Below, piece after piece: positions 1 through 64,000 of a stretch of 64,000 nt of DNA (its first letter is position 1; the number at the start of each line of letters is the position of its first letter). The notes below the pieces were generated by a model. It saw only the letters and a list, made by a program, of their open reading frames with translations. It ran no database searches and was not told where the DNA came from. Origin of the DNA: Sphingobacteriaceae bacterium (GTDB taxonomy: Bacteria; Bacteroidota; Bacteroidia; B-17B0; Aurantibacillaceae); NCBI GenBank assembly GCA_002319075.1, contig NVQB01000001.1, positions 4,712,001-4,776,000 of the forward strand. Direction: 5' to 3'. Made by a program: the position numbers and the translations under genes.

Positions 1-209
1 TGATTTCTTATTCATAAACTAGATATGGGATTTAGCCTAACTGATTGTAAAAATAATGACTTTTCAGATTCAAAACTTCCTTCTATATGTATTTGGCTTG
101 AAATTTTTTGGGATAGGTTAAAGAATCTTTCGGTTAAACAACTTTTAAGTTTAGATTTGGTACATTCAATTACGCACAAATATACCACAACTTTCAACAA
201 TAGATCGTT

Positions 210-1436
210 ATGAATAAAAAGGGGATCGAATCGAAACGACTCAAAAACTATCGAGAAGGCCAAATATCAAACGTACAAAGATTTCTACAACTTTATAAGG
301 TTTTGGATGAAACTCAGAATTTTGAAGAATTTTTATCAGGGAATTATATTAAAATACAATCTAAAATCGACGAGTATTGTTGTAAACAGAAGAGCAACGG
401 TGCAATAGTGAATTTGGTATGGCTTGTCACCCTAGCTGATGCTTTACACACAACTACAGAGCAAACTAAAAAAAGTGTTGTAGTATCTAATGCTGATAGA
501 TTAAAAGATCTCATTGGCTTAAAGATAGTTGACGAGCTCAATCCACAAATGCGGAACATTTTAACTTGGGATTTTGAGCGCCGAACGTGGAAAAATAAAG
601 AAAATAAAATAGCTTTTCTTAATGCCACAATTGAAACAATTAAGGCAGAAATAAACGGAGAAAAGGACAATCTTATTGAGAAATACATTGGAATATTACT
701 AGATTTTTGTCTTTATCATTTTGATAAGATTATCAATGACTTGAAGGATATTGATTTTCAAGGTAGAGGTTTCGACAGAGAGAGTGTTCACGACACCTGT
801 AATAAACTAAAAGAGATTTCCAATAAAACTATGTTGAAAGACGCTATTGATGATGAAATGAAATCCGGATTTTTAAACATGTATAAGCCTATAGCACAAT
901 CATTTTTAGAAGGACTTTTTAAATCGTCAAAAAGATATGATTATATTATAACTGCATTCATAACAGCACAAGACGATTTTAGAAACTACATGGAGGGTTT
1001 GCTTGGTTCAATAACAAGTAACAATATTTCGAACTTAAAAGCGAGTCTTCAAAATGAAAACGTTGACGAGTTTATTGATATTATTCACACAGTTTTCGCA
1101 GGTATTCCTTACCATTTATCCAAAAAATCTGGCGAGAATTACTATCACTCAATTATTCATTCAATGATGTACGTCACCGGATGCAACGTAAAGTCAGAAG
1201 AAGCTGTAAACAATGGAAGAATTGACTCGGTTGTTGAGTTTGATAATCTTACTTATATAATAGAATACAAAACTTCTGACAGTACTTCTGCTATTAAACA
1301 AATAAAAGAACGCAGGTATTACGAGAAATACTCTGGTAATAACAAAAAGATTGTTATGCTGGGAATTTCGTTTAGTTTATCTGAGAGAAATATTAATCGA
1401 GAGTATGAAAAGGAATATTATAATAACGGACAATAA
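210..1436 (+). CDS. PD-(D/E)XK nuclease-superfamily protein (PDDEXK_9/DUF1703 type) without AAA domain
   Basis: This 408-residue protein ends in a domain like PDDEXK_9 (DUF1703). Seen are FAGIPYHL at about 296-303, a YYHS motif at 311-314, GRID (D339), EYK (E352, K354) and Q364, then a hydrophobic strand GISFSL. These match the D...ExK core expected of a nuclease fold. In the family this domain usually follows an AAA-ATPase-like half. Here residues 1-230 are mostly helical, have no Walker motif, and I do not recognise them. The ATG at 210 is used because an in-frame stop lies at 201-203. No clear ribosome site is visible. Its AT-rich character and its position beside a repeat array suggest an accessory gene. 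A DNA-acting or defence role is inference only. Confidence 0.75.
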   Translation: MNKKGIESKRLKNYREGQISNVQRFLQLYKVLDETQNFEEFLSGNYIKIQSKIDEYCCKQKSNGAIVNLVWLVTLADALHTTTEQTKKSVVVSNADRLKDLIGLKIVDELNPQMRNILTWDFERRTWKNKENKIAFLNATIETIKAEINGEKDNLIEKYIGILLDFCLYHFDKIINDLKDIDFQGRGFDRESVHDTCNKLKEISNKTMLKDAIDDEMKSGFLNMYKPIAQSFLEGLFKSSKRYDYIITAFITAQDDFRNYMEGLLGSITSNNISNLKASLQNENVDEFIDIIHTVFAGIPYHLSKKSGENYYHSIIHSMMYVTGCNVKSEEAVNNGRIDSVVEFDNLTYIIEYKTSDSTSAIKQIKERRYYEKYSGNNKKIVMLGISFSLSERNINREYEKEYYNNGQ

Positions 1437-1562
1437 AGGTAGAACTTCAACATGGCGTTAAGGTATTCTTAAGCAGTTTTCCGTGGATGTACACTAAAAT
1501 TAAGAGAAGAAATTATATTAAACATCTGAGGTACTCAAAAGGTAACCAATCAAAACAGGCGA

Positions 1563-1588
1563 ATTATCCATCAATATTGACGGATAAT
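1563..1588. promoter_or_regulatory. 26-bp near-perfect palindrome
   Basis: Outer arms ATTATCC and GGATAAT flank a perfect inner palindrome TCAATATTGA. The only non-complementary pair is A1570/C1581, which becomes a G-U wobble in minus-strand RNA. It lies between the nuclease-like gene and a promoter-like box upstream of the tandem array. It could be a dimeric regulator site or a structured RNA element. No T-run follows, so a terminator is unlikely. Confidence 0.55.
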
Positions 1589-1625
1589 ATTTAGAATACA
1601 GCTTTTAGTCTGTAGATTTTTAGCA

Positions 1626-1633
1626 TATCTTTG
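1626..1633 (+). promoter_or_regulatory. Promoter -7 box (TATCTTTG) upstream of repeat array
   Basis: TATCTTTG matches the Bacteroidota consensus TAnnTTTG and ends 31 nt before the first repeat unit. No convincing -33 TTG lies 17-23 nt upstream, so this is a half-promoter match. If used, it would transcribe the tandem array in the plus direction. Confidence 0.35.
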
Positions 1634-1664
1634 TACAAGCGACTTCGACATTTTGACCCTCCGC

Positions 1665-2390
1665 CTGACAGTCAAACCGTGCTTAAATGCGCTGGTCATG
1701 GACTACGCTCGATCTGACAGTCAAACCGTGCTTAAATGCGCGGTCATGGACTACGCTCGATCTGACAGTCAAACTGTGCTTAAATGCGCGGTCATGGACT
1801 ACGCTCGATCTGACAGTCAACTGTGCTTAAATGCGCTGGTAATGGACTACGCTCGATCTGACAGTCAAACCGTGCTTAAATGCGCGGTCATGGACTACGC
1901 TCGATCTGACAGTCAAACTGTGCTTAAATGCGCTGGTAATGGACTACGCTCGATCTGACAGTCAAACTGTGCTTAAATGCGCTGGTAATGGACTACGGTC
2001 GATCTGACAGTCAAACTGTGCTTAAATGCGCGGTCATGGACTACGGTCGATCTGACAGTCAAACTGTGCTTAAATGCGCTGGTCATGGACTACGCTCGAT
2101 CTGACAGTCAAATCGTGCTTAAATGCGCGGTCATGGACTACGGTCGATCTGACAGTCAAACTGTGCTTAAATGCGCGGTCATGGACTACGCTCGATCTGA
2201 CAGTCAAACTGTGCTTAAATGCGCGGTCATGGACTACGCTCGATCTGACAGTCAAACTGTGCTTAAATGCGCGGTCATGGACTACGCTCGATCTGACAGT
2301 CAAACTGTGCTTAAATGCGCTGGTAATGGACTACGCTCGATCTGACAGTCAAACTGTGCTTAAATGCGCTGGTCATGGACTACGCTCGAT
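1665..2390. repeat. Tandem array of 15 near-identical 48/49-bp units
   Basis: Units begin CTGACAGTCAA at 1665, 1714, 1762, 1810, 1858, 1906, 1955, 2004, 2052, 2101, 2149, 2197, 2245, 2293 and 2342. Nine are 48 bp and six are 49 bp; the extra base is usually a T making GCTGG from GCGG. Other differences are single bases (ACTGTG/ACCGTG, GGTCAT/GGTAAT, ACGCTC/ACGGTC). Every unit has an ACAGT-CAA-ACTGT-like inverted repeat able to form a small hairpin. Open frames cross the array on both strands, but the mix of 48 and 49 bp breaks each of them, so I do not call protein. There are no variable spacers. Confidence 0.95.
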
Positions 2391-2450
2391 CTGACGGCGC
2401 ACACGCCAATTGGCTTTAAATCCATTGGATAGTAATGCTGCTCCATCTGA
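2391..2450. repeat. Possible diverged edge copy of the tandem repeat
   Basis: The segment begins CTGAC and runs into another CATCTGAC near 2441. In between it keeps resemblance to the unit (GCTTTAAAT, then ATTGGATAGTAATG, then GCTGCTCCATCTGAC). It looks like a degenerate, slightly longer copy at the array edge. Similarity is by eye only. Confidence 0.35.
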
Positions 2451-2481
2451 CCGAGAGCTCACCCATAGTCTCGTGTGAAAA

Positions 2482-2667
2482 TTATTTTCCGTCGGTTGTG
2501 TAGGTCACTGTTTTTGTCGCAGCGGCGCTATCCTGAGAAAGCCCCATGTCTTTGACTTTTCCCTGCCCGGTACCAACAGGGTCGTCTGTAGCGGTTTCTG
2601 GTTTGCAGGCGCTCATACAAGCGGTAAGAATAAAAATGGTGATTAAAGTCTGAACAAGTAATTTCAT
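2482..2667 (-). CDS. Small predicted lipoprotein, 61 aa
   Basis: Starting at the ATG at 2667 gives an N-terminus MKLLVQTLITIFILTAC, a typical lipoprotein signal with LTAC as the lipobox; a second Cys four residues later (MSAC) is an alternative. The mature part is about 45 residues, rich in Thr, Asp and Gly, with no recognisable domain. The frame stays open upstream to 2739, but that extension lacks signal character. It stands alone between the repeat array and a stretch with no clear gene. Function unknown. Small size makes the call moderate. Confidence 0.5.
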   Translation of the reverse strand: MKLLVQTLITIFILTACMSACKPETATDDPVGTGQGKVKDMGLSQDSAAATKTVTYTTDGK

Positions 2668-3016
2668 AAAAGTTTTTTCTGGTATACTGAAAAGATGATG
2701 CCATGTGGTAATGCGATTCAAAGAGCAGTATTTCGCCACCGACCAAAGCGGGATATAGCGGCGGGCAGGGCCCTCAGAAGCGAAAGGCCAGAGGGAGATA
2801 AACCAGGCCCTTCTGCTTCATAGGGAGGCGCCCAAAAAATTCCTGGATCAGGCTCAAAAGGAGTGGTTTAAAATTCACCCGCTTTATACCAGCTCCCTGG
2901 TTCCTTGCACAATACTCCCTACTTACCCCGTACATATCCCGTCTTTTAGTACGAAACACATCCATTCACTCAGCTTCTCATACACCTTCCCTCAGAGGTC
3001 AAGGCACTCTTACTCA
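2668..3016. other. Gene-free stretch
   Basis: Only short open frames without signals or family resemblance are present (for example 2774-2965 on the minus strand). I see no RNA gene, clear terminator or mobile-element end. The stretch looks richer in GC than the core genes further right. Confidence 0.5.
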
Positions 3017-3053
3017 TTCGTCCAATTTTTCGTCCAATTTCCAGCTATCTTTG
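3017..3053 (+). promoter_or_regulatory. 12-bp direct repeat plus -7 box TATCTTTG
   Basis: TTCGTCCAATTT occurs twice head to tail at 3017-3028 and 3029-3040. TATCTTTG at 3046-3053 then fits the TAnnTTTG consensus. The repeat covers the place where a -33 element would sit, and no TTG is present there, so an activator-bound promoter is plausible. The box ends only 3 nt before the ATG at 3057, which implies a leaderless message. Confidence 0.5.
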
Positions 3054-3056
3054 TAT

Positions 3057-3635
3057 ATGGCATTTCAGGTCGGTGATATAAAACTCTCAGGTACTGTATA
3101 TGGTATTTCTTTTTACCACAGTGTCTTTGGCTGGCTGGCCAGGGCCAAGGGAGGGCCGGGCCGCAAACAATTCAAAACCTCACCGGCATTTGTCCGATCA
3201 AGAGAGAACAGCGAGGAATTCACAGCCTGTGCCCGCGCTGCTGCTGCTCTGCGCCGCCTGGTAATAAGACACACTGGTTATAAAGATAAAACCCTTTACC
3301 ACCGCCTTATGAAGTTGATGCGCCTGCTCGCCGATAACGATAAGGTCTCCCTTCGTGGAAAGCGCGACCCAATGAAAGGGATGCAGACAAGCGAAGCCCT
3401 GTCACTTTTAAAGGAATTCAAAATAAGCGAAAATCTTTGCTTGTATGATCTTCTGCTTATAAAAGGGTTGGTTAAAAAAACTCATGAGAAAGTGAAGGAA
3501 TGCAAGACAGCTGCTATTAAACGAAGACGAACCAAAAAGCTATCGCCTTTTTATCCTCTTCACAAAGTTCTGCCGCCACACCTGTCTTTAAGCCCGGGCC
3601 AGAAACACATACAGGTTAACACTGCTTTCGGTTAA
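3057..3635 (+). CDS. Bacteroidota orphan-family conserved protein, 192 aa
   Basis: The N-terminus (MAFQVGDIKLSG, GISFYHS, FGWLARAKGG, SPAFVRSREN) resembles a family I know only as hypothetical proteins of Bacteroidota, with pattern GxIKLxGT..SFYKS..G.LARxKGG..F.RTREN. The central part has YKDKTLYHRLMKLMRLL, and the C-terminal 60 residues are basic. The tail may be shorter than in typical members. The ATG at 3057 is preferred over the in-frame TTG at 3051 because the -7 box overlaps that TTG. Function is unknown; the basic character could suit nucleic-acid binding, which is inference. It looks GC-richer than most of the window, consistent with accessory origin. Confidence 0.7.
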   Translation: MAFQVGDIKLSGTVYGISFYHSVFGWLARAKGGPGRKQFKTSPAFVRSRENSEEFTACARAAAALRRLVIRHTGYKDKTLYHRLMKLMRLLADNDKVSLRGKRDPMKGMQTSEALSLLKEFKISENLCLYDLLLIKGLVKKTHEKVKECKTAAIKRRRTKKLSPFYPLHKVLPPHLSLSPGQKHIQVNTAFG

Positions 3636-3761
3636 AGGCGCAGAAATTATTTATAGGCTTAGCACCTGCATTACAATCAAACTTTATTTTCTTCCCCACA
3701 GCTTTTGCGCCTGGTCCAAAGAATTTTTGTAAAGAAAATTTTGAGCGATTATCTAAAAAGG

Positions 3762-3846
3762 AAAAGGGGATAGAATTTACATAAAAAACAAATGCTCACA
3801 CAACGCAGTTTATTTTTATTTTAATTGTAAATTCTATCGCCCTTTT
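3762..3846. terminator. Large inverted repeat between convergent genes
   Basis: AAAAGGGGATAGAATTTAC (3762-3780) is matched by GTAAATTCTATCGCCCTTTT (3827-3846), a 19-20 bp stem with one bulged base and a 46-nt A/T-rich centre that can itself fold imperfectly. A-rich sequence lies outside the left arm and a T-run outside the right arm. It sits between convergent genes ending at 3635 and 3990, so a bidirectional terminator is the simplest reading. The long centre also fits a MITE-like relic. Confidence 0.55.
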
Positions 3847-3989
3847 TTTGCTGAGTAAATAGACATCTAAATAATGTCAATAACCATACCATAACGTAAA
3901 TAAAGGGCTGTAGCCTGTGTTGGGGAAAAACCTGTGAAAAAAAATCTACATTGTGAGTATTAAAATCTTCAAAATGAGATTTTAACGCT

Positions 3990-4640
3990 TTATTTGTGCT
4001 TTAACTGCGTGATAGTTTCGAGAGGTTTTGGAGAATTAAAGACCGTATTACCGGCAACCAAAACATCGGCACCGCAATCTATTAAATTTTTGTAATTAAC
4101 CAGGTCAACCCCACCGTCAATTTCTATAAGAGCCTTTGAATTTTTTTGAGTAATCATTTGTTTCAGGCGAATCACTTTATTGTAAGTGTTCTCAATAAAT
4201 TTTTGTCCGCCAAAACCAGGATTCACACTCATCATGCAAACCAGGTCAATGTCTTGAATGATATCTTCGAGTACATGAACAGGGGTGTGAGGATTGAGAG
4301 CCACACCGGCTTTCATGCCCAGATGTTGAATGTTTTGAATTGTACGGTGTAAGTGCGTGCAAGCTTCGTAATGCACGGTTAAAGTCTCAGCGCCGGCATC
4401 TTTAAAGGCCTGTGTGAATTTGTCAGGATCCACGATCATCAAATGCACATCAAGTGGCTTTTTAGCGAACTTCTGTAATGCTTTAATAACAGGGAAGCCA
4501 AAGGAAATATTGGGTACAAAAACCCCATCCATAACATCCACGTGAAACCAATCAGCATCGCTGCTATTTATCAATTCAATATCCGCTTGAAGATTAGCAA
4601 AGTTTGCAGATAATACCGAAGGAGCAACAAGATGTGACAT
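3990..4640 (-). CDS. rpe: Ribulose-phosphate 3-epimerase
   Basis: Interconverts D-ribulose 5-phosphate and D-xylulose 5-phosphate in the pentose phosphate pathway, in the cytosol. At 216 residues it has the normal family length. The TIM-barrel landmarks are in order: SVLSANFANL near the N-terminus, the metal-site motifs DVMDGVFVPNISFG and HLMI, MSVNPGFGGQKFI, and the phosphate-binding EIDGGV near the C-terminus. The ATG at 4640 fits the family N-terminus. A -7 box at 4664-4671 lies upstream. It is transcribed alone and is the first clear core gene after the accessory left end. Confidence 0.97.
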   Translation of the reverse strand: MSHLVAPSVLSANFANLQADIELINSSDADWFHVDVMDGVFVPNISFGFPVIKALQKFAKKPLDVHLMIVDPDKFTQAFKDAGAETLTVHYEACTHLHRTIQNIQHLGMKAGVALNPHTPVHVLEDIIQDIDLVCMMSVNPGFGGQKFIENTYNKVIRLKQMITQKNSKALIEIDGGVDLVNYKNLIDCGADVLVAGNTVFNSPKPLETITQLKHK

Positions 4641-4663
4641 AGAAAAACTAATTTTTGTGTCGG

Positions 4664-4671
4664 CAAAGATA
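4664..4671 (-). promoter_or_regulatory. -7 promoter box of rpe
   Basis: Read on the minus strand this is TATCTTTG, matching TAnnTTTG, 23 nt upstream of the rpe ATG. No well-spaced -33 TTG is apparent. Confidence 0.5.
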
Positions 4672-4741
4672 AAGAATGATCGGCAATTTAAGTTGTTTTT
4701 TATTTTTCACAGACTTAATTGAGAGATAAATAAGCAAAAAT

Positions 4742-5749
4742 TTAGTGCAGGTACATCCTGTTTTTGAGAATAAAATAAGCCATGTAATTGTATTGCTGCT
4801 GTGTAAATCTGCAGCGCAGTCCGTAGTGCGACATCAGGTTGTCGCAGGGTGGCAGATAAAAATCGCCATGGCCGTCTTTTAATCCTTTGGTATTGGAGCA
4901 ATTCCAGGTTGCAGAGACAAAAGTTTGAGTGGTAGCAACTGATGGGTAGGGGTCGGCTTCCGTATCGCAAAAACCATCACCATGTTCCTCGCAATTTTGC
5001 ATATTAATACGGTTAACAAATTCGCGCGTACCGATCGGAGTACTGACATTTGTAGGTGGCTGTGGAGTAACGGCAGCTGCGGTACCTGGATTGATCTCAG
5101 CGTAAGTATGCGGAAGACCAAAAAAATGGCCCATGGCATGGAGCAAACCCTCACCCTTAAACCCGAGTGCATTTGGTTTCGCCACATCGATGTACTGAAC
5201 AACTATACCATTAATTGCGGGTGGCGTAGTAGGGGTAGCTGGTGTGGACGTGTAAGCGTAATTGTTTTCCGGCACGTCGGGAAGTGCTGGCACAAGCTCG
5301 TTTGGAAGATAGATTCCCAAAGTATTTTCCATATAATAATTATTCATGGCGACCTGGCCATTTCCGAAGGGCTTCCATTTGTCGTAATTATAGTCCGGTA
5401 TAACTACAAGCTTACAGTATTCGAACGACACACAGATATTGCTAAAAGCATTATTTAAAATAGTAATTACCGAATTGAGCTTTGCCTGGATAATGGGAGT
5501 ATTTGTAGTATTCAGCAGGTTAAAGGTCGTATCCTGTATCAGGTAGAACACAACAGAGAATTTTTTATCCAGACAGGTATCATGCAGAAGCTTATTTACG
5601 AGAGCGGCTTGTGTATTTGCCGGCTGGTATTTTTTCTGGGAAGTTTTAGGAGCTTCTTTTGTAGCTTGTTTTGGAGCATTCTGTTTTACCTGGCCAAAGA
5701 AACTGGATAGTAAAAAAGTAAACAAAACTATCAGGGAAATTTTTTTCAA
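4742..5749 (-). CDS. M43 (pappalysin)-type metalloprotease homologue with substituted catalytic Glu
   Basis: A 335-residue exported protein. It starts at TTG 5749, since no ATG is available and the signal peptide MKKISLIVLFTFLLSSFFGQ begins there. The metzincin zinc motif is HAMGHFFGLPH (residues 204-214): the three His are present, but the catalytic Glu is Ala205 (codon at 5135-5137). The following CDTEADPYP and the Met-turn-like DNLMSHY are kept, as is a C-terminal RMYLH shared with its paralogue at 10611. It should bind zinc but is probably a weak or inactive peptidase. It is divergent from the PKD giant at 5821, 71 bp away. No T9SS tail is seen, so a periplasmic or surface-associated location is inferred. 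Confidence 0.85.
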   Translation of the reverse strand: MKKISLIVLFTFLLSSFFGQVKQNAPKQATKEAPKTSQKKYQPANTQAALVNKLLHDTCLDKKFSVVFYLIQDTTFNLLNTTNTPIIQAKLNSVITILNNAFSNICVSFEYCKLVVIPDYNYDKWKPFGNGQVAMNNYYMENTLGIYLPNELVPALPDVPENNYAYTSTPATPTTPPAINGIVVQYIDVAKPNALGFKGEGLLHAMGHFFGLPHTYAEINPGTAAAVTPQPPTNVSTPIGTREFVNRINMQNCEEHGDGFCDTEADPYPSVATTQTFVSATWNCSNTKGLKDGHGDFYLPPCDNLMSHYGLRCRFTQQQYNYMAYFILKNRMYLH

Positions 5750-5820
5750 GGCCTTTGGGTTAAGGTTAAATAATTATTATATTTATAATTGATAAGCCCA
5801 AATTAATAATTTTTCCCAAG
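5750..5820. promoter_or_regulatory. Divergent promoter region, module copy 1
   Basis: 71 bp separate the TTG start of the protease homologue from the ATG of the PKD protein. TATATTTA at 5778-5785 is one base off TAnnTTTG for the plus strand. The spacer shares a TTTGGGT near the protease start, a TTATATTT core and a terminal AATTTTTC-like stretch with the 70-bp spacer at 11481-11550. Confidence 0.45.
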
Positions 5821-8800
5821 ATGTACAAGCAAAGATCAGTCTCCTTTCTTTTTCTATGTTTGCTTTTATGTTTTAAATCAGGTTTGGGACAGATTACGGC
5901 AACACCGTCTTTTACAGGTTGCGCGCCCTACTCGGTATTACTGTCAGGCCCCGCAGGAGCTACCAATATTTATTGGACATTTGGATCAGCAATGGGTTCG
6001 GCTACTTTGAGTACTCCAAATCCCATTTTTTCAACTCCCGGAACTTACAATATAACCTATACCGCTCTTGTAAATAACGCGCCTGTTAACTATACCGCGC
6101 AAATTTTGGTAAAGGCGAAACCGAGTGCAAGTTATGTCGCAAACATTGCTCAAAATCATTGTGCTCCTGTGGCGGTGAGCTTTAATGGGTCGGGGGGAAG
6201 CCCCGGAAGTATTTATGTATGGGCTTTTGGAGATTTGAGTGCTCTCGGGTCAGGAGCGAGTGTTACGCATACTTACCTTACAGCTAATAGTTTTGTGCCC
6301 ATATTAACAGTGATTGACGCTGTAAGTGGTTGCACTGCTACAGCACTTAATGTTACTACCGTCAATGTTTCGTCTCCGCCTGTCTTAACTCTAAATTCTT
6401 CCAATGGTTTTAATGCCTGTGCTCCTCCCTTTACAAGTAACTTCGATGCTAATGGCAGCGCTACGGGATCACCTTTGGGCGGTGCACTTACTTATGCCTG
6501 GTCATTTAACGCAGGTAATCCCTCTAATGCCGCTGGTGTGTCATCAGGAGCTATTACTTTTGGCGCCGGCATTCATACAATAACGCTAACGGGTACAGAT
6601 AACAACCAATGCAGTGGTACCAAAACAGAGTACGTGTCTGTTGTAAGCCCTAGTTTAACAGCTAATTTTCCTGGTACTGTATGTATTAATGCTGCTATAC
6701 CAGGCACCATCACAACAAATCAGTCTATCGCTACCGTTAGTGTCTTGGGAATTCCGGGGTCAACGGCTCTTCCGGTATTTAATGGTGTATTTGTAGAGGA
6801 CACCGTATTTCTTTCGAACATACCTCCGTTTATAGCAGGATTAAATACTCTGGTAGTTAGCGTTCAACCTGCGGGTTGCCCTGCACTGACTTACACACAG
6901 GCTGTATTCGTCGAATCGATTACTGCAAGTTTTTCATGGGTAAACCCCACAGTTACCTGCCATAATCCGCTTATAGCTAACTTCGTAAATCAAACTACTT
7001 TAAATACCAGTAGCATTCTTACCTATACCTGGAATGCCGACAATGCGCCGATTAACTATAATCATGGAACTCCTTCAAGCTCGATCATTGTAGGATCGGC
7101 AAGTCCTTCATTCACTTTTACTCAGAATCATCCAAATCCTTACACCATTTACCAACCTTTCCAGCCCATGATTACGCTTATTGCGGAATCGCCTTTTGGT
7201 TGCAAATCTAAATTTTTACTGGATGGCTCTATCCTAATAAGACCCACCGCGTTTTTCAAGAAAGATACAATGCAGGGCTGCGTGCCTTTGGTCGTCACAT
7301 TTACGGATGTGAGCACCTCGCACACCAACTTTCCAATTACAAGTTACACCTGGTGCAGTGGCACAGCGCCACCTACCTACACAACAGGTACCATCTCTAG
7401 TCCACCCCCTTTTGGTAGTGGAATTCCAACCATCAGTGTCACGTATTCTATCCCTGGTACCTATCACCCTTATTTAATAATTGCGACTGCCGGAGGATGT
7501 TCGGATATTTCATTTCTGGACTCCATCGTAGTAGCAGCTCCGCCTGTTTTAAGCGCTACTTTTCCTGCGTCTGTTTGTGCCGGACAACCCTTTACGATGT
7601 CGTTGAGCAGCACACCGAGCTCTACTTTGGTAGATCACTGGCATGTTACTACAGATACCTCTTTTTTCTCCGGATGCGTCACCTCCTCAAATCCCTCTTT
7701 TGCAATGACACATCCGGGAACCCACTCAGTCACCGTAACAGGATATACGGCCGGCTGCAAGGGTGAAACGGCTTTAGCACAGACTGTACTCGTAAAGGGG
7801 CCGGTTGGAAAATTCAGGATGATCACGGATTGCAGTGGCAACAAACGTGAGGTAAATTTTAATGTTCGCCTTCAGGAAGCTGCCTCTGCGACACTCAATT
7901 TTGGAGACGGCAATAGTACAACCTTATCTGGTAATCCATCCGGTTCTGTAAGCTACACCACCGGTATTAGTCATATTTACGCTATAAGTGGAAATTACAC
8001 GGTTACGCTCACCAGCTCCGGCAATAATGGGTGCGCACCTTATGTGTTTCAGCAGATCGCCAAAATAAGAAGTGCAAAAGCCAACATCCTTTATAATGGC
8101 AATCCCATTCCCGCCCTACCAGCAGCTATGGCATGTGTGAGGGATCCCTATGATTTTACCGGAAAATATTCAACCGATCACGATCTAAGCTGCGAGAGTC
8201 ATTACACCTGGTTTTATGAAGCGCCCACTTATACCCTGGCTCCTGCGCACATGAATTTTATTTCATCACCTCCACATCCGAGGGAAAATTTCTCCTCGGT
8301 AATAATGCCGCCGCCGATTTATTTTATGGTTGTTGACCCCATCTCGCGTGATACTTTTCGCTATGCAGGCACTTACACCATTGGTTTGCGTGTAAAAGAT
8401 ATTAATGGCTGCATCGACGAACAAAGAATACCATTTCGAATAAGCAGTGCTGTACCTGTATTTACCTTCGCGCAAAATCCGGCATGTTTATCTGCCGGTG
8501 AAGTTACTGTGATAAATACGACACAAAACGCGCAGATCCCTCCCGATACCATTACCAGCTATACCTGGAACTTTGGCGATAATACCGCTGATACGAGTGG
8601 TAACAATCCTTATTTTATTCCCAAACATAAATATTACAATACACCACCTCCAAGCCAAACCTTTGCAGTAATGTGTATCGCGTCGAACGATGCGGGCTGT
8701 ATTGACACGACGATTCATGCTATTCAAATAAATAATCCTATCCCTAACTTTTTTCCGAGTACCTCCTTTCCATGCGTACCAAAGGGTTCGGCCGGACTGG

Positions 8801-10608
8801 TTTCTTTTTCAGCAACATCCGGCTATGCGTCTTATAGTGTTAATTATGGTGGACCGGCATCTACGTGGAGCAACACGAACACTTACAATGGCGTTATAAA
8901 AAGTTTTTCGCCGCCCGGTATTTATATTCCAACCCTTACCGTTACTGACAATGCCGGGTGTAAGGCAAGTGAATCTTTAACCATTACGGCTCTTGGTCAG
9001 CCTACCGCGAGTATAGCTTTTCCGGATGGTAGAATTGGTTATTGCAAAGGCTCAAATGTTATCTTAAAAAGTAATTCCAATATTCATGTTACTCCTATCA
9101 CGAATTTTAGCTGGCATGTTGGGAGTATTATCAGCAGTCAGAATGCAGATACTCTTGGAAATACTTATTTTGCGCCGGTTACCACGGTGAGTTTAATCGT
9201 ATCTATGACGAGTCTTTCGTTCTGTCCGAGTACAACAACCGTGAATGTTTATATTTATGATCCTCTAGCGTATGCTAACGTTAGCCCAACACTCATTTGC
9301 CTCGGAGAAAAATTAAATGTCAGTATACAAATTGAACGTGATGTGGCGCACTGGCAATGGTTCTTTGGCGATTTTGTACAACAACCCATTCGTTACAACA
9401 CGGCCTTTACACCAACTTTAGAGAGTTATGCTTACACCACATTTCCAACATCCGGAGTAAACGGAAATGCAGTGGTGACCTTGTCTTACAATGCCACTAA
9501 TGATGGAAAAAATGGCTGCCCTCAATCAGTTGAGGTCCCCATTCGGATAATTAAGGTGGAATCTGATTTTAAAAACCTGGCGGACATCTATGCTCATTGT
9601 TTAAAAATCGGCGACACCTTCACCAGCACAGCTACCAATTTTCCTGAACTGAATTTAAATTACGATTGGAATTTTGGCGATCAAACTACCGGTAGTGGTC
9701 CGCAGGCTGCGTATACGCACACTTATACAAATGCCGGAGTATACACAGTCACACTAACTACGCGCGACATAGATTACGGGTGTAAAGCGATCTCCACAAA
9801 ACAGATGACTCTATTTCCATTGCCTTCCGCCACAATAAGTGCCAGGCCAAATGTTTGTCCGAATGCACAGTTTCTTATTGAAGGCCAGGGAACACCGGGA
9901 ATTTCAGGCTTACTTACAGGAACTATGAATCCTGTGATGAGTGACACTTTAAAATTTAATGCAGCCAATACTTTTACCAGCATAGGAACTTTAACACTCA
10001 GCGGAAATATTTATTTAACCGTAACTGACGAGAATAAGTGTAGCAATGTATCGAATAATTATTATGTAAATGTTCAAAAAGCAGCTCCTCAAATCATTTG
10101 GGATACAACCGTAATTATTGGCCAGATTGTGCCATTGAATGCTTTTGTGGGCGCTGGCTACACTTATACATGGACACCTTTGACTTCCTACCTAAATTGT
10201 GATGTCTGTAACATTTATAACCCGGTTTCAAGCACTACTGCAAGTATTGTTTACAGCGTAGCCGTGGAAGATGAATTGAATTGTTCGGTTGTGAAAAATA
10301 CTTATAGAATTAATGTGGAAATAAAAGTTAGTCTTGATGTGCCCACCGCTTTTACGCCTAACGGGGATGGCATTAACGACATCATTTATCCAAATGGTTG
10401 GGGCCTTCGTAAACTAAATTACTTTAAAATTTTTAACCGCTGGGGTCAGCTTATTTTTGAAAGTAATGATCTGAATATAGGTTGGGACGGGGTTTTTCAG
10501 GGTGTTCCGCAAAATATGGAAACTTATGTTTACCAGGTATCGGCTGAAACTTTTTCGGACAAACAGCCCACACTCTCTAAAACAGGAACCTTTAAATTAC
10601 TTCGCTAA
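5821..10608 (+). CDS. Giant PKD-repeat surface protein with T9SS type B sorting domain
   Basis: A 1595-residue exported protein. A signal peptide covers about residues 1-23 (ending SGLGQ). Many PKD/Ig-like modules follow, with recurring W-x-FGD, GxYT(V/I)TLT and paired Cys (GC) motifs. The last 90 residues form the gliding-motility-associated (CHU_C, type B) domain: AFTPNGDGINDIIYP, IFNRWGQLIFES, GWDG. T9SS moves such cargo across the outer membrane; type B cargo generally depends on a PorP/SprF partner, and one is encoded at 16134. It is a full-length paralogue of the protein at 11551. Adhesion is inferred. Its stop is 2 nt from the stop of the convergent protease gene. Confidence 0.9.
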   Translation: MYKQRSVSFLFLCLLLCFKSGLGQITATPSFTGCAPYSVLLSGPAGATNIYWTFGSAMGSATLSTPNPIFSTPGTYNITYTALVNNAPVNYTAQILVKAKPSASYVANIAQNHCAPVAVSFNGSGGSPGSIYVWAFGDLSALGSGASVTHTYLTANSFVPILTVIDAVSGCTATALNVTTVNVSSPPVLTLNSSNGFNACAPPFTSNFDANGSATGSPLGGALTYAWSFNAGNPSNAAGVSSGAITFGAGIHTITLTGTDNNQCSGTKTEYVSVVSPSLTANFPGTVCINAAIPGTITTNQSIATVSVLGIPGSTALPVFNGVFVEDTVFLSNIPPFIAGLNTLVVSVQPAGCPALTYTQAVFVESITASFSWVNPTVTCHNPLIANFVNQTTLNTSSILTYTWNADNAPINYNHGTPSSSIIVGSASPSFTFTQNHPNPYTIYQPFQPMITLIAESPFGCKSKFLLDGSILIRPTAFFKKDTMQGCVPLVVTFTDVSTSHTNFPITSYTWCSGTAPPTYTTGTISSPPPFGSGIPTISVTYSIPGTYHPYLIIATAGGCSDISFLDSIVVAAPPVLSATFPASVCAGQPFTMSLSSTPSSTLVDHWHVTTDTSFFSGCVTSSNPSFAMTHPGTHSVTVTGYTAGCKGETALAQTVLVKGPVGKFRMITDCSGNKREVNFNVRLQEAASATLNFGDGNSTTLSGNPSGSVSYTTGISHIYAISGNYTVTLTSSGNNGCAPYVFQQIAKIRSAKANILYNGNPIPALPAAMACVRDPYDFTGKYSTDHDLSCESHYTWFYEAPTYTLAPAHMNFISSPPHPRENFSSVIMPPPIYFMVVDPISRDTFRYAGTYTIGLRVKDINGCIDEQRIPFRISSAVPVFTFAQNPACLSAGEVTVINTTQNAQIPPDTITSYTWNFGDNTADTSGNNPYFIPKHKYYNTPPPSQTFAVMCIASNDAGCIDTTIHAIQINNPIPNFFPSTSFPCVPKGSAGLVSFSATSGYASYSVNYGGPASTWSNTNTYNGVIKSFSPPGIYIPTLTVTDNAGCKASESLTITALGQPTASIAFPDGRIGYCKGSNVILKSNSNIHVTPITNFSWHVGSIISSQNADTLGNTYFAPVTTVSLIVSMTSLSFCPSTTTVNVYIYDPLAYANVSPTLICLGEKLNVSIQIERDVAHWQWFFGDFVQQPIRYNTAFTPTLESYAYTTFPTSGVNGNAVVTLSYNATNDGKNGCPQSVEVPIRIIKVESDFKNLADIYAHCLKIGDTFTSTATNFPELNLNYDWNFGDQTTGSGPQAAYTHTYTNAGVYTVTLTTRDIDYGCKAISTKQMTLFPLPSATISARPNVCPNAQFLIEGQGTPGISGLLTGTMNPVMSDTLKFNAANTFTSIGTLTLSGNIYLTVTDENKCSNVSNNYYVNVQKAAPQIIWDTTVIIGQIVPLNAFVGAGYTYTWTPLTSYLNCDVCNIYNPVSSTTASIVYSVAVEDELNCSVVKNTYRINVEIKVSLDVPTAFTPNGDGINDIIYPNGWGLRKLNYFKIFNRWGQLIFESNDLNIGWDGVFQGVPQNMETYVYQVSAETFSDKQPTLSKTGTFKLLR

Positions 10609-10610
10609 AC

Positions 10611-11480
10611 TCAATGCAGGTAATGTCGCTGCGTTAAAACAATGGTTGCCATAAAATTATATTGTTCCTGAGAGAAACGGCAGCGGCAGTTAAAATAACT
10701 CATGTAATTATCTACAGGAGAGATATAGTAGTCGTTATTTGCGTCCTTTGCTCCCGGTGAATTATCACATGGAGGGCCGCCTCCTGAGTTTTGAGGATAA
10801 CCATCGGCCTCGGTATCACAAAAGCCATCTCCTTTGGTAGTGCAGTTAGTTCGGTTAACGAGTTCCTGGCTTGGCGTTGATGTAGACGTTGAACTTATTT
10901 CAGAAAAGGTATGTGGTAATCCTAAAAAATGTCCCATTTCATGAATCGCTACAACTCCGGAAGTATCAGCCATGGAAGCTTTCTCCACAACTATCACATC
11001 TTTACCACCCGGATAGTAAGCATAGCCAGCTGCTTCTCCTAAAATTGTCTGAGGAATATAAAAGTTAATGGTATTCTCTGTGTACCAGTTTTTGGTAACT
11101 ACAGCTTCTATTGTGTCTTTAGACCAGCGGTTATAAGGATGCACCGGAATTATAACAGTACTGCAATTCATAAACGAAACACAAATGCGTTTGAAAGTTC
11201 TGTTCAAACGGTTGATGATATCATTGAGATTGGTCTGAGTTACACCATTGTTTCCGCTGCTGTCGGCAATGATGTAAAATACAATGGAGAGTTTTTTATT
11301 TACACAAATGTCATGGTTTAGTGTATTGACAAGGTTTTGGGTGTTAGCAGCATTATATCTTACCTGCATATAATTTGCCGGAAGAACAGCTGCGCAACCT
11401 GAGTTGCCCGCTGATGGAGCGGTTTGAGAATATCCTTTAAAAAAATAAAGTATAAAAAAGAGGAAGAGTTTGTTTTTCAA
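10611..11480 (-). CDS. M43 (pappalysin)-type zinc metalloprotease, intact active site
   Basis: A 289-residue paralogue of the protein at 4742. It starts at TTG 11480 with signal peptide MKNKLFLFFILYFFKGYSQ; no in-frame ATG exists before residue 38. The zinc motif HEMGHFLGLPH spans residues 180-190 with Glu181 intact, followed by FCDTEADGYP and the Met-turn DNYMSYF, and it ends RHYLH. It is therefore predicted to be an active exported gelatinase-like peptidase. It is divergent from the PKD protein at 11551 across 70 bp. No T9SS C-terminal domain is visible. Processing or turnover of the neighbouring surface protein is inference. Confidence 0.88.
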   Translation of the reverse strand: MKNKLFLFFILYFFKGYSQTAPSAGNSGCAAVLPANYMQVRYNAANTQNLVNTLNHDICVNKKLSIVFYIIADSSGNNGVTQTNLNDIINRLNRTFKRICVSFMNCSTVIIPVHPYNRWSKDTIEAVVTKNWYTENTINFYIPQTILGEAAGYAYYPGGKDVIVVEKASMADTSGVVAIHEMGHFLGLPHTFSEISSTSTSTPSQELVNRTNCTTKGDGFCDTEADGYPQNSGGGPPCDNSPGAKDANNDYYISPVDNYMSYFNCRCRFSQEQYNFMATIVLTQRHYLH

Positions 11481-11550
11481 AATTTGGGTAGATCTGATGT
11501 AAATGAATTTTTTAATTATATTTGACTTTCAAATTTAGAATTTTTCTTAG
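11481..11550. promoter_or_regulatory. Divergent promoter region, module copy 2
   Basis: A 70-bp spacer. TATATTTG at 11517-11524 matches TAnnTTTG for the plus strand, 26 nt before the ATG at 11551. TTTGGGT lies next to the protease TTG start, as in the copy-1 spacer. Confidence 0.5.
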
Positions 11551-14500
11551 ATGCCCAAACAAAAAAGTTCCATTTGGTTTATATTATTTTGTCTGGTACT
11601 TAGCAACACTCTTCTTGCACAAATAAGTTCAACAAGCGGACCCATTAATTTATGCGCTCCTTCCAGTGTTTCCTATAGCTCACCGGCAGGCGCTTCCAGC
11701 GTCACCTGGAATTTCGGAGCCTATGGAACTTTCAACATTCCCTCTGGTAACTTTAACGTAACCACCGCCAGTACTTTTAACGCTGTGTTTAGCGGAATAG
11801 TAAATGGCAGTAACGTCACTTTTACGGTTCCTGTTGCTGTACACGCGAAGCCTACAGCCAGTTTTAGTGTTAGTGAGCCTGCAAATTCCTGCGCGCCAAA
11901 AACAGTGACACTTACCGATGTAAGTACTTTTTCTTCTCCACTGCAAAACTGGCAATGGGTTTATGGAGACGGTAACCAGTTAGTTTCCTCCACCGGAGGT
12001 ACCCATGCCTATACTTATACGTCTCCCGGCGCATATAGCATTGCGCTCATTGTAACGGATGCAAATGGCTGTGATGCACAATATACCTACGGGCCCATTA
12101 CCGTTATAAATCCGCCTATTGCAATAATTAATTCTAATCCTGCTTTACTAACAGGCTGCTCTTCGACTTTTGCTGCGGCGTTCAGCGCCAGTAATTCAGT
12201 GGGATCCAATCTTAGCTACAATTGGGATTTTGGCAATGGTCAAACATCCACACAGATGACCAGTTCCAGTATTACCTTCACTTCTCAATCGCAATCTTAC
12301 CCGGTAACTCTAACAGTAAGCGCAGGCGGTTGCACTGCAGTGGCATTGACTTATGTGACCGTTAGTCCTGCTACATTAAGTGTTGTTATACCCGGTACCC
12401 TTTGCCTGAACGCACCTTCAGCGGCTACAGTAACAACCAACCAACCATTCACTTCCTGGAATCTTGGTAACGGAAATTCTATTTTTCCGGCTTCCAATTC
12501 ATCTGTTACGGTCATCTCTATTCCTGGTTATACAGCTTCAGGAATTTATACCATCACCGTGTCGGCGGGAAGTGCTCCTTGCATAGCTACCCCGATTATA
12601 CAAACGGTAATTGTAGATCAGGTAACAGCCGCGTTTACAGGTCCTTCGAGTGTGTCCTGTAGTTCCATAGCAGCTTTAACTTTTACGAACCAGTCTTCAG
12701 CCAACGCTACGCAGTATTCGTGGACTTACAGCAAATATCCCACGGGTAGTTCACTTACTAACACACTGGCAAATCCAACGCTCACATTCACCCAGGGGAG
12801 CATAAATCCTTATACCATTTTTTACAGTGCTTATGTTTCTACAGTTAACCTGGTAGTGAACTCGGCGGCGGGTTGCATAGGTACTGCCAGCCATGTTTAT
12901 ACTGTTATAGAAAGGCCTACAGCCTGGTTTAATAAAGATAAAAAAGAAGGCTGCAGTCCGCTAACCGTTAATTTTAGAGATAGCAGTTTTATATTTACAG
13001 CAAATACACCTAGTCCAAACCCTATTACCAGTTACACCTGGAATAGCGGGGAAACACCCCCTGTTATTGTCTCAGGAGCGGTTGCCCCTCCAAATAAAAT
13101 TCCTGCACAGTCTTTTACCTACAGTGCAGCCGGAACTTATACGCCTTTTTTGATTATTCAAACAGCTAATGGCTGTACTGACATCTCTTTCATTGACACG
13201 GTAATTGTTGTGAACACTCCTACTATAAATTTTTCATTTGCTCCTGCAGTTGTATGTCCGAATCAGGCTGTACAAATAACCAACCTCACTACAAACTCTA
13301 CGGCTATACAACACTGGCATGTGGAAAGTGATGATGGTTTTTTCTCAGGCTGCGTGAATGATGCACAACCTTCGTGGAAATTTACACATATCGGAACGCA
13401 TACCATTTCTTTGTCAGGTTACCTGCACAGTTGCAAAGGTAGTTCGCTGTCTCCGCAAACCATACAGGTAAAGGGTCCCATCGTTGAAACCAGATTTGAA
13501 ACCAATTGCACTAACCGTTTAAATGTTGGTTTTGTTTCTACATTAGAAGGAGTTAGTAATGCTACGCTGAATTTTGGAGATAATAGTTCTACGACCTTTA
13601 CAGGTAATCCAAATGGCGTTGTTGTCAATTCTTTTCCCGCGCATACCTATTCGGCCAGTGGCGATTATACAGTAAAGATCGAAGGCAGTAATGCTACCAG
13701 CGGATGTGGTAACAGTACATTTACAACAGTGGTGCAGGTAAGGGATGTTTCCGCAAGTTTCTCAAGTTCTTCTGTAAGTTGTATTTCGTCAAATGCTTCC
13801 TTTAATGCAAGTGCGTCTGCTGATGTTCTTGTTTCCTGCCGGAGAGGGTATGTTTGGTATGTTGATAATCTTCCTCCTGTTGAAGATGATTCTCCTTTTT
13901 TTAGTAAGGTATTCACAAGCACGGGTATTCATACTATAACTTTATGGGTAAAAGATGTAAACAGCTGCAGTGATACCGTGATAAAAACCATTCGGGTAAG
14001 TAGCGTGACGCCGGTTTTTTCAATGAATTCAAACACGGTTTGTTTGTCTACAAGCACTATTCAACTTACTAATACAACTTCGCAACTTACCGATCCGGTT
14101 ACAAACTACAGCTGGAATTTTGGAGATGGCCAATCATTTACTACTACCTCCCAGGCACCTATTACACATTCTTATAACTCTGCCATTGTTCCTTTCACAA
14201 ATTACACTGTAAGTTTAACGGCCTTAAATTCTGTAGGTTGCAGCAAAACGGTAAGTACTAATCTGCAAGTAATACTTCCTCCGGTTGGTTTTTTAGCTTC
14301 GCCACAGAATCTTTGCCTTGTAGGAACATCACCTGGAACCGTAAACTTTACTTCTCAAAACGCGAATTCCAGTTATACTTTAAATTATGGCGTTAGTCCG
14401 GGTTCAACCCTAATAACAAGTGCTGCCAGCACATCTTATACTTACGCAAATGCTGGAAGCTATTTTGTAACAATGCAAGTGAAGAATGCGGCAGGTTGTT

Positions 14501-16131
14501 TAAATTCCGGCAGCCTTACCATTAATGCCGTTGTAACGCCCACTGCCGAGTTTCTGTTTAATGGCGCAGGTTCTACAGGAGGCTATAATTTTTGTTCTGG
14601 CAAACTGGTAACTTTTACAAATGTAAGTCTCCCTGCGCCTGGCACTCCCACCTGGAATTTAGGTTCTGGTATTCTTACAAATAATGGGGATGTGGTGACT
14701 GCTTTTTATACAACACCAACCTCAAGTGTCGTAGCAGTTACTCTAACGGTTGGCACCGGAGCACCTGCTTATTGCAGAGGCTCTGTCACTAAAAATTTTA
14801 CCATCACTGCTGTGAGTGCAGAGATAGCGCTTAGCAAAACACTTGTTTGTGTGGGTGATTCTATTAAGCTTACAATTGCAAATGCAAATAATGTTGGTTC
14901 GTGGATTTGGGATTATGGAGATGCTACGCCAAGCGGAACTGTTTTTGCGGGTGGATCTGCAACTAATTATACAACCCATGCTTACACAAATTACACCTCT
15001 ACTACAGCTGGAATTGCGAGTGTGTCGTTAATCTATTGGTCAAATGGTGGCGCCTGTAAGGAGGGTACAGATACGCTTGTAAGAATTGTGAACATTGATC
15101 CGGATTTTAAACGTAACAACGAGCTCTTAATGGTAGACTCTATGCACTGTGTGAATGTGCCCGATCTTTTTACAAATGCTTCTGTGTCTAATTCATCCTT
15201 CTTAAATTATGCCTGGAAGTTTTCAGATGGTTTTAATTCAACATTAAAAGATCCTGCTTACACTTTTACAAATGCGGGTTCTTACCAGTTAACACTCACC
15301 GCTACCGGAGAAAATAATTGTAAAGTTTCTGCCATAAAAAACATGACGATTTTTCCTTTGCCTACGGCTACAATTTCAGGTGGAGCGAATTGTCCGAATC
15401 TTCCATTTTTAATTTACGCCAACAGTGTGCCCGGAGTGGTCAGCGGCACCTGGTCGCCGGCTTCAGGCATGGTTAGTGCTCCTGCATTTACCACCGCATC
15501 TTCTGCATTCTCGTCTTCTGCCATAGCCTCGTACGATGCTACTTATTCTTTAAGTGTTACTGATGAAAAAGGATGTGTGAGCATGCCCACATCAACAACT
15601 ATTACTATTCAGCAGCCGCCTCCGGTTATTATCTGGGATACAACGGTGGTTGTGGGAGAACCTGTACCTATCAATGCCTATGTTGGTGATTACAATTATA
15701 CATGGACTCCCGTTGTGAGTGCACTCAATTGTGTAAATTGTTATAGCCCACTATCAACGTCAACTGTAGATATTACTTACAGTGTTTCTGTTGAAGATAC
15801 TTTGCATTGCTCTGCTATAACAAGTAAATACAGTATTAAGATTTTACCTAAGTCGAGCATCGATGTTCCTACTGCCTTTACGCCCAACGGAGATGGTATT
15901 AACGACGTGATATATGTAGCAGGTTGGGGCATAAAAAAACTAAATTATTTTCGTATATTTAATAGGTATGGACAATTAGTATTTGAAACAAACGATTTAA
16001 AAACAGGTTGGGATGGGGTGTACAGAGGTGTAATGCAGAACATTGAAACTTATGTTTACCAGGCTTCTGTAGATACTTATATCGACAGTGAACCCATTTT
16101 AAAAACCGGAACTTTTAAATTAATAAAGTAG
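11551..16131 (+). CDS. Giant PKD-repeat surface protein with T9SS type B sorting domain (paralogue 2)
   Basis: A 1526-residue protein of the same architecture as the one at 5821: signal peptide to about residue 24 (LLAQ), serial PKD/Ig-like modules with FGDG, GxYTVSL and Cys pairs, and a type B sorting domain in the last 90 residues (AFTPNGDGINDVIYV, IFNRYGQLVFET, GWDGVYRG). Blocks align along the whole length with paralogue 1, for example the segment around FNKDKKEGCSPL and SYTWNSGE. It is secreted by T9SS and presumably held at the surface through the PorP/SprF protein encoded 2 nt downstream, which supports one operon with the OmpA protein. An adhesive role is inferred. Confidence 0.9.
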   Translation: MPKQKSSIWFILFCLVLSNTLLAQISSTSGPINLCAPSSVSYSSPAGASSVTWNFGAYGTFNIPSGNFNVTTASTFNAVFSGIVNGSNVTFTVPVAVHAKPTASFSVSEPANSCAPKTVTLTDVSTFSSPLQNWQWVYGDGNQLVSSTGGTHAYTYTSPGAYSIALIVTDANGCDAQYTYGPITVINPPIAIINSNPALLTGCSSTFAAAFSASNSVGSNLSYNWDFGNGQTSTQMTSSSITFTSQSQSYPVTLTVSAGGCTAVALTYVTVSPATLSVVIPGTLCLNAPSAATVTTNQPFTSWNLGNGNSIFPASNSSVTVISIPGYTASGIYTITVSAGSAPCIATPIIQTVIVDQVTAAFTGPSSVSCSSIAALTFTNQSSANATQYSWTYSKYPTGSSLTNTLANPTLTFTQGSINPYTIFYSAYVSTVNLVVNSAAGCIGTASHVYTVIERPTAWFNKDKKEGCSPLTVNFRDSSFIFTANTPSPNPITSYTWNSGETPPVIVSGAVAPPNKIPAQSFTYSAAGTYTPFLIIQTANGCTDISFIDTVIVVNTPTINFSFAPAVVCPNQAVQITNLTTNSTAIQHWHVESDDGFFSGCVNDAQPSWKFTHIGTHTISLSGYLHSCKGSSLSPQTIQVKGPIVETRFETNCTNRLNVGFVSTLEGVSNATLNFGDNSSTTFTGNPNGVVVNSFPAHTYSASGDYTVKIEGSNATSGCGNSTFTTVVQVRDVSASFSSSSVSCISSNASFNASASADVLVSCRRGYVWYVDNLPPVEDDSPFFSKVFTSTGIHTITLWVKDVNSCSDTVIKTIRVSSVTPVFSMNSNTVCLSTSTIQLTNTTSQLTDPVTNYSWNFGDGQSFTTTSQAPITHSYNSAIVPFTNYTVSLTALNSVGCSKTVSTNLQVILPPVGFLASPQNLCLVGTSPGTVNFTSQNANSSYTLNYGVSPGSTLITSAASTSYTYANAGSYFVTMQVKNAAGCLNSGSLTINAVVTPTAEFLFNGAGSTGGYNFCSGKLVTFTNVSLPAPGTPTWNLGSGILTNNGDVVTAFYTTPTSSVVAVTLTVGTGAPAYCRGSVTKNFTITAVSAEIALSKTLVCVGDSIKLTIANANNVGSWIWDYGDATPSGTVFAGGSATNYTTHAYTNYTSTTAGIASVSLIYWSNGGACKEGTDTLVRIVNIDPDFKRNNELLMVDSMHCVNVPDLFTNASVSNSSFLNYAWKFSDGFNSTLKDPAYTFTNAGSYQLTLTATGENNCKVSAIKNMTIFPLPTATISGGANCPNLPFLIYANSVPGVVSGTWSPASGMVSAPAFTTASSAFSSSAIASYDATYSLSVTDEKGCVSMPTSTTITIQQPPPVIIWDTTVVVGEPVPINAYVGDYNYTWTPVVSALNCVNCYSPLSTSTVDITYSVSVEDTLHCSAITSKYSIKILPKSSIDVPTAFTPNGDGINDVIYVAGWGIKKLNYFRIFNRYGQLVFETNDLKTGWDGVYRGVMQNIETYVYQASVDTYIDSEPILKTGTFKLIK

Positions 16132-16133
16132 TC

Positions 16134-17147
16134 TTGAAAAAATTTAGCTTTTATAGTTTGTTGATGGTTCTGTTTTTAATAAATACAGCATCGGCGCAGG
16201 ATATTCATTTCAGTCAGTATTATTTTTCCCCTTTGTCTTTAAATCCTGCAAACACAGGCAACTACCACGGCGATTACCGCATCTTCGGAAACTACCGTAG
16301 TCAGTGGAGAGAATTAGACAAGGCTTATAACACTTATTCAGCTGGAGGAGATCTTAATCTTTATCCTAACAATGTAAATGTTAGTCCTGGCTTATTATTT
16401 ATCAGCGACCGCTCTGCGAGTTATTTGTCGGTAACCAAAATATTACCTTCTGCGGCAATACATTTAAAACTGGCTGGTTTTAAATTGCATGCAGGTGTGC
16501 AGCCGGGTATTGTTATTAAGACTATTGATTTTTACAAACATTCTTTTCCGAATCAGTTAAACTGGAATACAGGAGAATTCGACAACACGCTTCCTAATAC
16601 AGAGCCTAATGTTGGTCAACGTTTCACCTATTTCGATCTCAATGCTGGGTTTGCAGCTTCCCGGAAGATTGGAAAGTTTGAACCCGAGATTGGCTTTGCC
16701 GCCTTTCATTTAAATCGTCCACGCGAAAGTTTTTTAGACAATAAAAATAATAAGCTTCCGGTAAGAGAGGCTCTCAATGGGGCCATCAGCTATTCAGTAA
16801 CTCCCAAAGTGATTCTCAAACTTCACAGCTTATATGGCTACACTACCAAGGCTAACGATTGGGTAAGTGGTTTAAATGTGGAATACGTTTTATCGCGTAC
16901 AGCCTTTTTCGCTAATTCTGTATTTGTGGGGTTCATGTGGCGCGATGGTTTTAAAAGAAATTACGATGCAGGAATTGTAACAGCGGGATTTAACTATAGT
17001 CATTATACTGTTGGGTTTAGCTACGACATTACGCTGTCGGAATTAAAAACAGCAGTTAATAGTAAAGGAGCCCTGGAGTTGGCTTTTATTTACCGCGCAA
17101 AAAGTACACGTCTGACCAAAAAAGTTATTCCTTGTGAGAGATATTAG
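16134..17147 (+). CDS. PorP/SprF family T9SS outer-membrane protein
   Basis: A 337-residue predicted outer-membrane beta-barrel. The signature DIHFSQYYFSPLSLNPANTG follows the signal peptide (ends ASAQ), as in PorP/SprF proteins. These serve T9SS and, paired with individual large type B cargo, help their secretion and attachment. The start is TTG at 16134, 2 nt after the stop of the PKD protein; starting there gives a complete signal peptide (MKKFSFYSLLMVLFL), while the next ATG would cut into it. Its end overlaps the next gene by 14 nt. Operon position makes the PKD protein at 11551 the likely client. Confidence 0.92.
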   Translation: MKKFSFYSLLMVLFLINTASAQDIHFSQYYFSPLSLNPANTGNYHGDYRIFGNYRSQWRELDKAYNTYSAGGDLNLYPNNVNVSPGLLFISDRSASYLSVTKILPSAAIHLKLAGFKLHAGVQPGIVIKTIDFYKHSFPNQLNWNTGEFDNTLPNTEPNVGQRFTYFDLNAGFAASRKIGKFEPEIGFAAFHLNRPRESFLDNKNNKLPVREALNGAISYSVTPKVILKLHSLYGYTTKANDWVSGLNVEYVLSRTAFFANSVFVGFMWRDGFKRNYDAGIVTAGFNYSHYTVGFSYDITLSELKTAVNSKGALELAFIYRAKSTRLTKKVIPCERY

Positions 17148-19173
17148 GCTTATATGTTTTTTTATGTTTTTGGTTGCGACGTGTTGGTCGCAAACTGATA
17201 GTACTACCTTAAAAACGGCTGGTGGTAAGTCTTTAAAACGCCTGGGAAAAAGCGCTTTAAAGCAGAATGATCCCAGCTCTGCCATCATTTTTCTGGAGGC
17301 CTACGTGGCAAAAAATAAAAAAGATGCCGAAGCCCAGGCTTTACTCGGAAAAGCTTACATGGAAATTCGTGACTACGACCGTGCTCAGCACATGTTTTTG
17401 AAGGCTTACACCACCGACAAAGCAAAGGCTCCAGAAGCCTTGTATTATCATGCTTTGATGATGAAATCGAATGCCCAATACGATAGCGCGAGAATGAATT
17501 TTCAAAAGTTTAAAAAAGAATACAAAGGAGACAATAAAAAATTAAAAAAATTGGCGACGCGTGAAATCGTTTTTTGCGATTCGGTTGTAAGAATTATTGG
17601 TTCAGAATTTAAAATTGTTATCCAACATCTTGATACTTCTATAAATAAAATAAATACAGAGGGCGCTCCTGTAAACTTTGATGACGATAAGCTTGTTTTT
17701 ACCTCTCTGCGTACAGAAAAAGAAGAGTATCTCATCGAAGACGATACGGCGGCGGCGATTAAAAGAAAACTTTATTTTGCGAAAAGAGTAAATGACAATT
17801 GGCAGTTTGGCAGTGAATACGCTTCCAATCTTAACGACCCGGATTTTAATACAGGAAACGCCAGTTTTAGTCCCGACAGGCAACGAATTTATTTTACACG
17901 GTGCAAATTAAATATTATGGAAAAAATGGTCTGTGCCATTTATGTTTCTGAAAAAAGTGGTGATGGATGGACTGAGCCAGTGAAACTTCCTAAAGAAATT
18001 AATAATCCGAAATATACGTCTACCATGCCGGCGGTAACCATCGATCCTGTAAAAGGAAATGATGTTATTTATTATGTAAGTAACAACAAGGAGGGCAGGG
18101 GAGGTCTGGACATCTGGTACACGGTTTATGATAAGAAAAATAAAAAATACAAAGCCCCTAAAAACGCGGGATCCAAAATAAATACTTCGCAGGATGAGAT
18201 CAGTCCTTTCTTCGATACAGAAACGCGTACACTTTATTTCAGTTCTAATGGACTAGGTGGACTAGGCGGTTACGATATTTTTAGAAGTAAAGGAGACGGT
18301 AAAAGATTTACAGGCAGCGAAAATATTGGTCAGCCTATTAACACTGGCGCTGACGATATTTTTTATACGATTTCTACCAATAGGGGTGAAGGTTTTTTTG
18401 TGAGTAACCGCAAAGGGGGGAACGCTTTAAAAAATAAAACCTGTTGCGACGATATTTATTTTTATAAACACGCTGAGTACGTTCGTTTATTTGTTGCAGG
18501 AAACATAAGTAATATTTTAGATAAGAGCGATGCTGTTAAAAACGCGACCATAGAATTGTATATTAAAGATAAAAAAACAAACGAAAAATTTCTTGTAAAG
18601 ACAATAAACACGGATGATCTGGGAAATTACAGAACCGCAGTAGATGCCGGTCAGGAATATTTCCTTGTGGTGAAAAAAGATGATTTTCTGGGAACCAGCG
18701 AAGACGTATCTACAGTAGGTATTACAAATTCGAAAGATATTATCAGAGATTTACAAATGATTGAGAAACCGAAAGAGCCGGTTAATATTCCAAATATTCT
18801 TTATGAGTTCGATAAATCTAATTTGTTGCAGGAAAGTAAATCTGCTTTAGATGCTACTATATTAAAAACAATGCTATTAAATCCGGAAATTATCGTCGAG
18901 ATTCAGTCTCATACCGACAATAAAGGAAGTGACGCCTATAACCAGAAACTCTCTCAAAAACGGGCAGAGAGCGTTGTATCCTACTTGATTAGTAAGGGTA
19001 TTGATGCTAAGCGTTTAAGAGCTAAAGGATTTGGCGAGAGTTCTCCCATCGCTCCAAACGAAAAACCAGATGGCAGCGACAACCCAGAAGGCCGGTCAAA
19101 AAACAGACGTACAGATTTTAAAATTGTCGGTGTTGTGGATGCTGAAATTATCAATTATTCTAACGAGGAGTAA
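17134..19173 (+). CDS. OmpA-family protein with TPR and PD40 repeats
   Basis: A 679-residue exported protein. A signal peptide (to about residue 20) is followed by TPR-like helices (about 30-130), WD40/PD40 beta-propeller repeats (about 150-440, SPDRQRIYFT, LYFSSNGLGGLGGYDIF), a carboxypeptidase-regulatory-like domain (about 455-530) and a peptidoglycan-binding OmpA C-terminus (SHTDNKGS, LSQKRAESVVSYL, GFGESSP, NRRTDFKI). It probably links the surface complex to the cell wall. GTG 17134 is the chosen start, overlapping porP/sprF by 14 nt, so translational coupling is likely. Such PD40-OmpA proteins commonly accompany PorP/SprF in T9SS loci. Confidence 0.9.
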   Translation: MRDIRLICFFMFLVATCWSQTDSTTLKTAGGKSLKRLGKSALKQNDPSSAIIFLEAYVAKNKKDAEAQALLGKAYMEIRDYDRAQHMFLKAYTTDKAKAPEALYYHALMMKSNAQYDSARMNFQKFKKEYKGDNKKLKKLATREIVFCDSVVRIIGSEFKIVIQHLDTSINKINTEGAPVNFDDDKLVFTSLRTEKEEYLIEDDTAAAIKRKLYFAKRVNDNWQFGSEYASNLNDPDFNTGNASFSPDRQRIYFTRCKLNIMEKMVCAIYVSEKSGDGWTEPVKLPKEINNPKYTSTMPAVTIDPVKGNDVIYYVSNNKEGRGGLDIWYTVYDKKNKKYKAPKNAGSKINTSQDEISPFFDTETRTLYFSSNGLGGLGGYDIFRSKGDGKRFTGSENIGQPINTGADDIFYTISTNRGEGFFVSNRKGGNALKNKTCCDDIYFYKHAEYVRLFVAGNISNILDKSDAVKNATIELYIKDKKTNEKFLVKTINTDDLGNYRTAVDAGQEYFLVVKKDDFLGTSEDVSTVGITNSKDIIRDLQMIEKPKEPVNIPNILYEFDKSNLLQESKSALDATILKTMLLNPEIIVEIQSHTDNKGSDAYNQKLSQKRAESVVSYLISKGIDAKRLRAKGFGESSPIAPNEKPDGSDNPEGRSKNRRTDFKIVGVVDAEIINYSNEE

Positions 19174-19400
19174 TCGCGCATTCGCATATCTGTAAATCTT
19201 TTGTCGGGTAAAAATTCTCTTTCTAGTATACTTTCAGTAGGGATGCGTTGGTTAATTTTTGTTGAAGGAGTTTAAAAAGCACTCGTTTTAATGTATAAAT
19301 GCTCAGCCTTATTTGACGGTTCAAAAAGGTTAGGTTATTCTATTTTTAGCGGGTAAAACAAAACGCGACTAATTAAGTCAAACAGTGGCGATATTGAAGA

Positions 19401-19490
19401 GAGAATGGGTGAGAGCTTACGCACACTGATTTCAAAATCGTGGGTGTTATAGATGCAGAGCTTATTTACGATGAAAATGGAGATCAATAG
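19401..19490 (+). pseudogene. Decayed tail of a second OmpA-family gene
   Basis: From 19428 the plus strand reads DFKIVGVIDAELIY and then DENGDQ to a TAG at 19488-19490. This matches the end of the OmpA protein just upstream (DFKIVGVVDAEII). The nucleotide differences are mostly at codon third positions, so the fragment diverged while still coding. Immediately upstream the frame is broken: an RRT-equivalent is offset, and a TGA lies in the competing frame. The rest of 19174-19400 shows no other gene. The tail overlaps the last codons of the minus-strand peroxidase gene. Confidence 0.65.
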
Positions 19491-20536
19491 TTCACTCCTG
19501 GATCTGCAAATCTTCTATCGTATAAAAATTCTTTGTCTGTAAGCGTCATTAAAAAAGCGAGAAGATCTTTCTTTTCTGTCTCATTTAGTGTTCCTATTTT
19601 TAAAAGGGAAAGATCTGCAGATTTCTCAAAATTTTTTGGACTGGAATAGTAGTTCACTACTTCTCTTAAATTCCTGAACCGCCCGTCGTGCATGTAAGGA
19701 TAGGTCATCGCAATGTTTCTTAAACCGGGTACTTTAAAACAATTTTTATCTTTTTCCACACCAGTAATTTTAAAGCGTCCGGAGTCTTTGAGTGATGTAT
19801 CTGTTTTTATGCCGTTGTTTCTGTAACTATTGTCTGTAAACAGCGGCTCTGTATGACAATTAGCGCACTTTGAGCGGAAGAGTTTTAATCCCTGTAATTC
19901 AGCTTTTGAAAAGGTATCCTGATGGTTTAAAAATTTATCGTAGCGGGAATTTGAACTAACCATAAGTCCTGTAAATTGTGCGAGAGATTTCAGAAGACGT
20001 TCAGAATTAATGATTGTATCGTGGTAGGCTTTTTTAAATAACTGTGCGTAAGTGGAATCCCTTTTTAGTTTTAAGAGAACATTGCTCAATGTTTCGTCCA
20101 TTTCAAGGGGATTTGTAATAGGATTTAAAGGCTGAACTTCTAAATTATTTACGCCGCCATCCCACATATAACTGTCTTGCCAGATCAGGTTTTGTAATGC
20201 TGGAATATTTCTTGTCCCTATGCGTCCATTAATGCCATGACTTAAGCGGTGATCAATGTGCGCAAATGCTGCAATACGCTGATGACACGAAGAACAGCTA
20301 ATGGAATTGTCTTTTGAAAGTATGTTGTCGTAAAATAATCTCCGCCCCAATATAAAAACATCGGGACTCAATTTATTTTTAGCAAAGGTATACTTAGGTT
20401 TAGGAAATCCTTTTGGTATTTTTAATTCAACATCCTTCGCTGTTATATTGAAAAAGGGATTGTCATTCGTAAAGCTTACAAAGAACAAGCAAAGCAGGAG
20501 AAGTGTAAAAGAGAAATATGTAATTTTAATTCTCAT
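19484..20536 (-). CDS. MbnH-like di-haem cytochrome c peroxidase (MauG family)
   Basis: A 350-residue exported protein with signal peptide (about 1-24) and two c-type haem motifs, CSSCH (81-85) and CANCH (224-228). MauG/CcpA-family landmarks also appear: FYDNILSKDNSISC, GTRNIPALQN, MWDGG, and VPGLRNIAMTYPYMHDGRF near the C-terminus. Family members reduce peroxide or use it to oxidise Trp of a partner protein. In methanotrophs MbnH converts a Trp of MbnP to kynurenine. Here the gene start overlaps the end of the MbnP-like gene by 11 nt, which supports an MbnH role over a general peroxidase. It is the last gene of the six-gene minus-strand run. Confidence 0.85.
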   Translation of the reverse strand: MRIKITYFSFTLLLLCLFFVSFTNDNPFFNITAKDVELKIPKGFPKPKYTFAKNKLSPDVFILGRRLFYDNILSKDNSISCSSCHQRIAAFAHIDHRLSHGINGRIGTRNIPALQNLIWQDSYMWDGGVNNLEVQPLNPITNPLEMDETLSNVLLKLKRDSTYAQLFKKAYHDTIINSERLLKSLAQFTGLMVSSNSRYDKFLNHQDTFSKAELQGLKLFRSKCANCHTEPLFTDNSYRNNGIKTDTSLKDSGRFKITGVEKDKNCFKVPGLRNIAMTYPYMHDGRFRNLREVVNYYSSPKNFEKSADLSLLKIGTLNETEKKDLLAFLMTLTDKEFLYDRRFADPGVNY

Positions 20537-21293
20537 GCTTCGAAGTCAAAAGTTTGAACATCTCTTTGTAATTGTCTGCAATGCCGGGAGCGTTATGAAA
20601 GTCTGTTACAGAAGGAAGTTTTTCAAAATCGACTGGAGTGTTGCTCATTAAAACTTTTAACACGTCTGCTTCTAAATAAAGTGATTGCCGCGAATCTTTC
20701 TCAGTGAATTTTAGATCTTTTAGCGGAAGGTAAATTTTACGTATGCAGTTATTTGCGTTTTTATAGCCACCAATATGGTATTCCAGAATATGTGCGGGCA
20801 GGGGCGAAACAGGAGAGCTTCCTTCCAGTTTTAAAAAAATGTAGCCGCTATTCCAGGCCCAGAACATAGCATTAACAGGGTCTAAAGCGCCTGACTGGGC
20901 ACCACTGCAATTATGCAAACTGTCTACTCCAAGTATAAAACTTAAAGAAGTAAAATTCCCAAAAGGAATGTTTTCAAGGATCAGATGTTTTGATTGCTGC
21001 TCGTCTTCGTTTACTAAAAAATACAGGTCTGATTGAAAAACTTTACCGTTGTCCTGCATTAATTGAAATTGTCCGAGATAATATTTGAACTTGCTAATAG
21101 TAAAAGTTTGATGAAGTGTGTTGGTATAACTCGTCGAGTCTAGCTTTAAGGGAAGAGATCCAACAACATGTGAAATAGCGAGTTCTAGTTGCCCCTTATT
21201 TTGAGCACTTAAAAAGAAAGAAAAGCCGGATAAGATTACCAAGTAGATCACTCGTAGCAAGGAGCCTGACCCCATTTTTACCCGGCTTTTCAC
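20526..21293 (-). CDS. MbnP-like copper-binding protein
   Basis: A 255-residue exported protein matching the MbnP-like domain. Seen are strands ISKFKYYLGQFQL (about 66-78), YFLVNEDEQ, SFILGVDSLHNCSG (118-131) and the signature AMFWAWNSGYIFLKLEG (142-158) with Trp145 and Trp147. In characterised MbnP, a Trp oxidised to kynurenine by MbnH contributes to copper binding; which Trp would be modified here I cannot say. The start is GTG 21293 (KSRVK n-region) or ATG 21275; both keep the signal peptide ending LSAQ. It follows the YHYH gene by 3 nt and overlaps the peroxidase gene by 11 nt. Confidence 0.82.
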   Translation of the reverse strand: MKSRVKMGSGSLLRVIYLVILSGFSFFLSAQNKGQLELAISHVVGSLPLKLDSTSYTNTLHQTFTISKFKYYLGQFQLMQDNGKVFQSDLYFLVNEDEQQSKHLILENIPFGNFTSLSFILGVDSLHNCSGAQSGALDPVNAMFWAWNSGYIFLKLEGSSPVSPLPAHILEYHIGGYKNANNCIRKIYLPLKDLKFTEKDSRQSLYLEADVLKVLMSNTPVDFEKLPSVTDFHNAPGIADNYKEMFKLLTSKHEN

Positions 21294-21296
21294 TAG

Positions 21297-22514
21297 TTAT
21301 TTTTTAATGATTTTCTGAGTGATTTTGTCTTTGCCTGCCTCCATAACCAAAGAATAAACTCCCTGTGGAAGATCTGTCATGTCAAGTGTGTAAGCGATAC
21401 TTGGCTGTAAATATTCCATTGTTTTAACGAGTTTGCCGCTAACATCATACAAGTTTCCTTTTACATTGTTTTTACTTTGCTCATCCATATAAATAAAAAC
21501 ATAATCCTGGGTTGGATTCGGCATCATCTTAAATTTAATAGTACTTAATGGATTTTCTTTTAAGCCGGTTGCAAGAGGACTATAAACAGTAGTTGATTCC
21601 GTAATAGTATTGTGTCCTCCCGGATTGTTTGGTCCAGCGGCTATGTTACCACTTTGCACCACTCCGTAATAGGTTCCGAAAAGTGTATAAGGAAATACCG
21701 GGTTCAGGTTCGCGTCTATTGTAACGAAGTACGCATAAGTCCCATTCGGATATTCAGGTGTTTTACAAAACCTTCCGTTTCTGAAATCAAGGTCTCCTGA
21801 AGCTGCAGTGAAAATATGATCTTCAATAAAACAGCCTGCAGGATAAGTAGTGTTTACTGCAGGTCCGTTAACACGGGTTGTTGCTGTCGAAACCGAATAA
21901 CTGCTTACCATACGTTTAATTCCGCCTGTACCATCTGTATTTGCATACCCATAGGCGCCATAAACAGGAAAACCGTCAAAAGCATAACCGATAATTGGAG
22001 AATGTTTTGTATTATCATTCACATCGTATAAACACTTAGGACTCACATGATGATGGTATTCGCCCTGTTGTTGTGCATGACCCAAGCAATTATCGAAGCT
22101 CGGCTCTTCAAAATAATAGGCATTTCTATTCCAAACACCAGCATTGTTATAAGATTGAGCGTCGGACACATTAAAAATGCTCACGCCATTACTAAAAACG
22201 CCAATGTGCCCATTTCCAATGGCAGTTGCGGTACCTGTGTTTTGTTGTGGATTGCGCGTTATTTTAAAAACGAAATTCTGGTTACTTGCCACATTTGGAT
22301 TAGACCAGGGACCAATGGCATAACCCGGAATGCAGGTACAACTCACATAAACGTCGTTGCTTGAGTACTGCACGGTTTGCACGTTGGAAAGAATACCAGC
22401 ATAACCCGTAGCGTTAGTTGTGTTACGGATCCAGGAACTGATTTCTGGACCTACCTGTGCCTGTGCGGTGAATGCCGCTGAAAATGCGACTGCTAAAAAT
22501 TTTGTTTTATTCAT
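21297..22514 (-). CDS. YHYH-domain protein with T9SS type A sorting domain
   Basis: A 405-residue exported protein. The ATG at 22514 gives the signal peptide MNKTKFLAVAFSAAFTAQAQ; the frame remains open upstream to 22631 but that would overlap the preceding gene. The YHYH-domain features are GHAQQQGEYHHHVSPKC, HSPIIGYAFDGFPVYGAYGY and a later NGTYAYFVT, so the first motif reads YHHH and the second YAYF instead of YHYH. The last 75 residues are a type A T9SS sorting domain (MMPNPTQDYVFIYM, LYDVSGKLV, LPQGVYSLVM). It is therefore secreted and probably surface-bound. The domain's function is unknown; a metal or redox link is inferred from the MbnP/MbnH neighbours. Confidence 0.85.
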   Translation of the reverse strand: MNKTKFLAVAFSAAFTAQAQVGPEISSWIRNTTNATGYAGILSNVQTVQYSSNDVYVSCTCIPGYAIGPWSNPNVASNQNFVFKITRNPQQNTGTATAIGNGHIGVFSNGVSIFNVSDAQSYNNAGVWNRNAYYFEEPSFDNCLGHAQQQGEYHHHVSPKCLYDVNDNTKHSPIIGYAFDGFPVYGAYGYANTDGTGGIKRMVSSYSVSTATTRVNGPAVNTTYPAGCFIEDHIFTAASGDLDFRNGRFCKTPEYPNGTYAYFVTIDANLNPVFPYTLFGTYYGVVQSGNIAAGPNNPGGHNTITESTTVYSPLATGLKENPLSTIKFKMMPNPTQDYVFIYMDEQSKNNVKGNLYDVSGKLVKTMEYLQPSIAYTLDMTDLPQGVYSLVMEAGKDKITQKIIKK

Positions 22515-22587
22515 GTGTGTTAGTTTATTTTTGACTGTTGTTTGTTTAGATGTTCTTTTAAAATAAAACTTGCGCGCTTCTGAAAAT

Positions 22588-23058
22588 TTATTTGGGTGGA
22601 CCATTGTGAGCAAATAAAGCTGCAAGATCATCTGCTAGTAAATTGAATTTTTCAAGTTGATCTTTTTTGCAAAGGGCTTTAATTTCGAGAAAGTGATTAA
22701 AATTTACATGATCAATCGCTTTTTGGTTTAAGGCAATGAGGTTCATTAATGAGTCGGATTTTTTCATATACTCTGGCTCCTTTAAAAGAGAAAAAAGTTG
22801 CTGATGAAGTGCGCGCGAGGCTTGTTCTAATTTGCGACTATTGCGACGGTGCGCGTCGATGGTGATTTGGTAAGCTTTCTGTTGCGCCGCGTCATAGCCA
22901 AGACGGTCAATAATAATTTGTTTTGGTCCTTCGCCTCGTGGTGGCCTCCCGAAATTTTCGTGTCTGGCCGTTTTGCTGAATAAAACGAATGCAAGGGTAG
23001 CCAGGTTTACTAGCACTAAGATCGTCACTGTTAGGATTATTAATTTTGAGCGCTTCAT
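22588..23058 (-). CDS. CnrX/Spy-like periplasmic heavy-metal sensor
   Basis: A 156-residue protein with one N-terminal membrane segment (about 6-27) and a helical periplasmic part of the Spy/CpxP/CnrX type. Seen are RPPRGEGPKQ, a long helix with AHRRNSRKLEQASRALHQQLFSLL, and the Bacteroidota-typical HVNFNHFLEIKALCKKDQLEKF, with His and Cys available for metal. In CnrYXH-type systems such a protein senses metal and controls an anti-sigma/sigma pair. It starts 1 nt after the anti-sigma stop, exactly that arrangement. The metal is unknown; copper is suggested by the MbnP/MbnH genes downstream. Confidence 0.82.
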   Translation of the reverse strand: MKRSKLIILTVTILVLVNLATLAFVLFSKTARHENFGRPPRGEGPKQIIIDRLGYDAAQQKAYQITIDAHRRNSRKLEQASRALHQQLFSLLKEPEYMKKSDSLMNLIALNQKAIDHVNFNHFLEIKALCKKDQLEKFNLLADDLAALFAHNGPPK

Positions 23059-23059
23059 T

Positions 23060-23350
23060 TTAATTGTAATTAATGCTGTTTGTATTCATTAATTGTAAAT
23101 CGTGCGATAAAGGTTCTAGTCCGCTGTTAGTTGTGCCAAAACCGGATATGCTGATAACGAGCAGATTTATACAAAGCAGCAAAAGCAGCGTTGCTCCTGC
23201 AAGCCAGGCCAGGCGGGTGGGAATGGATTCCTTTTCCTCACTCTGAAGTCTGTTTAAGATTTTAGAATACAAATAAGGGCTCGCCTCAGCCGGACGTATA
23301 CGCTCCAGGCTATTTTCGGTTTCGTTTATCCACTTTTCTTTTGCGTTCAT
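23060..23350 (-). CDS. Small membrane anti-sigma factor (probable)
   Basis: A 96-residue protein with a cytosolic N-terminal segment of about 45 residues (NETENSLERIRPAEASPYLYSKILNRLQ), one transmembrane helix (about 47-70) and a short periplasmic tail. There is no clear zinc-binding anti-sigma motif. Assignment rests on size, topology and position: 35 nt after the ECF sigma gene and 1 nt before the CnrX-like sensor. CnrY-type anti-sigma factors have the same build. The sequence alone is not diagnostic. Confidence 0.68.
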   Translation of the reverse strand: MNAKEKWINETENSLERIRPAEASPYLYSKILNRLQSEEKESIPTRLAWLAGATLLLLLCINLLVISISGFGTTNSGLEPLSHDLQLMNTNSINYN

Positions 23351-23385
23351 ATACTATTAGATGTTTAATAATTTAAAAACTTGCG

Positions 23386-23997
23386 CTATTTTTCATTTTC
23401 TTCGTAATAATTTTTCAAAAGCCCTTGCAGTTTTTGTTTTGCCCTGAACATAAGAGATTCTACAGAACTTAGTGAAATATTCATAACACCGGCTATTTCT
23501 GCATAACTCAAATCTTCGAGCTTATGCAAGATAAAAGCTGTTTTTTGATTTTCAGAAAGCTGGTCGATTGCCTTAAATAAAATAACAGCTCTTTCTTTAT
23601 TTTCGAGCCTCACTCTCGGATGATAAAAATCAGAAACAGGCAATTTCATTTCTTCACCTTGATTAGTGAAGAGAGACTGTAAGAACGCAAATCTTTTTTT
23701 TCGTTTTTTTCGTCTTAAAAAATCAAGCGCTGTGGTAACTGTAACACGATAAACCCAGGTGGATAAAGAAGATTCGCCTTTAAAGCGCTTAATGGATCTG
23801 TAAATAAGAATAAAGACTTCCTGACTAAGATCCTCCGCATCTTCAGTGTTTTGAACAATTCCAAGACAGGTATTGTAAACCTTGGTTTGAAACTCTTTTA
23901 CAAAAGATTCGAAAGCAAACGAATCACCCGATTTTAGAAGCGCTATTTTTTCCGACTCTGTCAAAATTATTAAGCAATGATAAACTTCTTTATGCAA
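23386..23997 (-). CDS. ECF-type RNA polymerase sigma factor
   Basis: A 203-residue sigma-70-family protein with region 2 (FVKEFQTKVYNTCLGIVQNTEDAEDLSQEVFILIYRSI, STWVYRVTVTTALDFLRRKKRKKR) and region 4 (LSENQKTAFILHKLEDLSYAEIAGVMNISLSSVESLMFRAKQKL). There is no region 1 or 3, as expected for an ECF factor. The start is uncertain: TTG at 23997 gives 203 residues, and TTG at 23964 (LTESEKIALL) would give a more typical N-terminus. No ATG is in frame. It is the first gene of a minus-strand run with anti-sigma, sensor and three exported metal/redox proteins, and probably directs their transcription. Confidence 0.9.
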   Translation of the reverse strand: MHKEVYHCLIILTESEKIALLKSGDSFAFESFVKEFQTKVYNTCLGIVQNTEDAEDLSQEVFILIYRSIKRFKGESSLSTWVYRVTVTTALDFLRRKKRKKRFAFLQSLFTNQGEEMKLPVSDFYHPRVRLENKERAVILFKAIDQLSENQKTAFILHKLEDLSYAEIAGVMNISLSSVESLMFRAKQKLQGLLKNYYEENEK

Positions 23998-24105
23998 GGA
24001 AAAAAGAAGTAACGCTTTATTTCACCTCATTTTTTGAGTGTTTGTTTTCTTCATCGCATTGTAGTATTTTCGCGCGTTCCATTTATTTAAAGACGCACAC
24101 ATTTT

Positions 24106-25812
24106 ATGCTGGAGACCCATCTGCATGAACATCATTTATTACGTTTTTCCGTGGAGATAAAGAGTTCTTCGACGGTGTTAACTTCCGGTGCGCTTAAAAC
24201 GGATAAGAGTGCAGCGATCGTTTTTTATGATGAGAACGATAAACGCGCGTCCACATATAATTTATCCGTTCTTTCTAAAGAAGAAATATACGAGCGTATT
24301 AGCAAGGGGGAGACTCTTAATCTGGATAATTCCTACATCAAAGATTTTTCACTCAGCGAATACCGCAGACTCAATCATCTGGATGAGCACCAACTCGTTA
24401 TTCTTCATGATCTTTCAGCAAAAAAAACATTTTTTGATTGTGATCTGGAAACGGATTTTTCTTACGCGCAGTTTGAAGGTGCCAAAACAAATTTCGAGTC
24501 TACTGTTTTTGCAAATGGTTTTACAAATTTTTTTAATGCCAATTTTGGTCACGGAGATGTAAGTTTTCGCAAAGCCAAATTTGGAAGTGGCAGCACAAGC
24601 TTTCGGTCTGTTAAGTTTGGCGACGGACATATTACTTTTAATAACGCCAACTTTGGAAGTGGCGACCTGAGTTTTGTGGATGCTGACTTCAGCAATGGCA
24701 ATGTGGATTATAAGAACACTTATTTTGGAGATGGCAACGTGGATTTTAAATTCGCGAAATTTGCAAGCGGTGATATTACTTTTGAAAAGGCCAGCTTCGG
24801 AAAAGGCAGGAAAGATTTCAAGAATGTTGAATTCGGTGGGGGAAAGATTGATTTTAAACGTATTGATTTTAATGACGGGGACGTTTGTTTTGAAGGCGTT
24901 GAATTTGGCGATGGTAAAGTGAGTTTTAGAAGTTCCGTTTTCGGTGAAGGGCATAAAACTTTTGAATTTGCTGATTTTGCCAGGGGAGAAGCACAGTTTG
25001 ACCTGGTGAAGTTTGGAAAAGGAACAATAAGCTTTAATCAGGCTTCAGCTACCGATATTTCTTTTAGGAATTGTCATCTTGATGCTTACATGGATTTACG
25101 CTTTGGAAAATGTCATTTAATCGATCTGCGAAGTACAATTGTGAGAGATATTCTGGATGTAAAACCCGAAGGCGAAAAAGTGGTTATTAAAGAAATGATC
25201 CTTGCCGATATGCGTATTCTCGGACGTCTCTTTATCGACTGGAGAGGCAATGATGTGTATGATCTGATTTACAATCAAAAAACAACTTCCATGTTTCAGA
25301 AGGCGGAACAGTTTCGCATCTTAAAAGAAAACTTCCGCAATAACGGGCAGTATGAAGACGAAGACGCGGCCTATTTGGAGTTCAGACGCTGTGAGGCAAA
25401 AGCAAATTTGCAGGAAGCATTTTCGAAAAAAGGCATTGAAAGGTTAACAGCCTATCCCATTTATTATTTTCAAAAATACGTTTTTGATTTTGTAGGCCGT
25501 TACGCAACTGCTCCCACTCGTGTACTCCTGAACGCTTTAGTAGCGGTAATTTTATATGCATTCCTGTTTTATGGGTTCACCGAATTTTTCCCAGACTTAG
25601 GAACAATTGGTTCAACCTTGCCTCCGGATTTAAGTCATGTTCACGATTTTTGGAACAGTGTGTATTATAGCGCGATCACATTTTGTACGGTAGGCTATGG
25701 CGATTATTTTGCGCAAGGCTATCTGAAAATTTTCGCGGCCTGCGAAGGATTTACAGGGATATTTCTGATGAGTTATTTTACGGTTGCCTTTGTAAGGAAG
25801 ATTTTGCGCTAA
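24106..25812 (+). CDS. Two-helix potassium-channel-like protein with sixteen 12-residue repeats
   Basis: A 568-residue protein. Residues 123-314 form sixteen 12-residue repeats with consensus FGxGxxxFxxAx; Phe recurs at 123, 135, 147 and every 12 residues to 303. This is related in look to pentapeptide repeats but has a different period, and a beta-solenoid is likely. Residues 385-445 are charged and helical. The C-terminus is an ion-channel module: membrane helix about 472-491, pore helix, selectivity filter TVGYGD (528-533), second helix about 541-563. It should be a tetrameric K+ channel with a large N-terminal cytosolic domain. ATG 24106 is 108 nt from the divergent sigma gene. What the solenoid senses is unknown. 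Confidence 0.88.
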   Translation: MLETHLHEHHLLRFSVEIKSSSTVLTSGALKTDKSAAIVFYDENDKRASTYNLSVLSKEEIYERISKGETLNLDNSYIKDFSLSEYRRLNHLDEHQLVILHDLSAKKTFFDCDLETDFSYAQFEGAKTNFESTVFANGFTNFFNANFGHGDVSFRKAKFGSGSTSFRSVKFGDGHITFNNANFGSGDLSFVDADFSNGNVDYKNTYFGDGNVDFKFAKFASGDITFEKASFGKGRKDFKNVEFGGGKIDFKRIDFNDGDVCFEGVEFGDGKVSFRSSVFGEGHKTFEFADFARGEAQFDLVKFGKGTISFNQASATDISFRNCHLDAYMDLRFGKCHLIDLRSTIVRDILDVKPEGEKVVIKEMILADMRILGRLFIDWRGNDVYDLIYNQKTTSMFQKAEQFRILKENFRNNGQYEDEDAAYLEFRRCEAKANLQEAFSKKGIERLTAYPIYYFQKYVFDFVGRYATAPTRVLLNALVAVILYAFLFYGFTEFFPDLGTIGSTLPPDLSHVHDFWNSVYYSAITFCTVGYGDYFAQGYLKIFAACEGFTGIFLMSYFTVAFVRKILR

Positions 25813-25888
25813 CTATTCCCCATTCTAAGGCGTTAGATTTGAAAAGTTTTACAATAAATCTACGTAAACTTTACCAAATTTATTCCAT

Positions 25889-25915
25889 AAAAAAAGCCGG
25901 TGTGTAAACCGGCTT
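25889..25915 (-). terminator. Intrinsic terminator of the E2 gene
   Basis: Stem AAGCCGGT (25894-25901) / ACCGGCTT (25908-25915) with a 6-nt loop. Read on the minus strand it follows the E2 stop and is followed by seven T (25889-25895, partly in the stem). On the plus strand only a poor T-run follows. Confidence 0.85.
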
Positions 25916-25921
25916 CTAAAA

Positions 25922-27286
25922 TTATACTGTTCTGTTAATATCCCATTGCTCAAGGTAATCAGCAACGCGACGTAAGAAGGTGCCACCTAAAGAACCATCC
26001 ACAACACGGTGATCGTAGCTTAAGGACAAGAACATAAATTGTCTTATAGCAATTACATCTCCTTGCGGAGTTTCTAGTACTGCAGGTTTCTTTTTAATGC
26101 TTCCTACTGCAAGAATGGCTACCTGAGGTTGAAGAATGATAGGGGTGCCCATTAAATTTCCAAAACTACCCACGTTGGTTAAAGTAAATGTACCACCCTG
26201 AATTTCGTCAGGCTGCAATTTATTTGCACGTGCACGGTTAGCTAAATCGTTAACCGCTTTAGTAATGCCTAAAAGATTTTTCTCATCTGCATTTTTAATT
26301 ACCGGCACAATTAAATTTCCTGTTGGTAAAGCCGCAGCCATACCGATATTAATATTTTTACGTTTAATGATCTTAGTTCCTGTTTGATCTACAGATACGT
26401 TGATTAACGGAAAATCCTTGATAGCTCTTGCAACCGCTTCAATAAAGAGTGGGGTGAAGGTTAATTTTTCTCCATCGCGTTTTTCAAATTCTTTTTTCGC
26501 TTTGTCTCTCCACATCACAAGATTTGTAACATCTGCCTCTACATAAGAAGTAACGTGTGGCGACACGTGTTTACTCATTACCATGTTGTCGGCAATCATT
26601 TTACGCATACGGTCCATTTCCACGATCTCATCACCAGCACCCACCGATACCGCAGGACGATTTACAATGATAGCATGTTCTCCTACCATAGTTCCGGCAC
26701 CTGTAGATTTTGTTTCTGTTTTTTGTGGAGCAGGTGCAGAGCTTGTTGAAGTTTCAGTAGCTTTTGAAGCTCCTTGTTTATTACGGTTAGGTAAATAAGC
26801 TAAAATATCCGCTTTGGTAACGCGACCTTCTTGTCCGCTGCCCTTAATAGACTCAAGCTCTTCCAAAGAAATACCTTCTTCTTTAGCAATACTTTTAACA
26901 AGTGGCGAATAGAATTTATCAGAGTCAGCATAGTTTGTATTGGCAGCAGCTACAGGAGCGCTAACGTTTGCGTTCGCTTGGCTGGTTTCCGTTTTTGCAG
27001 TTTCTGGAGTAGAAGTTTTTGGCGCTTCACTTACAGAAGCATTAGCATCGCTGCTAATCACACCAATTACGGCGCCTACCTGAACAACGTCACCTTCATT
27101 AAACAGACGTTTTATCAAAGTCCCTTCAAAAGGCGAAGGAATTTCGCTATCCACCTTATCAGTAGCGATCTCTAAAACTGTTTCATCAATTTTAATTTTA
27201 TCGCCTTCGTTTTTAGTCCATTTAATAATAGTAGCCTCAGCCACACTTTCGCCCATTTTAGGCATGATCAAATCAAAATTCGCCAT
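25922..27286 (-). CDS. 2-oxoacid dehydrogenase E2 component (dihydrolipoyl acyltransferase)
   Basis: A 454-residue core of a 2-oxoacid dehydrogenase complex. An N-terminal lipoyl domain carries Lys44 in EIATDKVDSE, a Ser/Thr/Ala/Gln-rich linker follows, then a peripheral-subunit-binding domain at about 127-168 (SPLVKSIAKEEGISLEELESIKGSGQEGRVTKADI), a second linker, and the catalytic acyltransferase domain ending SYDHRVVDG (His426, Asp430). It transfers an acyl group from E1 through lipoate to CoA. Which complex (pyruvate, 2-oxoglutarate or branched-chain) cannot be settled here because no E1 or E3 gene is adjacent. It has its own promoter (27312-27342) and terminator. Confidence 0.93.
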   Translation of the reverse strand: MANFDLIMPKMGESVAEATIIKWTKNEGDKIKIDETVLEIATDKVDSEIPSPFEGTLIKRLFNEGDVVQVGAVIGVISSDANASVSEAPKTSTPETAKTETSQANANVSAPVAAANTNYADSDKFYSPLVKSIAKEEGISLEELESIKGSGQEGRVTKADILAYLPNRNKQGASKATETSTSSAPAPQKTETKSTGAGTMVGEHAIIVNRPAVSVGAGDEIVEMDRMRKMIADNMVMSKHVSPHVTSYVEADVTNLVMWRDKAKKEFEKRDGEKLTFTPLFIEAVARAIKDFPLINVSVDQTGTKIIKRKNINIGMAAALPTGNLIVPVIKNADEKNLLGITKAVNDLANRARANKLQPDEIQGGTFTLTNVGSFGNLMGTPIILQPQVAILAVGSIKKKPAVLETPQGDVIAIRQFMFLSLSYDHRVVDGSLGGTFLRRVADYLEQWDINRTV

Positions 27287-27311
27287 TGTTCCTTTTTCTT
27301 TTTAAGAGTTA

Positions 27312-27342
27312 CAAAAATAGGTTTCTAAAGGGGAATAGCCAA
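27312..27342 (-). promoter_or_regulatory. Promoter of the E2 gene
   Basis: On the minus strand TTG (27342-27340), 20 nt, then TATTTTTG (27319-27312), a canonical Bacteroidota TTG-N17-23-TAnnTTTG promoter. The -7 box lies 25 nt upstream of the E2 ATG. Confidence 0.75.
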
Positions 27343-27390
27343 TTTTTTGTTTTAGTATTTTTCATATCTTTAATTAAATTACCGGATATT

Positions 27391-27398
27391 TATTTTTG
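27391..27398 (+). promoter_or_regulatory. -7 box upstream of FG-GAP protein gene
   Basis: TATTTTTG fits TAnnTTTG and ends 31 nt before the ATG at 27430. No well-spaced -33 TTG is visible. Confidence 0.5.
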
Positions 27399-27429
27399 AT
27401 AAAAAGATATCATTGTAAAACCCAATTTT

Positions 27430-30400
27430 ATGAAGAAGTGTCTCGTTTTTGTTTTTTTCTATGTGCATCTGATGGTCGGAGCTCAGGTTCCCCCTGTATG
27501 TTTTAATGGTCTTACAAGTGCTAACATATCAACCGTCGGATCTACGCCAAGGGAGGTGTGTTCAGCGGATGTTAATAATGATGGAAAGCCTGATCTTATT
27601 ACGGCTAATGAAGGATCGAATAACATATCTGTACTTATTGGTTCGGGTACCGGTAGTTTTGTATCGCGTACAAATTATACTGTTGGGGCGGCTCCGCGCT
27701 CCGTTTATTCGGCAGACTTTAACAGCGACGGGTATCCTGATTTGGTTACTGCCAATTCCGGCACAAATACTATTTCGGTTTTGTTCGGATCTTTGTCGGG
27801 AACCTTTGCCACAGCTTTGAATTACAGCGTGGGCACAGCTCCTTCTTGCGTTCGCGGTGGCGATTTTAATCTTGATGGAAATAGTGATCTTGCTGTGTCA
27901 AATTCTGGTTCCTCCGACATTTCGGTGTTATTAGGTTCAGCAAGTGGTACTTTCGCTGCTGCGGTGAGTTATACAACTTTCGGGGCGGGCGGTGTGTTGT
28001 GCATTGCCGATTTTAACAACGATAGCAACTCAGACATTGTTATAACGGGGTCTGGAAATGGATGTGCATTATTACTCGGATCTTCAACAGGAACTTTTGC
28101 ATCGTCTTTTAGCATACTATCAGCGGCTTTGCCTTACAATGCTTCATGTGCAGACCTGAATGTTGATGGAAATGTAGATCTTGTAGTATGCGACTATGGA
28201 TGGAATCATTTTGTTGTTTTATTAGGTACAGGCACAGGAACTTTTTCAACTCCGGTCTTCTATCCCATACCCATTGGTTTCGGAGCGATACCGAATGCTA
28301 TTGCAGATTACAATGGCGACGGGCATCTTGATATAGTTACAGGTAATTACGCTGGCCATAGCGTTTCGCTTTTCCTTGGAAATTCTACCGGGTCTTTCAC
28401 TCCCTCAGGAAACTATCAGTTGACCGATCAGTCGATGGCTTTAATAGCAGTTGACCTTAATTCTGATGGTATACCTGACCTCGCTTCATGCAGTCCTCAG
28501 TCAGGTAAGGTAACTGTTATCATGAACGAAGGAGGTAACTCTTTGGGTTCGTCTAATGTTTATCAGGCTGCTTCTTTTCCAACAACGTTAGGATCGGGTG
28601 ACTTTAATTCAGACGGAAAAATCGATTTGGTTATGTGCAGCGGTTCTACTACTATGTCAATTTTGTTCGGACAAGGAGATGGGGTATTTTCTCCACCCGT
28701 AAATTATACTGTAAATGCCGGAGCAGGCAATGCACTAGTTGCAGATTTTAATAACGATACGCATCCAGATATTGCAATCACTGTAGGCAGCCATTCTATT
28801 TCAATATTGTTAGGCTCTGCATCGGGAACATTTTCACTATATGATAACTACTTAGTGGGATTAATACCTGAGGAAATTACCTTCGGGGACTTTAACCAGG
28901 ATGGAAATATTGACCTTGCAAGTGTAGATCTAGTTTTCAACACCACATCTATCTTATTAGGACAAGGAACAGGAAGCTTTTCAGCTGCAATAACCTACAC
29001 AGTTGGAGAATCTACTGGTATAGCAGCCGGTGATCTAAATGGAGACGGATATGACGATCTGGCTATTTCACTTCAGCTCAATTCGAGTGTGAGTGTGCTC
29101 TTTGGTTCGGCCTCGGGAACTTTCGCTGTGGGAGGAACTTTTTCGGTGGCAAGTAGTCCGGCAGATATAAAAATTGCAGATCTCAATGCAGATCTTATAA
29201 ATGATATTGTGGTAGTAAGTGCGAGTCCGATCAACAGTCTCACAGTATTAGTAGGTCTTGGTTCTGGCAGTTTTGCTGCACAATCAAATTACGCTACAGG
29301 TAATAACCCTTTTTCAATAACTACGGGCGATTACAATTCAGATGGGATTAAGGATATTGTGGTTGCCAATTACACAGGTGCAACTATATCTGTATTCCTG
29401 GGAACAGGAAACGCTGTCTTTGCACCACATGTGCAATTTACAGCTGGATCGAGTGCTTGTAAAATAATTTCCGAAGATATAAATAATGATGCTAAAGCAG
29501 ACCTCGTTATATTAAATGCAGGCATATATTATTTACAGATTATTTTAAATGCGCCGCCCACACTAACACTTAGTACTACCAATATTGCTTGTCAGGGAAA
29601 CAGCGTTTTGATAAAAGTAAAAGGTGCTAGTACTTACACCTGGAACACCGGAGCAACTACTCATTCTATTTCAGCTGCTACGAGTGTCATCACTACTTAT
29701 ACAGTAGTGGGCAAAACTTTCGGAGGATGTTACGCGTCGGCTGTAACCACCGTTCCAGCCAATACTCTAACAACTACTTTACCTTTACCCACAGTTACTG
29801 CAAACAGCGGTAGTATCTGCCTTGCACAAAATTTTACTATCATGCCATCGGGAGCAAATTCTTACACCATTTCAGGTGGCCAGGCAATAGTGCATCCCAC
29901 TGTTACCACTTCATATACCGTTGTTGGAACTAACACACTTAATGGTTGTATATCTCTTCCCGTTTCTATTGATGTTACAGTTGTTCCATTACCTGTAATT
30001 AGTGCGAGTGGCGGAACTGTCTGCCAGGGAAAGAGTTTCACTTTAAGTCCATCGGGTGCCGCGTCTTATACTTTCGCAGGTGGTTCGGCAGTAGTATTTC
30101 CCGCTGCAACAACATCCTACTCGGTAATTGGTTCGGGTACACTTAATAACTGCGTCTCACTTCCAGTGTCGATAAATGTTTCGGTTATTCCTTCTCCTGT
30201 TATTAATGCAAGTGGTGGAACGATTTGTTCCGGTCAGAGTTTTACATTAAATCCCTCGGGAGGCACTACCTTTACATTTTCCAGTGGTGCGGCTGTGGTA
30301 AGTCCTTCAGTAACGAGTTCTTATTCTGTAACAGGAACAAATAGCAGCGGATGCGTCTCAGCAATTGCGGCTGTTGCTATTGTTACTGTTAATAATCTGC

Positions 30401-31692
30401 CGGTTATTTCGGTAAATAGTGGAACAATTTGCAGTGGTCAATCTTTCATGCTTATTCCAGCGGGAGCTGCCACATATACTTTTTCTTCAGGAAGTTCCGT
30501 TGTTTCGCCTGTCTCTACTACGACGTTTGCAGTTGCCGGCACAAATAGCCTGGGGTGTATTTCTTCAGGCAGCGCTATAAGCCAGGTGTCCGTTATGCCT
30601 TTACCGATTATATCTGTAAATAGTGGCTCTGTTTGCGCGGGAAATTCTTTTACATTTATTGCTTCAGGTGCCGATACATTCACCTATTCAGGGGGACAAG
30701 TTGTGTCGCCCGTTTATAATAGTTCTTATTCAATTACAGGTTCAACCAGTTTTGGCTGTATATCTTCGGTACCTGCAATAGGTCAGGTAACCGTAGTTGC
30801 GCTGCCAGTTTTTAGTGTAAGTGGAAATTCTTTTGTCTGTCAGGGTTCTCCTTTGAGTTTAATTGCAAATGGAAGCGCCACCAGTTATAGTTGGAGTAAT
30901 GGTTTGACAGGAAACCTGATAACTTTTACGCCAACTGCTTCAGCTGCTTATAGTGTAACCGGATTTTTAAATACCTGTTCGGTAGTTGTTACAAAGTCTT
31001 TAACAGTTCTCAACTTACCAATAATTTCGGTAAATAGCGGATCTGTTTGTGCAGGCGAATCTTTTACTTTTAATGTTTCAGGTGCAAATTCATATAGTTA
31101 TCCAGGTAATTCTTCAGTGTATAGTACGGCCAACAGTACTGTAGTTTCAGTGAGCGGTACAGACGCTAACGGTTGTGTAGGTGCCGCAAATTCATCCATT
31201 ACGGTAAATGCATTGCCCATAATAAACGTTTTAAGTACGCAACCTGCTATTCTATGTTTAGGTGAAACTGCTACCCTCACAGCCATTGGAGCTGAAACTT
31301 ATGCCTGGAGCGGAGGTGAAAATACGAATCCAATTGTTATCAGTCCTGCACAAACTCAAACAATCACAGTAACAGGTACCGATAATTTGGGTTGCACTAA
31401 TTCTATGCAGCTTGTTCAGAATGTAGACGCTTGTTTATTTGTGAGTTCTTCAGTGCTAAGTACTTTTCCTTTGTCAATTTACCCTAATCCCAACGCCGGA
31501 GAATTCACTATAGAAAGCAGTTACGAAACTTCCATTCAAATTTTAAATGCTTTGGGACAGTTAATCAGAAATGAAGAACTCATTAGCGGAAAAAACAAAA
31601 TCAATCTAGAAGCGCAGCCGAATGGTATCTATTTTGTGCGCTGTTATAAAAACGGAAGTCAGCAAACCTTGAAAGTCATAAAACAGAACTAA
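27430..31692 (+). CDS. FG-GAP/VCBS and Ig-like repeat surface protein with T9SS type A sorting domain
   Basis: A 1420-residue exported protein. After the signal peptide (about 1-18, ending VGAQ) come some fourteen FG-GAP/VCBS repeats, each with a calcium-loop-like motif (ADVNNDGKPDLI, ADFNSDGYPDLV, GDFNQDGNIDLA and so on) and SVLxGxxxGxF. They probably form one or two beta-propellers over residues 35-700. Several 75-90-residue Ig-like repeats follow (SGGTVCQGKSFTLSPSG and relatives). The last 75 residues are a type A T9SS sorting domain (LSIYPNPNAGEFTI, ILNALGQLI, QPNGIYFVR). Surface adhesion or ligand binding is inferred. Its TAA overlaps by 2 nt the stop of the convergent gene. Confidence 0.9.
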   Translation: MKKCLVFVFFYVHLMVGAQVPPVCFNGLTSANISTVGSTPREVCSADVNNDGKPDLITANEGSNNISVLIGSGTGSFVSRTNYTVGAAPRSVYSADFNSDGYPDLVTANSGTNTISVLFGSLSGTFATALNYSVGTAPSCVRGGDFNLDGNSDLAVSNSGSSDISVLLGSASGTFAAAVSYTTFGAGGVLCIADFNNDSNSDIVITGSGNGCALLLGSSTGTFASSFSILSAALPYNASCADLNVDGNVDLVVCDYGWNHFVVLLGTGTGTFSTPVFYPIPIGFGAIPNAIADYNGDGHLDIVTGNYAGHSVSLFLGNSTGSFTPSGNYQLTDQSMALIAVDLNSDGIPDLASCSPQSGKVTVIMNEGGNSLGSSNVYQAASFPTTLGSGDFNSDGKIDLVMCSGSTTMSILFGQGDGVFSPPVNYTVNAGAGNALVADFNNDTHPDIAITVGSHSISILLGSASGTFSLYDNYLVGLIPEEITFGDFNQDGNIDLASVDLVFNTTSILLGQGTGSFSAAITYTVGESTGIAAGDLNGDGYDDLAISLQLNSSVSVLFGSASGTFAVGGTFSVASSPADIKIADLNADLINDIVVVSASPINSLTVLVGLGSGSFAAQSNYATGNNPFSITTGDYNSDGIKDIVVANYTGATISVFLGTGNAVFAPHVQFTAGSSACKIISEDINNDAKADLVILNAGIYYLQIILNAPPTLTLSTTNIACQGNSVLIKVKGASTYTWNTGATTHSISAATSVITTYTVVGKTFGGCYASAVTTVPANTLTTTLPLPTVTANSGSICLAQNFTIMPSGANSYTISGGQAIVHPTVTTSYTVVGTNTLNGCISLPVSIDVTVVPLPVISASGGTVCQGKSFTLSPSGAASYTFAGGSAVVFPAATTSYSVIGSGTLNNCVSLPVSINVSVIPSPVINASGGTICSGQSFTLNPSGGTTFTFSSGAAVVSPSVTSSYSVTGTNSSGCVSAIAAVAIVTVNNLPVISVNSGTICSGQSFMLIPAGAATYTFSSGSSVVSPVSTTTFAVAGTNSLGCISSGSAISQVSVMPLPIISVNSGSVCAGNSFTFIASGADTFTYSGGQVVSPVYNSSYSITGSTSFGCISSVPAIGQVTVVALPVFSVSGNSFVCQGSPLSLIANGSATSYSWSNGLTGNLITFTPTASAAYSVTGFLNTCSVVVTKSLTVLNLPIISVNSGSVCAGESFTFNVSGANSYSYPGNSSVYSTANSTVVSVSGTDANGCVGAANSSITVNALPIINVLSTQPAILCLGETATLTAIGAETYAWSGGENTNPIVISPAQTQTITVTGTDNLGCTNSMQLVQNVDACLFVSSSVLSTFPLSIYPNPNAGEFTIESSYETSIQILNALGQLIRNEELISGKNKINLEAQPNGIYFVRCYKNGSQQTLKVIKQN

Positions 31693-32909
31693 CTGAAATC
31701 CGGATACAGTAAGTACCGTTTACGCATCTCTTTAAAGGTATCCAGACCCGGCTTCCAGCTTTCGCGAATCTCAGCTTCTGAAACCCTGTTTTTGATTTGC
31801 TCCTGCAATAAAGCGTTTCCGGAGTGGTAATTAAAATTCATTTCGAAGAATGCCTGGTTACTGAGATTTTTATAAGCGGTCATCAACCATTGCAGATTTA
31901 ACTTTCGGGGATGTTGTTTTAAATAACTGTCTTTTCTTAAATCTACGCCATAACAGCGTTGATTAAAATAACGCGGTCCTTTCGAAAGTTTTGTGGGCTT
32001 AGGAATAAAACAAAAACTGGTGTCTGGATACTGTGGATGGCCAATAACCTGGAAAGGAAAAGAGGTGCCTCTGCCCAAGCTCATTATAGTGCCTTCAAAT
32101 AAACCCAGACCCGGATACAAAAGCACTGCTTCCGCATTAGGAATGTTTGGAGAGGGATTTATAGGAAGCCTGTAAGAGGCGTTACGATCATAATTTTTCA
32201 GGGTAATCACAGTGAGCTTACAACTTATTTTTCCTTTCAACCAGCCTTCGTTATTTACCATTTGCGCATACTCCCCGCAAGTCATACCATAAACAACCGG
32301 CACATGATGCAAGCCCAAAAAACTTTTAAACTCATCATTTAAAATGGGACCGTCAATATAAAAACCGTTAGGATTCGGACGATCCAACACTATCATTTCT
32401 TTGTTGTTTTCAGCACAAGCTTCCATGGCATAAGCCATCGTAGAAATGTAAGTATAGAAGCGAACGCCTATGTCCTGGATGTCATAGATCACAACATCAA
32501 TGTCTTTTAATTGTTCCTTGGTAGGTTTTTTATTAGCGCCATAAAGCGAAATCACGGTTAAACCCGTTTTAGGATCTTTGTTGTTTTTAACTTGAGCGCC
32601 AGCCTCAGTATCATTGCGAAAGCCGTGTTCGGGTCCGAATATTTTTTTGATGTTTACCTTTAATTTTAAAAGTGTGTCTACAATACTGGTTTTTCCAACC
32701 AGGCCCGTAAGATTAGTAATTACAGCTACTTTTTTGCCCTTTAACTTTGGAACGTAAGCTTCGAATTGCTGCGCTCCTATGATTACTGTACTGTACTCTT
32801 TAATGGCTATGGGACCCTGCGCCAGGCTTAAAGAAGATAAACACATTAAAAAGAGGCTTAAGCGAATCAATTTATTATTTTTGTGAGATAAGTATATTTT
32901 TTTGAGCAT
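31689..32909 (-). CDS. DUF1343 / NamZ-like exo-beta-N-acetylmuramidase
   Basis: About 400 residues of the DUF1343 (YbbC; GH171, NamZ) family, which removes terminal N-acetylmuramic acid from peptidoglycan fragments. Family blocks seen: VAVITNLTGLVGK, FGPEHGFRNDTEAGAQV, SLYGANKKPTKEQLKDIDVVIYDIQDIGVRFYTY, VLDRPNPNG, YGMTCGEYAQM and NPSPNIPN, followed by the GLFEGT block. A signal peptide (IRLSLFLMCLSSLSLAQ) indicates export. The start is uncertain: ATG 32909 would overlap the divergent permease start by 8 bp, while TTG 32870 gives a compact signal peptide and leaves a promoter-sized gap. The open frame continues to 33143 but that part is antisense to the permease gene. It probably serves cell-wall recycling. 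Confidence 0.87.
   Translation of the reverse strand: MLKKIYLSHKNNKLIRLSLFLMCLSSLSLAQGPIAIKEYSTVIIGAQQFEAYVPKLKGKKVAVITNLTGLVGKTSIVDTLLKLKVNIKKIFGPEHGFRNDTEAGAQVKNNKDPKTGLTVISLYGANKKPTKEQLKDIDVVIYDIQDIGVRFYTYISTMAYAMEACAENNKEMIVLDRPNPNGFYIDGPILNDEFKSFLGLHHVPVVYGMTCGEYAQMVNNEGWLKGKISCKLTVITLKNYDRNASYRLPINPSPNIPNAEAVLLYPGLGLFEGTIMSLGRGTSFPFQVIGHPQYPDTSFCFIPKPTKLSKGPRYFNQRCYGVDLRKDSYLKQHPRKLNLQWLMTAYKNLSNQAFFEMNFNYHSGNALLQEQIKNRVSEAEIRESWKPGLDTFKEMRKRYLLYPDFS
32876..32883 (+). promoter_or_regulatory. -7 box of the LolC/FtsX permease gene
   Basis: TATTTTTG fits TAnnTTTG, 18 nt upstream of the TTG start at 32902. It falls between the two candidate starts of the divergent muramidase gene, slightly favouring the shorter form of that gene. 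Confidence 0.45.
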
Positions 32910-34170
32910 AGAAAGATTAATAGCGGCAAGGATTTCAGATCCTAAACAAAACAAAGGTAGTATCTCCAAGCCTATTGTAAAAATAGGAATTATTGGCATT
33001 ACAACAGGTATTTCTGTGATGCTTTTAGCCCTTAGCATTGGTTTGGGCTTTAAGAAAGAAATTATCTCAAAAATTACAGGTCTTACCACGCATATAGTCA
33101 TAAGCAGCATCAACCTTAATTCGAGCAATGAGCCGGAACCCATTTATATCAGCGACGACACAATAGAAACAATTCGCAATTTGCCTTTTGTGAAACACAT
33201 TCAAAAAACAGGCTTTAAAAACGGACTTCTTAAAACAAAAACTGAGAATGAAGGGGTGCTTTTAAAAGGAGTAGATGAAAACTACGATTTTACTTTTCTT
33301 AAAAAGCACATAACGGAAGGAGTGTTACCGAAATTTAAAAAAGGCGAAGCCAGCAAAGATATTTTGATAAGCGAAGTTCTGGCGAAAAGAATGGATCTGA
33401 AAGTTGCCGAAAAGGTTTCTGTTTATTTTATTTCTCAGAAAGAAGTTTACGATAGCCTTGCGAACGAAGTCATAGTGCGAACCGGACAGCTTTCACGAAA
33501 GTTCACCATTTGTGGAATTTTTAAAACTGATTTTTCTGATTTTGACAAAACATTGAGCCTGGTAGATCTGCGTCAAATTCAAAATATAAGTGGGTGGGAC
33601 AGTTTAAGCACTGGTAGTTATGAAATAGAAGTTAAAGATTTTAAGCAGGTGGAAGCTAACCAGGAAAAAATAGAAGAACTAATAGGTTACAATTACTCAA
33701 TAAATAATGTTAAAGAAATTTACTCCAATATTTTTGTTTGGTTAGAAAAGCTCGATATCAATGGCGTGATAGTAGTGGTGCTTATGATACTGGTAGCTAC
33801 CATGAATATGATCACTGCCCTGCTAATACTCATTTTAGAGCGTACAAACATGGTTGGTCTTGTTAAAGCACTTGGCATGACTAATCCTAACGTTAGAAGA
33901 ATCTTTCTCTACATCAGCTTCAGATTAATAGGCAAAGGCATGTTGTGGGGAAATGTGATTGGTATAGGATTCTGCTTATTGCAATACTATTTTAGATTTG
34001 TAAAACTCGATAGTGAAACCTACTATGTAGACCATGTAGTAGTTTATATTAACTGGTTTTATTTCCTGCTTCTGAATATTGGAACATTCATCATTTGTTC
34101 GTTGATGTTGCTATTACCAACCCTCATTCTTACAAAACTGACTCCGATTAAAACATTGAAATTTGATTAG
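32902..34170 (+). CDS. LolC/E-like FtsX-family ABC transporter permease
   Basis: A 422-residue inner-membrane protein. The N-terminus MSIERLIAARI, then ISKPIVKIGIIGITTGISVMLLALSIGLGFK, is typical of Bacteroidota LolC-like permeases, with the first membrane helix at about 27-48. A periplasmic MacB-type domain spans about 50-270, and three helices follow (about 283-305, 330-355, 380-410) with FtsX motifs ILERTNMVGLVKALGMTNPNVRRIF. With an ATPase encoded elsewhere it would extract outer-membrane lipoproteins or act in a related export. The start is TTG 32902, the only choice matching the family N-terminus. No partner ATPase is adjacent. Confidence 0.88.
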   Translation: MSIERLIAARISDPKQNKGSISKPIVKIGIIGITTGISVMLLALSIGLGFKKEIISKITGLTTHIVISSINLNSSNEPEPIYISDDTIETIRNLPFVKHIQKTGFKNGLLKTKTENEGVLLKGVDENYDFTFLKKHITEGVLPKFKKGEASKDILISEVLAKRMDLKVAEKVSVYFISQKEVYDSLANEVIVRTGQLSRKFTICGIFKTDFSDFDKTLSLVDLRQIQNISGWDSLSTGSYEIEVKDFKQVEANQEKIEELIGYNYSINNVKEIYSNIFVWLEKLDINGVIVVVLMILVATMNMITALLILILERTNMVGLVKALGMTNPNVRRIFLYISFRLIGKGMLWGNVIGIGFCLLQYYFRFVKLDSETYYVDHVVVYINWFYFLLLNIGTFIICSLMLLLPTLILTKLTPIKTLKFD

Positions 34171-34215
34171 GAATACAGATTTCTTTTTTTGTCAAGACTC
34201 TGACGCTACAGTAGA

Positions 34216-34683
34216 TTATGAAGCTGTTTCTTTATCCGAAAACTTCTCTGAATAGATCATAGTTATCAATCCAACTATAATACTAATTCCTGAACCCTCA
34301 AAGAACACGAGTAGGGGAGGCACTAGTCGTGACATTCCCTCAGTATCCATAATAAACATGCTATTAAGATAGGGATCAGAAAACGAGTAAAAAAACAGAA
34401 AAATGCTAAATAAAAAGAAGGAGATAGTCCCTGTAAAAAAAGTGATACTCATTACCTGGAGAAAAGGGATGTATCCCTTTAATTCCTTAATAAGGCGATT
34501 AATGTGCAGCAGTGAAAACACGGTAAGGAAAACATAGTTAACAGTTCTTAACCCTGTAATATGCAACAAGCCCGTGTATTTTACCAGCATCATAAACCCA
34601 ATAAAAAATAAAAAGTTCAGCGCAGAGAAAAATACAATTGTTTTTCTTGCCTTAAAAATGGTTATACGGGCGGCTTTGAGCAT
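34216..34683 (-). CDS. Hypothetical four-helix membrane protein
   Basis: A 155-residue protein with four hydrophobic segments (about 17-37, 46-62, 77-101, 124-145) and a basic N-terminus (KAARITIFKARKT), so probably inner-membrane with the N-terminus inside. I recognise no family; a DUF4199-like protein is possible by size and phylum but unsupported. ATG 34683 is the start. It stands alone, 45 nt after the convergent permease gene, with the cold-shock gene behind it. Confidence 0.65.
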   Translation of the reverse strand: MLKAARITIFKARKTIVFFSALNFLFFIGFMMLVKYTGLLHITGLRTVNYVFLTVFSLLHINRLIKELKGYIPFLQVMSITFFTGTISFFLFSIFLFFYSFSDPYLNSMFIMDTEGMSRLVPPLLVFFEGSGISIIVGLITMIYSEKFSDKETAS

Positions 34684-35041
34684 CGTTTTTTTTCTAGAAT
34701 ACCTATAAAATCATACCGTTTATTTTACCCGCATTTGTCTTTAAAAACTGTGGGAAAATTAGTACTATGAGGTTTTTATTGCTCAATCGTTTAGCTGATG
34801 GATTGGGAGCAAAAAAGTTATTTCACAAATCTTGTCATATTTACCTTTCTGTTTGGAAAATTTAGTGTATCTTTACACAACTTCTTTTGAAGATTGTATC
34901 TCAATCTATTTGTAAAGCTTCATTACTTTCAATATTTTTTTACACATTTTTTCAGGAACAGGCTTTCTCTGCGAAGACGCGGCCGCTTTAAAAACATTAA
35001 ATAATAACCGTCACCAATTGGTGGCAAAAAAACAAAACAAA
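34684..35041 (+). other. Gene-free stretch holding the cold-shock leader; palindrome at 35012-35023
   Basis: 358 nt without a gene. TATCTTTA at 34868-34875 is one base off the -7 consensus and could start the cold-shock message, giving a leader of about 160 nt, but no well-spaced -33 is seen. CACCAATTGGTG at 35012-35023 is a perfect 12-bp palindrome ending 18 nt before the cold-shock ATG. Long structured leaders are known for cold-shock mRNAs. Confidence 0.45.
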
Positions 35042-35230
35042 ATGAATAAAGGAACAGTAAAATTTTTTAACGAAGCAAAAGGCTTTGGATTTATTAAAGG
35101 TGAAGATGGACAAGATGTATTTGTACATGCTTCAGGACTTGTACACGAAATTCGTGAGAACGACGAAGTAACTTTCGACATGCAAGATGGTAAAAAAGGC
35201 CCTAACGCCGTGAATGTAACCAGAATCTAG
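35042..35230 (+). CDS. Cold-shock domain protein (CspA family)
   Basis: A 62-residue single cold-shock domain. It has RNP1 KGFGFIK, RNP2 DVFVHAS and the C-terminal [10 protein letters not shown]. Such proteins bind single-stranded RNA or DNA and act as RNA chaperones in the cytosol. The ATG at 35042 (MNKGTVKFF) is preferred over the upstream in-frame TTG at 35018, which would add eight residues reading through a palindrome. It is monocistronic with a clear terminator at 35252-35283. Whether it is cold-inducible or constitutive cannot be told. Confidence 0.95.
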
Positions 35231-35251
35231 TGATTCATATAAATTAGAATT

Positions 35252-35283
35252 AAAACGCAGGCTTTTTGGTCTGCGTTTTTTTT
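35252..35283 (+). terminator. Intrinsic terminator of the cold-shock gene
   Basis: Stem AACGCAG (35254-35260) / CTGCGTT (35271-35277) with a 10-nt loop, followed by T to 35283. It begins about 23 nt after the stop codon. Confidence 0.9.
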
Positions 35284-35419
35284 ATGATAAATCCGCTGGA
35301 GCTCACACTGTCTGGCGCAAAAGTCTACCTGTGCCCATTTAAAGCACTCCTGAACACTATTACGGGTTGCGAATCTGTAAAATCAGTGGATCTCGATTTA
35401 AAAGTTTTCTTGATTTGTC

Positions 35420-37189
35420 TTACAGCTCCTCCGGTATAAATACCACAAACTTCGATCCCACATTTGGTTCACTTTCGGCGTAAATAAATCCTTTATGATT
35501 TTGCACCAGTTTTTTGCAAATAGTTAGTCCAATACCGGTTCCCTCATAGTTTTTAGAACTTGAATGCAATCTCTGGAATAACTCAAAAACTTTTTCAGCA
35601 TAGTTTTGATTAAATCCAATACCATTATCCTGTACCACAAATTTCCAGTAAGCTTTTTTATACAACTTTCCCTGTATGGTAACGTCGTTTACTTTATCAA
35701 AAGCAATAGTGATTTTAAGCGGCTCATTTTTCTTAGAATACTTTATTGCATTGCTGATAAGATTCGAAAACAGCTGGCTGATTAAAGGCGCTGCACCTTT
35801 AATAACCGGTAATTTCTGGTAATCCATACTTCCCCGTATTTTCTCCAGAGCATCCTTGTATTCTTTTCTCAGCTCGTCAAAAATAACATTCAGATCTACT
35901 GGCTGAAAGTGCACATTCGTTACATGGGTTTTAGAAAAATCCATCAGGGCCTCAATCAAAGCCTGCATGCGGGCGGTAGAGCTTACCATACGGTCAAGGT
36001 AATGTTTACCGTTATCTGAGAGTTTTTCATTCTCGGCATCCATCAGTAATTTAGCAAAGGTCTGAACTTTACGAAGAGGTTCTTTTAAATCGTGACTGGC
36101 AATGTAATTAAATGACACTAAACTATTATTAGCTTCTTGTAGCTCCTCATTTTTTTGCGCTAACAAGTCGTTCGTATTACGAATTGTTTCGTTTGCTTTC
36201 TCGAGTGATGTAATATCCTTTGCAAGATTAAGAACTCCTACTATGCGCCCTTCGATCCATAGAGGAATAAAGGTGCTTTGAATTTTTATGTTTTCATTTA
36301 CTACTGTTGCAATCACATCAATCTGGTTCGTCTCGCCTTCAAGAGCTTTCAACATATATTTGTGGCGCTGATCATTACGGGCCTGCGGGTACATGTCAAA
36401 CGCGTTTTTTCCAATAAGCTCGCTTCTGGTATGTTGCAGATATTTTTCACCGGCATTATTAATCGAGGTGTAATTAAGATGCTCATCAAACGTTAAAATA
36501 ATGTCTGACGACGAATCTAAGATCGCCTGCAGGTAAGTCTTTATACCTGTTAATTCTTCATTTTTACGATAAATGTCTGATTTGTCTTTTCTGATCTTAA
36601 AAAACGAAACTATAATAATTGCCAGGGTGAACGTAATTAACGATAGGGAAAAGGCCGGTGTAATCGAAATGTAATTATCCCGAACGGTAATGCGTTTTGC
36701 TAAAAGAACTTGCTCTATCTCTTCAATCTCCACCACTTTATAACGGATCATATCCATCAAAATCTTGCCTTTTTTAAGAACAGGTTTGAGATTTGCTTTC
36801 CATTCGGGTGAAGAGATCAAGCTATTAATGTGAACTATCTTTAAGGCAAGTATTTTATCCAGCGTTTTAATTTTTTCGTGTTGAATGACATTGTCTTTGC
36901 TCAATGAATCCAACTCATACATAAGCATTGGAATTTTTGGAAGGGCCCGGTGATAGGGTATAAGAAAGGAAGAATCTCGCGTAAGTAAGAAGCCACGCTG
37001 ACCGGTTTCTACATCTTTAATAAGAGAGAAAACCTGTTCAAGCCTTAAAACTAAAGCGTTAGAATGATTTACATAATCAGAAGACCGGATAAGGTCGTTA
37101 ATACGTTTAAACGATAAAAGTGAAACCGCAATGATAATAAAAACAAAGAGTAAAAGAATTAGGTCGAAAAACGGAGTCTTGCGTTTCAT
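35420..37189 (-). CDS. CHASE3-PAS sensor histidine kinase
   Basis: 589 residues from ATG 37189 (the frame opens three codons earlier at a TTG). Order: membrane helix about 8-27; CHASE3 periplasmic domain (VFSLIKDVETGQRGFLLTRD) to about 170; second helix about 178-198; PAS domain about 217-330 (ILDSSSDIILTFDEHLNYTSIN); coiled coil; HisKA with FNYIASHDLKEPLRK, phospho-acceptor His366; HATPase with N-box NLISNAIKYS, DNGIGF and GTGIGL. It is a membrane kinase with unknown extracytoplasmic signal. No response regulator is adjacent, so it is an orphan. A -7 box ends 6 nt before the ATG. Confidence 0.93.
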   Translation of the reverse strand: MKRKTPFFDLILLLFVFIIIAVSLLSFKRINDLIRSSDYVNHSNALVLRLEQVFSLIKDVETGQRGFLLTRDSSFLIPYHRALPKIPMLMYELDSLSKDNVIQHEKIKTLDKILALKIVHINSLISSPEWKANLKPVLKKGKILMDMIRYKVVEIEEIEQVLLAKRITVRDNYISITPAFSLSLITFTLAIIIVSFFKIRKDKSDIYRKNEELTGIKTYLQAILDSSSDIILTFDEHLNYTSINNAGEKYLQHTRSELIGKNAFDMYPQARNDQRHKYMLKALEGETNQIDVIATVVNENIKIQSTFIPLWIEGRIVGVLNLAKDITSLEKANETIRNTNDLLAQKNEELQEANNSLVSFNYIASHDLKEPLRKVQTFAKLLMDAENEKLSDNGKHYLDRMVSSTARMQALIEALMDFSKTHVTNVHFQPVDLNVIFDELRKEYKDALEKIRGSMDYQKLPVIKGAAPLISQLFSNLISNAIKYSKKNEPLKITIAFDKVNDVTIQGKLYKKAYWKFVVQDNGIGFNQNYAEKVFELFQRLHSSSKNYEGTGIGLTICKKLVQNHKGFIYAESEPNVGSKFVVFIPEEL

Positions 37190-37195
37190 ACGAAC

Positions 37196-37203
37196 CAAAT
37201 ATA
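37196..37203 (-). promoter_or_regulatory. -7 box of the histidine kinase gene
   Basis: On the minus strand TATATTTG, matching TAnnTTTG, ending 6 nt before the ATG. A TTG lies 25 nt further upstream (37231-37229), slightly beyond usual spacing. Implies a leaderless or very short leader. Confidence 0.55.
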
Positions 37204-37278
37204 AAATTTATTTATTTACTGAAAAAGACAAAACCCTTGAAACCACCGTTATATTTACGATTTGACCTCATAATTGTT

Positions 37279-37286
37279 TAATTTTG
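37279..37286 (+). promoter_or_regulatory. -7 box of the YdeI-like gene
   Basis: TAATTTTG fits TAnnTTTG and ends 15 nt before the ATG at 37302. A TTTG at 37261-37264 is rather close (14 nt) to be its -33 element. Confidence 0.5.
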
Positions 37287-37301
37287 CCTCTATAGATTTA
37301 C

Positions 37302-37859
37302 ATGACTCCACTATTTTTTGAAACACCGGCGCTGTTTAATTCCTGGCTGAAAAAACACCATAAAAAGGAAAAAGAACTGCTTGTTGGTTTCTATAAAATT
37401 GCTACCGGGAAAAAAAGTATAACCTGGTCTGAATCTGTTGATGAGGCTCTCTGTTACGGCTGGATTGACGGCGTTAGAAAGTCACACGATTCAGAAAGTT
37501 ATACCATACGCTTTACCCCGCGCAAATCAACCAGCAACTGGAGCAGCATTAATATCAAAAAAATTTCCGAGCTTATTAAGCAAAAAAAAATGCAGCCGGC
37601 CGGACTGGAAGCCTTTGAAAAACGTACCGAGCAACGCTCAAAAATTTATTCCTACGAGAAAGCCGAAGCAAAGCTGGAACCCTCTATGGAAAAGGAATTT
37701 AAAAGCCATAAACTCGCCTGGACATTTTTTCAATCTCTTGCACCGGGATATAAACGCTTGGCCATTCATCATATTACGAATGCAAAACAAGAAGTAACGA
37801 GGCAAAAAAGACTTCAGCAATTTATTAAAGATTGCGAGGAAGGAAAAAAAGTACGCTAA
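37302..37859 (+). CDS. YdeI/OmpD-associated family protein
   Basis: A 185-residue cytosolic protein. The family blocks are FETPALFNSWLKKHH near the N-terminus, LLVGFYKIATGKKSITWSESVDEALCYGWIDGVRK, YTIRFTPRKSTSNWSSINIKKI, and a C-terminal AWTFFQSLAPGYKRLAIHHITNAKQEVTRQKRL region. This is the YdeI/OmpD-associated (bacteriocin-protection) family, named from enterobacterial members; the biochemical role is unsettled. It is predicted soluble, with no signal peptide. ATG 37302 is preceded by a promoter -7 box at 37279-37286. It is probably monocistronic. Confidence 0.88.
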   Translation: MTPLFFETPALFNSWLKKHHKKEKELLVGFYKIATGKKSITWSESVDEALCYGWIDGVRKSHDSESYTIRFTPRKSTSNWSSINIKKISELIKQKKMQPAGLEAFEKRTEQRSKIYSYEKAEAKLEPSMEKEFKSHKLAWTFFQSLAPGYKRLAIHHITNAKQEVTRQKRLQQFIKDCEEGKKVR

Positions 37860-38080
37860 TTCTGTTCCAACAGGTGCTTAAAATTTTTTGTCACCCTTTT
37901 TTAAGTTGTCTTTTTGCTGATGAGGCCTAAAGCTTCGTATCTCAAGGAACCAAGGCAATTAATTTTTTTTTCGGGGTAGTGTGACTTGATCGAGGAACAG
38001 CTTAACTCATATTTGTTTTGGATTCCCTCAGTACAAACCGCCTTTCCCTAAATCACAAATGCTATCTCTTTTCTTTCGTT

Positions 38081-38088
38081 TACTTTTG
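38081..38088 (+). promoter_or_regulatory. -7 box of the SGNH hydrolase gene
   Basis: TACTTTTG fits TAnnTTTG and ends 4 nt before the ATG at 38093. It supports that start against an in-frame opening at 38018, and implies a leaderless message. Confidence 0.55.
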
Positions 38089-38092
38089 GCAA

Positions 38093-39367
38093 ATGAATAG
38101 ACTTTTACTCCTTTTTATTTTCCCTCTTTTGTTAACCGCACAAACTCCTTATAAAAAAATAAGGGTGCTGTTTATTGGCAACAGTTATACCTATGTAAAT
38201 AATCTTCCATTATTAGTGCGCGATCTGGCCCTGGCCAAAGGCGATACGCTTGTTTACGATAGTTATGCCATTGGTGGTTATTCTTTTGGAAACCATTTTA
38301 CGGATGCCAATTCAAAGGCCAAGATTGCTTTAGGCACCTGGGATTATGTTGTATTACAGGCACAAAGCCAGGAGCCTTCGTTTCCACCTTCGCAGGTTAA
38401 CGCGCAAACCCTGCCTTATGCCAGGAAACTTGACAGTCTTGTAAAACACTATAATCCCTGCGCTCTCACCGTTTTCTACGAAACGTGGGGACGTAAAAAC
38501 GGCGATGCTCCCAACTGCGCGTTCTATCCTCCTTTATGCACTTACAGTGGTATGCAGGGGCGGCTGCGCGATTCTTATATACTATTTGCCGATACTTGTC
38601 ACGCTTTATTAGCTCCGGTAGGGGAGGCCTGGAAGCTGGCACGGGCAACCAATACGGCCATTGAGTTTTATCAACCCGATGAGAGTCATCCTGCACTAGA
38701 GGGTTCCTATTTGGCAGCTGCCGTTTTTTATGAAACACTGTTTCAAAAATCAGTACTTACAAGTACTTACACTGCCGGACTGGCATCACAAACAGTTTCG
38801 CTTTTAAACCAAATTGCGCATCAATTAGTGAATGATAGTGCAGCCATTACTAATAGTCCTAAATATATTACCAAGGGTTCTTTTACGGTGACAGCCCAGG
38901 GTGCCGGAGCCTTTCAATTTCAATCAGCAACGCCCGCAGTGCAACATTTCTGGAGTTTTGGAGATGCCACAACATCCACTTCCGTAAACACCACTCACAC
39001 TTATACAGCTTCCGGAAATTACACGGTTAGTTTAGTCATAAGAAATTCACAAGGCTGTAAGCTCGATTCCGTAAGCTCTATGGTGACTGTAACAATTGCC
39101 ACATCTACCACAGGATTGAAAGAAAATACACTTGAGCACATAAGTTTGTACCCAAATCCTGCTAAAGAGATTTTAACTATTAAAGCGGACATTGTTTTTT
39201 ACCAGAAAAATACAAAGATTGAAATCACTAACCTTATGGGGCTGGTAATTTTTGTATCTGATTTTACGGAAGCACTCACTATCAGTTCACTTCCGGCAGG
39301 CTTATACTATATTAAAATTTATAACTCCCAGGCTGAATCGAATTCTTGTTTTATTAAAAACGAATAG
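38093..39367 (+). CDS. SGNH/GDSL-like hydrolase with PKD domain and T9SS type A sorting domain
   Basis: A 424-residue exported protein with signal peptide MNRLLLLFIFPLLLTAQ. The hydrolase domain (about 22-230) has block I VLFIGNSYTYVNN with Ser31, a YDSYAIGGYSFGNH block, WDYVVLQAQSQEP, and the final EFYQPDESHPALEGSYLAA carrying the catalytic Asp/His. A PKD-like domain (about 265-335, FWSFGDATTSTSVNTTHTY) and a type A T9SS sorting domain (SLYPNPAKEILTI, SLPAGLYYIKIY) follow. It is a surface or secreted esterase or carbohydrate deacetylase; the substrate is unknown. The downstream PD40 gene begins 44 nt later. Confidence 0.87.
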   Translation: MNRLLLLFIFPLLLTAQTPYKKIRVLFIGNSYTYVNNLPLLVRDLALAKGDTLVYDSYAIGGYSFGNHFTDANSKAKIALGTWDYVVLQAQSQEPSFPPSQVNAQTLPYARKLDSLVKHYNPCALTVFYETWGRKNGDAPNCAFYPPLCTYSGMQGRLRDSYILFADTCHALLAPVGEAWKLARATNTAIEFYQPDESHPALEGSYLAAAVFYETLFQKSVLTSTYTAGLASQTVSLLNQIAHQLVNDSAAITNSPKYITKGSFTVTAQGAGAFQFQSATPAVQHFWSFGDATTSTSVNTTHTYTASGNYTVSLVIRNSQGCKLDSVSSMVTVTIATSTTGLKENTLEHISLYPNPAKEILTIKADIVFYQKNTKIEITNLMGLVIFVSDFTEALTISSLPAGLYYIKIYNSQAESNSCFIKNE

Positions 39368-39411
39368 TATTTTTATACTCTGCAATGGTACTACTATTGC
39401 TGAATAAAACT

Positions 39412-40689
39412 ATGATTCGAAAAATTGCTTTTTTTACCTGCCTCTTATTTTTGATTCTTCCCAAAGCGCATGCCCAGGAAGTCTTAAACAGCACGCTATT
39501 GAGAGCGGATAAATTATTTATTAACCGCCATTACGAGGAGGCTGTTCAGGTTTATCTTAAATACCTTGAAAAATATCCCAGAGATTATTATGCCGAGCGC
39601 CAAACCGCGCTGTGCTACAACCGTTTAAACAAACCCGATGACGCCATTGATCACTGGCCAATCGTAGCAGAGAGTAGCGAAGCTACCGAACAGGATTACC
39701 TGGAATATGGAAAATCTTTACTGGCAAACAACCGTCTTCCGCAAGCAAAGAAAATCTTCATGGTTTTGAGTCGCAGTGCAGACAAATCTTTAGCAGCATG
39801 GGGCAAAATGTATTTGAATCCCGCAGCACTTTATATCGATTCGGGAGCAACGCGCATAGTAGAAGTAAAAGGGCTGAACACAGAACTTCCAGAATCTTCG
39901 CCGGTAATCTCAAAAGGCAAACTATTTTATGTTTCTGAAGCGCTGAGGTCTCCAAGACTTTTTTATGCTTTAAGTGATGAAGAAACCCAGCATGTGGGAG
40001 GTGCACTGCAAAAAGACTCCTTAAATCTTTTTCCAAGTATTATATTCGAGAAACTTCATATTTTACCAATCAGTGGAGCCTTTTGTTTTTCACCTGACGG
40101 AGCCTATTTGTATTTCACGCAGGCAGTTTCTAACCGCGAATTGAAAGTGAAAAGTTCGGTGCCGTTTTTTAAATATCAGATGTATGTTTTAACGATGAGT
40201 ACGGTAAATAATCTTCAACCTGAAATAAAAAAATTCAAATACAATCTTCCCGATTACGATTTTATGCATCCTAATATTAGTAAAGACGGGAAGCGATTAT
40301 TTTTTGCAAGTGACATGAAAGGGTCGTTGGGTGCAAAAGATATTTTTATGTGCGAATGGACCAGCAATGGCTGGGGAACGCCTGTAAATGCTGGTCCGGA
40401 AGTGAATAGTCCCGGTAACGAAGTGTTTCCGTTTATTACAGACGAAAATACCTTGTATTATTCAAGCGATCATTTACCTGGTCTTGGAGGATTAGATATT
40501 TTTATTGCGGGACCATCTTCTACAAAAGGTAAAATTTTTGAAGAATCAGAAAACGCGGGAGCAAATATGAACAGCCGTTTTGACGATTTTGGTGTATTGG
40601 TTTTAAAAAACGGCTCCAGGGGCTATCTTTCCAGTAATCGCAAAAACAATACCGACGACGATATTTATTATTTTTACAAAACCCGGTAG
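39412..40689 (+). CDS. TPR-PD40 repeat protein lacking an OmpA domain
   Basis: A 425-residue exported protein from ATG 39412 (signal peptide MIRKIAFFTCLLFLILPKAHAQ). TPR-like helices follow (about 25-115: ADKLFINRHYEEAVQVYLKYLEKYP), then PD40/WD40-like blades (about 135-415: SPVISKGKLFYVS, FSPDGAYLYFTQ, KDGKRLFFASDMKGSLGAKDIFM, LYYSSDHLPGLGGLDIFIAG, GYLSSNRKNNTDDDIYYF). It resembles the front two thirds of the OmpA protein at 17134 but stops before the peptidoglycan-binding domain. It probably sits in the periplasm or at the outer membrane; function unknown. Likely co-transcribed with the hydrolase gene upstream. Confidence 0.8.
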   Translation: MIRKIAFFTCLLFLILPKAHAQEVLNSTLLRADKLFINRHYEEAVQVYLKYLEKYPRDYYAERQTALCYNRLNKPDDAIDHWPIVAESSEATEQDYLEYGKSLLANNRLPQAKKIFMVLSRSADKSLAAWGKMYLNPAALYIDSGATRIVEVKGLNTELPESSPVISKGKLFYVSEALRSPRLFYALSDEETQHVGGALQKDSLNLFPSIIFEKLHILPISGAFCFSPDGAYLYFTQAVSNRELKVKSSVPFFKYQMYVLTMSTVNNLQPEIKKFKYNLPDYDFMHPNISKDGKRLFFASDMKGSLGAKDIFMCEWTSNGWGTPVNAGPEVNSPGNEVFPFITDENTLYYSSDHLPGLGGLDIFIAGPSSTKGKIFEESENAGANMNSRFDDFGVLVLKNGSRGYLSSNRKNNTDDDIYYFYKTR

Positions 40690-40786
40690 AATTCACGCGA
40701 TCGGGATTAAATTTTATCTAGCATCCTCTCACGACTAAATGCTTCATTCGGAAAGTGTAGAAGTTTCGGAACACAGATTGGTTTCG

Positions 40787-41542
40787 CTACCCTGCCAGGA
40801 TAATCAATCCAATTAAAGCTACCCACAAAATCACGCTCACAATGCCCAATACAAAACCAACCCGGGCTTTCTTTTCCGCGCCATAATGTTCCGGATCGCC
40901 TGCAATGAGATGCAGTTGAATGGACGAGGTTATTATCGCAATAATTCCGCCAATAATAACCAACGGATAAAAACCAAGAATACCAAATATCAAACTATTC
41001 GTTGCCAGAGCTGTTCTCTTCTTCACATACCGCTGCGGAGTGTAATTATTCGCCTGAGCAGGCTGCTGCGCCGGAGCTTCCTGAACTTTAAAAACTTCGT
41101 TTGTGCCATTAGAGTATTTCAGCATAAACACATTGCTCTTCTCAACAATGTAGTCGGGACCATCAGGCATAGAACATTTTTTATATTTAATGGTTGTACC
41201 TGTCACTTCCAGAATTTTTATTCTATCCTCAGAACCATTTTTATAAATGATCACGTCGCAGGAATCAGTAAAAGATTTAAAAACAGAAGTTTTCTTTGCA
41301 GGTTTAAACGCAATAGTTGCCGACGCATCAGCATTAAGTTCAGTTTTCTGCTCTTCTTTAACAGCTGAAGGAATTTCCGTGGAATTTTTTTTAGTCAGCG
41401 CTAAGGTTGGTTTGTTGCTCTGGGTTTCTTTTGCAGGAGCATGCTTTTTCCAACTAACAAAATACCCCTTTTGATAGTGGCGCTTTTGTACACTGCAGGA
41501 GAACAGTAGCAGTAGTGGAAGGAGAAATAAACTGTTTTTCAT
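40787..41542 (-). CDS. Lipoprotein with shared small domain and C-terminal membrane helices
   Basis: A 251-residue protein. The lipobox is LLLFSC (Cys16), followed by SVQKRHYQKGYFVSW, nearly the same opening as the next gene. A small domain at about 93-155 (DVIIYKNGSEDRIKILEVTGTTIKYKKCSMPDGPDYIVEKSNVFMLKYSNGTNEVFK) is shared with both genes upstream on this strand. Two C-terminal hydrophobic segments (about 183-205, 226-250) resemble a DUF4190-type tail. Having both a lipid anchor and membrane helices is odd; it may mean inner-membrane retention. Function unknown. 12 nt separate it from the gene at 41555. Confidence 0.72.
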   Translation of the reverse strand: MKNSLFLLPLLLLFSCSVQKRHYQKGYFVSWKKHAPAKETQSNKPTLALTKKNSTEIPSAVKEEQKTELNADASATIAFKPAKKTSVFKSFTDSCDVIIYKNGSEDRIKILEVTGTTIKYKKCSMPDGPDYIVEKSNVFMLKYSNGTNEVFKVQEAPAQQPAQANNYTPQRYVKKRTALATNSLIFGILGFYPLVIIGGIIAIITSSIQLHLIAGDPEHYGAEKKARVGFVLGIVSVILWVALIGLIILAG

Positions 41543-41554
41543 AAGAAAGTAAAA

Positions 41555-42379
41555 TTAAATTACTACAAGTAATAATATAAGTAAAACAAGCAGATAAATA
41601 CTTGCAATCACCATCCCGATTATCATACCTGGCATAGCAAGTCCTTTGCCTTTGTATAGCTCGGGCTGTTGGTTGATTTTACGCAACGCTACAATTCCGG
41701 TAATTATCGCAATCAATGCAAATAGAAAAGGTAAAAGATATATTGCGCTAACAGCTATTGCACCCAGCGCCCCAAGATAAAGTATAAACAGCGCGAGAGA
41801 CGAAAATACAAGTGAAGCAATAGCTGCCGGATGAACCTGCCTGGCATACTTACTTTTACGGTAATCAGTAGTTTGATTGCTATTTGGACGTGAGCGCACC
41901 GGCTCAGGCGATTGAACGCGCGGGGCAGGCTCTGATTTTATAACTTCCCGAGTACCATTGGAATATTTGATCATGAAAATTTCTGACGTCTTACTAACGT
42001 AAGTGGGACCATCGGGAATATCGCAACGTTTGTATTTAATTTCACTGCTTCCTATTTCCTTTACTTTTCCTTTTATCTCTGAACCATCTTTAAAGACCAA
42101 AACATCGCAAGTGTCTTCAGGAGGAGTATTGGCTTTTATAGATTTTTGAAAAGTCAGGTCATTACGATTCAGAGCAGGTAGATTTTCGTGTGCTATTTCT
42201 TGTTTTTCTTGAGTTTCGGCAGCAGTAACTGGAGCCTTCTTATAAGTTCTGGAAGCGTAGGTTTCTTTCTTTGAATTTTTAGCATGCCAGTCTACATAAA
42301 ATCCATTTTGGTATTTACGTTTCTGTACGCTGCACGACAGTAAAAGAAAAAAAGGCAGAAATAGAAATAATTTTTTCAT
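41555..42379 (-). CDS. Paralogous lipoprotein with shared small domain and membrane helices
   Basis: A 274-residue protein from ATG 42379 (a TTG just before it is in frame). Lipobox FLLLSC, then SVQKRKYQNGFYVDW as in its neighbour. The shared domain at about 93-155 reads DVLVFKDGSEIKGKVKEIGSSEIKYKRCDIPDGPTYVSKTSEIFMIKYSNG. The C-terminal third has three hydrophobic stretches (about 188-212, 214-235, 248-273). It is clearly a duplicate of the gene at 40787. A TAnnTTTG box ends 4 nt before the ATG. Function unknown. Confidence 0.75.
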   Translation of the reverse strand: MKKLFLFLPFFLLLSCSVQKRKYQNGFYVDWHAKNSKKETYASRTYKKAPVTAAETQEKQEIAHENLPALNRNDLTFQKSIKANTPPEDTCDVLVFKDGSEIKGKVKEIGSSEIKYKRCDIPDGPTYVSKTSEIFMIKYSNGTREVIKSEPAPRVQSPEPVRSRPNSNQTTDYRKSKYARQVHPAAIASLVFSSLALFILYLGALGAIAVSAIYLLPFLFALIAIITGIVALRKINQQPELYKGKGLAMPGMIIGMVIASIYLLVLLILLLVVI

Positions 42380-42383
42380 CAAA

Positions 42384-42391
42384 CAAATGTA
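42384..42391 (-). promoter_or_regulatory. -7 box of the 41555-42379 gene
   Basis: On the minus strand TACATTTG, matching TAnnTTTG, ending 4 nt before the ATG at 42379. The nearest upstream TTG is 26 nt away. Confidence 0.5.
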
Positions 42392-42432
42392 CTATTTTAA
42401 TAAAAGTGGTTCTGTTACAAATAGCACAATTC

Positions 42433-43347
42433 TTAGAAGCTAAAGCCGATGGCGAAACCGGTCCAGAAATAAAGGGATACGGGATTGGGCAGCGGATTGA
42501 TCGCCTGGTTGGTTCTTGGGTCAACAACCTGTTTGCTTAATCGGTCGCTTTTAAAACCAAGGGATCCAAACATGTTCAGCATCAATCGGGATTTGGTACG
42601 AAAAATTAACCCATTGGTAATACTGTAGCAGTAGCTTGACAGCGTTGAGCTTTCCGTTATAACAGTTCCTGCCTGATAAGGATTAGAAGGGTTATAAGGT
42701 GGTTGGTAATAATACGTCTGATCACAATCATATTGCAGGAAGCGAAACGCTGGTCCTACATAATAATTAACCGGAAAACGCAACGAGGGGTAGTAATTAA
42801 TTCCAAAACCGGCTTCAATAATTTTATGATTTAAGGTAAGGTTGGCGTTTCCATTATTGTAATAGATAGATTCAGTCAATACAGGCTTGTCGAGACCAAA
42901 AGCCACTGGAATAATAATATTAAAATTGCTCTTGTAAAATTCGCGTTGGTAAATTAAACTGATTTCGCTGTTAATGAAATTAAAAAAGTTAAGAGAAAGA
43001 CTTGAAGCGTGGCGGTAATATTTTAATGAGTCCGCCTTCGTCATCCCTATGCTGCTTCGGGGCTGCGCTGGCATCACTACAGGTCTCTGGTCATAAGTGG
43101 CTGGTTTAGGCGACACATCTATTACTTCGTGCTGACCATTCTCATAGATCAGCAAACTCACTTCACTTTTATTTACAACATAAGCGGGACCATTGAGGTT
43201 GCTGAACAGTTTGTACTTAATCTCCTCTGGGGAAACCTCTGTAATTTTTACCAGTAATTTGGTATTGTCTTTTTTATAAAGTTGATCCTGCGCCTTGCTT
43301 ACGAAAGCAAGAGTCAAAAGCATACAGAGAAGCGTTAGTTTGTTCAT
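42433..43347 (-). CDS. Exported beta-rich protein sharing the small domain
   Basis: A 304-residue protein with signal peptide MNKLTLLCMLLTLAFVSKAQ. Residues about 21-80 carry the same domain as the two lipoproteins downstream (DQLYKKDNTKLLVKITEVSPEEIKYKLFSNLNGPAYVVNKSEVSLLIYENGQHEVI), here directly after the signal peptide. Residues 105-304 are rich in alternating hydrophobic strands and Tyr/Phe and end FAIGFSF, consistent with an outer-membrane beta-barrel. Function unknown. Its own upstream region contains TATCTTTA, one base off the -7 consensus, and a palindrome at 43412-43427. Confidence 0.72.
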   Translation of the reverse strand: MNKLTLLCMLLTLAFVSKAQDQLYKKDNTKLLVKITEVSPEEIKYKLFSNLNGPAYVVNKSEVSLLIYENGQHEVIDVSPKPATYDQRPVVMPAQPRSSIGMTKADSLKYYRHASSLSLNFFNFINSEISLIYQREFYKSNFNIIIPVAFGLDKPVLTESIYYNNGNANLTLNHKIIEAGFGINYYPSLRFPVNYYVGPAFRFLQYDCDQTYYYQPPYNPSNPYQAGTVITESSTLSSYCYSITNGLIFRTKSRLMLNMFGSLGFKSDRLSKQVVDPRTNQAINPLPNPVSLYFWTGFAIGFSF

Positions 43348-43411
43348 GGGTTTAGGTTTAAAGTAAAGATATTAATTTTCACCAAATTAGCCTCATCCGC
43401 TCAGAGATTCC

Positions 43412-43427
43412 TTTGACATTTGTCAAA
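43412..43427. promoter_or_regulatory. 16-bp palindrome, possible operator
   Basis: TTTGACA-TT-TGTCAAA is a perfect inverted repeat of 7-bp arms, and CC/GG outside extend it with one bulge. It lies between the divergent genes at 43347 and 43614. It could bind a dimeric regulator; no T-run makes it a terminator. Confidence 0.45.
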
Positions 43428-43613
43428 AAGGAAAATCACCCTGATAGTGTAGAGCCTTAGCCACTATTTAATTTATACAAGTGTAAAATAAATTGAAAAT
43501 AAATAGTTTAACCCTCCGGATATTTTTTAAATTTAAAACTTAAGAATCCGGCTCTGGTATTAACTGGGCCGGGCAACCTTTTCAACGACTACTAAAAACA
43601 ATTTAAAAAAGAA

Positions 43614-44183
43614 ATGAAACGCTTTCTCAACTTTTTTCTTCAAGGTCTCATTTTATTTATTCCCTTAATCATTACTGGAATTATCCTGGTGAAACTTTTT
43701 GATTTCTTTGCAGGCCTTTTCTCCTTCATTGGATTCAGTAATTATCCCATATTAAACACATTGTTAGGCTTTCTGGGCACCCTTGGTTTTGTGTTGATCC
43801 TCGGTTTACTGGCCTCGTCGTACATTTTTAAACAAGTATTCAGTTATTTTGAAGATAAGCTCGAACACGCGCCCTTCATCCGGCACATTTATTCTCCCGT
43901 AAAAGATTTTACCAATGCCTTTGTGGGAAATAAAAAAAAATTCAATAAGCCTGTTTTAGTACTTACCAATCCTGCGGCGGGTATTTATGAAATCGGATTC
44001 ATCACGCAGGAAGATTTAAAAGATTTTCATATTCACGATAAAGTGGCGGTTTATTTACCTCTATCTTATTCTTTATCAGGTAAATTAATTATTGTTTCTC
44101 CCGAAAATGTAAAACCTTTAGAAGGCAACGCCTCAGATGCTATGAAATTTGTTGTAAGCGGTGGTGTTACCGATGTCGATTGA
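43614..44183 (+). CDS. DUF502 family membrane protein
   Basis: A 189-residue protein with two N-terminal membrane helices (about 6-30 and 45-68: FLQGLILFIPLIITGIILV, LGFLGTLGFVLILGLLA). A soluble domain follows with RHIYSPVKDFTNAF, VLTNPAAGIYEIGFIT and a VYLPLSYSLSGKLIIVSPENV strand pair, all typical of DUF502. Orthologues are widespread in bacteria with no firmly assigned activity. ATG 43614 fits the family N-terminus. It is separated from the ABC gene by 69 nt containing that gene's promoter, so it is probably transcribed alone. Confidence 0.88.
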   Translation: MKRFLNFFLQGLILFIPLIITGIILVKLFDFFAGLFSFIGFSNYPILNTLLGFLGTLGFVLILGLLASSYIFKQVFSYFEDKLEHAPFIRHIYSPVKDFTNAFVGNKKKFNKPVLVLTNPAAGIYEIGFITQEDLKDFHIHDKVAVYLPLSYSLSGKLIIVSPENVKPLEGNASDAMKFVVSGGVTDVD

Positions 44184-44207
44184 TTTTGCCCGCTCATGTA
44201 AATCTTA

Positions 44208-44236
44208 TTTGCGGCTGTATAAATTCTTTAAATTTG
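44208..44236 (+). promoter_or_regulatory. Promoter of the Nat-type ABC transporter operon
   Basis: TTTG (44208-44211), 17 nt, TAAATTTG (44229-44236): both elements of the Bacteroidota promoter at accepted spacing. The -7 box ends 16 nt before the ATG at 44253. Confidence 0.75.
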
Positions 44237-44252
44237 AAAATTATTTTTTAAC

Positions 44253-45209
44253 ATGTCAGAAATTCTAACGATCAATAATGTTTCAAAGCGCTATGGCAGT
44301 CACGTAGCTTTAAATAATGTATCATTAAGCGTTGCTGAAAAATCTGTGCTTGGTCTACTGGGCCCAAATGGCGCGGGTAAAACCTCTCTTATACGCATTA
44401 TCAATCAAATTACTGGTCCTGATAGTGGAGAAGTGCTTTTTAAAGGAAAGAAATTAAAATCAGATGATGTAGAACAAATCGGTTATCTGCCGGAAGAACG
44501 CGGCCTTTACAAAAAGATGACAGTTGGTGAACAGGTATTATATCTCGCGCGCTTAAAAGGGTTGAGTCGTCAGGAAGCAAGAAAACGTATAAACTATTGG
44601 TTTGCCAGGTTCGAGATGGAAACCTGGGCGAAGAAAAAGGTAGAAGAATTAAGTAAAGGGATGCAGCAAAAGGTTCAGTTTATTGTTACGGTCATTCATC
44701 AACCGGAATTACTTATTCTCGATGAACCCTTCAGTGGTTTTGATCCGATTAACGCTGAGCTGATAAAAAATGAAATTCTTGAATTAAGAAAAAATGGAGC
44801 AACCGTTATTTTCTCCACTCATAATATGGGTAGCGTGGAAGAACTGTGTGATACTATTGCTTTAATAAATAAGGCAGAAAAAATTCTCGATGGTTCTGTA
44901 AAGGATATTCGTAAAATGTACAGGTCTAACACCTATAAGATCGCTTTTAAAGGCAATGCTCTGGGGTTTACCAATGCTTTGTGGACAGGAGGAGAGATCC
45001 TTCAAAAAAACACAGAGGACGATATTCATAGTTTTATAATTAAACTGGCTCCCAATTTTTCATCCAGTAATTTTTTACAGACGGTGCTGCCAACTTGCGA
45101 AATCGTTTCTTTTAATGAATTGATTCCAAGCATGAATGATATCTTTATTACCAAAGTAAATGAGGGTAATGGCACTGTAGTGGGAACTAAGAGTAGTTAT
45201 ACGGAGTAA
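44253..45209 (+). CDS. ABC transporter ATP-binding protein (NatA-like)
   Basis: A 318-residue ATPase. Walker A is GPNGAGKTS (37-45), signature LSKGMQQ (133-139), Walker B LLILDEP (153-159), and the His-switch sits in IFSTHNM. A C-terminal DUF4162-like extension of about 90 residues follows. The family energises export by two-component ABC systems such as NatAB. The permease gene follows after 74 nt, so the pair forms an operon behind the promoter at 44208. The substrate (sodium, drug or other) cannot be told. Confidence 0.93.
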   Translation: MSEILTINNVSKRYGSHVALNNVSLSVAEKSVLGLLGPNGAGKTSLIRIINQITGPDSGEVLFKGKKLKSDDVEQIGYLPEERGLYKKMTVGEQVLYLARLKGLSRQEARKRINYWFARFEMETWAKKKVEELSKGMQQKVQFIVTVIHQPELLILDEPFSGFDPINAELIKNEILELRKNGATVIFSTHNMGSVEELCDTIALINKAEKILDGSVKDIRKMYRSNTYKIAFKGNALGFTNALWTGGEILQKNTEDDIHSFIIKLAPNFSSSNFLQTVLPTCEIVSFNELIPSMNDIFITKVNEGNGTVVGTKSSYTE

Positions 45210-45283
45210 GTCAATAGTGAATAGTTATAGTTGCAAGTCGATAGAAACAACACGAAATAAAAAACACGAAACTCGAAATAGAT

Positions 45284-46618
45284 ATGAGTAAAATAGGATT
45301 AATCATAGGACGAGAGCTGAAATCAAAGCTGTATAATAAAACTTTTATTATCATGACTATTTTAGCGCCGCTGCTACTTACGGGCTTTATAGCTTTTATA
45401 GTAAAAATGTCGGAGTCTGAAAAAACGGAACAAAAAGTCTTAGTGATAGATGACTCAGAATTATTCAAAAACAAACTCTCAGGTAACGACTATATTTCTC
45501 TTTCTTTTTCGAACCTGAAAATTGACGAGGGCGTTGAAAAGTTTTACAAGCAAGGTTACACCTGTTTGTTATGGATTCCCAAAACCGTAGTAGGTGGCGC
45601 TGCCGGAACAGTGAAACTTTATTACAAAAAGTCACCGGGATTTGGATTTCAAACTTACATGAAAGATCAGCTTGAGAAAATTATTTATGAAAACTCTTTA
45701 AGTGCAAATAACATCGATCCTAATATCATTCATAATTCAAAACAAAATGTCCGGATGGTGATGGAAAAAGTCGACGATGTAGGTAAAACCCAGGAACAAA
45801 CGGGCTTTGGCTTTATCGGTTTTATCTCCGGAGCGTTGATGTTTATTTTTATCCTGCTTTATGGCATGATGGTTTTTAGAAGTGTTATGGAGGAAAAAGC
45901 AAACCGGATTGTTGAAGTGATCGTGTCTTCAGTAAAACCTTTTGAACTCATGCTTGGTAAAATTTTGGGCGTTGCCATTTTGGGAATCATTCAGTTTGTG
46001 ATCATGGGAATTATAACCTTTGCCTTAAGTACTTTGTTAAGTGTCTTTTTTCTTAAGGATTCTATGGCACAGCTCCAGGTTTTTAAGCAGCAGCAAGAAC
46101 TGGTTAAAAAAAATGGTACAAACGTGGATTTTACCAAACTCGAAAAATTTGATGACAAACTTGAACTTTTTGAAACACTTGAAAAAATTCAAAAAATCAA
46201 TTTTACTCAGGTCTTTATATGTTTTTTCCTCTATTTTATTTTAGGCTACTTATTCTATAGCTCCATAATGGCGGCCATTGGCAGCGCGGTAGATTCAGAG
46301 GCAGACTCCCAGCAATTTATCACTCCGGTCATGATCCCGCTGATGATAGGCTATTTCCTCGCTATAAAAACGATGACCGATCCCGATTCAAGCTCTGTTT
46401 TCTGGGGATCCATGATTCCCTTTACTTCGCCAATAGTGATGATGTCGCGTATTACAAGTGGTGTGCCGCTTTGGGAACTTATGCTCTCACTATCATTATT
46501 ATTCCTTTCTTTTCTGCTAACCACATGGCTTGCAGGTCGCATCTACCGCACAGGTATTTTAATGTATGGTAAAAAAACAAGCTGGCGTGAAGTAGGAAAG
46601 TGGCTTTTTTACAAATAG
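45284..46618 (+). CDS. ABC transporter permease (NatB/ABC-2 type)
   Basis: A 444-residue inner-membrane protein of the ABC-2/NatB type. First helix at about 21-45 (IIMTILAPLLLTGFIAFIV), a large extracytoplasmic domain (about 50-175), then the conserved EEKANRIVEVIVSSVKPFELMLGKILGVAILG block and five further helices to residue 420. It is the partner of the ATPase encoded just upstream. ATG 45284 follows a 74-nt gap with no promoter evident, consistent with one operon. Its stop lies 10 nt from the stop of the convergent reductase gene. Confidence 0.92.
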   Translation: MSKIGLIIGRELKSKLYNKTFIIMTILAPLLLTGFIAFIVKMSESEKTEQKVLVIDDSELFKNKLSGNDYISLSFSNLKIDEGVEKFYKQGYTCLLWIPKTVVGGAAGTVKLYYKKSPGFGFQTYMKDQLEKIIYENSLSANNIDPNIIHNSKQNVRMVMEKVDDVGKTQEQTGFGFIGFISGALMFIFILLYGMMVFRSVMEEKANRIVEVIVSSVKPFELMLGKILGVAILGIIQFVIMGIITFALSTLLSVFFLKDSMAQLQVFKQQQELVKKNGTNVDFTKLEKFDDKLELFETLEKIQKINFTQVFICFFLYFILGYLFYSSIMAAIGSAVDSEADSQQFITPVMIPLMIGYFLAIKTMTDPDSSSVFWGSMIPFTSPIVMMSRITSGVPLWELMLSLSLLFLSFLLTTWLAGRIYRTGILMYGKKTSWREVGKWLFYK

Positions 46619-46628
46619 AATCTAGTTG

Positions 46629-47306
46629 TTAACTAACAATCTTAAAATTAAAAGCTCCGGTTTTTTTTACACCATACACTCTAAGCCATATCAGCATGAG
46701 GCTTTCTGTGGCTCTTGCGCCGCTTATATCGCCAAGGTCAAGAATAGATTCGCTTTTCCAACCCAGTTCATTTAAAAAAGAAATTACTTTTTGTTTTGCT
46801 TCCTCATCGTTGCCACAGATATAATTGACATGTCCTCCATTGTCAATCATCGCAGGATTCAACATTAATCCATTCCACATTGTATTTAAAGTCTTCACTA
46901 CTTTTGTATCGGGGAAGTTCTTTTGTATTTCTTCACCCAGCGAATAGGTATTGCTTAAAGATGGAACTAATGATGGAGGCATGCCATTGCTGAAGTCTAG
47001 TGGGTTAGAAATGTCAACCAGAATCTTCCCTTCCAGATTTTCTTTCCCGGCTGCCTTAATCACATCTAAGGTAGTTTCGCCTTTGCTTACATTGATCACA
47101 AATTCTCCAAAAGCTGCCGCATCAGCAAAAGTTCCCAGCTTTACTTTTGAATTGTTTTCGAGGAACGCTTTAAATGTTTTATCTCCTTCTTTAGAAAGAG
47201 TAGCCGACACATTTCGTGTTCCTACCATCACTTCATGTCCGAATTCCGTTAACTTTACTGCGAAGGCTTTGCCAACGCCGCCTGTGCCTAATACCGCTAT
47301 TTTCAT
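46629..47306 (-). CDS. NADP-dependent F420-reductase-like oxidoreductase
   Basis: 225 residues from ATG 47306. The N-terminal Rossmann motif is MKIAVLGTGGVGKAFAVKL, followed by GHEVMVGTRN (Arg suits NADP preference), VINVSKGETTLDVI, ILVDISNPLDFSNG and VVKTLNTMWNGLMLNPAM. This is the NADP-oxidoreductase, coenzyme-F420-dependent-like family, whose bacterial members often use NADPH with an unknown substrate. The frame remains open upstream to 47372, but that stretch does not fit the family. It is probably monocistronic and divergent from the permease gene at 47449. Confidence 0.88.
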   Translation of the reverse strand: MKIAVLGTGGVGKAFAVKLTEFGHEVMVGTRNVSATLSKEGDKTFKAFLENNSKVKLGTFADAAAFGEFVINVSKGETTLDVIKAAGKENLEGKILVDISNPLDFSNGMPPSLVPSLSNTYSLGEEIQKNFPDTKVVKTLNTMWNGLMLNPAMIDNGGHVNYICGNDEEAKQKVISFLNELGWKSESILDLGDISGARATESLMLIWLRVYGVKKTGAFNFKIVS

Positions 47307-47448
47307 TGTAAGTGTTTTTGTTAATGTGAAAAGTAGAGCGACAAAACTAAATACTCCATCATTCATAAACAACAGCCCTGGTCTAAACCCTTTAAAAATA
47401 GTTTCTAAATCCTACTGACAATCTTTAGGAATTTCTTTACTTTACATC

Positions 47449-48774
47449 ATGTCTGAACACAAAATAGAGTTTAATACTGCCGTTTCAGTGGTTATTGCCA
47501 ATATGATTGGTACGGGAGTTTTTACAAGTCTTGGTTTCCAGGTAATGGGGATGAGTTCGGTATTTTCTATTTTATTATTATGGGTTTTGGGTGGTGTTAT
47601 CGCTCTTTGCGGGGCTCTTACCTACGGTGAGATTGGTTCTGCTTTTCCCGAAAGTGGGGGAGAATACAATTATCTTTCTAAACTTTATCACCCTGCTCTC
47701 GGATTTTTAAGTGGTTGGGTGAGTGTAACCGTTGGTTTCGCCGCGCCAATAGCTGCAGCCTCTGTGGCACTGGCCCGCTACGTAACAAAAATTTATCCCG
47801 CCGTAGATGAAATGGTTTTGTCTTGCTCTGTAATTGGTGTTATCACCATTATTCATTCTATTAACCTGAAAGCGGGCAGTGTTTTCCAAAGGGGGTTTAC
47901 ATGGGTGAAAATTATTTGTATCATTATGTTTATTGGGTTTGGCTTGTTCTATATTCCAGAACATACCATTAGCCTTGTACCAGGAGCCGATGCCTGGAAA
48001 GATGTATTTTCAACTGCGTTCGCAGGTTCTTTAATTTATGTAACTTATGCTTATAGTGGCTGGAATGCAGCCGCCTATATTTCGGGAGAAATAAAAAATG
48101 CACAAAAAAATTTACCTCGTGCTTTGATCTTAGGGACGCTTTGCGTTATGGGCATTTACACGTTATTAAATTATGTCTTCCTCTATACTGTGCCGATTAA
48201 TGAATTAAAAGGTGTATTGGAAGTGGGTTACTTAAGTGCCGGGAAAATTTTCGGATTACAAGTGGGACAATTTATGAGTCTTGTAATAGCTGTTCTTTTA
48301 ATTTCTACAATCAGCGCTATGATCCTGGCGGGACCGCGGGTTATGCAAAGTATGGGGACAAACATAAGCGGACTCCGGATTTTTGCAAAAGCTAATAAAA
48401 ATAATGTACCCTACGTTGCTATTATTTTTCAATCGCTAATTGCGCTGGCTCTGGTTACAACTTCTTCTTTTGAATCGCTGATAACCTATGTAAGCTTTAC
48501 ACTAAACATGTTTACTTTTTTAACCGTGTTCGGAATTTTTATCCTGCGGTACAAATTCAGGCATATTAAAGCATGTTATCGCACGCCCCTTTATCCTTTA
48601 ACGCCCATCATCTTTTTAGTGATTATTCTTTGGGTGCTTATTAATATAGTTATAGAAAAGCCAATAGAATCCTTGTATGGTATGGTAACGGTCTTGGCTG
48701 GACTGGCCATTTATTTCCTGACGAACAAAAAGGATACGTCATCTTCCATCTCAGTAAGAGATTCTGAAAACTAG
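47449..48774 (+). CDS. APC-family amino-acid permease
   Basis: A 441-residue inner-membrane transporter with about twelve helices. The APC substrate-site motif near the start is MIGTGVFTSLGFQ, followed by GALTYGEIGSAFPESGGEYNYLSKLYHPALGFLSGWVS and a helix-6 block YSGWNAAAYISGEIKNAQKNLPRALI, all typical of the APC superfamily. It imports or exchanges an amino acid or related compound; the substrate is not determinable. ATG 47449 fits the N-terminus. No metabolic gene adjoins it to hint at the substrate. Confidence 0.92.
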   Translation: MSEHKIEFNTAVSVVIANMIGTGVFTSLGFQVMGMSSVFSILLLWVLGGVIALCGALTYGEIGSAFPESGGEYNYLSKLYHPALGFLSGWVSVTVGFAAPIAAASVALARYVTKIYPAVDEMVLSCSVIGVITIIHSINLKAGSVFQRGFTWVKIICIIMFIGFGLFYIPEHTISLVPGADAWKDVFSTAFAGSLIYVTYAYSGWNAAAYISGEIKNAQKNLPRALILGTLCVMGIYTLLNYVFLYTVPINELKGVLEVGYLSAGKIFGLQVGQFMSLVIAVLLISTISAMILAGPRVMQSMGTNISGLRIFAKANKNNVPYVAIIFQSLIALALVTTSSFESLITYVSFTLNMFTFLTVFGIFILRYKFRHIKACYRTPLYPLTPIIFLVIILWVLINIVIEKPIESLYGMVTVLAGLAIYFLTNKKDTSSSISVRDSEN

Positions 48775-48884
48775 TTTGTTGAGCCTGCAAATTTAGGTTG
48801 ATGCTAAAAATTGAGTTCCTCCTCATCTCTGAATCGCTGTGTTAAATTTCTATCCTGGATTCGCGATCAGCGGATCTTTAATGG

Positions 48885-50303
48885 CTATATAAACTTACAT
48901 TTTCTGCTTGCAAACGCGCACATGCGCAACAAGATCACACCATGTTTAAAGCGCGAAATATTTGTAGACCCATATGTTCTTTCTCTGTAGCGAATGGGAA
49001 CTTCCACAATTTTTAAATTTAATTTGTGCGCTCCGAATAACAAATCGAAATCACCAAATGGATCAAACTCTCCAAAGTATTTTCTGTTTTTGGTGAGTTT
49101 AATATAATCGGTTCTGAACATCACTTTAGTGCCGCACAGCGTATCCTTAAAGCGCTGATCAAGCAGCCAGGTAAAAGCCCAGCTGAAAAAATGATTTCCC
49201 AGATAATTTAAGAAACGCATTGCTTCTTTATCCATGGGATAAACCAGGCGCGTTCCATTTATAAAATCGCCTTTGCTGCTGGCAATCGCATTGTAAAATT
49301 TAGGAAGGTCTTCAGGCGGTACTGTAAGATCGGCGTCCAGGATCATTAAGATATCGCCAGTCGCAATTTTGTATCCTTCGCGCACCGCATCGGCTTTTCC
49401 TTTACCTTTTTGTTGCCCAATTTTTATGTCATGCGTCGCCGCATATTTTTTCTGAATCTCCTGAATCTTTTCCCAGGTATCGTCTGTGCTATTTCCTTCA
49501 ATAAAAATAATTTCCACATGCTTTCCAAATTTTGGGAGACGTAAAATGGCATTCTCAATATTTCCACTTTCATTACGTGCAGGAATTACAACGGTTGTAG
49601 AGTAGTTTTGCAGATAATTTTCTTCGTGTATCTCTGGTAAGGGCTTCGCGAAGCTGTATATATTGATACTAAAGAACCTGAAAATAGGGAACTTTGCCAG
49701 GTACTTATTAAAGATAAAAGATAGGATAGGGAAGAAAAAGGGGATGATCAAACGCTTGCTATTTCTGTAAACATCAAATCCTGAAATGTACAGTAAGTTA
49801 TTAATGTCGCTGGTACTTAACCAGTTTTGTACGGGTGTTTTTTGTTTCAATCCAAGCAATTCTGCAACCTTGAAAAAGGGTTCCCATAAAGAATTGTAGA
49901 ACTGCACAACAACTTTGGTATTTGCATGCGAACATTTTTTAACCTGTTCGAATACATTTTGAATATCGTCGACGTACCCAATTAAATTACTGATTACAAT
50001 TAAATCGAATTTTTGATCGAATTGAATGTCGTTAGCATCCATCACTAAAAACTCTATATTTTTATCGCCGTGTTTTTCTTTTGCCCAACGGATGTATTCT
50101 TCACTAAAATCAATTCCAACTTTTTTCTTTCCGGCAATTCCGGCTAGTAAATCGCCACTTCCGCAACCCACTTCAAGAACGGAGCTGTCTTCATGAGAAA
50201 AATAATTGGTATAATTGGTTATTTCATTCCAGTAATAAGCACTGAATTTTCTTTTCTGACGCTTAGCGGCGAGGGTATTAAAGTATTTTGTTGGTTCTTC
50301 CAC
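48885..50303 (-). CDS. Methyltransferase-glycosyltransferase (GT2) fusion
   Basis: A 472-residue fusion. Residues 1-180 are a class I SAM methyltransferase with motif I VLEVGCGSG (42-50) and the later FDLIVISNLIGYVDD. A hydrophobic stretch at about 184-215 links to a family 2 glycosyltransferase at 236-472: VVIPARNESGNIENAI, IFIEGNSTDDT, and the metal-binding LDADLT (Asp323, Asp325), like dolichyl-phosphate-mannose synthases. It would methylate an acceptor and transfer a sugar to a lipid or glycan. The start is GTG 50303, immediately after the stop of the preceding gene, so translation is probably coupled. Confidence 0.85.
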   Translation of the reverse strand: MEEPTKYFNTLAAKRQKRKFSAYYWNEITNYTNYFSHEDSSVLEVGCGSGDLLAGIAGKKKVGIDFSEEYIRWAKEKHGDKNIEFLVMDANDIQFDQKFDLIVISNLIGYVDDIQNVFEQVKKCSHANTKVVVQFYNSLWEPFFKVAELLGLKQKTPVQNWLSTSDINNLLYISGFDVYRNSKRLIIPFFFPILSFIFNKYLAKFPIFRFFSINIYSFAKPLPEIHEENYLQNYSTTVVIPARNESGNIENAILRLPKFGKHVEIIFIEGNSTDDTWEKIQEIQKKYAATHDIKIGQQKGKGKADAVREGYKIATGDILMILDADLTVPPEDLPKFYNAIASSKGDFINGTRLVYPMDKEAMRFLNYLGNHFFSWAFTWLLDQRFKDTLCGTKVMFRTDYIKLTKNRKYFGEFDPFGDFDLLFGAHKLNLKIVEVPIRYRERTYGSTNISRFKHGVILLRMCAFASRKCKFI

Positions 50304-51056
50304 TTAAATTTTTTCTATTTCAATAGTACAAAATAATCCTAACTGTTTAGCGAATGGCGAGAGTAACCATTCCGACAATTTTACAAAGCTATACATAAAA
50401 TATGGAAGCATAGCACTGCGCGAAACGCCACCACTAATTACGTAAGAAAAGGGAGAGTGGTAGTTTACAGACACTATTTTTAAATGGGGATAGTCTTTTT
50501 TAAAAAGATCGAGATCACGTTCAAAATAAATGTAGGGTAGGGCCTGGTTACTGTTCGATAAAGGATTTCCGGCCTCTATTTCACGCCCTCCGTTTTCTTC
50601 AAAAGGTTCGTGGTGATAGTTTTTATAAATAAACCTTCCCAAAGCACTGTTGGCAGGTTCCGTCATAATTATCTTACCACCCTTAACCAGGGTACGTTGC
50701 GCCTCTCTTAAAAAGGCATGCGGTTTTGGAATATGATGAAAAACATTTAGCATCATGATGGCCCCGAGCTCATTTTCTTTAAAAGGCAATTCTTCAGCGC
50801 TAAACACCTGGTCTACATTAGGCAGAGCCAAAATGTCACTAGTGATCACTTCCGGGAATACGTCTTTTAAAAAACCACCTCCTGAGCCAATCTCAAGATA
50901 TTTACCAGTCTTTACCTTTCGGGCCTGTTCTATAAAAACAGTATACCAGTCGAGATAAAGCTTCTTTAAAAATGGTTTTTGTAAAATAATATCACGGTGA
51001 GCCAGTGTTGTTTTTGGATCATCGAGGTCAAAGGGTATAGTGTATTTTTTAAACAT
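50304..51056 (-). CDS. Class I SAM-dependent methyltransferase
   Basis: 250 residues from ATG 51056 (an in-frame TTG at 51071 would give five more). Motif I is KYLEIGSGGGFLKDVFPEV; then LPFKENELGAIMMLNVFHHIPKPHAFLREAQRTLVKGGKIIMTEPANS, the usual order of a Methyltransf_11-type enzyme. A C-terminal hydrophobic patch (SAMLPYFMYSFVKLSEWLLSP) may touch the membrane or a lipid substrate. The start overlaps the FkbM-type gene by 8 nt and the stop abuts the next gene. Substrate unknown; a surface glycan or lipid is inferred from neighbours. Confidence 0.87.
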   Translation of the reverse strand: MFKKYTIPFDLDDPKTTLAHRDIILQKPFLKKLYLDWYTVFIEQARKVKTGKYLEIGSGGGFLKDVFPEVITSDILALPNVDQVFSAEELPFKENELGAIMMLNVFHHIPKPHAFLREAQRTLVKGGKIIMTEPANSALGRFIYKNYHHEPFEENGGREIEAGNPLSNSNQALPYIYFERDLDLFKKDYPHLKIVSVNYHSPFSYVISGGVSRSAMLPYFMYSFVKLSEWLLSPFAKQLGLFCTIEIEKI

Positions 51057-51807
51057 TTGAACGGCTTGCAAAAATATTAAAGTAAGTCTCTTCTCCTAAG
51101 CCTTCAAAACTTAAAACTTTGTCGAGACTTAATTTTTCAAGTGAGTTTTTTGTAAGCAGGTAACAGTTGAATCCCTGTTCAGTTAAAAATGTGAAATAAT
51201 CAGTCACCGAACTACCGGCTTTTTTTAATCCGTAAGGCCAAAATTCGGAAATGATTTTGATGTCGGTGTTTTTTCTTAATATACTTTTCATGCCTTGAAT
51301 AGCCTGCATTTCGAAGCCTTGTATATCCATTTTTATAAAATCAACGCGACCAGCTTCCGCGGGATCTTTTTTCACCCAGTAGTCATCCATGCTTACAGCT
51401 TCGATTTCCAGCTCCTGATCAAATTCTTCAGGCTTGTAAGTACGGTGATCGACATTTAGATTTTTGGAAGTGTAAATTTTTAGTGTTTCGGTTTTAGGAC
51501 CAGCGGCAAGATTATTAATTAAAATGTTTCCATAATTTAACGTGGCATTCTCGAGATGTGAGAAGTTTTTCTTATCTGGTTCAAAACAATGCACGCGTCC
51601 TTTTTCACCAACCAGTTTAGCAAGAATTAAAGCGTAATAACCAATATTGGCGCCAATATCAAGAACTACATCGCCGCGCTGAACATATTTTTCAAGAAGT
51701 TGAATTTCAAAAGCATCCTGCCTGTTTTTAAAGCTGGTATAAAGCGGCTTGTAGAGTGCAAAAGCATTTTTATAAAGAAAATTACCGAGTTTTATACTGA
51801 ATGACAT
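51049..51807 (-). CDS. FkbM-family methyltransferase
   Basis: 252 residues from ATG 51807 (a GTG at 51831 is in frame). FkbM features: GDVVLDIGANIGYYALILAKLVGEKGRVHCFEPD, then INNLAAGPKTETLKIY and VDFIKMDIQGFEMQAIQGM with IISEFWP. FkbM-type enzymes O-methylate sugars or polyketides. It is the second gene of the minus-strand run after the GT39-like membrane protein and overlaps the following methyltransferase gene. Together with its neighbours it suggests methylated surface glycan synthesis. Confidence 0.9.
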   Translation of the reverse strand: MSFSIKLGNFLYKNAFALYKPLYTSFKNRQDAFEIQLLEKYVQRGDVVLDIGANIGYYALILAKLVGEKGRVHCFEPDKKNFSHLENATLNYGNILINNLAAGPKTETLKIYTSKNLNVDHRTYKPEEFDQELEIEAVSMDDYWVKKDPAEAGRVDFIKMDIQGFEMQAIQGMKSILRKNTDIKIISEFWPYGLKKAGSSVTDYFTFLTEQGFNCYLLTKNSLEKLSLDKVLSFEGLGEETYFNIFASRSNV

Positions 51808-51853
51808 TTTTTTAATTTTTTTTAATAACACTGCATGCCCTAACTATCAATTT

Positions 51854-53533
51854 CTAATAGAGAAATTCGTACAACTCTGTTTGCTCATAAGCGCCTTCTG
51901 TATGAACCAGGCGTAATTTGTCAGGATAAGCTTCCATGATAGGCACAATAATGTGGTGAACCGTATTTATAATGCCCATACCAGGTTCATTTGGATTTGC
52001 TCGCAAACTTCCCAGCATAACATGGGTTACTTTATTTTTCTTGAAAAAGGCGAGTGCACTGTCGGGGTTAGACATGCGTGTGGCTGTGTCTCGGTAAATT
52101 ACACTGTAAATAGGAAAGAATTTTTTTCCTTTGCCATATACAAAACTCATCGGTGCTTTACGACTTGCCACAAGCGCACTGGAATTAAGACTGTCAGCAC
52201 ACCATTCACTGCATTTTAAAAAGTTCTGCCAGTCTGCTGTATAACCAAAATACTTATCGCCTTTAAGATTTTTTTGAATGACAGGAATGTTCTTAAATCC
52301 CCGTTTAAAAGAAGACAAGCAAACAGAACCAATTACAAGAGCGGCAATCACTATATATATGCTTTGTCCGATACCTGGTTTGAGCGTTAAGCTGTAAATT
52401 GCGTAAAATATCAGAATTAAAACAATTGGCATACACACCAGGGTAATACGTGGTTGATCCCATTTGGTTTGCAGTATTAGAAAAGAAAGTACAAGCTGAG
52501 CTCCGGTAAATAAACTGAAAAGAAGCATGACTTTGTTCCGCGATTTTACAAGTTTATAAAATCCAAAAAGGACCAAGGCTACAGTTATCACAGCAAGAAT
52601 ACCGTGGGTATCTGTGTTCATCTCATCTTTCCAACCTATTAACTGATAAAATCTTTTGCTTAAAGAGAGATTTGTGTTCTGAAAAAAACGTACAATAAAA
52701 CCTGCAAGGTCTTCATCTCCCTGAGATTTATCGTAGGGGTCTTTTTGCAGGAGAATCTTACTTTGTCCTGCAAATTGATTTTGCGCAGTCCACACAGTTC
52801 TTACAATGAGTTCATAGGGAATTTTAAAAACAAGATAACCTGCCAAAGAAAGACCAAGTGCTTTCCAGTTTTTTTCAAGCGTAAAAAATAATAAAACCGC
52901 TGGAATAACAACAATGGCGGAACTTTTGGCGGTGCTTATTAAAAACATACTAAAGCCAAACATCAGCCATGTTTTCAGTTGCGGCTTAAGATCAACACCA
53001 TCGCGTTTTATAAGATCAAGAAGTTTTACAGCATAAAGAAAGAAAAGACCCTGCAGGAAAAAATAGAAAGCTTCCGTAAAAGTCATACTGGCATAATAAA
53101 TAATCAAATAATTGCAAGCCTGAAAAATAATAACAGGAATAAAAACGATAGCCGGAACCCTTCCTTTTAACGCTTTGTAAAAGAAGATAAATCCAAAAAC
53201 GTTAAACAAGGTCGAACAAAGTTTAAAGACTATCAGTTTAAAACCAATAATTTTAATCAGAAAAGCCAGGAACAAAGGGTAGAGCGGTGCATTCTGAGTG
53301 TAAAAATACTTCGGAAACTCATTTACATAGCGCCAGCCGCCTTCCAGGTAAAGAGCGTCGTCATGCGCTTCACTTATGCGTGCATTAAAAGATATAAAGG
53401 ATAAAAAAATACTTAGGATGACTAAAGTACCAAAGATCTTTTGATCGTTTTTGGCTGCCCAGTTCTCAAACTTTTCGTAACTCGTTTGAGGGTTCTTTAT
53501 CAGTATAGGAGCCACTTTTTTGTTCGCGTTCAT
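51854..53533 (-). CDS. GT39/ArnT-like membrane glycosyltransferase
   Basis: 559 residues from ATG 53533. There are about eleven membrane helices, and the first extracytoplasmic loop is ISFNARISEAHDDALYLEGGWRYVN, whose Asp pair resembles the catalytic loop of PMT/ArnT-type transferases. FYTQNAPLYPLFLAFLIKI follows, also typical. A soluble C-terminal part begins at about 410. Such enzymes move sugars from polyprenyl phosphate to proteins or lipids on the outside of the inner membrane. It is the first gene of the glycan run, with a near-canonical promoter ending 6 nt before the ATG. Confidence 0.82.
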   Translation of the reverse strand: MNANKKVAPILIKNPQTSYEKFENWAAKNDQKIFGTLVILSIFLSFISFNARISEAHDDALYLEGGWRYVNEFPKYFYTQNAPLYPLFLAFLIKIIGFKLIVFKLCSTLFNVFGFIFFYKALKGRVPAIVFIPVIIFQACNYLIIYYASMTFTEAFYFFLQGLFFLYAVKLLDLIKRDGVDLKPQLKTWLMFGFSMFLISTAKSSAIVVIPAVLLFFTLEKNWKALGLSLAGYLVFKIPYELIVRTVWTAQNQFAGQSKILLQKDPYDKSQGDEDLAGFIVRFFQNTNLSLSKRFYQLIGWKDEMNTDTHGILAVITVALVLFGFYKLVKSRNKVMLLFSLFTGAQLVLSFLILQTKWDQPRITLVCMPIVLILIFYAIYSLTLKPGIGQSIYIVIAALVIGSVCLSSFKRGFKNIPVIQKNLKGDKYFGYTADWQNFLKCSEWCADSLNSSALVASRKAPMSFVYGKGKKFFPIYSVIYRDTATRMSNPDSALAFFKKNKVTHVMLGSLRANPNEPGMGIINTVHHIIVPIMEAYPDKLRLVHTEGAYEQTELYEFLY

Positions 53534-53539
53534 AGTGGG

Positions 53540-53566
53540 CAAAAATAACAATTTATTGTATCACAA
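53540..53566 (-). promoter_or_regulatory. Promoter of the glycan/methyltransferase run
   Basis: On the minus strand TTG (53566-53564), 16 nt, TATTTTTG (53547-53540). The -7 box ends 6 nt before the ATG at 53533, so the message should be leaderless or nearly so. Confidence 0.65.
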
Positions 53567-53727
53567 CTAGTCTGTTAATCAGTATTTTTAAGCTTTATTC
53601 AGGGTAATTGTTCTGAATTTTGAGAGAAGTAATGCCTACTCTTGAGTGGTAGGATATGCTGCCTTTTCCGTGCCGTTTTGATCTTGTTAAAGCGCATATC
53701 TCAGCTAAATTAAGATCAGGATAACTA

Positions 53728-56700
53728 TTAGCGCATCAGCACCATTTTGCCAAATTCTTTTACAAAAAACTTATCAGCACCACTGGCATTTCTCTCAATG
53801 TTTTGCCCGTTAAGTTTTGTGTTCACTTTATATAAGTAAACACCATTGGCCAGCCGGTCTCCATAATTATCCCGCCCATCCCAGGCATAATCTGTAATAT
53901 TTCTGCCAATGTGAATGTTGCCCAATTCGGCACGGGTAATTTCTCGAACGATCTTCCCGGTAATGGTCATTATTTGTATAGTAAACACTTCGGGCACTTC
54001 ACTACCTGTTAAAGTAAATACAAAACGCGTGCTGGTGCTAAAGGGGTTTGGATAATTTAAAACCTGTGTTACCGTTGGATGATTGTTTACTTCGAATTGA
54101 ATGCGGTAGTCCCTGGCAGCAGAGGTATTTGCACTGCGATCTTTAGCCTGAACAATTAAAGTGTATTTTCCGTCTACTCCAAAGGTAGGACTGTAATTGA
54201 TACTACAACTGTTTTTTGGAAGATTAGCCGGTGTGAAAGTCAGTTGCTCCCCAAAATAAATCCTTTGCTGCAGACTCTGATCCGGCGACTGCAAATAAAT
54301 GGTGAATGCACTGGTGTCATTCAACGCCAGGTATTTATTTTCATCTTTGAGTGTAATAAGAATATTAGGTTTTGCAGAAACAATATCTCCATTCAATATT
54401 CTAACCCCGTCAAAAGTCACATCCAGTAAGGGGTTAGTGATGTCGGAGTTTACTTTAAAAGGATAGCGTCCAATATTGTTAAATTGACTCTGTTCGTACT
54501 GATACTTCGAATCAGTAATGGGGTTTACATAAATCCACAGCGCATTGTCGCCTTTATACTGATAGGTATTAATGGTAACTGTGTCAATCAGTATTTGTCC
54601 CGCAGCGAATGGCGCTGCTTTTAACTTATGCGGAAGTGGAATTTTAGTACGGTCTTTATTTTCGATCCAATAGGTAATGACTAGACTATCTTTGAAATTT
54701 TTCGCCCCGATATTTTCAATAGGAAAGCGGAAAGAAACAGCGTCGCCTTCCTGAAGTGTATCATTAATGCTTGCAAAGCCTTTTAATGGATTGATGGCGC
54801 ATTCAGGAGCTTCGTCATACAATACCTGCCAGCGACTCAGCTGCGGAGAGGTACGGTATACGTCATCCGACATAAAGGCCACTAGTTTTAAATAAGGATA
54901 AACAGAAGCATCGGCATAAGCCGAAAGTGCCATTACATCCGAACTGTCTTGGTTAAATGTTACGAGGGTGTCTACTTGTCCATTGGCTTTTATCCCAACT
55001 ACTTTTAAAAGCGTTGTATCTCCAGCTGTATTGTCCAGGCTTTTTAATTTCCAATGCAGACTGTTCCATGTATTAGAAGGACCAATAATTTCGGAAGCAA
55101 CAAAGCCACTGTGCCAGCGGCTTTGTATACTGTCGTCGAGAGTGATAATAGATTTTTTGTTGGCACCGATTAGAACATGACCTTGTCCGGCACTCATTCC
55201 TTTTCTACCATACAGAATATAAGGAACTGTATCTGATGTGGTACGTATATTTTTAGCTCCAAAGCTTTCAAAAGCCGTATAAAGAGAATTACTGTAGGAA
55301 GAAATCTGGGAATAAGTAGTATCCCCAAATAATTTTGCACCGGTGGTGTAAGCCAGAATGTATTGATTATGTGGAATGGAATTCAGGAAATTTTCCAGGT
55401 TTGCCTTCCACACAAGAGATGATGTTCCGCAAGCATTTATACTTCCAAATGAATAAACATAACGTTCGCCATACTCTACGCAATTGTTATACTGTCCAAC
55501 CCCTGTGTTAGGGGTGTTAAGACTATAGATCTTATTTGGTTGCCCGCTGTTCGTATCAAAAACCGCAATATTCCATCCATTAAATGCCGAGGGCCATTCT
55601 TCTTTTAAGATGTCATCAAAAAAGAAAGTGAATTGATTTAGCTTCAGAGTCGGGAACAGGCCAGAGGTTGCCTTTAAAGTATGTTTGTCATTAAAAAAAA
55701 TAAACTGCCTCTGAGCTTTATTGTAGCTCACATATTGATAAGCATCATTCTTAAACTGATGAAATTGTGCCTGTCCCCAACCGCGTTTATCGCCAAGGGT
55801 TTGAAAAGAACTTTCTTTCCAGATGAATGCTTTTTGAGGGGAAATACTGTCGCGGCTGATGCGCCAGAAATAAACCGTACTATCTTTATATGGTAAATTT
55901 ACTTTCCATTCTACAACGCCACCGGCACTTGTAATGAGAGTGGTACTAAGCAGACTGGTGAATTTGTCGCAGGTATCTAATTGCAAGCGGTAGGTAGTTA
56001 AGGGGGCAAAGGGATCGGTTGTAGAGGCTTTTAAAGTGATGGTTTGCGTTTTTGGAACCACGGCATATTTATATGGATACACTGGTAAGACGTCACCACC
56101 GGGAATAAATAATTCTAACGCCCCAACGGTATTATTGGTCTCAGATACTTCCGTAATTTTTTCGTACTGATCTACTTTTACAGAGAATTTATTTAAACCA
56201 ATGCCCCTGTTAAAGTCGATCGGAAAATAATAAGTAAGGCTATCCATGTACATGGCAGCTTTCAATCTTTTAAGAACGGTTGCTGTGTCTCCGTTTGCCA
56301 GTGTGCGCACAATTTTTAGTCCCAGCGTATCACGGATGCCCTTGCCCAGGTTTTTGTATTTAATACGGATACCAACAGAGTCTGTGTATTTTTTTAGATC
56401 GAACGAAACATCGTTGTTAAAGATTTGGTAATCGGGCAGTAAACCATTGCTGATCCTCACAGCCGGATCACCACTTAAAGTCATTTCAAGACATACGAGT
56501 TTATTTAAAATATCTCCGTTAGAATTTTTAGATGAAGTTTCTTTAATAAGATCTCCAACGCCCTGATCGTAATTGGTTTTGGACAAAGCTTGATAAAAAC
56601 CGTTTGTGAATTTGTCAAGATTCCAGGGAAAACCATAAGACGTTGTTGCTAAAAATCCAATACTTCCTTTTTGATTCGCAATTACAAAACGTTCGCTCAC

Positions 56701-58749
56701 CGACCGCTCCTTGTCTACATGAATGTCGCCCGAATAACAGGAGTTCGCTATTACAAAAGGATATTTGTCTTTATTGTTATATGTTTCAGGATCATCTACG
56801 GCCTGGTCGAATCCGCTTACGGAACCGTGTCCGAAAAAATTAATTAAGGCTGCCCCTCTGTTAATCACATTGCGCAAACTATCGCTGATGTTACTTTGAA
56901 CAGGAGCAGTTGTGTTTTTTTTAACGGTTGTCACATTGCCGCCAAAAAGAGAATCTTCAATAATTTGCTCAAAACCTGTCATGTACCCACTGAGCTGATT
57001 TAATAATACTTCATCATCGCCACCAACAAAATGCAGAACCTGTTTTTTCCAATCTACCAAAGCCGCTGGTTCTTCGTATTTTTGAACCTTCGCAAGGTAG
57101 GTCATTACCTCGCTGTTAGTAATCATAGCAAGTCTCCCAATCGGAATTTCAGGATAATAGCCGTTTGTATTGGTCGCTGTTAGAGAAGCCACTAAAAGAT
57201 TGTCAGCGCTGGGAATTCCGATGGTAGGTACTAAATTGTCTTTTTCACTCGCGCTTTGTAAAAGGTAAGAATAGCCCATGGCTTTTCCAATTATCATAAC
57301 ATATAAAGGTTCCTTCGATAAACTATCCTTCAAGAATTTTATAAAATTCTGAATCGACAGTGGATGTTTTCTCACCCCATAAGAAAATTGTTCGTACAAA
57401 GTTTCTATATCTACGTCTATTACGTTAAAATTGCCGCCAGCCTGACTCTCCCTGTATGATTTATAACTCATCGCAGAATTTTGCAGAGTCTTATGATAGA
57501 TCATTACATAAGGCCTTGCAGCATTGATGGTTTTGTAATTGAAAAAGCTCCCACTGCCATTTACTTTACTAAGTTTTCTAACTACAATAGTGTCCTTTTC
57601 AGAAGCAAGAAAAAGTTTTTTAGAGCCTCCGCCATTCGGAATAACAGCTCTCAATAGCGTGCCGTTTACCACCACACTTATACGTTTACCATTTGTTAAG
57701 TCAAGCAGGCTTGCGTTTGGATTGCTTCCTGAATTAAAACTGCTGAAATTGTAAAAGGTTTTTTGCGCAGACGAATTGTCATCTACAACAAGATGCATTT
57801 TCGAATCATAATTTAAATCGGTAGTGTGCGGATAATAATAGTGCAGGTAATGCATTACTGTACCATTTGTATTGGTGAAACTTGGTGCAGCCACAGAGCT
57901 AAAGGTAAGTCCTGCAGTCTGACTCACGTTTGGCGCATTTAATGTGAATTTTTTTCGCGCAGGAGCATAACCAAAAAAGGTACTGTCGTGTAATAAAACA
58001 GGTGCGTTACTTTGATCATGATAAAAAATCTGTACCTGGTGATCGGGACTGTAGCTGCCGGAGAGACTAGAACCGGAATAATTTACGGTAACATAAAAAG
58101 GAAGTGGGTTTGCTGTATAAATATTTAAACCAGAATGGGATGAAGTATAAGAAGCGTTCTTTGAAAAGAAAAATCCTTTTCCTTCGGACTGTGTTAAATG
58201 CGGATCGCTGCTGGAACTCGAATGTTCTAATACCGCATTATACCATTCATTCAGTGTAAAAACTTTAGTTGTATAATAATGATCTGCTGTAGGATAAAGA
58301 GCGGATGCCGTATCTGTTTCGAGTATAAAACGTTTGTTATTCAGAGATGAATTTACAGTGAGGAAGGCACATAAAGTATCATTGTAAATGCTGAGATAGG
58401 GATTCGGCATATAAGCGATATTAGTGTACACCAGCGAGTCAATATCTCCCATAAGAGGATTGGCATAGAACTCCAAATAATCACCTGCATTTATTTTCCC
58501 ATCCGCTTCGCCTTTAATATAAAGATGTTGTTCCCTCCCTTTGAAAAACACCTGGAAGTTTCTGGGATCAACGGTAGTGAGATCGTAATAATTTGATAGA
58601 GTGGTGGAGTCAATTCTATGAATGCCTTCTTTGGCAATCGGAATTTTATAATACTGTTGAGAAAAATTGATCCACTCATTGCCGTATTTTTGAGCGTTTC
58701 CGGCAAATGCAAAAATGAAACTTATGATTAAGAGAAGTACGAATCTCAC
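53728..58749 (-). CDS. Long-form T9SS sortase-like protein (PorU2-like, C25 peptidase)
   Basis: A 1673-residue exported protein with signal peptide ending AGNAQ. The gingipain-type C25 domain has its dyad at His641 (NFFGHGSVSG) and Cys671 (ANSCYSG), with VERFVIANQKGSIGFLATTS-like sequence after it. Beyond it are CARDB-like and Ig-like modules (GIGLNKFSVKVDQYEKITEVSETNNTV) and a C-terminal FlgD-like/type A sorting domain (LNYPNPFSTSTRFVF, YAWDGRDNYGDRLANGVYLYKV). PorU cleaves sorting domains of T9SS cargo and attaches cargo to anionic LPS; this much longer form matches what is called PorU2. The start is GTG 58749, overlapping the PorV-like stop as GTGA. Confidence 0.87.
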   Translation of the reverse strand: MRFVLLLIISFIFAFAGNAQKYGNEWINFSQQYYKIPIAKEGIHRIDSTTLSNYYDLTTVDPRNFQVFFKGREQHLYIKGEADGKINAGDYLEFYANPLMGDIDSLVYTNIAYMPNPYLSIYNDTLCAFLTVNSSLNNKRFILETDTASALYPTADHYYTTKVFTLNEWYNAVLEHSSSSSDPHLTQSEGKGFFFSKNASYTSSHSGLNIYTANPLPFYVTVNYSGSSLSGSYSPDHQVQIFYHDQSNAPVLLHDSTFFGYAPARKKFTLNAPNVSQTAGLTFSSVAAPSFTNTNGTVMHYLHYYYPHTTDLNYDSKMHLVVDDNSSAQKTFYNFSSFNSGSNPNASLLDLTNGKRISVVVNGTLLRAVIPNGGGSKKLFLASEKDTIVVRKLSKVNGSGSFFNYKTINAARPYVMIYHKTLQNSAMSYKSYRESQAGGNFNVIDVDIETLYEQFSYGVRKHPLSIQNFIKFLKDSLSKEPLYVMIIGKAMGYSYLLQSASEKDNLVPTIGIPSADNLLVASLTATNTNGYYPEIPIGRLAMITNSEVMTYLAKVQKYEEPAALVDWKKQVLHFVGGDDEVLLNQLSGYMTGFEQIIEDSLFGGNVTTVKKNTTAPVQSNISDSLRNVINRGAALINFFGHGSVSGFDQAVDDPETYNNKDKYPFVIANSCYSGDIHVDKERSVSERFVIANQKGSIGFLATTSYGFPWNLDKFTNGFYQALSKTNYDQGVGDLIKETSSKNSNGDILNKLVCLEMTLSGDPAVRISNGLLPDYQIFNNDVSFDLKKYTDSVGIRIKYKNLGKGIRDTLGLKIVRTLANGDTATVLKRLKAAMYMDSLTYYFPIDFNRGIGLNKFSVKVDQYEKITEVSETNNTVGALELFIPGGDVLPVYPYKYAVVPKTQTITLKASTTDPFAPLTTYRLQLDTCDKFTSLLSTTLITSAGGVVEWKVNLPYKDSTVYFWRISRDSISPQKAFIWKESSFQTLGDKRGWGQAQFHQFKNDAYQYVSYNKAQRQFIFFNDKHTLKATSGLFPTLKLNQFTFFFDDILKEEWPSAFNGWNIAVFDTNSGQPNKIYSLNTPNTGVGQYNNCVEYGERYVYSFGSINACGTSSLVWKANLENFLNSIPHNQYILAYTTGAKLFGDTTYSQISSYSNSLYTAFESFGAKNIRTTSDTVPYILYGRKGMSAGQGHVLIGANKKSIITLDDSIQSRWHSGFVASEIIGPSNTWNSLHWKLKSLDNTAGDTTLLKVVGIKANGQVDTLVTFNQDSSDVMALSAYADASVYPYLKLVAFMSDDVYRTSPQLSRWQVLYDEAPECAINPLKGFASINDTLQEGDAVSFRFPIENIGAKNFKDSLVITYWIENKDRTKIPLPHKLKAAPFAAGQILIDTVTINTYQYKGDNALWIYVNPITDSKYQYEQSQFNNIGRYPFKVNSDITNPLLDVTFDGVRILNGDIVSAKPNILITLKDENKYLALNDTSAFTIYLQSPDQSLQQRIYFGEQLTFTPANLPKNSCSINYSPTFGVDGKYTLIVQAKDRSANTSAARDYRIQFEVNNHPTVTQVLNYPNPFSTSTRFVFTLTGSEVPEVFTIQIMTITGKIVREITRAELGNIHIGRNITDYAWDGRDNYGDRLANGVYLYKVNTKLNGQNIERNASGADKFFVKEFGKMVLMR

Positions 58750-59828
58750 TTGTTCATCTTTTTATTTATGTCAACTTTTAATGAAAAAATATTTGAATAC
58801 AATGCTGTTGAGTGGTCTCCAATATCCGTTAAAGCATAATCTAAAGTGAATATTTTATATTTTACACCCACCCCAAAATTGGGCTGCACAGTAGTTATAT
58901 AAAGTGTTGCTCTATCGTTTAATTGCTTTTGAATGTTGCCTAATCCACCGCGTAAAAAGATAAAGCCTTTATATCCCACTTCCAGACCAAAAGCAGGCTC
59001 CATGCTCCAAACCTCCGAATTAATTACGGTGTTACGCATACCGTCGAAAGTATTTATGAAATTTACTTCTCCTAGAATTGAAATCCGATCCTTCCACACT
59101 TTATAATTCCTTGCTACACCCAAAATCAATTTAGGCACCGTAACTTCCAATGAAGAGCTTGGAATTTCATTTCCGGTCTGTTGTAAGGTAGCTATCTGTT
59201 TTTGATCCAGATTAAAAGTCCATGCGTTAAATGTTCCGGTGATGTCGCGGGCCATAGCTGCGAAGGTCCAGTGTTTGTAAGAGTATTTAGCCCCCGCATC
59301 TAAACCAAATCCCCACGCTCCGGCAAGATCTCCCAAACGGCGACGGATAACTTTAAAATTTCCACCCACTTCAACACCTTTAAGTTTAGGCATTACGCGC
59401 GCATAACTTAATAAAGCTGCAAAATCAACAGCGTTAAATTTGGTAATTCTGTCATAATCAAAATTTCCGTTAGCATCTACAAGGTCTAAAGTGTTGGGAA
59501 TATTGTCCACTCCGAAACGTAAAATAGAGATCCCAGCTACGCTATTGGAATCAATCCGTTTAGAGGCTCCTATATAATCGTATTTAGCAATGCCGGCAAA
59601 GTACTCGGCATGCATTAAACCTACTTCAATATCGTTCTTTTGCTTCAGAAGGCCTGCCGGATTCCAATACCCCGAATTTACCCCCTCAACGGAAGCTATG
59701 TTGGCATTACCCATGCCTAAAGCTCTGGCACCCACACCTATACTTAAAAACTCATTACTGTATTTACGAACCTGCGCTTGCAGACCAAAAGAAAGAAAAA
59801 GAAGGAAAAATGGGGTAATTCTATACAT
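58746..59828 (-). CDS. PorV/PorQ-family outer-membrane protein
   Basis: A 360-residue outer-membrane beta-barrel with signal peptide ending LQAQ. The family opening is FLSIGVGARALGMGNANIASVEGVNSGYWNPAGLL, as in PorV/PorQ and FadL-like proteins, and it ends in alternating strands (FGVGVKYKIFTLDYALTDIG). PorV shuttles T9SS cargo from the translocon to PorU. Here the next gene is the PorU2-like sortase with a 4-nt overlap, so this is probably its dedicated partner. Whether it is the general PorV or a PorU2-specific one cannot be decided from this window. Confidence 0.9.
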   Translation of the reverse strand: MYRITPFFLLFLSFGLQAQVRKYSNEFLSIGVGARALGMGNANIASVEGVNSGYWNPAGLLKQKNDIEVGLMHAEYFAGIAKYDYIGASKRIDSNSVAGISILRFGVDNIPNTLDLVDANGNFDYDRITKFNAVDFAALLSYARVMPKLKGVEVGGNFKVIRRRLGDLAGAWGFGLDAGAKYSYKHWTFAAMARDITGTFNAWTFNLDQKQIATLQQTGNEIPSSSLEVTVPKLILGVARNYKVWKDRISILGEVNFINTFDGMRNTVINSEVWSMEPAFGLEVGYKGFIFLRGGLGNIQKQLNDRATLYITTVQPNFGVGVKYKIFTLDYALTDIGDHSTALYSNIFSLKVDINKKMNK

Positions 59829-59940
59829 ATCTAAGCAACTAATTTAAGCTAAAATTCTCAATGTTGACCTTGATTTAACGAATGATTTGCAATTTTATTG
59901 TTAAGATCCACGCACGTTTTTCCCAAGCCTGATCTCGGAT

Positions 59941-61449
59941 TTATTTACGTAAACCGGGCTTTTTTCGATTTAATAAAAATTGCTTTAAATCATCAGAATA
60001 ATACAAAGCTCCAAGGAGTAGAAATAACATCGCCGGACTTCTGTACCTAAAGATGGCGCCGCTGTTAGGCGCCGTAAATCCTATTAAAAGACAAAGTGCT
60101 AGAGTGAAAAATAAAAACACCAGAACTAGAAACTTCTGCCTTTTTATTTTTATCAAACCGAACAACACGATGATTAGAGCCGCAAGGATGACTAGGTTTT
60201 CAGCCGCCGCGAGTACTTGTATAGCGCTTTTTGCTGAGAAGAATGTCGGGTAAAATAAGGTGTAATAAAGACAAGCACCCGCAATCGCCACTATATTGGA
60301 AGTAGGCAATAGTATATTAGAATTGCTTGGCTCAATACTATAGGCTAACTCATAAACAGAAGTTGTATCGCTGTTTAAGGGCACAAACAAAGTGTCGTTT
60401 TCGCTTCCCCGCCAATACATATAAGAACTATTTTTTTTGATCCGGAAGTGATTTTCTTTGTCACGGATAATTTGATTTGTGTCGTTGGTTAAACGTATAA
60501 AAGTGATCGAATCACTTAAGAAAATGCCTCCTTTTGAGATACCAGTGAAGCGCTGTTGGTGCCTGGTTGCAGCTTCTGAAAGAGATCTGTGTTTTACCAA
60601 AATGGATAGTGTATTAGCAGTCATAATCAGCACACAAATAATAGAAAAATATACAAGTATTTTTTTATTGATTTTTTTAGAATGATGAATCACAAAAAAT
60701 AATCCAAAACAAAACACTGAAAACAGAAGCAGATAGGGTTTTAAAAGCAGCGATAAGAATAAAAGGAAAAGTAACCATAACCCTTTAAAAATAAAGAACT
60801 TGCCGTCGATGAAACCTTTCAGCTGAAACAAAACATTACCAAGAATAAAAATGGTAATTCCTTCTTTTAATAATGCTCCGGTATAAAACCAGAGCGATGG
60901 AAAAAAGCAAAATAGGAAAAGCACTTGCACTTCTTTGCCAATAAACCATTCTTTGAATGTTTTGTATAAAAAAAAGAGGCCTCCGAAACTTAAAAAGCAA
61001 CTAAATAGAGCGTGAACAGGGTAGCACCCAAAAGTAAACACGTTAAGTAAAACATGTACTCTTATAACAACCCGGTTATCATTGTAGAAATAATCTTTTG
61101 CAGTACCATTGTCCCAATTCAAAGTGTTTTTTAAAACATGCTCGTAGTCTGCAGAGCCAGGATTGTCGTTTTGTAATCCAAAAATAAGGCGGACCAAAAA
61201 ATTAAAATCGGTTTTGCCATAATCGTAAATTGTTGTTACATCATGGTAAAATTTACCTGTGTCCAGATTGTTTATCCCACCATACAGTTTTGTATGCAGA
61301 TAGAGAAAAACAGGAACAGCGAGCGCTTTTCCAAAAAAGAACAAACTCAATTTTTTACCGGTAATACTCGTATCTTCAAGTAGCCCAAAGAAGCCATTGA
61401 AGTAGATCAGGCTTAAGAATATTAGCAGGTATAAACTATAGACGATCAA
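59941..61449 (-). CDS. Polytopic membrane protein, possible glycan polymerase/transferase
   Basis: A 502-residue protein with about twelve hydrophobic segments, starting at TTG 61449. The loop after the second helix (LYGGINNLDTGKFYHDVTTIYDYGKTDFNFLV) and the fragments HVLLNVFTFGCYPVHALFSCFLSFGGLFFLYK and FFPSLWFYTGALLKEGI resemble lipid-linked-sugar transferases or Wzy-like polymerases in Bacteroidota, but I cannot assign a family. A soluble segment of about 100 residues (265-365) faces one side. It follows arfB by 17 nt. Function unknown. Confidence 0.7.
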   Translation of the reverse strand: MIVYSLYLLIFLSLIYFNGFFGLLEDTSITGKKLSLFFFGKALAVPVFLYLHTKLYGGINNLDTGKFYHDVTTIYDYGKTDFNFLVRLIFGLQNDNPGSADYEHVLKNTLNWDNGTAKDYFYNDNRVVIRVHVLLNVFTFGCYPVHALFSCFLSFGGLFFLYKTFKEWFIGKEVQVLFLFCFFPSLWFYTGALLKEGITIFILGNVLFQLKGFIDGKFFIFKGLWLLFLLFLSLLLKPYLLLFSVFCFGLFFVIHHSKKINKKILVYFSIICVLIMTANTLSILVKHRSLSEAATRHQQRFTGISKGGIFLSDSITFIRLTNDTNQIIRDKENHFRIKKNSSYMYWRGSENDTLFVPLNSDTTSVYELAYSIEPSNSNILLPTSNIVAIAGACLYYTLFYPTFFSAKSAIQVLAAAENLVILAALIIVLFGLIKIKRQKFLVLVFLFFTLALCLLIGFTAPNSGAIFRYRSPAMLFLLLGALYYSDDLKQFLLNRKKPGLRK

Positions 61450-61466
61450 AATTCAGGAAACCGGAA

Positions 61467-61883
61467 TTAATAATCCGTTATCTTTTTACGCATTTCTTTT
61501 TTTTCACCGCGTTGCTTTTTATTATCCAGTTTTTTCTCCTTTGCCCCTTTCCCTGGTTTAGTGGGAACGCGTTTTTTAACAGGTTTCAGGAGTTTGTTAA
61601 GTAAGGCAATAAGTTTGGTTTTTGCCTCTTCTTTATTTTCAAGTTGACTGCGGTGTTTGTTGCCAACGATCTGGATCACCGATCCTCCAATAAGATCCGT
61701 GTACTTTCTTAAGATCGCTTCTTTTTGTCTTTCACTCAGGGCAGTGGAAGCATTTACATCGAAATCAATAGCCACTTTTGTTTCTACTTTATTCACGTTT
61801 TGCCCACCTTTACCGCCAGAACGGGAGGTTTGAAAACTTAATTCTTTTTTCAGGATTTTAAATTCCTGTTCTTCTGTCAACAT
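61467..61883 (-). CDS. arfB: Alternative ribosome-rescue factor ArfB (class I RF-like)
   Basis: A 138-residue peptidyl-tRNA hydrolase of the ArfB/YaeJ type. The GGQ catalytic motif lies in RSGGKGGQNVNKVETKV near residue 27, there is no codon-recognition domain, and the basic C-terminal tail (KPGKGAKEKKLDNKKQRGEKKEMRKK) is what inserts into the mRNA channel of stalled ribosomes. It rescues non-stop complexes in the cytosol. Length is normal. ATG 61883. It is the first gene of a likely two-gene unit with the membrane protein at 59941. Confidence 0.94.
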   Translation of the reverse strand: MLTEEQEFKILKKELSFQTSRSGGKGGQNVNKVETKVAIDFDVNASTALSERQKEAILRKYTDLIGGSVIQIVGNKHRSQLENKEEAKTKLIALLNKLLKPVKKRVPTKPGKGAKEKKLDNKKQRGEKKEMRKKITDY

Positions 61884-62036
61884 AATTGGCTCTTCTTGTT
61901 TTTAAAAATACAAAAAATTCTTCCATGTATTCTTAGGATTTCATGGATCAGATTAGCACAACTGTTAACAAATAAAGACTCATAATACTTCTCAATTGCT
62001 GTATTTTATCTATTCCGGCGCTTTAAATTTATAGCG

Positions 62037-63302
62037 ATGAAATTTTTGTACCTCTTTTGTCTTTTAACTTTCTTATCAGCTGCACAAAGCATTCAACAAT
62101 GCAAACAACGCTTCGATACTTATCTTAATTTTCGTGGATCTTTAACCGGGGAGGTTAAATTTGAATCGGATGCTATTTACCTGCTTAATGCGGGCAAGAA
62201 GGAATTCGCTGTTTACGAAAATGAAATAAAAGTGTTGTCAGAATTCCTGCAACACAGTTCTATCAAACAACAAGAGCAGTTATTTCGAGCAAAAGGAATT
62301 AAAAGATTGTCAAAACAACAAATCGATAGTTTGACACTAAGTTTAAGAAAGCCGGAACAACCCAATCTTAAAACACCTGAGCAGCCTCTCAAAGGATACA
62401 GAATAGCGCTCGATCCTGGACATTTTTCCACGAATATGACCGACGCACAGTCTGAACAAAAATTTCTTTTTTTTGTACCCGATAGTTCACATGGTAGAGA
62501 TACCGTCAGAATTTTTGAGAGTCTTCTTACTTTCAACACGGCTCACATTTTAAAAAATTTATTGGAAGCTAAAGGAGCTGAAGTTTTTCTCAGCCGTAAT
62601 CAATCTGATTTCACTTCTTTTAACTGCACTTACCCCAACTGGATTAAAAATCACCGTAAACGTCATCTCGACAGTTTAAAACAAAATGGATCCTTGTCTG
62701 CTGAAAAACACGCTAAACTTTTAAAATGCAATAATTACACCCTGTTCTGGGATTTTTTCAGGGACTATGACCTGGCTAACCGAGCAAATAAAATTAATGC
62801 CTATGCGCCAGATGTTACGATTATTATTCATTACAACGTGGACGAGAAAAACGCGCCCTGGAAACAGCACACTAAAAAGAATTTCTCTATGACCTTTATT
62901 GGTGGCGCTTTCACAGATCTGGGCAAAATGGAAAGTAAGGTCAACTTTACACGTTTATTACTAAGCGACCAGTTAAATCGTTCAGAAGATCTTTCCGCAA
63001 AAACGGTTTCTAATTTTAATAAAATCCTTGAGATTCCAATAGCTAAAGCTATGGATGCAGATTACCTGAAAGATAATTGTCTCATAACTGCCAGCCCGGG
63101 TGTGTTTTGTCGTAACCTTGCACTTTGCCGTAAAATTAATTCACCCCTGGTATACGGAGAAAGTTTATACCAGGATAATGAGAAGGAGTCTTCCATGCTT
63201 ATGCGTTCAGATTTGGACATGTACGGCGTAAAGGCAAACGAGCGCTTAAATAAAGTAGCAACAGCCTATTATAATGCGGTCTTCGATTTCCTGAAAAAAT
63301 AA
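62037..63302 (+). CDS. N-acetylmuramoyl-L-alanine amidase (Amidase_3)
   Basis: A 421-residue exported protein with a short signal peptide (MKFLYLFCLLTFLSAAQS). After a helical N-terminal region comes the amidase fold from about residue 120: RIALDPGHFS (His129), RIFESLLTFNTAHIL (Glu161), EVFLSR, and TIIIHYNVDE (His265), the three zinc ligands of Amidase_3. VYGESLYQDN near the end supplies a likely catalytic Glu. It cleaves the amide between MurNAc and the peptide stem. A large insertion (about 190-245) between the second and third ligands is unusual for small members. TAAATTTA, one base off the -7 consensus, ends 5 nt before the ATG. Confidence 0.9.
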   Translation: MKFLYLFCLLTFLSAAQSIQQCKQRFDTYLNFRGSLTGEVKFESDAIYLLNAGKKEFAVYENEIKVLSEFLQHSSIKQQEQLFRAKGIKRLSKQQIDSLTLSLRKPEQPNLKTPEQPLKGYRIALDPGHFSTNMTDAQSEQKFLFFVPDSSHGRDTVRIFESLLTFNTAHILKNLLEAKGAEVFLSRNQSDFTSFNCTYPNWIKNHRKRHLDSLKQNGSLSAEKHAKLLKCNNYTLFWDFFRDYDLANRANKINAYAPDVTIIIHYNVDEKNAPWKQHTKKNFSMTFIGGAFTDLGKMESKVNFTRLLLSDQLNRSEDLSAKTVSNFNKILEIPIAKAMDADYLKDNCLITASPGVFCRNLALCRKINSPLVYGESLYQDNEKESSMLMRSDLDMYGVKANERLNKVATAYYNAVFDFLKK

Positions 63303-63309
63303 CACGCTG

Positions 63310-63852
63310 CTACTTTTTCAATACAGGAACATCCAAATGTATTTCCACCTTATTTCCCATCATCCTGCTCTTTTTGCCTAGGTCATAATCTAAACGATTA
63401 ATCTCGAAGTCGCCACGAAACCAAGCTGTATCTTGATTTGTAATAAATTCAAAAGGAATGGTAACCGGTTTTGTGAGGTCTTTTATAGTCAGATCTCCTT
63501 CTACAATAAAATATTCTCCCACTTTTCTAAAGCTCGTTGAAGCAAAGCTAATTGCGGGAAATTTTTCCACATCAAAAAAATCAGGACTTTTTAAATGGCT
63601 GTCTCTTTTTCTGTTTTTTGTAAAGATACTCGATGAGCTTACACTGGCTTTTATAGTAGAGCGCGAAACTTCGTCGGGATAAAATTCAATGTCACTTTTT
63701 AAATTCGAAAGACTTCCTTTCACATCCTTTCCAAATGGACCATCAATTTTAAAAGTCACCCGGGCACCTCTCAAAGGCTGCCAGTTGGCCTCAATCAAAA
63801 GGCCAGCCGAACAAAGAATACCTATACAAAAAAGCGCTACAATTTTTTTCAT
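63310..63852 (-). CDS. YceI-family periplasmic protein
   Basis: 180 residues from ATG 63852; the frame runs upstream to 63915 but a signal peptide (MKKIVALFCIGILCSAGLLIEA) starts here. The YceI lipocalin-like domain is clear: VTFKIDGPFGKDVKGSLSNLKSDIEF, SIKAS-like strand, FDVEKFPAISFASTSF, GDLTIKDLTKPVTIPFEF, and the final RLDYDLGKKSRMMGNKVEIHLDVPV. Members bind polyprenoid-like lipids in the periplasm. It converges on the amidase gene with 7 nt between stops. Probably monocistronic. Confidence 0.92.
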   Translation of the reverse strand: MKKIVALFCIGILCSAGLLIEANWQPLRGARVTFKIDGPFGKDVKGSLSNLKSDIEFYPDEVSRSTIKASVSSSSIFTKNRKRDSHLKSPDFFDVEKFPAISFASTSFRKVGEYFIVEGDLTIKDLTKPVTIPFEFITNQDTAWFRGDFEINRLDYDLGKKSRMMGNKVEIHLDVPVLKK

Positions 63853-63981
63853 GGCTAAATCTTTATCTAAGATAACGATTCTGCCAGAATAAGGCTGAGC
63901 AAAGCTTATGCACACTCTAAAGTTTGTGAAAACAGATTTAGATCATTTCTGCCTGCGGAAAATAAAATTACCTTTACCCAC

Positions 63982-64000
63982 ATGGAAACAAAAGATAGTA
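63982..64000 (+). CDS. Possible 5' end of a gene cut by the window edge
   Basis: ATG at 63982 opens METKDS and runs off the end. TACCTTTA (63969-63976), one base off TAnnTTTG, ends 5 nt before it, the same layout as other starts here. Too short to identify. Confidence 0.3.

Follow-up and report, generated by a model that had tools for sequence, protein, structure and literature searches.

Pairs of MbnP and MbnH have been studied in copper-hungry methanotrophs; the work on the kynurenine of MbnP reportedly appeared in PNAS in 2021, and the structure of MbnH is said to have been published in JBC in 2019. The CnrYXH trio drives an efflux pump as its cargo, and the metal ligands of CnrX are H42, H46, E63, H119, and M123. 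In Methylosinus, FecIR-type ECF and anti-sigma genes lie near MbnP/MbnH pairs (PMC3621798). The CorA/CorB and MopE/SACCP systems of methanotrophs place a surface kynurenine copper protein beside a di-haem peroxidase-like gene, and CorA is reported to be copper-repressible; neither a sigma trio nor a YHYH protein is mentioned in the consulted part of that account (PMC3912023).

The window, that is, the whole 64,000-nucleotide stretch of DNA analyzed here, carries a six-gene minus-strand run that had been proposed from the sequence alone, and the ORF check recovered all six ORFs at the claimed positions with all five gaps and overlaps in agreement (35, 1, 73, 3, and −11 nt). We put at about 0.52 the probability that the six genes form one co-inherited unit handling copper outside the cytoplasm, in which MbnH matures MbnP and a sigma factor serves as the switch. 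In the mechanism that we infer, the ECF factor would be restrained jointly by a CnrX/Spy-like sensor anchored in the membrane and by a short anti-sigma factor of the CnrY kind, and a periplasmic metal change, most likely of copper, would release it to transcribe the operon, its own regulators included. MbnH, fueled by peroxide or oxygen, would then oxidize a WxW Trp of MbnP, probably to kynurenine, which would complete the copper site, and the T9SS-exported YHYH metalloprotein may serve the same task at the cell surface. As the trigger, we lean slightly toward copper excess rather than shortage. The sequences themselves establish the gene families, the conserved linkage, and the T9SS tag, and a structural model establishes the fold of MbnP.

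The regulatory trio consists of an ECF sigma factor (23386–23997, minus strand as for all genes below) with Pfam Sigma70_r2 and r4_2 above cut-off, a putative anti-sigma factor of 96 aa (23060–23350), and a periplasmic CnrX/Spy-like helical sensor (22588–23058). For the ECF gene, the TTG at 23997 is a doubtful start codon, since relatives align, by eye, only from roughly LTESEK onward, whose codons lie near 23964. The anti-sigma assignment is based on gene position and on 11 aligned relatives with 20–45% identity to the window protein; it is CnrY-sized with a single hydrophobic segment (by eye), and no convincing Pfam or NCBIfam family was found for it, its relatives yielding chance-level matches only. 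The sensor alone scored 25 bits with PF13801 (Metal_resist; cut-off 29.2), and 10 of the 13 sensor-alignment members matched this family at E ≤ 0.01. Against the PDB, the sensor profile matched Spy (2.5e-6) above CnrX (4wwb, 3.4e-4) and NccX (4clv, 7.1e-4). Families and PDB profile matches support the sigma/anti-sigma/metal-sensor trio as a CnrX-NccX-Spy-like one. When the 30 best sensor loci of the host order are compared (window counted), 29 show the genes in the succession ECF-anti-sigma-sensor.

Compared with CnrYXH and NccYXH, the trio is alike in its three adjacent genes, its short anti-sigma factor, and a sensor profile matching both CnrX and NccX. However, a single CnrX ligand out of the five is kept as such: in the profile-CnrX alignment, H119 sits on the invariant His122 and E63 on a consensus acid, while other residues occupy the positions of H42, H46, and M123. 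In addition, the cargo of CnrYXH is an efflux pump, while that of the window comprises exported proteins. The mostly changed CnrX ligands and the rank of Spy above CnrX count against a copper unit. Among the 42 linked sensor rows (39 different sequences), His70 and His122 are universal and Cys130 is nearly so.

Across Bacteroidota, trios of this kind serve as a general device and occur beside many different genes. In detail, 26 of 29 phylum-wide trio loci, the best-scoring from 123 genomes with a match, are flanked by other genes within about 1.5 kb on each side, beyond which a YHYH or MbnP gene would escape the count. The conserved residues are mostly the same in these other-neighbor trios (His70 in 23/26, His122 in 24/26, and Cys130 in 23/26). 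These loci, the rank of Spy, and the NCBIfam matches of the sensors (Spy and CpxP in 7 of 13 each) would suit a general Spy/CpxP-like envelope-stress switch that answers misfolding or other metals rather than copper and has MbnP, MbnH, and YHYH among many cargoes, a reading that we consider rather unlikely. On the ECF tree, the linked set together with the lone trios of the order is separated from 24 other ECFs by 3 changes, against a shuffled mean of 19.3; the tree is a quick one with SH-aLRT support only, which leaves 21 of its 58 inner branches open, and it omits linked loci with cut, short, or repeat ECFs (L108, L111, L116, and L145 among them) and two other-cargo loci, L159 and L171. The linkage also outlasts gene-order swaps, as the genes come in two arrangements that change into each other nine times among the 31 linked rows, and the label "MbnP first" by itself does not cluster on the tree (125 of 500 shuffles equally low). 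The sensor-MbnP-MbnH order recurs in three other families (L143, L144, and L145). Further arguing against an envelope-stress switch, and tying the unit to copper independently of MbnP/MbnH, multicopper oxidases join the unit in some genomes: those with T9SS tails lie inside the operons of L091 and L136, and seven genomes, that of L136 included, have multicopper-oxidase matches no more than 6 kb from YHYH or the sensor. Counting the other way, 83 of 90 multicopper-oxidase places are away from the unit, including both in the window's own genome.

For regulation, the 36 ECF genes whose locus also holds an anti-sigma match were reduced to 32 by dropping near-duplicates (L094, L103, L107, and L082). 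Among the k-mers and spaced dyads of these 32 upstream regions, no shared promoter motif that would mark autoregulation or a trans regulon rose above the range of 15 rounds of dinucleotide shuffling, which counts against the copper unit.

The protein of 20526–21293 had been named MbnP, and profile, fold, and invariant residues all agree with that name. It matched PF20243 with 166.3 bits (cut-off 27, E 9.7e-49), and its predicted model resembles 7l6g with Z 16.0, an rmsd of 3.2 over 208 aligned residues, and 14% identity, the next entry reaching only Z 8.1; the Foldseek search with the model gave E 2.1e-8. PDB sequence searches with MbnP alone, with the profile, and with a fragment returned no MbnP structure, which was found by the fold search only. 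Trp145 and Trp147 of the WxW motif and His173 are identical in all 41 MbnP rows, each a different sequence, and a conversion of Trp145/147 to kynurenine, with copper binding, is predicted for the window protein. The equivalog cut-off of TIGR04052 (MbnP_like_WxW) was missed (41.7 vs. 140 bits). The lipobox reading of the paralogues comes from a crude pattern.

The adjoining gene (19484–20536) encodes an MbnH/MauG-like di-haem enzyme with the haem motifs CSSCH and CANCH, which matched CCP_MauG (PF03150) with 168.6 bits (cut-off 25.6, E 1.8e-49). TIGR04039 (MbnH) remained below cut-off (213 vs. 362.85 bits), and the missed NCBIfam equivalog cut-offs of both proteins count against the copper unit; still, TIGR04039 is the best NCBIfam match of this enzyme, ahead of MauG, consistent with the MbnH-type partner suggested earlier. 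In the PDB, 6e1c, the Methylosinus MbnH, matched over residues 39–346 with E 6.7e-39, and the di-haem peroxidase 1iqc was barely better at 1.3e-39, a ranking that likewise counts against the copper unit. This near tie and the sub-cut-off score, together with the metal-dependent hydrolase predicted for the YHYH domain in a published study (PMC7824862), would fit an oxidative or envelope defence set, in which MbnH would be a cytochrome c peroxidase of the usual kind that removes peroxide, YHYH a surface hydrolase, and MbnP a partner free of kynurenine. The rank of TIGR04039 above MauG, the 11-nt overlap of the MbnP and MbnH genes, the invariant WxW and His, and the MbnP fold match all argue against such a set, and we regard it as improbable.

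The YHYH-domain protein (21297–22514) carries an N-terminal signal and a type A T9SS tail; the longest ORF starts at 22631, and the ATG preceding the signal peptide lies at 22514. PF14240 matched it with 175.6 bits (cut-off 25, E 1.4e-51) and also matched all 44 members of its alignment. PF18962 confirms the proposed T9SS export tag as a C-terminal tail of the window protein, and 40 of the 44 members carry this tail as well. The domain, the conserved His/Asp set, and the predicted fold are shared with PF14240 proteins of phage tails and bacteria, and the model (pLDDT 83.6) agrees in fold with the phage YHYH models; the window type adds the T9SS tail and, in part of the loci, the linkage to the trio and MbnP/MbnH. 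Searched against the PDB, the full model gave T9SS tails or Ig-like domains as the leading rows, which is silent on the novelty of the YHYH fold. The motifs YHHH and YAYF had been taken for odd variants, a view dropped here, as both are the norm of the subfamily across 101 rows (98 different sequences): H occupies the third position of YHHH in 92/101, Tyr301 occurs in 101/101, and Phe302 in 99/101 (numbering of the 444-aa ORF).

To count the linkage, 87 genomes of the host order were examined for genes of one strand lying at most 5 kb apart. YHYH lies near 29 of 42 sensor matches and MbnP near at least 24 of them, and at least 46 of 75 YHYH places have MbnP nearby; the MbnP counts are lower bounds, as they draw on the 150 rows listed out of a larger set. 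YHYH or MbnP is the immediate next gene at 24 of the 30 best-scoring sensor loci (window counted). Conversely, with the same lower bounds, 23 of the 75 YHYH places have neither sensor nor MbnP near, and 12 of the 42 sensors have neither YHYH nor MbnP, G056 (L111) among these 12 adjoining MbnP after all and G001 and G057 lying at contig ends. The YHYH places comprise 75 of 76 rows, the second piece of one G065 frame being dropped; six of the 75 match weakly and over part of the domain, within proteins 534–570 aa long, and the weak G012 row is counted among the six YHYH places with sensor but without MbnP. In the locus tables, YHYH scores below about 75 bits are T9SS-tail matches and represent no YHYH gene. 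Because of the neighborhood counts (29/42, 24/30, and the survey of YHYH loci), the run is beyond chance, and the co-occurrence in related genomes, which had been set beforehand as the test of the six-gene claim, held. That six independent genes came together by accident is scarcely credible, since the chance of a YHYH gene within 5 kb of a sensor is estimated at well below 1%, even with the lone sensors above and the 33 of 58 named YHYH loci where the stretch examined contains no trio gene and no MbnP-MbnH. These sensors and YHYH loci standing apart, like the 26 trio loci with other neighbors, do count against the copper unit.

The copper unit that we favor resembles the methanobactin operon of Methylosinus trichosporium in the MbnP fold of 7l6g, the WxW motif, and the adjacent MbnH-like enzyme. 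It differs in the low identity to 7l6g, in the scores below the equivalog cut-offs, and in having a CnrX-type trio in place of the FecIR-type MbnI/MbnR reported from Methylosinus. It differs also in its genome, where no match to the MbnB-type PF05114 was found at E ≤ 0.001, with the control matching in 2 of 14 genomes. No MbnC match (TIGR04160) was found in the genome, and the control genomes gave none either. The suggested absence of methanobactin genes is thus supported for MbnB, the MbnC profile being silent in the controls too. The sequence-only reading had also called the combination undescribed: no report of trio, MbnP/MbnH, and YHYH together was found in the open-access literature, most subscription journals lying outside it, but ECF and anti-sigma genes near MbnP/MbnH were already known from Methylosinus (PMC3621798).

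A bolder and doubtful version, which dispenses with methanobactin, holds that periplasmic copper is what the trio senses and that MbnP, once matured by MbnH, passes copper to the T9SS-exported YHYH protein, and in some strains also to multicopper oxidases, for use at the cell surface. If true, YHYH would be a copper enzyme, whereas its phage relatives are predicted to be zinc hydrolases, and Bacteroidota would have a methanobactin-free copper economy based on kynurenine chemistry. Among the sets searched, MbnP/MbnH is tied to a sigma switch in four Bacteroidota families, and in the window's family further to a surface-exported YHYH protein. This offers a defined gene set for asking which signal demands a kynurenine-type copper site beyond methanotrophs, and makes the MbnP/MbnH unit a candidate functional partner of the enigmatic YHYH domain.

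Beside the MbnH gene, 19160–19247 (minus strand) may hold what is left of another MbnH C-terminus, a weak match with 46.7% identity over 15 residues and 20.4 bits, compared with a best of 18.5 among 100 shuffles.

The sequence-only reading had placed six minus-strand genes at 19484-23997, and both the ORFs and their spacing were borne out on reading the ORFs of the window. The window spans C1:4712001-4776000 of a genome of 5.65 Mb with a given completeness of 99.98%, whose relatives place it in the Bacteroidota. In operon order, the genes encode an ECF sigma factor, followed by a putative anti-sigma (96 aa), a sensor (156 aa), a protein that carries a YHYH domain and a type IX tail (405 aa; likely start at 22514), MbnP (255 aa) and an MbnH-like di-haem protein (350 aa). 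A divergent gene with an ion-channel domain (24106-25812) lies upstream. Just downstream, a short minus-strand frame (19160-19247) resembles the C-terminal end of MbnH and may be what is left of another MbnH gene; the similarity is weak, scoring 20.4 bits where the highest of 100 shuffles reached 18.5.

Recurrence of the unit was evaluated in 58 YHYH loci from named records, some of them short stretches. The complete trio of sigma, anti-sigma and sensor with MbnP and MbnH was found in five (L045, L053, L055, L057, L091), with extra genes in some; three carried the trio without the pair (L063, L076, L082), one an anti-sigma and sensor at the contig start (L074), 16 the pair without the trio, and 33 neither. 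All ten Hymenobacter loci fell among these 33, so YHYH occurs outside the unit too. Among 87 genomes of the order, MbnP was found in at least 80, YHYH in 60 and sensor matches in 40. Counting neighbours on the same strand within 5 kb, with MbnP counts as lower bounds, both YHYH and MbnP lay near at least 23 of 42 sensors, YHYH only near 6, MbnP only near 1, and neither near 12; of 75 YHYH places, at least 23 had both sensor and MbnP, 23 MbnP only, 6 the sensor only, and 23 neither. The gene next after the sensor in the best 30 sensor loci, the window included, was MbnP in 13, YHYH in 11 and another in 6.

On a quick ECF tree of 61 rows with many weak forks, 37 rows (linked loci and the order's lone trios) and 24 trios with other neighbours were separated by 3 changes (shuffled mean 19.3, 0/500 as low). 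Among 31 linked rows, by contrast, nine switches between the two gene orders were needed. For genes repeatedly reshuffled yet kept together, the best explanation is that they share a function or their regulation. Across the phylum, the sensor was matched at E<=1e-6 in 123 of 296 genomes; of the best 29 loci besides the window, MbnP-MbnH adjoined the trio in 3 (L143, L144, L145; three other families) and other neighbours did in 26. The distribution of the trio is wider than that of the unit. In the Bacteroidota trios L146-L171 (ECF, small protein, sensor), the conserved His and Cys are mostly kept despite quite different neighbours; a single family of sensors may therefore respond to one signal with many different outputs.

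The window sensor on its own scored below the Metal_resist cut-off, and a profile of 13 sensors matched Spy (top), CnrX and NccX in the PDB. Gln59, His70, His122 and Gln134 were present in 42/42 linked rows (39 distinct) and Cys130 in 39/42. In the alignment with CnrX, His122 lands on the His of 'LVHVFEM', which is the CnrX ligand H119, and E63 on an acid in the sensor consensus; the CnrX ligands H42, H46 and M123 are replaced by other residues. The sensor match of locus L118 (genome G082) contains an in-frame TAA stop, from either decay or assembly error.

MbnP scored six times its Pfam cut-off, and in a fold search its AlphaFold model (pLDDT 83.5) matched 7l6g, titled 'MbnP from Methylosinus trichosporium', with Z 16.0 over 208 residues (next entry, Z 8.1). 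Tyr72, Asp124, Asp138, Met143, Trp145, Trp147 and His173 were identical in 41/41 MbnP rows. For the di-haem protein, the MbnH model was the top NCBIfam match, ahead of MauG, with a score below the MbnH cut-off; 6e1c aligned to residues 39-346, tied with a di-haem peroxidase. The genome has two further MbnP paralogues away from the operon, one of them with an adjoining MbnH; by a crude pattern all three are lipoprotein-like, unlike the operon copies, which suggests that the pair linked to the sigma factor is a separate set. The genome yielded no MbnB-type gene, and a search for MbnC matched nothing, its controls included. MbnP-MbnH pairs have been published from organisms that do not produce methanobactin, as have regulators of FecIR type in the vicinity of some such pairs (available part of PMC3621798); a literature search of partial coverage returned no paper that combines MbnP/MbnH with a trio of CnrX type, and none that links YHYH to the pair or to the trio.

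His185, His193, His195, His210 and several Asp of YHYH (numbering of the 444-aa ORF) were conserved in 101/101 rows, which agrees with a prediction in the available part of PMC7824862 that three His together with one Asp form a metal site. In L045 (3556-7252), three YHYH genes stand in tandem between trio and MbnP/MbnH.

Multicopper oxidases with T9SS tails were found inside sigma-YHYH-MbnP-MbnH operons of genome G010 (L136:6422-8743) and locus L091 (3436-5777), each followed by a redoxin-like gene. Among 90 multicopper-oxidase places in the order, seven had YHYH or a sensor within 6 kb, in every case on the same strand, and three of the seven had a sensor nearby. The remaining 83, which include the two in the window's genome, had neither within 6 kb. 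The T9SS-tailed oxidases inside the operons, the MbnP family and the MbnH-type partner are indirect pointers to copper.

Judged from CnrYXH homology and gene order, the trio would be the switch, and the cargo suggests copper as the metal. In the studied MbnP/MbnH pair, a Trp in MbnP is oxidised by MbnH; the conserved residues suggest that the same may occur here. The T9SS tag seen on YHYH points to a possible role at the cell surface. Expression could be triggered by copper excess or else by shortage, both compatible with the sequence. The former reading would match the CnrX systems, in which expression follows excess, and multicopper oxidases as cargo. The latter would match CorA, which is copper-repressible according to the available part of PMC3912023.

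T9SS-tagged arylsulfotransferase-like proteins recur beside the unit (L132, L057, L091), and their cluster was present in six named loci. In L132 (680-5043), MbnH, such a tagged gene and YHYH are consecutive, and the trio of that genome sits on a separate contig (L127).
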